Shown one piece after another: positions 1 to 33,749 of a DNA stretch of 33,749 nucleotides. The notes beneath the pieces are model-generated. The model ran no database searches. It worked only from the letters and a program-made list of their open reading frames with translations, and was not told where the DNA came from. The stretch spans positions 1 through 33,749 of IMG/VR virus record IMGVR_UViG_3300036770_003748; one strand, given 5' to 3'. Made by a program: the position numbers and the translations under genes. This stretch comes from a virus. Numbering within the stretch: the first letter of the stretch is position 1; each line of letters starts with the position of its first letter.

Positions 1-127
1 CCCAACATTTGCATCTGCAACACAATTCTATTCAGATAGCGGATGTACTACGCCATTAAACGGAAACGACAACTGGTATTCCGATGGTACGACAGCACTA
101 CAAATTAACTCAAGTGGATCAGTAATA
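1..127. repeat. Terminal direct repeat, left copy (contig circularity)
   Basis: Bases 1-127 are identical to bases 33623-33749. A 127-base exact overlap at both contig ends is what a de Bruijn assembler with k=127 leaves on a circular sequence. The overlap lies inside one open reading frame that continues in phase across the join, which supports true circularity rather than a biological long terminal repeat. One copy should be removed, giving 33,622 bp. Confidence 0.95.
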
Positions 128-145
128 AGCACACAATCATGCTAA
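2..145 (+). CDS. 3' end of the Thr-rich tail protein (continues from 33749)
   Basis: When the circle is closed, the frame that starts at 30927 runs through base 33749 into base 128 and stops at TAA 143-145. The last residues form a small Cys-containing domain with WYSDG near its end, and the final residue is a cysteine visible only after closing the circle. The stop overlaps the start of the next gene (ATG at 139) by 7 nt, which suggests translational coupling. Bases 2-127 repeat the region also listed at the right end. Confidence 0.9.
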   Translation, partial: PTFASATQFYSDSGCTTPLNGNDNWYSDGTTALQINSSGSVISTQSC

Positions 146-1083
146 AACAAGTAAGATATATTTGCGCTCAGCCTGCCAACACATACTACGCTTGGCAGGT
201 TGAAGTTATGCTTAACAACTTCGAATCTATGGGCATCAATCTTAATCAGGTTGATATAGTATGCGAGAAACCTGCTTGTCGCACTCCCGAAGAATGGACA
301 AAGCTGGCAGAGCGCTATCCTGCACGATTCTTCTTCTATTGTGATAAAAGAGCCGAAAGAGGCTACATATCAAGCATCCGACCCAATATATTAAAACAGC
401 ATTTTGCACAGCATCCTGAACTATCTCAGGATGTTTTGTTTTATCACGATTGCGATATTGCCTTTACTCGTCCACCGAGTGAGTGGATAACGCAAGAAAT
501 GATTGAGGACGACAACTGGTATGGATCAGACACCAAGTGGTACATTGCATACGATTACATTGCAAGCAAAGGCGAACAGGTACTGGATATGATGGAAAAC
601 ATTATGCGTATGCCTGAAGGTATGGTCAAAGCTAATAATGACAACGCCATTGGCGCTCAGTATTTAATGAAGAACATAGATGATCGTTTCTGGGCAAGAG
701 TCGAGATGGACTGTGAGCGCTTATACGTGAAGGTAACAGAGCTTAATAAAGAACTTAAGCAAGAGAATCCGAATTATCATGAGCTTCAAATATGGTGCGC
801 TGATATGTGGGCGCTATTGTGGAACGCTTGGAAAGATGGAGTGACAACATTATGTCACCCTGCATTTGATTTTAGTTGGGGAACGTCTTCTCTTGATGAT
901 TATAATAAGATGAATATCTTTCATAATGCAGGCGTTGTAAGTGAAAATACAGGGTTATTCCACAAGGCAAAATACATGAATAGCTACCCTTACGGACTTA
1001 ATCTTGAGATCAAGCCAGATACTGCGAGCGCTGAATACTACAAATGGATTAAAAAAGCAGAACTAAATAGTGCATTGATATGA
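139..1083 (+). CDS. Glycosyltransferase-like protein, possible peptidyl O-glycosyltransferase
   Basis: A 314-residue protein with no signal peptide, probably cytoplasmic. It has a DxD motif at D104-C-D106 in a hydrophobic strand context (LFYHDCDIAF), as in metal-dependent GT-A glycosyltransferases. The N-terminal YYAWQVE segment (residues 16-22) and the late FHNAGV / FHKAKY segments recall peptidyl-serine/hydroxyproline glycosyltransferases of the SGT/HPAT type; this is recognition from memory, not a search result. The gene starts inside the stop of the Thr-rich tail-tip gene and ends in an ATGA overlap with a methyltransferase gene. I infer a role in sugar modification, perhaps of the threonine tracts in the tail protein. 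Glycosyltransferase fold fairly sure; substrate unknown. Confidence 0.65.
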   Translation: MLKQVRYICAQPANTYYAWQVEVMLNNFESMGINLNQVDIVCEKPACRTPEEWTKLAERYPARFFFYCDKRAERGYISSIRPNILKQHFAQHPELSQDVLFYHDCDIAFTRPPSEWITQEMIEDDNWYGSDTKWYIAYDYIASKGEQVLDMMENIMRMPEGMVKANNDNAIGAQYLMKNIDDRFWARVEMDCERLYVKVTELNKELKQENPNYHELQIWCADMWALLWNAWKDGVTTLCHPAFDFSWGTSSLDDYNKMNIFHNAGVVSENTGLFHKAKYMNSYPYGLNLEIKPDTASAEYYKWIKKAELNSALI

Positions 1084-1595
1084 ATACAAAAATAGTAAAT
1101 AGCGAAGATCCCAAAGAACATTGGAGTGATATAAAAAAAGTAGATGGAATGATTGTTATGGACTTAGGATGTGGTTGGCTATTTCAACCACACGAATGTA
1201 CACCAGAGTATTTTATAAATAGAGGCGCAAAAATGGTTGTTGGAATTGATGCTGCTGAAAGTGAAATACAACAACTTACAGAGAGATATCCAGATCATAT
1301 ATTTATTTGTAAAAATATAAGTACAAAAGATGATTTGTGCGAACTGTTTAATAAGTATATGCCAGATGTTGTCAAAATGGATATAGAAGGATATGAATCA
1401 CTAATTGATCAGATGGATGCAAATGACTTCACATCTATTCAAGAGCTTGCTATTGAATATCACAATACAATATGTAAAGAAATATTGGATAGAAAATTAC
1501 CAAAACTTGGATTTGCAATAACAAATGTAAATCAATTTGGATGGTTTTGTACAGATACAAATGTAATGGGAATTATGCACGCAATAAGATTATGA
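1080..1595 (+). CDS. FkbM-type SAM-dependent methyltransferase
   Basis: A 171-residue class I methyltransferase. SAM-binding motif I is MDLGCGW (residues 27-33) and is followed by VVGIDA (53-58). The FkbM hallmark KMDIEGYE lies at 99-106. FkbM-family enzymes often methylate sugar hydroxyls, which fits its position between glycosyltransferase-like genes. It overlaps the preceding gene by ATGA and the next by ATGA, so the cluster is probably translated as a unit. Base composition here is visibly more AT-rich than in flanking genes, hinting at separate acquisition. At 171 residues it is shorter than many FkbM proteins but appears to hold the whole catalytic core. Confidence 0.75.
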   Translation: MNTKIVNSEDPKEHWSDIKKVDGMIVMDLGCGWLFQPHECTPEYFINRGAKMVVGIDAAESEIQQLTERYPDHIFICKNISTKDDLCELFNKYMPDVVKMDIEGYESLIDQMDANDFTSIQELAIEYHNTICKEILDRKLPKLGFAITNVNQFGWFCTDTNVMGIMHAIRL

Positions 1596-2467
1596 TTAAA
1601 ATCATTAAAGCAACATACGGTGGACAAGATTGCACAAGTCAAATACAGTCAAAGATTGTAAATAATAGATTGATCATTAAGTCTTGCAATGACATTATTG
1701 GTGATCCTGCTGTAAATAGTGTTAAGCATCTTGTTATAGAATATGAGCATGAAGGCAAAATACAAGAAGAAAAAGTCATTGAAGGCGCATACTTATCACT
1801 TCCAAAAGTAAAGTACAAACGACTTGGCATATTCTATACGAATAACAACAATGTCAAGACAAGTCCGACAATAATAAAAAGCCTTGAGACAATAAAGATA
1901 GCAGCCGAAGGCAAAGCGGATATATTGACAAGTGTATGGAATAGAATTGAAGGCAATCCATTCCAGCAGTTTGAGGCATGGACAAAAACATCATCACACT
2001 TAAATCAGCTACTGCAAATTATGCAATTACTATATGTGGCAAGGGAAACAGGTGATTATGAATATGTCAGCTTTCTTGAGCATGATGTTTTATATCCTGA
2101 AGGATATTTCGATTTTCCAGAATTTGATAACGGACAGGTTCTTACAAATATGAACTATGGCGGTTTTTGTATTGACGGATGGCAAAAACGCAATCAAAAC
2201 GATGAGCCATTCCATCAAATGACAATGAGATTTGATGATGCCATAAAACATTGTGAATCCATAATACCTAATGCAATACTAAGCAATGCAGGTTTAATAG
2301 AGCCTCAAAACATGAATAGAATACAATGGAATTGCATAAATGAAGCAATACACGTTAATCACGGATTACACTTTACCAGTCATTTTAGTATCTACTCAAA
2401 AACACAGGTAGAAAAAAATCACAATTACTGGGGAAGCTATAACAATTTTCTTCATTTATTGCAATAA
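1592..2467 (+). CDS. Glycosyltransferase-like protein with N-terminal beta-rich domain
   Basis: A 291-residue protein. I chose ATG 1592 because it overlaps the previous stop as ATGA; an in-frame ATG at 1541 lies deep in the upstream gene. Residues 1-72 (ATYGGQDCTSQI, then GDPAVNSVKHLVIEY and an EG...LSLP ending) look like a DUF3395-type beta domain seen at the C-terminus of DNAJC11. Residues 80-290 look GT-A like: a strand YEYVSFLEHDVLYP at 157-169 holds an acidic EHD motif where a DxD is expected, followed by MNYGGFCIDGW. Very AT-rich, like the methyltransferase gene before it. Function inferred from motif and neighbours. Confidence 0.55.
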   Translation: MIKIIKATYGGQDCTSQIQSKIVNNRLIIKSCNDIIGDPAVNSVKHLVIEYEHEGKIQEEKVIEGAYLSLPKVKYKRLGIFYTNNNNVKTSPTIIKSLETIKIAAEGKADILTSVWNRIEGNPFQQFEAWTKTSSHLNQLLQIMQLLYVARETGDYEYVSFLEHDVLYPEGYFDFPEFDNGQVLTNMNYGGFCIDGWQKRNQNDEPFHQMTMRFDDAIKHCESIIPNAILSNAGLIEPQNMNRIQWNCINEAIHVNHGLHFTSHFSIYSKTQVEKNHNYWGSYNNFLHLLQ

Positions 2468-2508
2468 TTTTTTCTTATTTTTGATTGAACCATAAAACAC
2501 ACACACAT

Positions 2509-3357
2509 ATGCCAGTAGTAAAAGACGTACTGATAGGACTCCCAATCTACGATAACCGTATTGAGTATGATATTTTGCAGGAATGTTTGGAAGCCAAAAA
2601 TGATCCTGAATGCGTTGTAAAGGGCATTCAGTATTACAATGGCGACTCGCTCATTCCTCGTGGAAGAAATAAGATTGCAAAGATGTTTCTCGAGACAGAT
2701 TGCAAGTACTTAATGTTCATTGACAGCGATATACGCTTCCAGCGTTGGATGATAAACAAGCTAAGAGCGCATGACAAGGGTATTATTGGTGGTGTCTACC
2801 TAAAAAAGACGCTACCGTATCAGCCTGTCATGAATGCTTTTCTTGGTGAAGAAAATGGTCTTGCCATTATGCGTGAGATTGGAACAGGATTTATGATGAT
2901 CCGAAGAGATGTATTTGGAGCATTTAGATCTATGTGGCCAGAGCATGATTATCTCAATGATGATGATGAGCAGGCAGGAACATACCATGACTGGTTTAAG
3001 ATAGGCGTTTTCAGAGGTAAAGATGACGACAAGACAAAGCCGGGTCGTTACCTTTCTGAGGATTACTATTTCTGCCAAGAAGCAGCACAGTTGGGCTACA
3101 AGACCTACCTTGATCGAAGCATACTAACGCAGCACGTTGGTAAGATGACGTATCCTACAAAGGATGAGAGCTTGCTCAATGGCGCATCTGTTCTTATGGA
3201 ACGTATGCGTCCTGACGCTGAAATCGATAAAAATGTATTTGAGCGCATTGTTACGGCTGCACAAGCCCAGATCAATGCACGTAACCCATCCAGCTTGGAT
3301 GACCAAATTCCACCAGTATCGGAGGCAAATATAAAAGAGATTGGAAGTGAGCCATGA
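2509..3357 (+). CDS. GT-A family glycosyltransferase
   Basis: A 282-residue protein from ATG 2509; a TTG at 2485 would add eight residues and is less likely. The fold begins with VLIGLPIYDN, followed by the conserved RGRNKIAKMFLE segment, then strand YLMFIDSDIRF with the DSD motif at D72-S-D74, and IIGGVYLKK. This order is typical of phage and bacterial GT2-like transferases. It probably transfers an activated sugar in the host cytoplasm. It closes the sugar-modification cluster that starts at 139 and overlaps the next gene by ATGA. Acceptor unknown: virion protein, host glycan and modified base are all possible. Confidence 0.7.
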   Translation: MPVVKDVLIGLPIYDNRIEYDILQECLEAKNDPECVVKGIQYYNGDSLIPRGRNKIAKMFLETDCKYLMFIDSDIRFQRWMINKLRAHDKGIIGGVYLKKTLPYQPVMNAFLGEENGLAIMREIGTGFMMIRRDVFGAFRSMWPEHDYLNDDDEQAGTYHDWFKIGVFRGKDDDKTKPGRYLSEDYYFCQEAAQLGYKTYLDRSILTQHVGKMTYPTKDESLLNGASVLMERMRPDAEIDKNVFERIVTAAQAQINARNPSSLDDQIPPVSEANIKEIGSEP

Positions 3358-3842
3358 GCAAAGACTGGAAAGATATGACAGACGATGAGTTTGAGATATG
3401 GAGCAATGGTAAACAGATTGATCCAATTAGGATCGAGATACCAAAGCGCATAAATGACATACCTTCTTACGACTTCGGTGTTGTAGATGATCCAGTCGAA
3501 TTATACAAGGCTCACCTTAAAAAGATGGATAAACTTACAAAAAAAGCCAAAAAATCTAAAAAAACAGTAAAGGACAAAGTAATGGATACACTATTGAAAA
3601 AAGTATGGCAATTCCTGCGTGATGTATTATTGCAATGGATCTATCCATTTGCTATCTACAAAAAAGATGCAAACGATAAGCCAATCATTAATCCAACTAC
3701 AGGTAAGTTTGAGATTAACTGGTGGGCTACGGTTATCGCTCGTGTACTTAGTTTAGTTGCTGCTACATGGGGAACGCTTGAGTTTCTTGGTATGAGCGTA
3801 ACCGAATGGGTCGCTCGTGTTAGCCAAGCTCTTGGTCTATGA
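3354..3842 (+). CDS. Hypothetical protein with C-terminal membrane segment
   Basis: A 162-residue protein I do not recognise. Residues 1-60 are charged (KDWKDMTDDEFEIWSNGK). A lysine-rich stretch lies at about 60-75. Two aromatic/hydrophobic stretches follow: WQFLRDVLLQWIYPFAIY near 85-105 and ATVIARVLSLVAATWGTLEF near 126-145, the latter long enough to span a membrane. It might be a membrane or lysis accessory protein, or a tail component. Joined to its neighbours on both sides by ATGA overlaps. Confidence 0.6.
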   Translation: MSKDWKDMTDDEFEIWSNGKQIDPIRIEIPKRINDIPSYDFGVVDDPVELYKAHLKKMDKLTKKAKKSKKTVKDKVMDTLLKKVWQFLRDVLLQWIYPFAIYKKDANDKPIINPTTGKFEINWWATVIARVLSLVAATWGTLEFLGMSVTEWVARVSQALGL

Positions 3843-3961
3843 GCAAGACATATCCATATCCAATAGACTTCAATCCGCAATTCAATCCGAATCCTAAGCA
3901 ATCCTTAGTGGTTCGGATTTTGCGTGCTATCCTATCTAAATTGAACAAGCCGAAAGTATAA
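3839..3961 (+). CDS. Small basic hypothetical protein (40 residues)
   Basis: ATG 3839 overlaps the previous stop as ATGA, and TAA is at 3959-3961, four bases before the next ATG. The 40-residue product has a Pro/Asn-rich first half (YPYPIDFNPQFNPNP) and a basic helical second half (VVRILRAILSKLNKPK). The overlap and the exact fill of the gap support a real gene; function unknown. Confidence 0.5.
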   Translation: MSKTYPYPIDFNPQFNPNPKQSLVVRILRAILSKLNKPKV

Positions 3962-3965
3962 AATA

Positions 3966-4325
3966 ATGTCACTTCCTAATGTTGATACTGCTGGGGTATG
4001 GGACTTGGTAGCCTACCAAGGTGATACTCGTGTTTGGACGTTTACAATGGTTGACAATAATGGAAGTCCTGTCAGCCTTAGTGGAACGACCATAACAATG
4101 ACTATTAAACGTCAAAGAGGGGCAAATGTTCCTACTGTATGGGAAGGGTCAACAACAGGAGGCGAGATTACTATATCTGGTGCAGGAGATAACATTGTAA
4201 ATGTATATTTAGATGGAGATTATCCAGCCGGATCGCTTGTGTATGATGTTGAATTTGTAAAATCATCACAGACAATTACATATTTGACTGGGCAGTTTAT
4301 TGTAACTACGGAGGTGACAGCATGA
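3966..4325 (+). CDS. Baseplate/fibre accessory protein, BppU-N-like beta domain
   Basis: A 119-residue, beta-rich protein. The pattern YQGDTRVWTFTMVDNNGSPV followed by LSGTTITMTIKR matches the small immunoglobulin-like domains (BppU N-terminal type) that sit before phage tail-fibre genes. It ends with a strand-rich DVEFVKSSQTITYLTGQF. It overlaps the large fibre gene by ATGA, so the two are probably made together, and it may attach the fibre to the tail tip. Assigned from pattern and context. Confidence 0.55.
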   Translation: MSLPNVDTAGVWDLVAYQGDTRVWTFTMVDNNGSPVSLSGTTITMTIKRQRGANVPTVWEGSTTGGEITISGAGDNIVNVYLDGDYPAGSLVYDVEFVKSSQTITYLTGQFIVTTEVTA

Positions 4326-6961
4326 GTAATGTTAGTATCATTACATCGACAGGTACGGTAAATGTTGTTGCAGATGAAAACAAAGTCATTATAAGCCCTG
4401 TTGCTGCTGCCGGTATAGGTATTCCAGCCGGAGGCACAACGAATCAAGCACTTCTTAAGAATACCAATTCAGATTACGATACCGTATGGGCAAATGTTGT
4501 TCTTGAAGTAACCGGTGATGGCGTTGACAATACCGATCCTAAAAGACCTACACTTTCGTTTCCAACACCCGATGAGATTGGTGCTTACAGCAACACTAAT
4601 CCGGACAATTTTGTAAATACTCAAGGCGCTGCCGATGCTTCACCTGTTCAAAGCGTGAACGGTGAAACAGGAAATGTAAGTGTATTCGATGGTGGTAATA
4701 CCGGCGACATTCTTGTAAAGAATAGCAATACAAACTACGATACATCATGGACTGATTCCATCACGGTTGACAAGATTACATACGACATTGCAGCAGCCGA
4801 AACGCTTACAGCTCAGGGTCAGACGGCATGGAGCGCAGATGCACGTACACTTGCCATAAACAAAGGCAATGATTTTATCCAGTACGTAACGCAAGAACTT
4901 AGCTATGCACCATCACGTAATGCAGAGACAACGGCACTCATACGTGGCGAGCTTGTTATGGTTGATCCTGCGCAGCCGGCACAAGGTGATACGCTAAGAC
5001 TAAAGAGATATATAAGCAATGGAACCTATCCTGTTGACGTTTTTGTTGGTATGGTTGGTGAGACTATCCAGCCAAACGAGAACGGATTTGTTGAGTGGTT
5101 CGGTCAGTTAAATGCGTTATCCTTGCCAGCTCTTCAGCCTGTTGGTGAAACATGGGCTATAGGTGATATTTTATGGGCTAATCCTGCCATTCCCGGTGGG
5201 ATGACAAAGTTTGAGCCAGCTGCTCCAGCTCACAAAGTAAGTGTTGCGGCTATTCTCAACATTACTGGCAACAATATCCGTTTACAACTTAGACCTAATC
5301 TAAGAAGCCGTCTTGCTGATCTGCATGATGTACAGATTACAAATGTAAGCAATGCACAGGTGCTTTCATGGAACGGCACAGCATGGGTTAATAGCAATAA
5401 CGAAGCCGATGGCGTGTTATCTGTTACCGGTGATGGAGTTGATAATACAGATCCACAAAATCCGGTACTAAGCTTTCCTACCTTAGATGACATCGGTGCT
5501 TACAGTAATACAAACCCAGCCGGTTATGTAAACGCAACAGGCGCAGCTGCTGCAGCACCAATACAAACTGTGACTGGCGATGGCGTAGATAATACCAATG
5601 TTGGGAACGTGGTTATAAGCTATCCTACAGTAGATGATATTGGGGCATATAGCAATACCAACCCAGCAAATTATGTAAATGCTGCAGGTGCAGCTGCTTC
5701 CGCTCCAGTGCAATCGGTAAACGGACAGACAAATGTAGTCAACCTTGCTCTTGATGACCTTACCGATGTAAATGCTACAAACGCATCTAATGGACAAACG
5801 CTTGTCTACAATTCAACAGCGCTTGCTTGGGAAGCTGTAACTGTAGCTGCTGGAGGTGTGCAAAGTGTTACAGGTGATGGAGTTGATAATACAGATCCGG
5901 CAAATCCTGTCTTGTCATTTCCTACTAATGACGAGATAGGCGCTTATTCTAATACCAATCCAGATAATTTTGTAAACGCTGCTGGCGCTGCTGCTGCCGC
6001 ACCGGTACAAAGTGTTAATGGTCAGACTAATGTCGTTACACTTGGAGCTGATGATGTTGGAGCGTATTCCAATACTAACCCTGACAATTATATTAACGTA
6101 GCGCAAGCCGCTGCCGCTGCACCGGTACAATCAGTTAACGGACAAACAAATGTTGTTGTCTTAGGTGCTGACGATGTTGGTGCTTATAGTAATACAAATC
6201 CAGCTAACTATATCAACGTGGCACAAGCTGCCGCAGCCGCACCTATCCAGACAGTCACAGGCGACGGTGTAGACAATACGAACGTAGGCAATGTGGTAAT
6301 ATCCTATCCTACGGTTAACGATATTGGCGCCTACAGCAATACAAACCCTGCCAATTACATTAATGTGGCTCAAGCATCCGCTGCTGCACCTGTGCAGAGT
6401 GTGAATGGACAAACCAATGTCGTAGTACTTGGTGCGGACGATGTAGGCGCTTACAGTAACACTAATCCGGCTAATTATATAAACGTATCACAGGCAGCTG
6501 CTGCTGCTCCTGTGCAATCCGTAAATGGTCAGACCAACGTAGTCGTTTTAGGTGCGGATGATGTTGGAGCGTATTCTAACACTAATCCGAACAATTACAT
6601 TAATGTGGCACAAGCTGCTGCTGCCGCACCTATCCAGACGGTTACAGGCGATGGCGTAGATAATACGAATGTAGGAAACGTAGTTATAAGCTATCCTACT
6701 ATTGACGACATCGGAGCATATAGTAATACAAATCCAGCTAACTATATCAACGTGGCACAAGCTGCTGCTGCCGCACCTGTTCAATCCGTCAATGGACAAA
6801 CTAATGTTGTGCTTTTAAATGTATCAGATCTTAATGATACAAATATAACAAATGTTGCTAATGGTGAAGTATTAACTTATCAATCCGGAGAATGGATTAA
6901 TGCTTCAAGTAGCACTATAAGTAATCTACAAATTGTATATTTATCACAAGTTTTTAATTAA
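4322..6961 (+). CDS. Large repeat-containing tail fibre protein
   Basis: An 879-residue fibre. Ten copies of a unit centred on GAYSNTNP, each followed by NYIN/NFVN, an alanine-rich A(4-5)P stretch and VQSVNGQTNVV or IQTVTGDGVDNT, occupy residues about 90-125 and 370-840. This type of repeat forms trimeric beta-structured fibre shafts. Residues about 145-350 form a non-repeat insert (ALIRGELVMVD, then DTLRLKRYISNG and VGMVGETIQPNENG) like the GV-type domains of other fibres. The tail end (SDLNDTNITNVANGEVLTY) resembles the repeated LTDVNATNASNGQTL element. The DNA coding for the repeats is strongly divergent at synonymous sites. Probable role: host contact at the tail tip. Confidence 0.8.
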   Translation: MSNVSIITSTGTVNVVADENKVIISPVAAAGIGIPAGGTTNQALLKNTNSDYDTVWANVVLEVTGDGVDNTDPKRPTLSFPTPDEIGAYSNTNPDNFVNTQGAADASPVQSVNGETGNVSVFDGGNTGDILVKNSNTNYDTSWTDSITVDKITYDIAAAETLTAQGQTAWSADARTLAINKGNDFIQYVTQELSYAPSRNAETTALIRGELVMVDPAQPAQGDTLRLKRYISNGTYPVDVFVGMVGETIQPNENGFVEWFGQLNALSLPALQPVGETWAIGDILWANPAIPGGMTKFEPAAPAHKVSVAAILNITGNNIRLQLRPNLRSRLADLHDVQITNVSNAQVLSWNGTAWVNSNNEADGVLSVTGDGVDNTDPQNPVLSFPTLDDIGAYSNTNPAGYVNATGAAAAAPIQTVTGDGVDNTNVGNVVISYPTVDDIGAYSNTNPANYVNAAGAAASAPVQSVNGQTNVVNLALDDLTDVNATNASNGQTLVYNSTALAWEAVTVAAGGVQSVTGDGVDNTDPANPVLSFPTNDEIGAYSNTNPDNFVNAAGAAAAAPVQSVNGQTNVVTLGADDVGAYSNTNPDNYINVAQAAAAAPVQSVNGQTNVVVLGADDVGAYSNTNPANYINVAQAAAAAPIQTVTGDGVDNTNVGNVVISYPTVNDIGAYSNTNPANYINVAQASAAAPVQSVNGQTNVVVLGADDVGAYSNTNPANYINVSQAAAAAPVQSVNGQTNVVVLGADDVGAYSNTNPNNYINVAQAAAAAPIQTVTGDGVDNTNVGNVVISYPTIDDIGAYSNTNPANYINVAQAAAAAPVQSVNGQTNVVLLNVSDLNDTNITNVANGEVLTYQSGEWINASSSTISNLQIVYLSQVFN

Positions 6962-6966
6962 CGATC

Positions 6967-7323
6967 ATGGCTGATATAAGCAAACAAAAATTCACCAACG
7001 CAACCCTTGGAAGACCCATATTGGTAACCACCAATGCGTCTCCGGGCACAGATATTCATACTGTTACGACAAATTCATCGCAGTTTGATGAGGTGTGGCT
7101 GTATGCAGCTAATAACGGCACAACAAATATATCTCTAACGGTAGAATTTGGCAGTAATAGCAGCGCAGATCAGATCAACGCATCTATTCCGTTTAAAAGC
7201 GGATTGTATTTGATTGTGCCGGGCATTCCTATGCAGGGTGACGCTACGCCTCCAACCATAAAGGCATATACTAACACGGTTAATACGGTATCTATATCAG
7301 GATGGGTTAATAGATTAGGATAA
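6967..7323 (+). CDS. Small beta-rich virion-associated protein
   Basis: A 118-residue protein between two fibre genes with 5-base gaps on both sides. It has many Thr, Asn and Ser residues in short strands, such as DEVWLYAANNGTTNISLTVEFG and KAYTNTVNTVSISGWVNRLG. This looks like a small jelly-roll or fibre-capping domain. No catalytic motif is visible. Position and composition suggest a virion or fibre accessory protein; exact role unknown. Confidence 0.6.
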   Translation: MADISKQKFTNATLGRPILVTTNASPGTDIHTVTTNSSQFDEVWLYAANNGTTNISLTVEFGSNSSADQINASIPFKSGLYLIVPGIPMQGDATPPTIKAYTNTVNTVSISGWVNRLG

Positions 7324-7327
7324 TACT

Positions 7328-9103
7328 ATGAGACTTAATCAAGCCTTACGTGATCGTTTACGGTATGGAATGGGTCAGATTGATGATGTTGGTCAGTCAT
7401 TAAATACTGGTGGTATTCCTGGTGCTGGTATTGCTGCCGAAGGTGGTACGGAAACTACAATCCTTGTAGGGTCTAATAAATACCATGTTCACCTATTTAA
7501 TACAAGTGATACGCTAACATTAAAACCTACTTATGGTTCTATTGAAGACGTAGAATATCTTGTAATTGCTGGTGGTGGTGGTAGTACTTCGGCTGGAAAT
7601 AACGGTGGTGGTGGTGGCGGAGCTGGTGGATATCGTTCATCTGTTACAGGCGAAAACAGTGGGGGTGGAGCTTCTGCTGAATCTAAAACCTTAGTTACTG
7701 GATCGGTTACAGTTACAGTTGGTGCTGGTGGTGCAGTAGCAACTCAAGGCGTAGATTCGACTTTTAATTCTATTACTTCTATCGGTGGCGGAACAGTTAA
7801 TGCATCAGGTGGATCAGGCGGTGGTGGATATGGCACTCAACCATTTAGTTCATCTTTAGCTAATGGTGGAACTGGTACAGCAAATCAAGGATATAACGGT
7901 GGAAATGGAAGAGTTGCAGATCAAACAGCTGATACCGCTGGTGGTGGAGGTGGTGGTGCTGGACAAGCTGGAGCTACAACTACAACTTCTACAGGTGGTG
8001 CAGGTGGTAACGGAGTAAGCTCTTCTATTACTGGAATATCTACAACAAGGGCTGGTGGTGGAGGTGGTGGTGGAGCAGTAGGTGGTGCTGGTGGATCTGG
8101 CGGTGGTGGAGCTGGTGGCGTAAATTCTTGTTCTTCTGGAACTGCTAATACTGGTGGCGGTGCAGGCGGTAGGCGTGCAGGAGGATGTACTGGCGGTTCT
8201 GGCGTTGTAATTGTACGATACTTAGTAGACGACTCAGTACCTCTAACTGGCGGTATATCTGGAAATGGTATTGCTGCTGAGGGTGGTACAGAAAGCACGA
8301 TCACAGTAGGAAGCGACCAATACCGTGTACACGTCTTTGATTCCAGCGGTACGCTTACCATAAAAGACGGCTATGATAGTATTCAAGACGTAGAATATCT
8401 TGTAATTGCTGGTGGTGGTGGAGGTGGTATGGGAGGTCGTGGTGGCGGTGGAGGCGCAGGAGGATATAGATCAAGCGTTACAGGAGAAAATAGTGGTGGT
8501 GGTGCAAGTGCAGAAGCAAAAGTTACAATCACAGAAAATGCTACAATTACTATAGGTGGTGGAGGCACAGGTTCGACAACTACTGTACGTGGTACAAATG
8601 GAAATAATACTATATTTTCATCAATTACAGCGACTGGTGGTGGTATAGGAGGTGGTGTTGAAAACTTGAATAATGCAAACCTTAACGCAGGTAATGGCGG
8701 ATCTGGTGGCGGTGGAGGCGTAGCTCAAACAAGTAATACTGGAACTGGTGGTACAGGAACAACCAATCAAGGTTTTGCTGGTGGAAATGGTAGAAATGTA
8801 AGTGTAAGTCAAAATGCAGGTGGAGGTGGAGGCGCTGGTGGTGCTGGTGTAACTCCAACTACATCTAATGGTGCAAATGGTGGCGCTGGTGTTTCTTCAA
8901 GTATTACAGGAAGTAGTACTGCTCGTGGTGGTGGTGGTGCTGGTGGTACTGCTTCAGGAACAACTGGAACCGCAACAGCAGGTGGTGGAAATGTAAATTC
9001 TAATGGTAGTGCTAATACTGGTGGTGGCGGTGGAGGCTCTCAAAATGCATTATCTGGCGGATCTGGCGGTTCTGGCGTTGTAATTGTACGATATAAAATC
9101 TAA
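7328..9103 (+). CDS. Glycine-rich tail fibre adhesin with two tandem modules
   Basis: A 591-residue protein with two homologous halves of about 280 residues. Each half has a short leader (GIAAEGGTE, then VHLF or VHVF and a Thr-Leu strand), the phrase VEYLVIAGGGG, long glycine runs (GGGGGGAGGYRSS), and an end at SGVVIVRY. The glycine-rich domain is common in aquatic phage tail fibres and resembles the polyglycine sandwich of T-even gp38 adhesins. The first 28 residues are a helical, charged start that may dock to the tail. Two modules in one chain suggest duplication and possible specificity change by recombination: DNA tracts of 37 and 30 bases are identical between the halves. Confidence 0.75.
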   Translation: MRLNQALRDRLRYGMGQIDDVGQSLNTGGIPGAGIAAEGGTETTILVGSNKYHVHLFNTSDTLTLKPTYGSIEDVEYLVIAGGGGSTSAGNNGGGGGGAGGYRSSVTGENSGGGASAESKTLVTGSVTVTVGAGGAVATQGVDSTFNSITSIGGGTVNASGGSGGGGYGTQPFSSSLANGGTGTANQGYNGGNGRVADQTADTAGGGGGGAGQAGATTTTSTGGAGGNGVSSSITGISTTRAGGGGGGGAVGGAGGSGGGGAGGVNSCSSGTANTGGGAGGRRAGGCTGGSGVVIVRYLVDDSVPLTGGISGNGIAAEGGTESTITVGSDQYRVHVFDSSGTLTIKDGYDSIQDVEYLVIAGGGGGGMGGRGGGGGAGGYRSSVTGENSGGGASAEAKVTITENATITIGGGGTGSTTTVRGTNGNNTIFSSITATGGGIGGGVENLNNANLNAGNGGSGGGGGVAQTSNTGTGGTGTTNQGFAGGNGRNVSVSQNAGGGGGAGGAGVTPTTSNGANGGAGVSSSITGSSTARGGGGAGGTASGTTGTATAGGGNVNSNGSANTGGGGGGSQNALSGGSGGSGVVIVRYKI

Positions 9104-9121
9104 ACACAAACATAAAATACT

Positions 9122-9490
9122 ATGGCACATTTTGCACAAGTAGAAAACACAATCGTAAAACAAGTCATCGTTATCAGCGATGCTAATGCACCTGATCCAG
9201 CTCCTGAGCATTCAGAGCCATTGGGTCAGGCATTTATACGTGATGTTCTCAAGCTCGATGGCGAGTGGATTCAAACAAGCTACAATAGCAAGTTTAGAGC
9301 GCATTATGCTGGCATAGGGTATACATGGGATGCAACCAATCAGGTATTCTATGCACCGCAACCTTATCCATCATGGCATCTTGATGCTAATTGGAATTGG
9401 CAAGCGCCTGTACCTTATCCTAATGATGGCAAAGAGTATTATTGGGATGAAGCGAAGCAAGAATGGATTCCGATTGATCTCCCACAATAA
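9122..9490 (+). CDS. Conserved aquatic-phage fibre-associated protein
   Basis: A 122-residue protein of a type often seen beside tail-fibre genes in marine and freshwater phages. Recognisable pieces are MAHFAQVE at the start, a VIVISD strand, GEWIQTSYN, the AGIGYTWD motif, PQPYPSWHLD and PVPYPNDGK with a Trp-rich end. The family has no agreed function; a structural or fibre-assembly role is usually assumed from position. It follows the Gly-rich adhesin by 18 bases and precedes the endolysin by 3. Confidence 0.65.
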   Translation: MAHFAQVENTIVKQVIVISDANAPDPAPEHSEPLGQAFIRDVLKLDGEWIQTSYNSKFRAHYAGIGYTWDATNQVFYAPQPYPSWHLDANWNWQAPVPYPNDGKEYYWDEAKQEWIPIDLPQ

Positions 9491-9493
9491 GCC

Positions 9494-9901
9494 ATGAATA
9501 TATTCAGAGACCAAAACCCATTGGATAGCCTACGCTTTGAGATTAACAAAGTGGGACGTAGCTACAAGGTATCACGTAACTTTACGCTTGGAGAGCTTGC
9601 AAGCAAAGATGGAGCGAATATCGTATTGCTTCATCCTGCGCTTATAATTGCCCTACAAACGATCCGAGACCATGTAGGCAAGCCTATACGTGTCAACAGC
9701 GCTTTCCGCAGTCCTGCGCACAATAAGGCTATCGGTGGAGCATCCAACAGCCTGCATACACTTGGACTTGCAGCCGATGTGGTTATTGACGGCATGACAC
9801 CTATCGAAGTGGCATCACTTGCAAACGACATGGGACTTGGTGGCATAAAAGCATATCCTACGTTTACGCATATTGACGTAGGCAGACATAGAACTTGGTA
9901 A
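9494..9901 (+). CDS. Endolysin, M15 family zinc peptidase
   Basis: A 135-residue protein with the peptidase M15_3 pattern: FTLGELASKDG (30-40), VNSAFRSPAHN (67-77), SLHTLGLAADV (86-96) and THIDVG (125-130). The expected zinc ligands are H88, D95 and H126. Such enzymes cut the peptide part of peptidoglycan (D,D- or L,D-endopeptidase). No signal peptide is seen, so release would need a holin; the next gene is a good candidate. Length is normal for a single-domain phage enzyme. Confidence 0.85.
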   Translation: MNIFRDQNPLDSLRFEINKVGRSYKVSRNFTLGELASKDGANIVLLHPALIIALQTIRDHVGKPIRVNSAFRSPAHNKAIGGASNSLHTLGLAADVVIDGMTPIEVASLANDMGLGGIKAYPTFTHIDVGRHRTW

Positions 9902-9922
9902 CAATTAAACAATCTAATAGAG

Positions 9923-10228
9923 ATGAGCGATATGAACGATGCTGACCGCATGAGACTCGATGGTATCGAGGAGAAGATTGTGCTTCTTGAGGAGCGCATT
10001 ACGACCCTTACCATTAAGTTTGACAAAGTATATTATGCCATTACAGGTAATGAACTTGATGGCAACAGAGGTATCGTATATCGCTTGGAGAAAGCAGAGA
10101 ATAAGGTCAATGACATAGAGCATGACTTCAACCGTATCAAGTGGACGGTGGTAGGATGGGGGATTGGCGCTGGTCTCGTTGGAGGAGGCGTTATGAATAC
10201 TGTCATATCAAAACTGCTTGCACCCTAA
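9923..10228 (+). CDS. Holin-like protein, XhlA-like topology
   Basis: A 101-residue protein directly after the endolysin. Residues 1-75 are charged and predicted helical, with heptad-like spacing (DRMRLDGIEEKIVLLEERI). A single membrane segment lies at the C-terminus (WTVVGWGIGAGLVGGGVM, residues about 74-92). A coiled-coil domain plus one C-terminal span is the XhlA/haemolysin type seen with phage endolysins. No sequence proof of holin activity; the call rests on topology and position. Confidence 0.6.
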   Translation: MSDMNDADRMRLDGIEEKIVLLEERITTLTIKFDKVYYAITGNELDGNRGIVYRLEKAENKVNDIEHDFNRIKWTVVGWGIGAGLVGGGVMNTVISKLLAP

Positions 10229-10244
10229 ACTAACACACGACACA

Positions 10245-11129
10245 ATGATCGATACCAATGTAAGTATTCACCCTGTCACAAAAACTGAGAACGGCAGGGT
10301 TATCACGATACGTCCAGACCTACAAAAAGATAAGGATGTATGGTTCCTACTCACAGCCGACTGGCATTGGGACAACCCTAAGTGTGACAGAGAGTTATTG
10401 GAAAAGCATCTAAAGCAAGCCAAAGAACGTGATGCTGGCGTACTGGTTTTCGGCGATGCCCTCTGCCTCATGCAGGGAAGGGCAGATCGACGCTCATCTA
10501 AAAGCGATATTAGAGAGGAACATAATAATGCAATGTACATCGATTCGGTAATTGATACCTTTTGTGAATGGATAGAGCCGTACAGAGCAAATATGACGCT
10601 ATTAACGTATGGCAATCACGAAACATCTATCCTAAAACATCTTGAGACAGATGTATTGCAAAGAATAAGTGCTATTACCAAGATACCTTTGGGCAAATAT
10701 GACGGCTGGGTGCGTTTTGTACCTACTATATTAACCGAAGATGGTAAAGATACAATAAAACCATCGGTTACAAACCTGTACTATCATCACGGATCTGGTG
10801 GTGGTGGTATTGTAACTAAAGGTGTAATCCAAACCAACAGACGTAATGCATATATCGATAATGCTGATATATTCGTAAGTGGTCACATCCACGAAGCTTG
10901 GATAATGGAAACGCCAAAGGAGAGTATTAGCTCGCATGGTACGATACAGCGTAAGAGCGTGATGCACGTGCAGACTGGAACGTACAAAGAAGAATTTACA
11001 GGCTCAGGATGGCACGTAGAACGTGGCGCACCACCTAAGCCGCTCGGTAGCTGGTGGATGAGAATATACAGAGACAGAGTAAGCGAGACGAGACGATACA
11101 GATACGAATTCATTAGAACGGAACAATAG
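10245..11129 (+). CDS. Calcineurin-like metallophosphoesterase
   Basis: A 294-residue enzyme from ATG 10245; a TTG at 10218 inside the previous gene is an unlikely start. All metal-binding motifs of the family are present: DWH (D39, H41), GD (70-71), GNHE (123-126), HH (181-182) and GHIH (213-216). These enzymes hydrolyse phosphodiesters of nucleic acids, nucleotides or phosphoproteins. The substrate here is unknown; DNA or cyclic-nucleotide cleavage are options. It is the last gene of the late transcription unit, followed by a strong terminator. Confidence 0.85.
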   Translation: MIDTNVSIHPVTKTENGRVITIRPDLQKDKDVWFLLTADWHWDNPKCDRELLEKHLKQAKERDAGVLVFGDALCLMQGRADRRSSKSDIREEHNNAMYIDSVIDTFCEWIEPYRANMTLLTYGNHETSILKHLETDVLQRISAITKIPLGKYDGWVRFVPTILTEDGKDTIKPSVTNLYYHHGSGGGGIVTKGVIQTNRRNAYIDNADIFVSGHIHEAWIMETPKESISSHGTIQRKSVMHVQTGTYKEEFTGSGWHVERGAPPKPLGSWWMRIYRDRVSETRRYRYEFIRTEQ

Positions 11130-11213
11130 GGAACCATAGAGTTGGTGGTAGGCGGTGTGACAGCTTCCTACCTCATCCATCGTAGGATGGGAGTGTGATT
11201 CATGTGTTAATAC

Positions 11214-11247
11214 AAGGCATATCCTTTGATAGGGGTATGCCTTTTTT
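11214..11247 (+). terminator. Rho-independent terminator ending the late operon
   Basis: AAGGCATATCC (11214-11224) pairs with GGGTATGCCTT (11233-11243) in an 11-bp stem with one G-U pair and an 8-nt loop, followed by a T-rich run to 11247 and beyond. It lies 85 bases after the metallophosphoesterase stop and before an AT-rich promoter region, so it separates late from early transcription. Confidence 0.88.
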
Positions 11248-11293
11248 ATTTTCTTGCAGAAGTTTTATAAATCTTATATTTATTAAATAATTA

Positions 11294-11324
11294 TTTTATT
11301 TTTAATAAAAGGTATTTATATTAG
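11294..11324 (+). promoter_or_regulatory. Possible early promoter (TATATTAG box)
   Basis: The stretch 11250-11340 is extremely AT-rich and precedes the first early gene by a short leader. TATATTAG at 11317-11324 differs by one base from the Bacteroidota -7 consensus TAnnTTTG. A TTTT at 11294-11297 is 19 bases upstream, in place of the -33 TTTG. A promoter is expected here because the previous operon ends at 11247, but the exact boxes are a guess. Confidence 0.35.
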
Positions 11325-11354
11325 TTCAAGTCGGTAACACATAATCACACTATC

Positions 11355-11540
11355 ATGAATAACACAATCACAACAGGTTACGAACAGTACGGCATTTCCG
11401 AACTATTGGAAATGTACAACGAATCAAAGTACATGAGCTTCATGTGCTTGCACACGATGGACAAATCAAACTGGCGCAAATGGTGCAAGATCTGCGCTGA
11501 GATTAATTTGACTATACACGTAAAGGAGCAATTACAATGA
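11355..11540 (+). CDS. Small early hypothetical protein (61 residues)
   Basis: First gene after the terminator and the AT-rich promoter region. The 61-residue product is helical and charged, with a Trp/Cys cluster (SNWRKWCKICAEIN, residues 40-53). No known family recognised. It overlaps the next start by 4 bases (ATGA), and AAAGGAG at 11525-11531 inside its end serves as ribosome site for that gene. First-position early genes of phages often affect the host. Confidence 0.6.
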   Translation: MNNTITTGYEQYGISELLEMYNESKYMSFMCLHTMDKSNWRKWCKICAEINLTIHVKEQLQ

Positions 11541-11944
11541 TACATCCTGACGTATACGCACAGCTATCAGCCTTTGCTGAGGCTATCGAGAACGGACAAA
11601 CAAATCCGCTTACAGCTTACATTGAGCTGTATCAATTCAGCGACCTTATCGATGCAATGATGGAAAAGGTCAAGGAGCAAGCCATAGAAGAACGTAGAAA
11701 GTATGGCAATGAAGAAGTTGTCAAGAACGGCTACAAAGTCGAGCTTGGCAAGGGTCGTAGAATATGGCATTACGGTCATAGCAAGCGTTGGAACGAGCTT
11801 AACGAAAGCCGTAAGATGTACGAGGATCTTATGCAAAAAGCTACTATGGGTGCGCAGATTGCCGATGCCGAGACAGGCGAGATGGTAGAACGTGCGCAGG
11901 TTACTTTCACAAATGACTTTATAAGACTTATCGAGGTAAAATAA
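11537..11944 (+). CDS. Early hypothetical protein paired with the ERF gene
   Basis: A 135-residue, largely helical protein (DLIDAMMEKVKEQAIEERRKYG at about residues 34-55) preceded by AAAGGAG. It lies one base upstream of the annealing-protein gene. Small helical genes in this place often accompany single-strand annealing proteins in phages, so a recombination accessory role is possible. No catalytic motif is visible and I do not recognise a family with confidence. Confidence 0.6.
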   Translation: MIHPDVYAQLSAFAEAIENGQTNPLTAYIELYQFSDLIDAMMEKVKEQAIEERRKYGNEEVVKNGYKVELGKGRRIWHYGHSKRWNELNESRKMYEDLMQKATMGAQIADAETGEMVERAQVTFTNDFIRLIEVK

Positions 11945-11945
11945 C

Positions 11946-12605
11946 ATGAGAACATCTGAATCAATCACAAAGATTAGCGCAGCTCTTGTCAAAGCACAGG
12001 GCGAACTTAATGCCGTAAGCAAAGACGGCAACAACCCACACTTCCGAAGCAAGTATGCAACCTTGCAGAATATCGTGGAATCGACACGAGATGTACTACG
12101 CAAGCATAACCTTGCAGTCGTACAGACCTTTGGCGAAACAGATGGTACGTACATCAATCTTAATACGACACTACTTCACGAGTCAGGCGAATATATTTCA
12201 GGCGTATTTACCATGCGTCCAAGCAAGGCAGATCCACAGGGACTTGGATCAGCCACTACATATGCCAGACGCTATGCGCTATCAGCCATTCTTGGCATTG
12301 TAACAGACGAGGATGACGATGGCAATGCAAGTAGTCAATCAAACAGAGATCGTGCGTTAGAGACGAAATATGGAAGCGAGGCGACATCTAACGAGCTACC
12401 GTGGCTTAACGCTGTAGGCAAGAACGGTAACTTCACAGCTACCGGTAACAAGATCATCAAGCGATTCCTTGACGATCCGACTATGGACTGGATTAAAGTA
12501 GCTGAGCATTACCGCATTAGCAAAGAAGATCGTAAGGCTATTGACAATGCTGTTGCAGAAGCTAAGGTGGTATCATCTGCAATACCATCGGAGGTAGAAG
12601 CATGA
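11946..12605 (+). CDS. erf: ERF-family single-strand annealing recombinase
   Basis: A 219-residue protein. Residues 1-135 match the ERF superfamily: ALVKAQGEL near 12, NPHFRSKYATLQNI (29-42), ESGEYISG and the signature LGSATTYARRYALSAILGI with the following acidic TDEDDDGN. ERF proteins form rings on single-stranded DNA and promote annealing of complementary strands during phage recombination and repair. Residues 140-219 are a variable tail with a helical LPWLNAVGKNG segment. It sits in the early DNA-metabolism cluster and overlaps the next gene by ATGA. Confidence 0.88.
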   Translation: MRTSESITKISAALVKAQGELNAVSKDGNNPHFRSKYATLQNIVESTRDVLRKHNLAVVQTFGETDGTYINLNTTLLHESGEYISGVFTMRPSKADPQGLGSATTYARRYALSAILGIVTDEDDDGNASSQSNRDRALETKYGSEATSNELPWLNAVGKNGNFTATGNKIIKRFLDDPTMDWIKVAEHYRISKEDRKAIDNAVAEAKVVSSAIPSEVEA

Positions 12606-12802
12606 GATACCTACCTGAAGATCCAAACCGCAAGATAAAGACGACTCGGGTGAGTCGTCTTATCATCCAACGCAGGAAAGATGATACACTACGCAAGATA
12701 CAAGTAGTGGAATGCAAGGATATGAGATGGTATCCGACACTTAATACCTATGATGATACAACCCAACAACCAAGAAAAATTGATCATGAAATTTGTAGAT
12801 AG
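12602..12802 (+). CDS. Small basic hypothetical protein (66 residues)
   Basis: Starts by ATGA overlap with the ERF gene. The 66-residue product is rich in Arg and Lys (RVSRLIIQRRKDDTLRKIQ), which would suit nucleic-acid binding, but no family is recognised. Its codons 12-21 contain a strong 13-bp hairpin (12634-12664), which may control its translation or may mean this stretch has a role at the DNA or RNA level. Confidence 0.5.
   Translation: MRYLPEDPNRKIKTTRVSRLIIQRRKDDTLRKIQVVECKDMRWYPTLNTYDDTTQQPRKIDHEICR
12634..12664 (+). other. Strong hairpin within the start of a small gene
   Basis: AAGACGACTC (12638-12647) and GAGTCGTCTT (12652-12661) form a perfect 10-bp stem with a GGGT loop. GAT/ATC adds three more pairs beyond a single bulged A. 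No T-tract follows, so it is not a standard terminator. It lies about 30 bases after a start codon. Confidence 0.7.
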
Positions 12803-13004
12803 ACCAAAACTGAGACAAGGTAAGTACGATGACATCATTGAAGCCGTGGGCAAGCTATCAAACGATAATGCCCTTGAGCTTAACCAAATCGAATATGATC
12901 AGACGATAAGTATACGCACCATGATCTGGGCATATTATGGATCACGCAAATATAGAACCAAGTACGATAAAAACTCAAAGGAACTTATTATATGGAAACT
13001 TTAA
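12786..13004 (+). CDS. Small hypothetical protein (72 residues)
   Basis: I chose ATG 12786 (overlap of 17 bases with the previous gene); ATG 12750 in the same frame would overlap by 53. The product has a charged first half and a C-terminal segment ISIRTMIWAYYGSRKYRTKYDK rich in aromatic and basic residues. No family recognised. The next gene starts 12 bases before its stop. Confidence 0.55.
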   Translation: MKFVDRPKLRQGKYDDIIEAVGKLSNDNALELNQIEYDQTISIRTMIWAYYGSRKYRTKYDKNSKELIIWKL

Positions 13005-13180
13005 TCGACCTATTCAGAAATCGGTACAGAGTTGTAAAGATTGAGAACATCTACTTTGTACAGAAAAAGCGAGGCATCTTGCCTTGGACAAACAAGTACA
13101 TTAGCACAGACAAGGAACGTGCAATGTATAGCTTCAGAATACTCACAGGGACACGTGAGATCATAGCGGAGGCATTATGA
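12992..13180 (+). CDS. Small hypothetical protein (62 residues)
   Basis: A 62-residue basic protein with alternating strands (YRVVKIENIYFVQKKRG). It overlaps the gene before it by 13 bases and the gene after it by ATGA, as usual in this compact early block. Function not recognised. Confidence 0.55.
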   Translation: METLIDLFRNRYRVVKIENIYFVQKKRGILPWTNKYISTDKERAMYSFRILTGTREIIAEAL

Positions 13181-13431
13181 ATAGCTATGATAAAACACGC
13201 AAAGCAAATGTTGATGCCTTGCGGTATCTTAACAAGCAATTGACACGTGCCAGTATTATTGTGCTGGAAAATAAGCACGATATGCCAGAGCATTGGGACT
13301 TTGAGGACATAGACGAAGCTCTTGATATTGTGAGAGAATTTTTTGCCGAGATGGAGACCATGTACGAGCTTGACATCGAGGCTTTTATGCAGGAAACATT
13401 ACAAACAAAACTAAGCCACATAACACTATGA
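13177..13431 (+). CDS. Small acidic helical hypothetical protein (84 residues)
   Basis: An 84-residue protein with an acidic centre (WDFEDIDEALDIVREFFAEM, residues about 38-57), predicted mostly helical. It is linked by ATGA overlaps to both neighbours. It precedes the SSB-tail protein and could be an adaptor in the replication or recombination cluster; no family recognised. Confidence 0.55.
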   Translation: MNSYDKTRKANVDALRYLNKQLTRASIIVLENKHDMPEHWDFEDIDEALDIVREFFAEMETMYELDIEAFMQETLQTKLSHITL

Positions 13432-13724
13432 AACGACCAGAACTAAACAAGATCAATCTAAAAGAAGACAAATACCGCAAAAGCGATAAGCATCCATCAC
13501 ACAAAGGCGTTGTCGATATTGACGGCACGTACTACTGGGTATCCGGATGGTTCAACGATGGCGAATGGGGTACTTACTTTAAGGGTGACTTCAAAGCTGT
13601 AACCGATGAAGAAATGGCAAAGTACTTCAGCGATGAGCCGCAAAGCGTACCAGCAGCAAAGCCGGTAAGCAGACCAAGACCGGTCATGGTTGATGATGAC
13701 ATATCAGACGAACTTCCATTCTAA
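13428..13724 (+). CDS. Small SSB-like protein with acidic C-terminal tip
   Basis: A 98-residue protein. Residues 25-55 form beta strands with aromatic residues (DIDGTYYWVSGWFNDGEWGTYFKG) that could bind single-stranded DNA. A Pro/Ala-rich linker (about 65-85) leads to DDDISDELPF at the end, very like the DDDIPF tip by which bacterial SSB recruits repair proteins. It is too short to hold a normal OB fold of about 110 residues. It could be a minimal single-stranded DNA binder or a mimic of the SSB tip. It lies in the early DNA-metabolism cluster. Confidence 0.6.
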   Translation: MKRPELNKINLKEDKYRKSDKHPSHKGVVDIDGTYYWVSGWFNDGEWGTYFKGDFKAVTDEEMAKYFSDEPQSVPAAKPVSRPRPVMVDDDISDELPF

Positions 13725-13734
13725 GGAGTAAGCC

Positions 13735-14058
13735 ATGAATCATATTTTAGAATTTAAAAAACAAGCTGAAGAACTAAATAAACTTTTAGAGAATAACGAT
13801 GATAAGATGAAGAAAATCTTTGATAGATACGACAAACTTGAAAAAGATTTAGATCTTAAAAGCGTTAAACATCAAAACAAATGGCTGTTAGAACAGCTAA
13901 TAGTTGGGCGTAAGATTAGCTCCTACGAAGCTACGCAGCACGGTATACTTAGACTTGCTGCACGTATGTACGACCTACGAAAAAAGGGTCACGATATCAA
14001 GTCTATAACGGCACGAGATGGGTCTAAGTCTTGGGCTGTTTACTATTTGCAAAAATAA
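13735..14058 (+). CDS. Coiled-coil hypothetical protein (107 residues)
   Basis: Preceded by AAGGAG (13723-13728). Residues 1-50 form a charged coiled coil (LEFKKQAEELNKLLENNDDKM). Residues 55-107 look like a compact domain with ISSYEATQHGILRLAARMYDLRKKGHDIK and a final SWAVYYLQK strand, similar in style to small winged-helix domains used for DNA binding. The gene is more AT-rich than its neighbours. Function unknown; a regulator or DNA-binding protein is possible. Confidence 0.6.
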   Translation: MNHILEFKKQAEELNKLLENNDDKMKKIFDRYDKLEKDLDLKSVKHQNKWLLEQLIVGRKISSYEATQHGILRLAARMYDLRKKGHDIKSITARDGSKSWAVYYLQK

Positions 14059-14126
14059 CGACAAAGGTGCAGGATAATGACAATAAGCCATTTACGACAA
14101 CCTGCCCCGATGTTGCTCAACAGACG

Positions 14127-14141
14127 GTTACAATTTGTAAC
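14127..14141. promoter_or_regulatory. Operator-like dyad upstream of the tRNA-like gene
   Basis: GTTACAATTTGTAAC is a perfect 6-bp inverted repeat around a 3-base centre. A second dyad, TATCT-TT-AGATA, follows at 14149-14160, directly before the tRNA-like gene. The sites lie in a 250-base gap with no convincing protein gene, so a protein-binding site is plausible. No binding protein is identified. Confidence 0.35.
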
Positions 14142-14165
14142 GCTTTCGTATCTTTAGATATGGCA

Positions 14166-14256
14166 TCTCTCGTGGTGTAAGTGCGAATAAATAGCACCTT
14201 TGGGTAACAACCTAATTTTTAGTTAGGGGATGCAGGTTCGAATCCTGCCGAGAGAT
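14166..14256 (+). tRNA. tRNA-Lys(UUU)-like gene with a hairpin inserted in the D-loop
   Basis: The acceptor stem is a perfect 7 bp (TCTCTCG 14166-14172 with CGAGAGA 14249-14255). The T-arm is canonical (GCAGG-TTCGAAT-CCTGC, 14232-14248). The anticodon arm is CCTAA-TTTTTAG-TTAGG (14211-14227), giving anticodon UUU at 14218-14220. The region between acceptor and anticodon arm is 38 nt, about 17 too long. It contains GTGC-GAATAAATA-GCAC (14181-14197); without that hairpin the molecule is 74 nt, with A14, G18-G19 and A21 in place and a weak TGT/ACA D-stem. CCA is not encoded and the discriminator would be U, which is unusual. Function as a tRNA is uncertain. Confidence 0.65.
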
Positions 14257-14310
14257 CAAGTATTACTTGACATCACAATTTGTGATAACAACGATAACAC
14301 ATATAACACT

Positions 14311-14577
14311 ATGGCAAACAGAGTACAGCACCTTTGGAACATGAGAGACACGGAGCTACGTATCAATAAACTTGATGCTGGATGCAAAACGATAGAAGAA
14401 GCTATTAAAATGTACGAGCATATTCCAAAGCGAAGAGTATCAATAAGTTACAAGAATAGAAGCATGGGTAGGGTTATCCGAATATGTGATCCACAGCTAT
14501 TCAATACGCTTCATCAAAGATGGGCAGAAGAACATAGCAGAAATGGAAACGTAATGAGCAAGATGTATGAAGTTTAG
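14311..14577 (+). CDS. Small hypothetical protein (88 residues)
   Basis: I start it at ATG 14311; the frame stays open upstream to an ATG at 14230, but that lies inside the tRNA-like T-arm. The 88-residue product is basic and helical (HLWNMRDTELRINKLDAGCK, then YKNRSMGRVIRI). No family recognised. It overlaps the VRR-NUC nuclease gene by 11 bases, so it belongs to the DNA-metabolism block. Confidence 0.55.
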   Translation: MANRVQHLWNMRDTELRINKLDAGCKTIEEAIKMYEHIPKRRVSISYKNRSMGRVIRICDPQLFNTLHQRWAEEHSRNGNVMSKMYEV

Positions 14578-14911
14578 CGAATCAAAACTACAGTCTGAAT
14601 GCGTCAAATGGTTCAGACTACAGTATCCTAATGTGACCATCTTTGCTATTCCAAATGGTGGCAACCGTGACGCTATTACAGGTGCGATTATGAAACGTGA
14701 AGGTGCGCTGGCTGGAGTAGCCGATCTTTTTATTATGAAGCCATCCAGTAGCTATTGTGGGCTTTTTATTGAGATGAAGGCAGGTAAAGGAAAGCAGAGC
14801 GAAAAGCAGGCAGAGTTTCAGCAAAAAGCAATAGCAGCAGGTTATCAATACAAGGTCATCACATCACTTGATCAATTTGTTAAAGATATAAAGGAGTACT
14901 TATATGAGTAA
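14567..14911 (+). CDS. VRR-NUC domain nuclease
   Basis: A 114-residue protein that is essentially one VRR-NUC domain of the PD-(D/E)XK superfamily. Visible motifs: ESKLQSECVKWFR (5-17), IPNGGNR (28-34), AGVADLFI with the catalytic Asp53, EMK with Glu69 and Lys71, and the QSEKQAEFQ helix (77-85). Stand-alone phage VRR-NUC proteins are structure-selective nucleases, some with Holliday-junction resolving activity. The role is probably DNA processing during replication or before packaging. Confidence 0.85.
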   Translation: MKFSESKLQSECVKWFRLQYPNVTIFAIPNGGNRDAITGAIMKREGALAGVADLFIMKPSSSYCGLFIEMKAGKGKQSEKQAEFQQKAIAAGYQYKVITSLDQFVKDIKEYLYE

Positions 14912-15071
14912 AGATAGAACTGTAACCGACTGGTTGGACGTGATCACGGCCATCTACATTGAAGTCTACGGTACAGACGTGGACTACATAGAAGAGATTG
15001 AAGACTTTATTGATGAAGATGTTGATCTAAAAAGCATACTTAGCAACAAAAAATTGCACATTATCAACTAA
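14904..15071 (+). CDS. Small acidic hypothetical protein (55 residues)
   Basis: ATG 14904 overlaps the nuclease stop by 8 bases and AAAGGAG at 14890-14896 is a good ribosome site; TAA is at 15069-15071. The 55-residue product is strongly acidic (DYIEEIEDFIDEDVDLK at residues 28-44), which is typical of small phage DNA-mimic or inhibitor proteins, but no family is recognised. A promoter-like -33 element lies in its last codons. Confidence 0.55.
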   Translation: MSKDRTVTDWLDVITAIYIEVYGTDVDYIEEIEDFIDEDVDLKSILSNKKLHIIN

Positions 15072-15085
15072 AAATCGTATATTAC
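15054..15085 (+). promoter_or_regulatory. Possible promoter of the structured RNA
   Basis: TTG at 15054-15056 and TATATTAC at 15078-15085 are separated by 21 bases, the same spacing as in the better late promoter-like site (TTG-N21-TACCTTTG). The box matches TAnnTT but not the final TG of the Bacteroidota consensus. A start a few bases downstream would place the 5' end just before the first hairpin at 15094. Confidence 0.4.
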
Positions 15086-15093
15086 AATGTACC

Positions 15094-15198
15094 ATCGTGA
15101 AGGAAGTGCAGAACCTTGACGATTGTTTACTAATCGACCCAAAGCCCATTTCTGGCAATGCGATCTGCACCGCACCCAGAGATGGGTTTTTTATTTTT
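15094..15198 (+). ncRNA. Structured RNA with kissing hairpins and U-tract (small RNA or leader attenuator)
   Basis: Hairpin 1: 15094-15103 pairs with 15114-15123 (nine pairs, one G-G mismatch), loop AAGTGCAGAA. Hairpin 2: CCCATTTCTGG (15145-15155) pairs with CCAGAGATGGG (15176-15186) with one G-U; inside it TGCG/CGCA closes the loop ATCTGCAC. The loops are complementary over 7 bases (GTGCAGA 15106-15112 with TCTGCAC 15164-15170), so a kissing complex is possible. T6-A-T5 follows hairpin 2, the form of an intrinsic terminator. The replication gene ATG lies 6 bases beyond the T-tract. It could be an independent small RNA or an attenuating leader. I know no named family that matches. Confidence 0.65.
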
Positions 15199-15204
15199 AC
15201 CAAT

Positions 15205-15990
15205 ATGAGCAAAAATCGATACATAAATACCAAATTCTGGGACGATGATTACATAGCTGAATTAGAACCATTAAGCAAACTTGTTTTTATCTACTTACTG
15301 ACAAACGCCAACACAAACATAGCTGGCGTATACGAAATTACGATCAAAAGAATAGCTTACGATACCGGAATAGATAGAGAATACGTAAAAGAGATAATTA
15401 GCCAACTTAAGCAGGACGGCAAAATAGATCGTGAAGGCGACTACATAGCACTTGCTAACTTTTTTAAGCACCAAGACTACAAAGGCAAACGACTTGAAGG
15501 TGCAAAGCAGATCATAAACTGCCTTCCAGAAGCTGTAAAACAGATGTCTTGCGTTATCGAAATGCAATATCATATCGATACCCTATGTAAAAATGAAGAT
15601 CCTAAACAAGAAAAAGATGATACAGTATCTATAGGGTATGGATACAGTATCGATACAATATCCCCTAATTATAATTCTAATTCTAATTCAAATGTTAAAA
15701 AACCTATTATTAATAATAAGCAAGAAGAAAATTTTGCAAGACCAAAAAGCCGTAAAGATCAGGAGCTATTAGAATTTTTTATTAATAATGGATCTACGCA
15801 TATTGAAGCTGAAAGATTCTTTGACCATTATGACAGCCAGAATTGGATGAAGGCAAACAATATGCCTATCAGCAGCTGGCATTCGGCCGCATCTGCATGG
15901 ATTAGTAAATCAATACATGATCCTACATTGCGAAAAAAGAACGAAGATCCGGATGAGGAAGCAAGAAGACTTTATGGAGTCAAACTATGA
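15205..15990 (+). CDS. Replication initiation / helicase-loading protein
   Basis: A 261-residue protein from ATG 15205. The frame is open back to a GTG at 15097, but that stretch folds as an RNA with a terminator, so I reject the longer form. Residues 1-90 match the N-terminal winged-helix domain of phage replisome organisers (NTKFWDDDYIAELEPLSKLVFIYLLTN; RIAYDTGIDREYVKEIISQL). A low-complexity linker with SNSNSN lies near 150-160. The C-terminal segment (FFDHYDSQNWMKANNMPISSWHSAASAW) is of the type that contacts DnaB. It overlaps the helicase gene by ATGA, as in other initiator-helicase pairs. Confidence 0.75.
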   Translation: MSKNRYINTKFWDDDYIAELEPLSKLVFIYLLTNANTNIAGVYEITIKRIAYDTGIDREYVKEIISQLKQDGKIDREGDYIALANFFKHQDYKGKRLEGAKQIINCLPEAVKQMSCVIEMQYHIDTLCKNEDPKQEKDDTVSIGYGYSIDTISPNYNSNSNSNVKKPIINNKQEENFARPKSRKDQELLEFFINNGSTHIEAERFFDHYDSQNWMKANNMPISSWHSAASAWISKSIHDPTLRKKNEDPDEEARRLYGVKL

Positions 15991-17297
15991 TTGACACACG
16001 ACATCATGAATACGCTATTATTGGATCAATGCTTGCCTACAGAGGCGATAGCATACTCGATGCAATGGATAGCCTAAGCGATAAGCATTTTAACAGCTTA
16101 CCGGCACGTACGATATTTCAAGCTTTTATTAAGCTACAGAGTGGCAACTTAGAAATGCCATCGGATGTGGATGTACTGGCCTATCTAAACAATACACGAT
16201 CAGAGGTACAAAGCCAAGATATATCCGAGATATTACGATCAGCAACGCCTAATCATCTTTACCACATTGAGGCATTGATTGACGCATACGAGCGTATACA
16301 GATGCGCAAGACAACGCTAACGTATACACAGAAGCTGGAAAGCCAGGAGCATACAAGCCGTGAGTTATCAGAGATGATAATATCCGAGATAATGGAAGCA
16401 GTTGATGTTAATACGTCAAGCTCAAAGCATATATCCGAGATAGCAGCTATTGTGGCCGATACCACAAAGCTAAGTCCATCGATAAAAACAGGATTTTACG
16501 ATCTTGACAATCTCACATCTGGAATATATCCAAAGGAGTATATCGTCATTGGAGCAAGACCATCAACCGGTAAAACAGCGTTAATGATAAACATGGCATA
16601 CAACATAGCCAGTCAAGGTATACCGGTTGGTATATTCTCTCTGGAGATGCCATCGGAGTCGATTATTACAAGAATGATTTGCGGGCTTGCTAACGTGCAG
16701 ATGACGAATAAACTTGAAGGCAAGCTAACGCCACATCAAGAGCAGCGCATCAAAGAAATATCCGCACAGGTGTCAAATCTACCAATATACATTAATGATG
16801 ACTCGGCACCTACGGCATCAATGATACGATCAACCTGCCGAAAATGGACAAGACAGAATCATGTACAAGTTATCTTTCTGGATTACATCACAAAGATAGC
16901 AGCCGGTGATGGAAAGAAGTCAGACACAAGGGAACGTGAAGTATCACGTATATCAACATCGCTAAAAGACACGGCAAAAGATCTTGGTATATCTTTTGTT
17001 GCTATGTCGCAGCTATCACGACTATCCGAACAGCGTCAAGACCGCAGACCTGTTTCAGCAGACCTACGTGACTCCGGACAGATCGAGCAAGACGCAGACA
17101 AGATCATCCTACTGCATAAGCCAGGCATTGGTAAATCTACGCTTTCCGGTAAAGATGGATCGAAGTATATCGAGCTTTTAGTATCTAAGAACAGGAACGG
17201 ACGTATTGGTGCTTGTGAGTTGTATTACGATGCAGAAGCAATGACGTTCAGAAACATCAACAACAATCCAACATACGAAAATGAGCCAATCTTTTAA
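15987..17297 (+). CDS. dnaB: Replicative DNA helicase, DnaB family
   Basis: A 436-residue, normal-length DnaB-like helicase. The N-terminal collar domain spans about 1-110 (HEYAIIGSML at 7-16). The RecA-like domain starts near 165 with GFYDLDNLTSG. Walker A is GARPSTGKT (189-197), the catalytic Glu is in FSLEM (E220), Walker B is VIFLDYI (295-301), followed by the SQLSR arginine-finger region and a DLRDSGQIEQDAD motif. It unwinds DNA 5' to 3' as a hexamer at the phage fork and is probably loaded by the protein of the gene before it. Confidence 0.95.
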   Translation: MIDTRHHEYAIIGSMLAYRGDSILDAMDSLSDKHFNSLPARTIFQAFIKLQSGNLEMPSDVDVLAYLNNTRSEVQSQDISEILRSATPNHLYHIEALIDAYERIQMRKTTLTYTQKLESQEHTSRELSEMIISEIMEAVDVNTSSSKHISEIAAIVADTTKLSPSIKTGFYDLDNLTSGIYPKEYIVIGARPSTGKTALMINMAYNIASQGIPVGIFSLEMPSESIITRMICGLANVQMTNKLEGKLTPHQEQRIKEISAQVSNLPIYINDDSAPTASMIRSTCRKWTRQNHVQVIFLDYITKIAAGDGKKSDTREREVSRISTSLKDTAKDLGISFVAMSQLSRLSEQRQDRRPVSADLRDSGQIEQDADKIILLHKPGIGKSTLSGKDGSKYIELLVSKNRNGRIGACELYYDAEAMTFRNINNNPTYENEPIF

Positions 17298-17397
17298 CCA
17301 AGCAATGCGTATCGTAAACGCAAGACTAAAACGCTACGAGATACGTGATCGCATTAACGAGCATGATCCAAGCAAACGTGAGCCGATTAAACCTTAA
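17281..17397 (+). CDS. Small basic hypothetical protein (38 residues)
   Basis: ATG 17281 lies 17 bases before the helicase stop; TAA is at 17395-17397. The 38-residue helical product (FNQAMRIVNARLKRYEIRDR) is basic and fills the gap before the next gene. Coding cannot be proved at this size. Confidence 0.4.
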   Translation: MSQSFNQAMRIVNARLKRYEIRDRINEHDPSKREPIKP

Positions 17398-17414
17398 CAA
17401 ACAGCTCAAGACAA

Positions 17415-17876
17415 ATGACAGTACAATTAGATTCATTTGAGATTGAAGTATGCCAATACATAGGCAGGCGTAGATCCGAAGTATCAAGATCGACTTACAC
17501 CAAAGTAACCAAAATAGGCGCACAAGATACTGTCGAATCAGATATACAAGGATTCATGGCAGAGTATGCTTTTGCTAAGTATCTGAACGTATTCCCAGAC
17601 TTTACGCTTAATCCGAGAAGTGGAGGATATGATGGCATTACGACAAAAGGCGCACGATATGACATTAAGTCAACAAAGAACAAGAAAGGCAATCTTCTTT
17701 CTACGCTAAAAGCAAACAATGATGTTGACATCTACGTATTAGCCTATGTTGATGACGATAGTGTAGAATTTATTGGATGGGCAAGAAAGGATGAACTAAT
17801 ACGTGAAGACAATATCAAAGACTTAGGACGTGGTAAAGGTTATTTCCTAAGTAAAGATAAACTACGATCATTTTAA
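17415..17876 (+). CDS. PD-(D/E)XK superfamily nuclease-like protein
   Basis: A 153-residue protein with the core of a restriction-endonuclease-like fold: GFMAEYAFAKYLNV (46-59, Glu50 in the first helix), YDGITTKGARYDIKST with Asp73 and the Asp83-x-Lys85 pair, followed by strands VDIYVLAYVDDDSVEFIGWA. This order (E...D...DxK) is typical of small phage PD-(D/E)XK proteins. It could process phage DNA or degrade host DNA. Located between the helicase and small terminase genes. Confidence 0.65.
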   Translation: MTVQLDSFEIEVCQYIGRRRSEVSRSTYTKVTKIGAQDTVESDIQGFMAEYAFAKYLNVFPDFTLNPRSGGYDGITTKGARYDIKSTKNKKGNLLSTLKANNDVDIYVLAYVDDDSVEFIGWARKDELIREDNIKDLGRGKGYFLSKDKLRSF

Positions 17877-17903
17877 CGAATCAAATAAAATTTCATATAT
17901 TCC
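17871..17903 (+). promoter_or_regulatory. Weak promoter-like site before the small terminase gene
   Basis: TTTT (17871-17874), a 21-base spacer and TATATTCC (17896-17903) repeat the spacing of the other two promoter-like sites. The start would fall at or next to ATG 17908, implying a leaderless or nearly leaderless message. Weak match; low confidence. Confidence 0.25.
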
Positions 17904-17907
17904 AAGC

Positions 17908-18309
17908 ATGGGAAATAAATCTACCTGCATACCAAGCGTACAAGATGAGATCTGTGAATGGATAGCATCCGGTAAATCGCTACGTTCATACTGCGCACAA
18001 GATGGCAAGACACCGTTCAGAACAGTACTGCAATGGTTAAGTGATGATGCGAATGAAGATTTCCGCACCAAGTACGCGCGCGCAAGAGAGCTACAAGCCG
18101 AAGTTATGGCTGATGAGCTTATGGATATTGCAGATAAAGACAAGCCTGATCAGCTTGTCCTGCAACATGATAAGATGAAGATTGAGACAAGGCAGTGGAT
18201 AGCCTCGAAGCTATTGCCTAAGAAGTACGGCAACAAGCTCGAATATGAAGACGTAAGCAAACAACAACGCAAGCTGGTTATCATTACAAGTGATAAAGAC
18301 ATCGAATGA
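17908..18309 (+). CDS. terS: Terminase small subunit
   Basis: A 133-residue protein. Residues 10-50 form a helix-turn-helix like segment (DEICEWIASGKSLRSYCAQDGK, then TVLQWL) used for recognising the packaging site. Residues 85-115 hold the motif DKMKIETRQWIASKLLPKKYGNK, which I recognise from phage small terminases. It selects phage DNA and brings it to the large subunit. Unusually, two glycosyltransferase-like genes and a spike-base-like gene separate it from the large subunit gene. Confidence 0.78.
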   Translation: MGNKSTCIPSVQDEICEWIASGKSLRSYCAQDGKTPFRTVLQWLSDDANEDFRTKYARARELQAEVMADELMDIADKDKPDQLVLQHDKMKIETRQWIASKLLPKKYGNKLEYEDVSKQQRKLVIITSDKDIE

Positions 18310-18977
18310 ACATCACAGTACTCACTCCTACGATTGGCACTAAAGACCTTGAGCGATGCGTTAATAGCGTATCGACTCAGACAATAAACAACACACACAG
18401 CGTCCGGCATTTAGTCGTGGCCGATGGCAAGCAGTATATTGCCGATGCAACTAAGTACGCAATGAAAGGATGGCAGGGTGAAGGACTTACGCCTCGCATA
18501 TACACCGTGCCTGACAATACCGGTGGTGGTGGATGGTATGGTCATCGTATCTATGCCTACTACTCACAGCTACTGGACTGCGACTACTTGTTTCTATTGG
18601 ATGAAGATAACACATACGATCCTGAGCATATTGAAAGCCTGATACCTATCGCAGACACATATGGCTTTGCATGGTCATTGCGTAAAGTCTTCAAGAAGGA
18701 TGGCGAGTTTATGGGATATGATAACCAAGAGTCTATTGGGCTGCACCTAAACGGACAAGGTTATGCTCTGGTTGATACATCGTCATGGTGCTTCCGTAGC
18801 GATGCCATCCCTATGCTTACCAATATCTGCGGACAATGGGGCGCTGACCGTCAACTTACGAGCGCAATGCTTGCACGATATGGATCGCTTGTAGAAGCCT
18901 GTAGCAATAAGCATACCATGAATTACTACGCACCTGATAACCTAATTGATTACTTCACACAAATCTGTACTCCTTGA
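18306..18977 (+). CDS. Glycosyltransferase family 2-like protein
   Basis: A 223-residue GT-A protein: TVLTPTIGTKDLERCVNSV (4-22) is the nucleotide-sugar binding start; LVVADGK (36-42) and TVPDNTGGGGWYGHR (67-81) follow; YLFLLDEDNTYDP holds the acidic D99-E-D101 motif. The gene overlaps the small terminase gene by ATGA and the next glycosyltransferase-like gene by 4 bases (TTGA). It lies outside the main sugar cluster at 139-3357 but may act with it. Product and acceptor unknown. Confidence 0.75.
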   Translation: MNITVLTPTIGTKDLERCVNSVSTQTINNTHSVRHLVVADGKQYIADATKYAMKGWQGEGLTPRIYTVPDNTGGGGWYGHRIYAYYSQLLDCDYLFLLDEDNTYDPEHIESLIPIADTYGFAWSLRKVFKKDGEFMGYDNQESIGLHLNGQGYALVDTSSWCFRSDAIPMLTNICGQWGADRQLTSAMLARYGSLVEACSNKHTMNYYAPDNLIDYFTQICTP

Positions 18978-19627
18978 AGCCTATAATCCTATCGCCTTAC
19001 ATGGCAAACGTCAACCCTGCGGTAAAGCAAGCGCAGTTACGTGTTATGAACAAGCTATGTACCGAGATACCATTCCATCAGGTACTTACAACTAAGCGAC
19101 ACGGTGATACGTTAGACAACCTTGCACGCTCGTGTATGGCTAAGGGTTACGATACGGTTATGTTTATGGATATTGATGCTATACCCTTATCAAGCTATGC
19201 TATAGAATACACCTTGCAGAAAGCACATCGTGGGCATCTGATAGGCAACATCCAGCGATCCAATCACATACAAAACGATCAGCACGTATTTGTTGCTCCA
19301 TCGTTTATGGCTATGCAGTTAAACTACTGGACTTGGGCAGGTCAACCATCGTTTGTAGAGACAGCTCGTGGTGATGTAGCTGAAGAAGTTACTTACGCAT
19401 GGGAAGATAAAGGCTGGCCTATGCAGATGTTTATGCCTACAGGCTTTGAGCAAGCACCACTTGAAGTACCACAGTGGAATCTCAAAGACGGTATGCCTCC
19501 ATTCGGATGCGGTACAACCTTCGCACTTGGCATGACGGATATGTCTTATCACGCATTTCAGATACGTACAGGCAACATGGTTGAGAGATTCTTGACCAAA
19601 TGTGAACAAATTATAGCAGAAAATTAA
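18974..19627 (+). CDS. Glycosyltransferase-like protein with DID motif
   Basis: A 217-residue protein. A TTG start at 18974 overlaps the previous stop as TTGA and keeps the opening strand KPIILSPYMANVN; ATG 19001 is the alternative. The strand TVMFMDIDAIPLS holds a D66-I-D68 motif placed like the DxD of GT-A enzymes. Later segments include GNIQRSNHI, VFVAPSFMAM and a final MSYHAFQIR. It is not a standard GT2 enzyme but keeps the DxD context. Paired with the gene before it; ends 19 bases before the late promoter-like site. Confidence 0.55.
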   Translation: MKPIILSPYMANVNPAVKQAQLRVMNKLCTEIPFHQVLTTKRHGDTLDNLARSCMAKGYDTVMFMDIDAIPLSSYAIEYTLQKAHRGHLIGNIQRSNHIQNDQHVFVAPSFMAMQLNYWTWAGQPSFVETARGDVAEEVTYAWEDKGWPMQMFMPTGFEQAPLEVPQWNLKDGMPPFGCGTTFALGMTDMSYHAFQIRTGNMVERFLTKCEQIIAEN

Positions 19628-19645
19628 AATATATTTTTGCTTTTG

Positions 19646-19677
19646 TTGTATATTTTGTATAAAGGTTTGTACCTTTG
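19646..19677 (+). promoter_or_regulatory. Putative late promoter, Bacteroidota type
   Basis: TTG (19646-19648), 21 bases, then TACCTTTG (19670-19677), a perfect TAnnTTTG -7 box with a near-consensus -33 element. It lies in the gap before the whole structural operon, and the first gene has a clear AAGGAG site (19694-19699) five bases from its ATG. A sigma70-like reading (TTGCTT, 15 bases, TATAAA at 19658-19663) is a weaker alternative. Confidence 0.55.
19661..19676. promoter_or_regulatory. Operator-like inverted repeat over the late promoter
   Basis: AAAGGTTTGTACCTTT is a perfect 6-bp inverted repeat with a TTGT centre. It covers most of the proposed -7 box, so a bound regulator could block or switch late transcription. 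The short repeat could also be chance. Confidence 0.4.
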
Positions 19678-19704
19678 GTGTGAACTATTCATCAAGGAGC
19701 CTAT

Positions 19705-19953
19705 ATGCCAAAAGCTGAACTGGGAGCATCAACATACTTCGTGCCGGTAACTCCCGACAATACAAATGCTCTATCTTATTCCACAAGAGCATTGTACGTA
19801 GGCACAGCAGGGAATCTCAACGTATCTGCGTATGATAACTCAGACGTTGCCACCATGTTCATTAACGTATCTGCTGGTACTGTGCTTGACATTGCCGTAA
19901 GCAAAGTTTACGACACGGGTACAACTGCATCCAACATTGTCGCTTTAGTTTGA
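19705..19953 (+). CDS. Spike-base-like small virion protein
   Basis: An 82-residue protein with a good ribosome site. The pattern VPVTPDNTNALSYSTRALYVGTAGNLNV, then a VSAGTVLDIAVSKVYDTGTTASNIVAL end, resembles the short spike-base proteins named after Rcc01079 of the Rhodobacter gene-transfer agent. Such proteins support head spikes or fibres. First gene of the late operon, directly before the large terminase, whose TTG start overlaps its TGA stop. Confidence 0.6.
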   Translation: MPKAELGASTYFVPVTPDNTNALSYSTRALYVGTAGNLNVSAYDNSDVATMFINVSAGTVLDIAVSKVYDTGTTASNIVALV

Positions 19954-21248
19954 GTGCTGCCTTAGCTCTATACGATCCACAGGTCGATCTTGTGACCACG
20001 ATGAAGCCGTACCAATCGGACTTCGTTGCTGGTGATACACGTTTTGTGGCAATCGTAGGTGCTAAGGGATCAAGTAAGACATGGAGCGGTGCAAGGTTTG
20101 TCATCAACGAGATTGATCGACAGCCAAAGTCACAGGGCTTGCTTATGTGGAATACACTACAGCAGGCACGTGATGTCTACTATCAGGACATCGAGCCGTT
20201 AATGAAAGAGCTTGGACTGCGTTACTCGTTTAACCAGTCCACAATGATTCTAAACTTGGAAGGATCAATCATTCACTTGCGTAGCGCAGAAGCAGATGTT
20301 ATCAAGCGTATCGAGTCTATAGCCTATTCATGGGGCTGGGCTGATGAGGCATCGTTCTATCCGGACGATAGCCTGCGCACATTTGTATCACGCATACGTA
20401 AAGGTGAAGCACGTGTACGCATCACATCGATGCCTGATGATCCTGATGCTTTCATCTATAGCTTCCTCGAGAAGCAAGATGCCAAAATCTACGAGATTGG
20501 ATTGTTTGACAATCCCGACAAGAAATTCCGTGAGCGTTACGAATCATTCTTGCGTAGCACATACGATGGCGCTATGCTTGATCGTTTCCTTTATGGCAAA
20601 CGTGTATCACTTACAGGCTTAGGTGCTTTTGCTGTTGAACAAAGCCACCGTATAGACACGCCTTATGATCCCAACAATGATTTGTATTTATCTTGGGACT
20701 TCAACGTAGAATATCGTGCAGTATCCGCATGGCAGATCGTTGCTCGTTCGGATGATGCTAAACCAATTACCGCTTGCGTTCGCTCATGGCAAATGAAACA
20801 GCCTACCGTATATGAAGATGCGCAGGAGCTATGCAATGAGCTGAAAAACCACAAAGGCAATCTCATTCTCCTTGGCGATGCAAGCGGTGCTAATCGTACA
20901 GCGCTTACTACGTCATCAATGTGGTCAGCCGTCAAAGAGACATTCAGCCAAGCCTTTGGTGATCGTCTGCGCTTCCGTGTACCCTTGTCGAATCCAAACG
21001 TTAAAGACACCGTACAATGTGTGAACTGGGCGCTGCGCAATAACCTTGTGCGCTTTGATCCATCCGAGCGTAATGTCTTTCAGTCGCTATCGGCTGCGAA
21101 ACTTGACAAGTACGGCGACATCGACAAGAGTGGCGATAACAAACCATCAGGCGCTAAATCTCACGAAACAGACACGGCACGATACATACTCTGGGAAATC
21201 TACGGACGTATGTATGCCGGTAACAGAAATTCTTATTGGATCGTTTAA
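19950..21248 (+). CDS. terL: Terminase large subunit
   Basis: A 432-residue packaging motor if TTG 19950 (TTGA overlap) is the start; ATG 20001 would give 415. Walker A is GAKGSSKT (37-44), and WADEA with D132-E133 marks Walker B and the catalytic Glu. The C-terminal RNase H-like nuclease is visible as LSWDFNVEYRA (first Asp), ILLGDASGANRT (second) and HETDTARYILW (third). ATP hydrolysis drives DNA into the prohead and the nuclease cuts it. The length is normal. It ends at TAATG, overlapping the portal gene. Confidence 0.92.
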   Translation: MSAALALYDPQVDLVTTMKPYQSDFVAGDTRFVAIVGAKGSSKTWSGARFVINEIDRQPKSQGLLMWNTLQQARDVYYQDIEPLMKELGLRYSFNQSTMILNLEGSIIHLRSAEADVIKRIESIAYSWGWADEASFYPDDSLRTFVSRIRKGEARVRITSMPDDPDAFIYSFLEKQDAKIYEIGLFDNPDKKFRERYESFLRSTYDGAMLDRFLYGKRVSLTGLGAFAVEQSHRIDTPYDPNNDLYLSWDFNVEYRAVSAWQIVARSDDAKPITACVRSWQMKQPTVYEDAQELCNELKNHKGNLILLGDASGANRTALTTSSMWSAVKETFSQAFGDRLRFRVPLSNPNVKDTVQCVNWALRNNLVRFDPSERNVFQSLSAAKLDKYGDIDKSGDNKPSGAKSHETDTARYILWEIYGRMYAGNRNSYWIV

Positions 21249-22450
21249 TGGCATCACTGAGAGACTTGATATTCAAATCAGCAGAAGAGCGCAGACAAGC
21301 CAAGATGGTTCCGTCTCGTGCTTATGAGGCTATGATATGGGGCAAAGGATGGGAAGACTATACACGTTGGGATAAGAAGAAATTAATCGAGCAAGGCTTT
21401 GAGCGTAATGCTCCATTCTATTCGGCTGCAATGCTCTTATCACGTACTGTGGCATCTATGCCGATATACATTGATGCTAAGAAATCCGGCAGAGGCGTAA
21501 GCACAGACACGCATCCAATACTATCTTTGATGAACCGTAATATGCCAATGGATCAGTTTGTCCAGATGGTTACGCTATGGCTCATCACAACAGGCGAATC
21601 GTACATCAACATCGTCAAGAGCGATCACGACAATCGTCCGCTTGGTCTTGTGCCTATCCCTGCACAGAATATAGATCCGATACAAGGTGACTATCTCAAG
21701 CCTATCGTTGGCTACAAGTACACCGAGAATCGTGAGATCTACTTTGCTGAAGACGAGATTATATTCATTAAGCTGCCCAACCTACGTGAGTACTTTCACG
21801 GCATGAGCGCTGGCGTTCCGCTTGGCGAGATTATCGACCTACACAATGCAGCTATCACGTGGAATAAGAACGTGGCTCTTGGTGGTGGTGTGCCTCCAAT
21901 CATTGCTACAGCTCCGGGCATTACGCAGGAAGAATCAAACAGACTTAAAGATGCATGGCAGATGCAAGGTGGCGCTGCTAATGCACACAGGCTGAAGATC
22001 GTAAGCGAGAACCTTACACTACAGCGCTTTTCAGATAAGCCACAGGAAGCCGAATGGAGCGAGGCAGTACAACAGTCGATGCGTATGATCGTGATGGCTC
22101 TGGGACTAAGTAGCGAGCTTCTCAACGATGCTGCAAACAAGACCTACTCCAACTTCCAAGAAGCACGTAAGGCTTTGTACATGGAAGCTGCCATACCGCT
22201 TGGCAAGATGATCTATGCGGCTATTACAAGAGCATTACAACCGTTTTATTCAGATAATCCGGTCATTGAAATTGACACGGACAAGATTGACGCCATCCAA
22301 GAGGATCGTGCGCTCGTTATCGATAGGTTGACCAAAGCCGTTGCGGCTGGTATCATTACTGCGAATGAAGCTCGTGAAGAGCTTGGATATACGCCTATCG
22401 AAGAAGGTGAAGATGTTATAACAACAACCCAAACAACTACAACAGAATAA
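21248..22450 (+). CDS. Portal protein, HK97 type
   Basis: A 400-residue protein from ATG 21248, which shares a base with the terminase stop; a TTG at 21236 is less likely. The order is typical of HK97-type portals: NAPFYSAAMLLSRTVASMPIYI near 50-75, HPILSLMNRNMPMDQF near 92-107, GESYINIVKSDHDNRPLGLVPIP, a central ALGGGVPPIIATAPG region, and QSMRMIVMALGLSSELLNDAANKTYSNFQEARKA before the C-terminal clip. Twelve copies form the ring through which DNA passes. Followed directly by the protease gene, as in HK97-like phages. Confidence 0.9.
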   Translation: MASLRDLIFKSAEERRQAKMVPSRAYEAMIWGKGWEDYTRWDKKKLIEQGFERNAPFYSAAMLLSRTVASMPIYIDAKKSGRGVSTDTHPILSLMNRNMPMDQFVQMVTLWLITTGESYINIVKSDHDNRPLGLVPIPAQNIDPIQGDYLKPIVGYKYTENREIYFAEDEIIFIKLPNLREYFHGMSAGVPLGEIIDLHNAAITWNKNVALGGGVPPIIATAPGITQEESNRLKDAWQMQGGAANAHRLKIVSENLTLQRFSDKPQEAEWSEAVQQSMRMIVMALGLSSELLNDAANKTYSNFQEARKALYMEAAIPLGKMIYAAITRALQPFYSDNPVIEIDTDKIDAIQEDRALVIDRLTKAVAAGIITANEAREELGYTPIEEGEDVITTTQTTTTE

Positions 22451-22453
22451 GCC

Positions 22454-23953
22454 ATGCCATTTGAAGTTATTAAAGAGTCTTGCAACATGGAGTCCGGCGA
22501 ATCCGGATCTGCCATGATCTACAAGCTCGAAGGCGATGAGCGTACACCTTTTGCCTGCCATGCGGATGAGGCATCGGCTTACGCTGCTATAGCTGCCATT
22601 GAGGCTGCTGAAGAAGCTAAGGAATTAGACGACATTCTTGCTAAGATGGAAGATATGATGGGCGATGAAGAGCCAAAGCAAGATAGCTACTCTGATTACG
22701 GTGAAGAAGTACGCAACAATGCTAAAAGAGGTATTGAATTAAACGATGCCGTCAACAATCGCTGCGCTACATCCGTAGGCAAAGTACGTGCGCAACAACT
22801 CGCAGATGGCGAGCCTATCAGCGTTGAAACAATTAAGCGTATGTATTCTTATCTTTCACGCTCTGAGCAAGTGTACCGTGAAGAGCAAGATGATTCGGAA
22901 GCCTGCGGAAACATTAGCTATCTTTTATGGGGCGGTCTTGCCGGTCTTGCATGGTCAAAAAGCAAGCTACGTGAACTGGGCGAACTTGAAGAGGAGAAGC
23001 AAGAGATGACCGAAGAGGAAACAATGCAACAAGACCAAGAGATGATTGAAGAGGCTAAGTCTTACGATCTTGGCGATATGGTGCAGTTTATGATGGATGA
23101 GGAGCTATGCACAGGCGTTGTCGAGAATATCGATGAGGAAGCCGATGTATACACCGTCCGCAAGTATGCCGTTGCCGGTGATGAGTACGAGCCTACAGAC
23201 AAGCTCTACAACCTATCAGGCGAAGAGCTTATGCCTATGACTGAAGAGGATATTGAAGACGGCACGCTTGAAGGTGAAGCATCAATGGATGAGCCTAAAG
23301 AGATGCACGAAGAAGAAGATATGCTTAAAGGTCGTATTATGGCTAAGATGCGAGAAGTGAAAATGGAAGTCGTTGAGAGCGAAGAGGAAGGCAAGATTGG
23401 AATGATCGAAGGCTATGCCTCAACCTACGGCAACACTGACCTTGGTGGCGATGTTGTTGAGAAGGGTGCTTTTACACAAACGCTTAAGCACAAGAACAAC
23501 ACCGTGCCTTTGCTTCTTGACCATGGCTACAAGACCAGCGATATTGCCGGTATTGCATATCTCAATGATGATGAGAAGGGGCTGTACCTAAAAGCTGAGA
23601 TGCCATTGGATATTCCAGAAGTAGCTAATGCATATAAGAAAACGAAATTTATGATTGAGCGAGGTGGCAAGATGGGTCTATCTATCGGATATGACACCAT
23701 CAAAGCTATGCCGGGCGAGGATGGTACACGCAGACTCAAGGAGCTTGCGCTGCATGAAGTATCCATCACACCATTCCCGATGAATACTGATGCTCAGATC
23801 ATGGCTGCAAAAGCACGCAAAAACAGTGCTACTGCTAAGCCTAAACCAAAGAACGTAACACGCCGCAAGGCAGTAACGCTTCCGCAAGACGATTTTAAAT
23901 CACTTGTGGATGAAATCAAACAACTAATAACATCATTCAAGGAGAGCGAATAA
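22454..23953 (+). CDS. Multidomain prohead protease (S78-type) with N-terminal fusion domains
   Basis: A 499-residue protein. Residues 1-60: small domain (SGSAMIYKLEGD) with an Ala-rich helix. Residues 78-170: VRNNAKRGIELND...SVGKVRAQQLADGEPIS with an LLWGGLAGLAW end, a domain often fused to phage head-maturation proteins. Residues 205-262: small beta domain (GDMVQFMM...CTGVVENI). Residues 312-450: the HK97 prohead protease core with EGYASTYGNTDLGGD, LLLDHGY (His357), MGLSIGY (Ser410) and LHEVSITPFP (Glu435). A Lys-rich tail follows. The protease cuts scaffold or delta domains from the capsid protein. The three fused parts before it make it more than twice the usual length; they may act as scaffold. 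Confidence 0.85.
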   Translation: MPFEVIKESCNMESGESGSAMIYKLEGDERTPFACHADEASAYAAIAAIEAAEEAKELDDILAKMEDMMGDEEPKQDSYSDYGEEVRNNAKRGIELNDAVNNRCATSVGKVRAQQLADGEPISVETIKRMYSYLSRSEQVYREEQDDSEACGNISYLLWGGLAGLAWSKSKLRELGELEEEKQEMTEEETMQQDQEMIEEAKSYDLGDMVQFMMDEELCTGVVENIDEEADVYTVRKYAVAGDEYEPTDKLYNLSGEELMPMTEEDIEDGTLEGEASMDEPKEMHEEEDMLKGRIMAKMREVKMEVVESEEEGKIGMIEGYASTYGNTDLGGDVVEKGAFTQTLKHKNNTVPLLLDHGYKTSDIAGIAYLNDDEKGLYLKAEMPLDIPEVANAYKKTKFMIERGGKMGLSIGYDTIKAMPGEDGTRRLKELALHEVSITPFPMNTDAQIMAAKARKNSATAKPKPKNVTRRKAVTLPQDDFKSLVDEIKQLITSFKESE

Positions 23954-25120
23954 ATGAACGCTGACCCTAAAAATGAGTTTCGTAATCTTGCGGCTGAGTT
24001 AAAAGAAGCCGTTCTTAACAAGAACCAAGAGCAAATTGGTAAGGTAAACGAAAGACTCGATGCACTTGAGTTGAACCTCAAGAGCGCTGCTACTCCAGCT
24101 AAAAGCGAAGGACGTGGCGAAGACACCAAAATGTTTGTAGAAGCTGCAAAGCTTTTTGCAAAAGGCGGTGTAACTGCTGTCGAAGCTAAATTCGGCAAAG
24201 ATGCTAAAGTAGGTGCTATCCGTAACGGCGAAACCAAGAGCGACAACCTTGTACGCTTTGACCTTGCTGCTGCTGGCGCTTTGTTACTTCCTGCCGAGAT
24301 GTCAGCCGACATCAACCGTCAGGTAGTTGAAATTAGCCCTGTACTTCAAGTTGCTAAAGTTATCAACACAAGCGCACCTATTTACCGTCAAGCACAACGC
24401 AATGACAGCCTTACCGCTTCATGGTTAGAAGAAGATGCATCTGGCACTAAAGTCAAAGACACCTTTGGCTATGTTGATATTCCTGTTCACAAACTTGCTG
24501 CTCGTGTAGCTTGGACAATCGAACAAGAACAAGATGCTGCCTACGACTTAGCTAACGAGATCAACCTTTCGATCCGTGAGCAATTCGAGAAATCACTTGG
24601 CACTGCCTTCATCAACGGTGATGGCGTTAAGAAGCCTTCCGGTCTTGTTGGTAACGTAACTAACTACGCACCAACAGGTTCGCTTACATTGACATCTGAC
24701 TTGCTCATCCGCTTCCAAAGCCAGCTCAAGTCATTCTACCAAGCTAACGCATCATGGATGGCTAACCGCCAAACCTATGCTGCTATCCGTCAGCTTGTTC
24801 TTAGCTCAACCAACGGTCTTCAGTACACTTGGGAGCCTTCATTCCAAGCTGGCGTTCCTGCTCGCTTGTTAGGCAACCCAATCTTCGAAGCTCCAGACTT
24901 GGTTGGTAGCGTTACCGGCGTATTCACAAATGGTCAAGTGCCATTGCTATACGGCGACTTTGGCAACGGTTACACCGTAGCACGTCACACTGACTTCTAT
25001 GTCATCCGTGACCAATACAGCGAAGCATTCAGCTTTGTAACGAACCTACACGTAATGAGCCGCTTCGGTGGATCTGTTGTGCGTAGCGAAGCCATTGCTC
25101 AATTCACAGCAACAACCTAA
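23954..25120 (+). CDS. Major capsid protein, HK97 fold
   Basis: A 388-residue protein with AAGGAG 13 bases upstream. Residues 1-45 are a charged helical delta domain (EFRNLAAELKEAVLNKNQEQIGKVNERLDALE) that is probably cut off by the protease encoded just before. The mature part begins around residue 95 (AAAGALLLPAEMSADI). HK97 signatures include ASWLEEDASGTKVKD, the spine-helix region LANEINLSIREQFEKSLGTAFINGDG and KPSGL. Codon use is noticeably more GC-rich and regular than elsewhere, as expected for the most abundant protein. Confidence 0.93.
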   Translation: MNADPKNEFRNLAAELKEAVLNKNQEQIGKVNERLDALELNLKSAATPAKSEGRGEDTKMFVEAAKLFAKGGVTAVEAKFGKDAKVGAIRNGETKSDNLVRFDLAAAGALLLPAEMSADINRQVVEISPVLQVAKVINTSAPIYRQAQRNDSLTASWLEEDASGTKVKDTFGYVDIPVHKLAARVAWTIEQEQDAAYDLANEINLSIREQFEKSLGTAFINGDGVKKPSGLVGNVTNYAPTGSLTLTSDLLIRFQSQLKSFYQANASWMANRQTYAAIRQLVLSSTNGLQYTWEPSFQAGVPARLLGNPIFEAPDLVGSVTGVFTNGQVPLLYGDFGNGYTVARHTDFYVIRDQYSEAFSFVTNLHVMSRFGGSVVRSEAIAQFTATT

Positions 25121-25140
25121 GCTAAAGGAGAAATATACTA

Positions 25141-25539
25141 ATGGCATCATTTGACTTAGGCAATAAAATCAAGGGCGCTGCTGCTCTTGTGCCACAAACT
25201 GCTGGCGTTGCTAACATCAATAGCTTGGCTGTTGACACCCAAGGCTTCGAGAGCGTTGCATTTGTTGCAACCATTGGCTCTGGCAACACCAATGCTACTA
25301 TCAACGCAGTCATGGCTTTCTACGAGAGCGATGACGATACTCGTGCTAATGCAACTGCATTGTCTGCATCACGCATTATCGAAAACCCAACCCTCAACGC
25401 TGCTAACACTACGTTCACGGCTTCTGTCGTGCCTACCAAGCGTTATGCTTTCGTTGAACTTGATCCTGCTGCTACTTTCGGTTCTGCCGTAAGCATCACA
25501 GCGATCTTGGGCGATCCTCACAATGCACCGACCCTCTAA
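25141..25539 (+). CDS. Probable head decoration protein
   Basis: A 132-residue beta-rich protein with AAGGAG upstream. Its Ala/Val/Thr strands (FESVAFVATIGSGNTNATIN; RYAFVELDPAATFGSAVSITAIL) and its place directly after the capsid gene suggest a capsid-stabilising or decoration protein. It shares the capsid gene's biased codon use, which fits high expression. A very stable UUCG hairpin follows its stop. No named family recognised. Confidence 0.55.
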   Translation: MASFDLGNKIKGAAALVPQTAGVANINSLAVDTQGFESVAFVATIGSGNTNATINAVMAFYESDDDTRANATALSASRIIENPTLNAANTTFTASVVPTKRYAFVELDPAATFGSAVSITAILGDPHNAPTL

Positions 25540-25541
25540 AT

Positions 25542-25573
25542 GCAAAGGGGAGTGCTTCGGCACTCCCCAATGC
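25542..25573 (+). other. Stable UUCG-capped hairpin after the capsid genes
   Basis: GGGGAGTGC (25547-25555) pairs perfectly with GCACTCCCC (25560-25568) around a TTCG tetraloop; GCA/TGC pairs continue outside a 2x2 AA internal loop. No T-tract follows, so it is not a full intrinsic terminator. It more likely protects the 3' end of the capsid mRNA or slows transcription into the genes beyond. Confidence 0.8.
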
Positions 25574-25589
25574 TTAGCTTAAAAAAACC

Positions 25590-25802
25590 ATGAAGATCAA
25601 ATTCAAAGACTCCACCCACCTATGCTATGACGGCGTTCACATACGTAAGTATGAGCCGGGCAAAGTTTATGAGCCAACACACGCTCACGAGAAATTAATG
25701 TTTCAAGCCGCATTAGATAAAGGCGAAGCCGTATTTGCCGATGCTGCTATTGAGACCGAAGACAAGCCTAAAATAAGCACACCAAAATCTAAGAAAGCCT
25801 AA
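25590..25802 (+). CDS. Small hypothetical structural-region protein (70 residues)
   Basis: A 70-residue protein between the capsid and connector genes. It has a beta start (MKIKFKDSTHLCYDGVHIRKYEPGKVYEPTHA) and a basic Lys-rich end (PKISTPKSKKA). This resembles small head proteins found at the same position in HK97-like phages; function unknown. Confidence 0.6.
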   Translation: MKIKFKDSTHLCYDGVHIRKYEPGKVYEPTHAHEKLMFQAALDKGEAVFADAAIETEDKPKISTPKSKKA

Positions 25803-25804
25803 AT

Positions 25805-26437
25805 ATGTCAGGCATTTACCAAGGTACAGGCGCATTTATTAGACGTGGTTTTGACTCCATTACCGGAGCTTATAGCGTCAATACATTTCCAACGCAAACA
25901 ATTATATCAACTGATCCAAAGGATTATGTGATAACCTTGGGCAATGCCAAAGAGATGTTGCCGGTTAATACAGACGTACACGACAGCTTGATTACAATGC
26001 TCATTGAAGCCACCACAGATCAGGTAGAACGTTACATTATGCGAGATACTTATCAACGTACTCGCTTGTCATATTACGAGCGTCCTGCGGAAAATATATG
26101 GCTGCCTTACGGTGTGCATGGTAACATCACCAGCGTAGTATCTATCGATGAAGATGGAAATGAAACAACGCTTACGGCTGGATCTGATTATGTAGTGTAT
26201 GGCATTGAGTTTAAGGGCTTACGCTTGCTCACGGCTGCGCCTTATCTCAAGGTAACATATCAAAGCGGATATGGATATGGCGAATGCCCAAGCGCTATTA
26301 AATCTGCAATCATGCAGGAGCTAAGCCTACAGTACAAGAACCGCCAAGATCCTAATGCTCCAGGTCGTGTTGTCGTCAACAACCTAAGCGTAGAGTCACG
26401 TAATCTATTAATCAGCTATATTCGTCACGTTGTCTAA
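25805..26437 (+). CDS. Head-tail connector protein, gp6-like
   Basis: A 210-residue protein. The core is the gp6-like connector pattern: DSLITMLIEATTDQVERYIMRDTY (helices), a beta part with VVSIDEDG and YVVYGIEFKGLRLLTA, the conserved VTYQSGYGYGECPSAIKSAIMQEL, and a helix LQYKNRQDP. Such proteins form a ring under the portal and join head to tail. Position after the capsid genes agrees. It ends in a TAATG overlap with the next gene. Confidence 0.82.
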   Translation: MSGIYQGTGAFIRRGFDSITGAYSVNTFPTQTIISTDPKDYVITLGNAKEMLPVNTDVHDSLITMLIEATTDQVERYIMRDTYQRTRLSYYERPAENIWLPYGVHGNITSVVSIDEDGNETTLTAGSDYVVYGIEFKGLRLLTAAPYLKVTYQSGYGYGECPSAIKSAIMQELSLQYKNRQDPNAPGRVVVNNLSVESRNLLISYIRHVV

Positions 26438-26895
26438 TGCAAGAGTTGATGATTAAAATAGCGATTGATCTAAACGACAAGCTGGCTACGCTTAACCAAA
26501 TTGCTACGCCACAGATTGCCGATAAGATCGATCAGCAAATGAAAGATAATACCGCTACCGGTAAAGCCTTTGGCAATGATCGCTATGATAATCAGTATGT
26601 AGAAAGCTACAAAAAGGTACGTAGTCGTGCTGGCGTAGGAACATCGCCTGTTACTATGCGTTTTAAGTCTAAGCGGATTGAGCAAACAAATATAGAAACA
26701 ACCGGAACAGGATCAACGATTAGCTTTGCGGATGACAAAGCTGGCGTGATATTCAAGTACCATCATGATGGTATTGATTATAAGCGAGTCAAAGAACGTG
26801 TACGATCCATATTTCCTAAGTCAGATCAAAGCGTACCACAAGAGATACGTGATTTTGCAACACGAATAATAGGAGATATACTACGTGGGCGTTAG
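26437..26895 (+). CDS. Neck / tail-completion protein, HK97 gp10-like position
   Basis: A 152-residue protein. The N-terminal helical part (IKIAIDLNDKLATLNQIATPQIADKIDQQM) and the centre with TMRFKSKRIEQ and a GVIFKYHHDG segment are compatible with the neck proteins that follow gp6-like connectors. Assigned mainly by gene order: connector, this gene, tail terminator, tail tube. Start shares a base with the previous stop. Confidence 0.6.
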   Translation: MQELMIKIAIDLNDKLATLNQIATPQIADKIDQQMKDNTATGKAFGNDRYDNQYVESYKKVRSRAGVGTSPVTMRFKSKRIEQTNIETTGTGSTISFADDKAGVIFKYHHDGIDYKRVKERVRSIFPKSDQSVPQEIRDFATRIIGDILRGR

Positions 26896-27358
26896 CCGTC
26901 AGATATTACAAAGACTTTCATCCTCGATGCAGACAGCGCTCAACGAGCGTTATGTCACATACGAGCTATACCGTCAAAGCCTGCAAGACTTAGAAAGCCG
27001 TGCCGATATACGTGATGCACGTATTGCTATCTACGAGCAAGCTGAGAACGTTACTACTAAAGTAGGCGACTTTCGTGCTAACCTTGCACAGGCGACTTAT
27101 TCCATAGATATTAGCGTTATTAAAGGATACATCAATAACAACGCACAAGATGCTGAGCTACGACTGCTGGATCTAAAAGACAAAATCATGGACTGGGCAG
27201 CAACTGTTCAGCCGGCTATTTTATCGGACGAGTATGTTCATTATTTTAGCTATCAACAGCAAACAGGCATACAGCGCAATCCGAAATTCGTGACAGCTAC
27301 ACTTGTCTTTGTAGCACAACGAGATTACTACAAACCACAAAACGCAAACCTAACATAA
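26885..27358 (+). CDS. Tail terminator-like protein
   Basis: A 157-residue protein starting at GTG 26885, 11 bases before the previous stop. It has an N-terminal helix (LQRLSSSMQTALNERYVTYELYRQ), strands with ATYSIDISVIKGYI, and an end of the LVFVAQRDYY type common in tail-terminator proteins. Its place directly before the tail tube gene supports this. Terminators cap the tail tube and set the joint with the head. Confidence 0.6.
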   Translation: MGVSRQILQRLSSSMQTALNERYVTYELYRQSLQDLESRADIRDARIAIYEQAENVTTKVGDFRANLAQATYSIDISVIKGYINNNAQDAELRLLDLKDKIMDWAATVQPAILSDEYVHYFSYQQQTGIQRNPKFVTATLVFVAQRDYYKPQNANLT

Positions 27359-27365
27359 TACCGCA

Positions 27366-27773
27366 ATGGCAATAACTAAACCTTTAGTATTTACCAACAT
27401 CGGAATCGCTGATGCTGACGGAACAAACACTACGTTCTATCCTTTGCACGTAAGCGAATCTGCAACCGTTACTGTTACGCCTACAAATGATACTGTAGAA
27501 AATGGTCAGACACTTGCATCATTCTATGATATTAGCTTTGAAGCCGTATCTTTCAACACCAACCTATACAGCGATGCTCGTGTGTACACAAATACCACAG
27601 CCGAGCCAACACTTGCAACTGTTATCCTTAGTGGAACAACAGGCGCACAAACGCTTAACATTGGTGGCGTTTACGTGACTGGCAATCGTGTATTTGATGG
27701 CAATCGTACAGGTATCCAGATCACAGCATCAAAACGTGCTGTATCAGGCGACCTTCTTGTATCCTTGACATAA
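27366..27773 (+). CDS. Major tail (tube) protein
   Basis: A 135-residue beta protein with Thr-rich strands (LHVSESATVTVTPTND; GQTLASFYDISFEAVSF) and a final KRAVSGDLLVSL. Its place between the tail terminator and the frameshifted chaperone genes is the normal position of the tail tube gene. It is short but acceptable for a minimal tube fold. A 13-bp hairpin directly after the stop fits a highly expressed gene that needs a transcript boundary. Confidence 0.68.
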   Translation: MAITKPLVFTNIGIADADGTNTTFYPLHVSESATVTVTPTNDTVENGQTLASFYDISFEAVSFNTNLYSDARVYTNTTAEPTLATVILSGTTGAQTLNIGGVYVTGNRVFDGNRTGIQITASKRAVSGDLLVSLT

Positions 27774-27778
27774 TACGA

Positions 27779-27820
27779 GGCAGGGGCAGTCAAGCCTTTG
27801 CGGTATCGACTGCCCTTGCC
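27779..27820 (+). terminator. 13-bp hairpin after the tail tube gene, probably a partial terminator
   Basis: GGCAGGGGCAGTC (27779-27791) pairs with GACTGCCCTTGCC (27808-27820), 13 bp with one G-U. The 16-nt loop can form a few more pairs. Only a weak T-rich stretch (ending TTTTT before ATG 27835) follows, so read-through to the chaperone and tape measure genes is likely. It would lower downstream expression relative to the tail tube. Confidence 0.7.
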
Positions 27821-27834
27821 ATAATTTACTTTTT

Positions 27835-28140
27835 ATGCTATTTGAGAAGAAGACCAAAGTCAACAACACAATCGTAAAGCTCCAGCCCTACACCGAAAAA
27901 CGCAGGGCTTTAATCGAAGCCGTCAACGCTGACATACGTGCCTACGTAGAAGCAAATCCCGGACTTACGTTCGAGGATATGCCTGTATCTAAGAAAGCAG
28001 AATTTTGGAAGCGTAAAGCCGATATACTATGGGAGCCTGAGCGTCCACTTGATCAAGCCTTCTTTGAAGATGACGACTTCGAGTATCCGATTCTAAAGGA
28101 TACCGAAGATTTTTTTTTCATGATGCGGCTGTATCTCTAA
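27835..28140 (+). CDS. Tail assembly chaperone, unshifted product (G-like)
   Basis: A 101-residue acidic protein (WEPERPLDQAFFEDDDFEYPILKD near the end) that stops at TAA 28138-28140. It has the order and size of the lambda G protein: between tail tube and tape measure, with a slippery run of nine T at 28110-28118 near its end. It probably coats the tape measure protein during tail assembly. Confidence 0.75.
   Translation: MLFEKKTKVNNTIVKLQPYTEKRRALIEAVNADIRAYVEANPGLTFEDMPVSKKAEFWKRKADILWEPERPLDQAFFEDDDFEYPILKDTEDFFFMMRLYL
28110..28118 (+). promoter_or_regulatory. Programmed -1 frameshift site (T TTT TTT)
   Basis: Codons GAT TTT TTT TTC of the first chaperone frame hold the canonical slippery heptamer U UUU UUU. 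A slip of -1 moves ribosomes to a frame that is open through 28370. The shift comes eight codons before the upstream stop. RNA polymerase slippage on T9 could give the same product. Confidence 0.82.
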
Positions 28141-28373
28141 AAGCCGCAGAAGAGATGTTTGCTACCTCCTACAATTACACGACAGGAGGTGGATCTGGAA
28201 GTGCTAAGAAGTCGATATGGGTCAACAGGATTGGAACATATCGCTACTATGCGCAGATACTATCGGGCTTTGATCCAATAAGGGCGGATCAAATCTTTGA
28301 CACGAGAGCAGACCAGATAGCTGAGTCATTTGTATCCAAAATGTGCTACGATTACGTGGAGCCTAAAAAATAA
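28116..28373 (+). CDS. Tail assembly chaperone, frameshift extension (T part of G-T)
   Basis: After the -1 slip the frame continues HDAAVSLKAAEEMF and then a Gly/Ser linker (TTGGGSGSAKK) and a helical end (RADQIFDTRADQIAESFVSKM), stopping at TAA 28371-28373. The joined product from 27835 would be 179 residues. The first in-frame ATG in this frame is 28155, with no good ribosome site. As in lambda G-T, the extension probably recruits the tail tube subunit. The stop overlaps the tape measure start (TAATG). Confidence 0.78.
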   Translation, partial: FHDAAVSLKAAEEMFATSYNYTTGGGSGSAKKSIWVNRIGTYRYYAQILSGFDPIRADQIFDTRADQIAESFVSKMCYDYVEPKK

Positions 28374-30469
28374 TGGAAGAGTTAAAGTATAAAGTTGCGG
28401 TTGAAACGGATCGTATAGAGCCTGATGATCTTATTGATTCTGAAACAATACAAGTTCTTGTTGAGTTAAATGGCAGGATTGAAGACTATAAAAGACAGTT
28501 AAAAGAACTTGAGGAGGTTCAAAAGACTAATAAAGGTCTTACATTTGAGCAAAGACAAGCTCAAGAAGAAATAAAACTTGCCCTTAAAGAAGCACAGAAT
28601 GAGTATCGACAAATCAATAAGTCTATACAGACTAATGATGCTGCATTAAAAGCAAATACAAATACATACAAAGGTCTTGTTGACGAAAACAAAGCCTTAA
28701 TGGAGGCAATGCGTAATTTGCCTCTTGATGATACCACAGGAGAATTACAAAGATTACAAACGCAATACAATAAGAATAATCAAGAGCTTAAAAAGTTTGA
28801 TACTGCTCTTGGTAATCATCAACGCAATGTAGGTAATTACAAAGATGGTCTAAATGATCTTGGTGGAACATTATCTGGATTACCGGGATCGATAGGTAAA
28901 GTAGGCGCTGGCATGAAATCACTTGATGTGATTATGAAAGCAAGTGTATGGGGTCTTGTTATTTCAGCTGTTGCAGCTCTTATAAATCAATTAAGCAAAC
29001 TACAGCCCGTAGTAGACTTTGTAACAAAACAATTTCAGGTATTATCAAGCATTGTTAAGTTTTTTGTTGACAATACAGCTTCAGCGCTTGGTCTTATTGA
29101 GAAAAACAATATATCACTTGCAGAAACTGTACGAGTCACAAAGGCACTTGCTGATGCTGAGATTCAATTACGTGAAGCAAAGCGTCTACGTATTGTTGAA
29201 TCAGCAAATGAGCAATTAATAATATCAGAGCTACGCTTGGCAGCTGCTGATATGACAAAATCAGAGCAAGAGCGTCTTGATATATTAAGACAGATTGAAG
29301 AAATAGAAGGAGAATCTCTACAAAAGAAACTTAGAATTGCTGCTATTGAATTTGGTCAGGCTAAAACACGAGTTTTATTGAGCGAAAGCACTGAGGAAGA
29401 ATTAGAGAATCTTGCAAAATTAGAAGCCGAACTTAAATTATTACAAGTAGAAAGCAATAACTTTTTACGTGAGAATACTACTAAACGTACTGAACTTCAA
29501 AATAGAGTAGAAAATGAAGAAAAATTACGTAGTGAAAAAGCAGCAGAAGAACGAAAAAAGAGACTTGAGGAAGAACGCATAGCTATTGAAAGTCTGGCAG
29601 AAGCACGTCAAGCTGTGGATCAAAAAATGTTTGACGAGCTTGGCAAAAGTAATGAAGAATATCTTGATCTTGGAATTGAGCTAACTCCTACTTTAGATAC
29701 AACCGATGTTTCTAAAGGTTCTCTTCTTGTTGCTGAATTGTTTAATAATACACTAAAACAGCAAACAATAGCTCGTTTAGAAGAAGAAGGTAGATTTGCA
29801 GAATCAATGGAAGAGCAAAAGCAATGGCGCATTCAAGAACTTACTCAGATGTTTATTGCTAATGGTCTTGATGCTAATCAAGCTGCTCTTGACGCTCAAT
29901 TTCAAGCAAATCTTGAATATCAGGATAAGATAAAACAAGCCGAACAAGATACTGCTGACTTTAAGAAAGGTTTAACAGATCAAGATATTGCTAATGCACA
30001 ATTTGCAGCAAACGCAGTTTTATCTATAGGTAAGAATATATTTGGTGAATCTAAAGCTTTGGCTGTAGCACAAGCTGTTATTGACTCACTTGGTGCGGCT
30101 GTTAGCGTTATGCGTGACACTAAAGGGCCAGTATGGAAGCGCCTTGCAAGTGCTGCTGTTATTTTAAGTGCTGGATATGCCAATGTCAAAAAGATTCTAT
30201 CTACAAAGCCGGGAAGTGCAAATACGTCAGGGGCATCGGCAACAGCATCTTCGGCTATGTCATCAATGGCAGTTACTCCGGCTGGTACGCTTGTCAACCA
30301 GGGACTTGCTGGTGGTATGTTTGCACAACAGGTAGCTGGTGAATTTACTCCGGCAACATCACGTGAGCGTAATATAACGATTGACGCTAATGTAGACCGC
30401 AGAGGTCTGGCAATAGCCGTGCGTGAAGGCGAAAGATCAATCCGTACACAACAATTTGATTACAAGTAA
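28373..30469 (+). CDS. Tape measure protein
   Basis: A 698-residue protein. Residues 25-150 are a long coiled coil (LKELEEVQKTNKGLTFEQ), a hydrophobic segment lies near 190-208 (VWGLVISAVAALINQLSKL), more coiled coil runs from 255 to 420, and a second helical hydrophobic part lies near 560-600 (ALAVAQAVIDSLGAAVSVM). Residues 625-665 are Ala/Ser/Gly-rich. This layout and the gene order fix the call. At about 1.5 Å per residue it would give a tail near 100 nm. Confidence 0.88.
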   Translation: MEELKYKVAVETDRIEPDDLIDSETIQVLVELNGRIEDYKRQLKELEEVQKTNKGLTFEQRQAQEEIKLALKEAQNEYRQINKSIQTNDAALKANTNTYKGLVDENKALMEAMRNLPLDDTTGELQRLQTQYNKNNQELKKFDTALGNHQRNVGNYKDGLNDLGGTLSGLPGSIGKVGAGMKSLDVIMKASVWGLVISAVAALINQLSKLQPVVDFVTKQFQVLSSIVKFFVDNTASALGLIEKNNISLAETVRVTKALADAEIQLREAKRLRIVESANEQLIISELRLAAADMTKSEQERLDILRQIEEIEGESLQKKLRIAAIEFGQAKTRVLLSESTEEELENLAKLEAELKLLQVESNNFLRENTTKRTELQNRVENEEKLRSEKAAEERKKRLEEERIAIESLAEARQAVDQKMFDELGKSNEEYLDLGIELTPTLDTTDVSKGSLLVAELFNNTLKQQTIARLEEEGRFAESMEEQKQWRIQELTQMFIANGLDANQAALDAQFQANLEYQDKIKQAEQDTADFKKGLTDQDIANAQFAANAVLSIGKNIFGESKALAVAQAVIDSLGAAVSVMRDTKGPVWKRLASAAVILSAGYANVKKILSTKPGSANTSGASATASSAMSSMAVTPAGTLVNQGLAGGMFAQQVAGEFTPATSRERNITIDANVDRRGLAIAVREGERSIRTQQFDYK

Positions 30470-30927
30470 TGAATAAGCAGATAACTCAATGCCGCTTTAA
30501 TGTTGCTATCGATAATGGATCGACTAATACCACTGTATCCGGATTTCCTAAAAATATCAACGTATTCAGCGGATCTTATTCATATCGTCCTTACTATTAC
30601 ACAGGACAGCCTTATGACGAAGCCATAAATGGCCGCCTACGCTCTCAACTTGGTGGCTACAGGTTCGAGGCTACCCTTGTATGGGATCGTCTGTTAAACA
30701 GCCAGCCATTGCTTGATTTGCTAAACAATGCGTATACTACAGGTACGGGTGAAGTACGTATCACATTCTTTCCGGATGCAACAAATACGACAATCAGCGA
30801 AGAGGTAGTCATTGCTGATACTGTATGGGCTGCAAACCTTGAATCTACGATAGTGCGCCAGCCGTTATCGGTTTCACTTATTGGCAAAAACGTAAGCGCT
30901 ACGATACCAAGTTTCTACAAAGTCTAA
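30469..30927 (+). CDS. Distal tail-like protein
   Basis: A 152-residue beta-rich protein directly after the tape measure, where distal tail (Dit) or minor tail proteins are found. It includes GSYSYRPYYYTGQPYDEAIN, GGYRFEATLVWDRL and EVRITFFPDATN strands and ends IGKNVSATIPSFYKV. No strong family match by eye; the assignment is from position. Both borders share a base with their neighbours (TAATG). Confidence 0.5.
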   Translation: MNKQITQCRFNVAIDNGSTNTTVSGFPKNINVFSGSYSYRPYYYTGQPYDEAINGRLRSQLGGYRFEATLVWDRLLNSQPLLDLLNNAYTTGTGEVRITFFPDATNTTISEEVVIADTVWAANLESTIVRQPLSVSLIGKNVSATIPSFYKV

Positions 30928-33749
30928 TGCTTAACACGGTACCTTTCAAATCTCTTTCTGGTAATGTATGGGTTGAAATAGATGCAGGAGCAACTACGAA
31001 TGCTACGTTGCAACTGCTTGATATGAGTACTATAAACTTTGAATTTGATTTAATGCCATCGGATCAAACCGTTGCATCCATTGGTGGTATTGCCGGTGCT
31101 ACCAGTCTTGTATTTGATGACTACATGAGCAACCGCTCATCGTTATATTCAACGCTTATTGATCGCTTAGGTAATTACTCAGCATCGCAGAATTTAGATG
31201 TTCCAAAAGCAAAGACAACGCTATACCTACAACCAAGAGGATCTGCAACATCATTTAGGTTTCCTTTTGAGTTTACGGCTTCAGATATAACCACAGATTT
31301 AAGAAGCAAACAGACAACAATAGAATTAAGTCCAAGAACGTCAAATCTTAACGTAGGAACATGGGTTACTAATGTAACAAATCACTTTCCATCTAAAATA
31401 TCCTACGAGTCAAATCAATCCTTTTTTGTAAACGCTTGGGCTTCTGGTGATTTTATTTATGACGTAATATCCGAGCTTGATACTTCTACGGGTAATACTA
31501 CAATTTTTAGAAGTGCAAACATTGTAGAAGCAAGTGGCGGTGGAGTTAATGCTATTTTTGCATTTGAGCGATTAACAGATATACTTAATTCACCAATCAA
31601 TATAGATGATGCTGATTACACGAGTTTAATGTTTGTACATGATACACCTATGTACTTTGCAAATAGCAATAGCGTGTATGCTAAGGTTCAGGCATTTGCT
31701 GGTATGGAGGGCGCTATTTTTGGTTCTGCCTTTAATGTGAACTTCTATCTAAATAGATCTACAAATATTTATAATGTCATGGTTACTAATAACGACATTG
31801 TAGATCTTAAGTTTGTTGCACAAGATAGGGATATAAACGCTGCTGTTGTTTCATTTACAAATACAAAAGCCAAACCAGATGGGACAAATATATCCAATGG
31901 ATTCCCTAAAATTACAAACAGCACAGGTGGCGTTCCGGGATGGCTGTCTGGATCACGTGAAATAAAAGCAAGTATATCAGGATTCTATCCACAACTCAAT
32001 CGTGGCGTTTATAATAGCGTAGACAACTTTGTAAATGGCGACATAACTACATTTTTTGCTATAAATGATGCTTTTTTGGCTAAAACAGGAGCTACTCAAT
32101 ATGCAAATGCTGCTGGAGTATCTGGTTTTAGAATACAACTCGACTTATTAGGTGTTGATAGAATTAAGCCTTGGGAAGTTATTCAGTTTGACAATACCGT
32201 TGCAGAGATATACAGATTAAAATATTTTAGACCTACATCGCTTTCTTATGATCTAAAAGGCGATCGTATACGTGTCGAGGCTTACGAGGTTGGATCTGCA
32301 CCTGTTCCTCCAACTACTACAACCACAACATCAACTACCACAACCACAACCGCAGCTCCTACTACTACTACAACGGCAGCGCCTACTACTACTACAACGT
32401 CAGCTCCTACAACGACAACGACAGCAGCTCCTACTACGACTACAACAACGGCTGCGCCTACAACAACCACAACTACGGCAGCACCTACCACTACGACTAC
32501 AACCACAACATCAACTACTACAACCACAACGACAGAAGCGCCTACAACTACAACAACATCTACAACCACACCACCACCTGTATTTACTTTTGCTTGCTAT
32601 GGTACAAGTGCAAGCCCTGTTGATGGATTTGGAAGCGATACTGATGCCTGTGCAGGTAGTGGCGAGGTGGCTGTAGACTTGTATAGCTATGATTCTGTTC
32701 TACAGGATGGAACGATTCTGTACACTGATAGCGTACATCCGCTTACAAATAAATTAAGCCCAAGCCAACAATTCTTTGCCTATATTGACGGTAGCCTTGT
32801 TCGTAATAGCTTCCGAGTTGTTGCTAATGGTACAGGTACTGTGTCCTTATATGAAGCCTGCCCTGCAACGACTACGACTACCACAACAACAAGTACTACT
32901 ACAACAACATTAGCACCTGTTCAATATACTATTCTACATGACGGTTCTCAAGATGGCATTCCAACACCTTGGTCAACAGAGCAAAATGCTTGTTCTGGTA
33001 GATACACAGCTCTTTCGACATCTGCTTATGGAACAGGTGGAGTAGTAGCTGGACAATCATTATTTAGAGAAGTTACACTTGTAAATCCTCTTGCAGATGG
33101 ATTCTATGTATATGATGTTAATATCATAGAAATAGCTGGTGGATCTGGTGTTATTTCTACAGTAGATTTAATTAGTTCTGTTTGCCCAACAACTACAACA
33201 ACTACAACAAGCACTACTACAACCACAACTCTTGCTCCTATATACATTGGAATAGATCAAGATGCAGTATGTGTTACTAAAGCAAATCAAATATCATTGT
33301 CTTTTGATAGTGGGGAAACATTCTGCTCAACAACAAATTACTATGGCGATTTCTCATCATACCTTCTTGATGACATAATTTACTTATCTCGTGAAGATCA
33401 AGTTGTAACTGCAAAAGTAACTGATGCGTCAGCAAGTGGAACAGCGGAAAGACAAATAGCTTGTCAATCATGTAGTACACCTATAACTACTACTACTACT
33501 ACAACTACTACTACAACGACTACATTACCACCATGTAATGAGTTTAGTGGTTTATCAGAGGAAGTATCAGCACTAAACGCCTGTTCATCATGGCCTGGTG
33601 CGACAACTATTTATGGAAATAACCCAACATTTGCATCTGCAACACAATTCTATTCAGATAGCGGATGTACTACGCCATTAAACGGAAACGACAACTGGTA
33701 TTCCGATGGTACGACAGCACTACAAATTAACTCAAGTGGATCAGTAATA
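30927..33749 (+). CDS. Tail-tip protein with mucin-like threonine tracts (continues at base 128)
   Basis: The frame runs from ATG 30927 to the contig end and on to TAA 143-145: 946 residues. Residues 1-460 are beta-rich and likely bind the tail (start LNTVPFKSLSGNVWVEIDAG). Residue 463-548 is a Thr/Pro/Ala tract (units such as TTTTTTAAP). Three more Thr tracts of 13-14 residues lie at 648-661, 755-768 and 854-866. They separate four domains (549-647, 662-754, 769-853, 867-946), most with two or more Cys; the first and last share an AC...YTDS/YSDS pattern. Thr/Pro tracts are typical O-glycosylation sites. The gene overlaps the glycosyltransferase-like gene at 139. Likely role: host recognition. 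Confidence 0.82.
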   Translation, partial: MLNTVPFKSLSGNVWVEIDAGATTNATLQLLDMSTINFEFDLMPSDQTVASIGGIAGATSLVFDDYMSNRSSLYSTLIDRLGNYSASQNLDVPKAKTTLYLQPRGSATSFRFPFEFTASDITTDLRSKQTTIELSPRTSNLNVGTWVTNVTNHFPSKISYESNQSFFVNAWASGDFIYDVISELDTSTGNTTIFRSANIVEASGGGVNAIFAFERLTDILNSPINIDDADYTSLMFVHDTPMYFANSNSVYAKVQAFAGMEGAIFGSAFNVNFYLNRSTNIYNVMVTNNDIVDLKFVAQDRDINAAVVSFTNTKAKPDGTNISNGFPKITNSTGGVPGWLSGSREIKASISGFYPQLNRGVYNSVDNFVNGDITTFFAINDAFLAKTGATQYANAAGVSGFRIQLDLLGVDRIKPWEVIQFDNTVAEIYRLKYFRPTSLSYDLKGDRIRVEAYEVGSAPVPPTTTTTTSTTTTTTAAPTTTTTAAPTTTTTSAPTTTTTAAPTTTTTTAAPTTTTTTAAPTTTTTTTTSTTTTTTTEAPTTTTTSTTTPPPVFTFACYGTSASPVDGFGSDTDACAGSGEVAVDLYSYDSVLQDGTILYTDSVHPLTNKLSPSQQFFAYIDGSLVRNSFRVVANGTGTVSLYEACPATTTTTTTTSTTTTTLAPVQYTILHDGSQDGIPTPWSTEQNACSGRYTALSTSAYGTGGVVAGQSLFREVTLVNPLADGFYVYDVNIIEIAGGSGVISTVDLISSVCPTTTTTTTSTTTTTTLAPIYIGIDQDAVCVTKANQISLSFDSGETFCSTTNYYGDFSSYLLDDIIYLSREDQVVTAKVTDASASGTAERQIACQSCSTPITTTTTTTTTTTTTLPPCNEFSGLSEEVSALNACSSWPGATTIYGNNPTFASATQFYSDSGCTTPLNGNDNWYSDGTTALQINSSGSVI
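32313..32570 (+). repeat. Threonine-codon (ACN) repeat tract
   Basis: About 258 bases made almost only of ACA, ACC, ACG and ACT codons, interrupted by Ala-Pro, Ser-Ala-Pro or Glu-Ala-Pro triplets. Smaller tracts lie at 32868-32909, 33189-33230 and 33486-33524. All four Thr codons are mixed, which limits the length of exact DNA repeats, but slippage or recombination could still change tract length. Confidence 0.9.
33623..33749. repeat. Terminal direct repeat, right copy
   Basis: Identical to bases 1-127; see the left copy. It lies inside the last domain of the Thr-rich tail protein. Confidence 0.95.

Follow-up and report, generated by a model that had tools for sequence, protein, structure and literature searches.

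The Locus

The window analysed here, a stretch of 33,749 nucleotides, is the whole of the virus record IMGVR_UViG_3300036770_003748 in IMG/VR. The 127 bases at its start recur unchanged at its end, and the record is therefore a circular map (33,622 bp) of a complete phage, in which a tail gene spans the two ends. The window carries the gene set of a tailed phage, including terminase, portal, protease, major head protein, and head-tail adaptor genes. A likely tape-measure gene (28373-30469) is followed by a gene at 30469-30927 and then by the gene with which this report begins, whose product is a tail-region protein of 946 residues with long Thr tracts. Residues 1-941 are encoded at 30927-33749 (+ strand), and the end of the protein and its stop codon lie at 1-145 (+ strand) beyond the circular junction, where bases 1-127 duplicate the end of the record. 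Reading through the junction confirmed the length and the four Thr tracts that had been described previously. On the + strand, these tracts comprise residues 461-551 (32307-32579; blocks of five to eight Thr with AAP, S, or EAP spacers), 646-661 (32862-32909), 754-768 (33186-33230), and 854-866 (33486-33524).

This protein had been placed at the tail tip in the preliminary description. This label derives from the gene order after the likely tape-measure gene, and the structural model of the N-terminal part is poor (pLDDT 43.5) and was left out of the evidence. The N-terminal 455 residues are kept in one related locus (L043) at 59% identity and in three others (L026, L029, and L031) at about 30%. 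Within the tracts, Thr is encoded by ACA (43), ACT (35), ACG (12), and ACC (11), and this use of all four codons rules out a simple DNA microsatellite. Furthermore, all 23 (ACN)6-like matches in the window are located in the Thr-tract gene, and none was found in 100 shuffled sequences.

A Predicted Glycosyltransferase of the PHROG 4417 Family

The stop codon of the Thr-tract gene overlaps the start of the next gene by 7 nt (ATGCTAA at 139-145), as was reported in the preliminary description. This gene (139-1083, + strand) encodes a predicted glycosyltransferase (GT) with a GT-A fold, an assignment based on an AlphaFold model and conserved motifs. The protein matches the PHROG 4417 family over its full length (E = 1e-60; residues 6-308 on positions 2-292 of the 293 in the profile). 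The family is annotated as “unknown function” in PHROGs and as “hypothetical protein” in nearly all records, and it includes the “prophage pi2 protein 34”-type hypothetical proteins of Enterococcus, Lactobacillus, Lactococcus, and Staphylococcus phages, which have been unannotated so far.

The AlphaFold model, built from 36 relatives, is of high confidence (pLDDT 96, pTM 0.92). The nearest solved folds are those of glycogenin (1ll0; Z = 14.7 over 230 residues, rmsd 3.4), LgtC (Z = 14.1), and the GT8 protein 3tzt (Z = 13.6), and the catalytic domains of GlyE and UGGT are also among the nearest structures. Glycogenin, LgtC, GlyE, and UGGT are nucleotide-sugar GTs of the GT-A fold, and the substrates of glycogenin and UGGT are proteins. 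The phage protein shares with these GT8/GT24-type enzymes the GT-A fold over nearly its whole length, a DxD motif, and an HxxG motif followed by Lys; it is 6%–13% identical to them, lacks the KPW of the HxxGxxKPW signature, and matches no PDB chain by sequence and no Pfam family at E 0.01, and hence not the Glyco_transf_8 (GT8) profile. A resemblance to SGT/HPAT enzymes (plant arabinosyl- and galactosyltransferases), which had been suggested as a point to be checked by structure prediction, found no support in the fold matches listed, from which those enzymes are absent; few structures of that family may have been solved, and such a likeness may yet exist.

Both aspartates of the DxD motif, D104 and D106, are present in every one of the 36 near and 12 divergent family members that were compared. 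Across the members from Bacteroidota and Bacillota, the invariant residues are D104-x-D106, GAQ (172-174), W219, M223, H262, G265, and K276; the HxxG motif reads HNAG, with H262, A264, and G265 invariant, and K276 is the Lys that follows it. The motifs are conserved from Enterococcus phages to freshwater phages. By analogy with GT8, the invariant residues would include the ligands of the metal and of the diphosphate, and the model makes a UDP-sugar the likely donor.

Thr Tracts Beside the GT Gene in Environmental Relatives

We collected the best 80 relatives of the GT in IMG/VR, which are 54%–63% identical to it, with one record identical. In most of these loci, a Thr tract is encoded in the gene immediately 5' of the GT gene. 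When near-duplicates were removed, the directly upstream gene carried a Thr tract in 36 of 42 loci, compared with 34 of 600 other genes of the same loci (Fisher 3.5e-33; the loci are the best hits of each search and not a random sample, and because the counted phages are related, this and all p-values below overstate independence and are indicative only). The co-occurrence in related phages for which the preliminary description had proposed a survey was thus observed. (ACN)7 was present in 40 of 50 records with the GT. In several loci that look like exceptions (L012, L035, L050, and L065), the Thr-tract gene lies kilobases away from the GT gene, and L058, a record of 49.5 kb with the GT and without (ACN)7, is apparently a real exception.

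In the reverse direction, the GT was found in 11 of 50 virus records selected for poly-Thr and in none of 50 control records selected for (GCN)9. These controls are weak, as they probably differ from the test set in base composition, and they were replaced by the homologue controls described below; relatives of the head protein of the window, also considered as a control, included too few long contigs to be informative. Related phages with a Thr tract and no GT, which the preliminary description had set against its own proposal, were looked for, and none was found among the relatives of the tagged proteins described below. In unrelated viruses, Thr tracts without the PHROG 4417 GT are common: they make up the other 39 of the 50 poly-Thr records, which include many fragments, in which absences carry little weight. 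A Thr tract alone therefore does not predict a system of this kind.

Among 21 checked poly-Thr records without the PHROG 4417 GT, three have a GT2 gene. They include two virus records of 77 and 83 kb (L090 and L149), which encode proteins of about 190 residues near the head and tail genes with C-terminal runs of 12–14 Thr. This suggests, from too few cases, that tags of this kind may also be served by a different enzyme.

C-Terminal Thr Tags in Phages of the Bacillota

The PHROG 4417 family occurs in 74 records of isolate phages, mainly those of Lactobacillus, Enterococcus, Staphylococcus, and Lactococcus. Its gene lies mostly within the late structural cluster, typically beside the gene for the major tail or the major head protein or a short way from it. 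Each of the first six isolates examined has poly-Thr in, or at the end of, a virion protein, which is the major tail protein in most of them. In a scan of bacterial genomes, tracts were found at 36 of 42 GT loci.

In the Bacillota, the tract usually forms the C-terminal end of virion proteins: the major head protein and the major tail protein are tagged in this way, and some phages have a third tagged protein, small and encoded close to the head genes. The tagged proteins match the PHROG families of major head (phrog_10) and major tail (phrog_88) proteins. In Trichococcus collinsii, for example, tags read ..TTTTTTAPATTTTTTGV and ..TTTTTTEEETTTTTTGV, and in Lacticaseibacillus phage R9.1, the head and tail proteins both end with ..TTTTTTTSHV. 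The last two residues of the tags on non-homologous proteins of the same phage are shared in 22 of 51 pairs, when 5.3 are expected and the maximum in 10,000 shuffles is 14. The likeness, within one phage, of tags on non-homologous proteins points to a single trans-acting enzyme.

In Staphylococcus phages SA2 (L086:3117-3930) and F1 (L503:3200-3922), the major tail protein ends with ..TTTTTTTTP, and Thr-rich sequence goes on at length in an open frame that overlaps the gene or lies near it, which looks as though a frameshift might extend the acceptor stalk.

Matched Homologue Controls

The strongest test was to hold the acceptor family constant and to score the tag with and without the GT. For the major tail protein, we used 30 homologues of the protein of a Halobacillus karajensis prophage, found in an order-wide search. 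The tag is present in four of the five that adjoin a GT gene and in none of the 25 without one (p = 1.8e-4). The fifth GT-adjacent homologue ends with GTTTSTTSA, and tagless homologues without a GT simply stop at the position of the tag (e.g., ..FGTAHPLAGPEGA). For the major head protein, whose homologues were scored within one family of bacteria, the tag was found in seven of eight GT-positive genomes versus 0 of 11 GT-negative genomes (p = 1.6e-4), and the gene for the eighth, tagless protein is on a contig other than that of the GT. One GT-negative homologue (L493) has a fibronectin/Ig-like C-terminal end in place of the Thr tag of its relatives. In isolate phages, the head and/or tail protein is tagged in 6/6 GT-positive phages and in 0/9 GT-negative homologues (p = 2e-4). 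Finally, across 159 genomes of one bacterial family, (ACN)7 occurs in nine of 11 GT-positive genomes and in 21 of 148 GT-negative genomes (p = 4e-6), and few of the latter 21 cases are coding Thr tags. With these controls, chance or shared ancestry alone can be rejected as the source of the adjacency.

The controls also bear on the view that the Thr tracts are mere flexible linkers, or recombination points for the shuffling of tail domains, and are unrelated to the GT. The tracts do divide modular Cys-containing domains in the protein of the window and in its relatives, and Thr tracts occur without this GT in many viruses that are unrelated. However, the C-terminal tags of the Bacillota head and tail proteins join no domains and yet follow the GT, and Thr is maintained by mixed codons. 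We therefore regard this view as very improbable.

Instead, a tag that is found on unrelated virion proteins only together with one enzyme, and that is self-similar within each phage, is best read as an acceptor. Because the GT and the Thr runs appear and disappear together across bacterial phyla, the most likely reading is that these phages cover their own virions with sugars. The proposal in the preliminary description that the phage GT is dedicated to the Thr tracts of its own structural protein is in this respect strongly supported, both by adjacency and by the co-presence and co-absence of tag and enzyme.

A different target for the enzyme can be imagined: the GT would alter a receptor or a wall polymer on the host surface against superinfection, and its proximity to the tail genes would be incidental. 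Phage-encoded GTs that convert the serotype of the host are well known. They are also mentioned in PMC12619734. Homologues of the GT without a nearby Thr tract were found at a locus of a delta MAG (L373) and in Pedobacter, Chitinophaga, Mucilaginibacter, and Bacteroidaceae, and these loci weigh against Thr as the acceptor, as the chromosomal copies without tags fit an action on the host. Nevertheless, an action on the host surface gives no account of C-terminal Thr tags that are present on head and tail homologues only when the GT is present, nor does it fit the position of the GT gene, mostly inside the late structural cluster; we consider it very improbable.

It should be mentioned that five of the bacterial homologues (L370, L372, L374, L375, and L406, from Pedobacter, Chitinophaga, Mucilaginibacter, and Bacteroidaceae) are open frames of 503–619 residues, in which the PHROG 4417 domain is followed by extra sequence. 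In four of the five, this sequence resembles a second GT-A domain, and there are no Thr tags nearby. The copy in Pedobacter frigoris comes after a LanC-like gene and so may glycosylate a peptide product.

Proposed Mechanism and Relation to Known Systems

We propose, with a probability of roughly 85%, that GTs of the PHROG 4417 family O-glycosylate poly-Thr acceptors on virions, a reading based on the sequences and the structural model. What is seen is that the genes are adjacent, that tag and enzyme are present together and absent together, and that the fold and the conserved motifs are of GT-A and metal-binding type. From these, we infer a glycosyl transfer with Thr as acceptor and a nucleotide sugar as donor, and a role for the product; for an enzyme of the GT-A fold that acts on a target rich in hydroxyl groups, the simplest reaction would be the O-glycosylation of Thr. 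In the Bacteroidota-type phage of the window, the enzyme encoded at 139-1083 would link sugar to the hydroxyls of the four Thr tracts, which would act as linkers or stalks between Cys-containing domains of the product of the adjacent, overlapping gene. In phages of the Bacillota, sugar would be added to the short tags with which the major tail and head proteins, and at times the small head-region protein, end. The product would be a virion that bears clustered O-linked sugars at its exposed ends or stalks, and candidate roles are shielding, protease resistance, and altered adsorption. In phages that live in water, resistance to proteases or adhesion is just as likely a role as shielding from antibodies.

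Co-occurrence indicates partnership and not chemistry, and the tag might instead recruit a GT-fold protein for another purpose, such as an assembly factor or a non-sugar transfer. However, the DxD and HxAG/K positions never vary among the 12 divergent members, as would be the case for a metal-dependent GT, and poly-Thr is rich in hydroxyl acceptors; of the explanations weighed here, this one seems to us the least probable.

It is also probable, with less confidence than for the reaction itself, that tag and enzyme form a transferable system. One GT family would recognize poly-Thr wherever it is placed, and phages of several phyla would have repeatedly tagged unrelated virion proteins (capsid, tail tube, small products of virion genes, and tail-tip stalks) to form mucin-like coats.

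Virion glycosylation is reported for mycobacteriophages Che8, Corndog, and Myrna (Freeman et al. 2023, Cell Host Microbe, as cited in PMC12363180, PMC12619734, and PMC11256854). According to two of the citing papers, phage-encoded GTs glycosylate the capsid and tail-tube subunits at their C-termini, and the resulting coat shields the particles from antibodies (PMC12363180, PMC12619734). The candidate tags of the Bacillota relatives are at the C-termini of the same two proteins, where glycosylation is predicted here from sequences and a model. The proposed system differs in that its acceptor would be a long Thr tract, which in the window is internal to a tail-region protein, and in that the genes for the GT and the acceptor are often contiguous. 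The family HMM has no significant match to the Che8 GTs gp108–gp110 (at most 2.7 bits), and the Che8 head and tail proteins end with ..NKTGS and ..SDGS, with no poly-Thr tag. Therefore, a similar outcome would be reached by a different enzyme and acceptor, and the two are not the same system. In open-licence papers, no report was found of phage tail proteins rich in Thr, or with poly-Thr, that are paired with GTs; what is new here is the comparative result, namely that one GT family is paired with Thr tracts or tags across phage lineages.

If the proposal is correct, phage protein glycosylation arose in different lineages with unrelated enzymes. A widespread “hypothetical” family, present in well-used isolates that include Enterococcus phages phiFL1A and VPE25-like phages, Lactococcus phage bIL285, Lactobacillus phage Semele, and Staphylococcus phage SA2, thereby receives a function that can be tested, and phages without known glycosylation are predicted to carry sugars on head and tail, with the acceptor named beforehand. 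The proposal also offers a simple acceptor tag for studies of O-glycosylation, and has a bearing on the interaction of phages with mucus, antibodies, and host surfaces.

Accessory Genes

The preliminary description had placed the GT at the head of a cluster with an FkbM methyltransferase and further GT-like genes. The gene at 1080-1595 (+ strand) encodes a putative SAM-dependent, FkbM-like methyltransferase, whose match to TIGR01444 is weak (E = 7e-4; 20.0 bits, below the curated cut-off of 37.7), as is that to phrog_5108 (E = 9e-4). Of the 80 related loci, 34 have a homologue, which in most cases is the gene that follows the GT. The product of 1541-2467 (+ strand) is GT-like by a motif (EHDV) alone, with no match to a GT family, and has homologues in 48 of the 80 loci, mostly close downstream of the GT gene. 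The GT gene and these two genes thus form a recurrent cassette in the environmental relatives. In Bacteroidota phages, these two genes might extend or cap the glycan, a more tentative proposal than that for the GT itself. The O-methylation that had been suggested depends on the weak methyltransferase match; the gene often adjoins the GT gene in relatives, and its place in a core system is unsupported.

Of the other GT pair that had been linked to this system (18306-19627), a true GT2 domain was recovered (PF00535, E = 1.5e-6); as neither gene has a homologue in the 80 GT-bearing loci, the pair was rejected as a component. Homologues of the gene at 2485-3357 (phrog_1574) are almost confined to the closest relatives among the 80 loci. 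The N-terminal part of the product of 1541-2467 shows a weak likeness to rhamnose-binding lectins (E = 0.001) and to a DnaJ-C11-type domain (E = 0.003).
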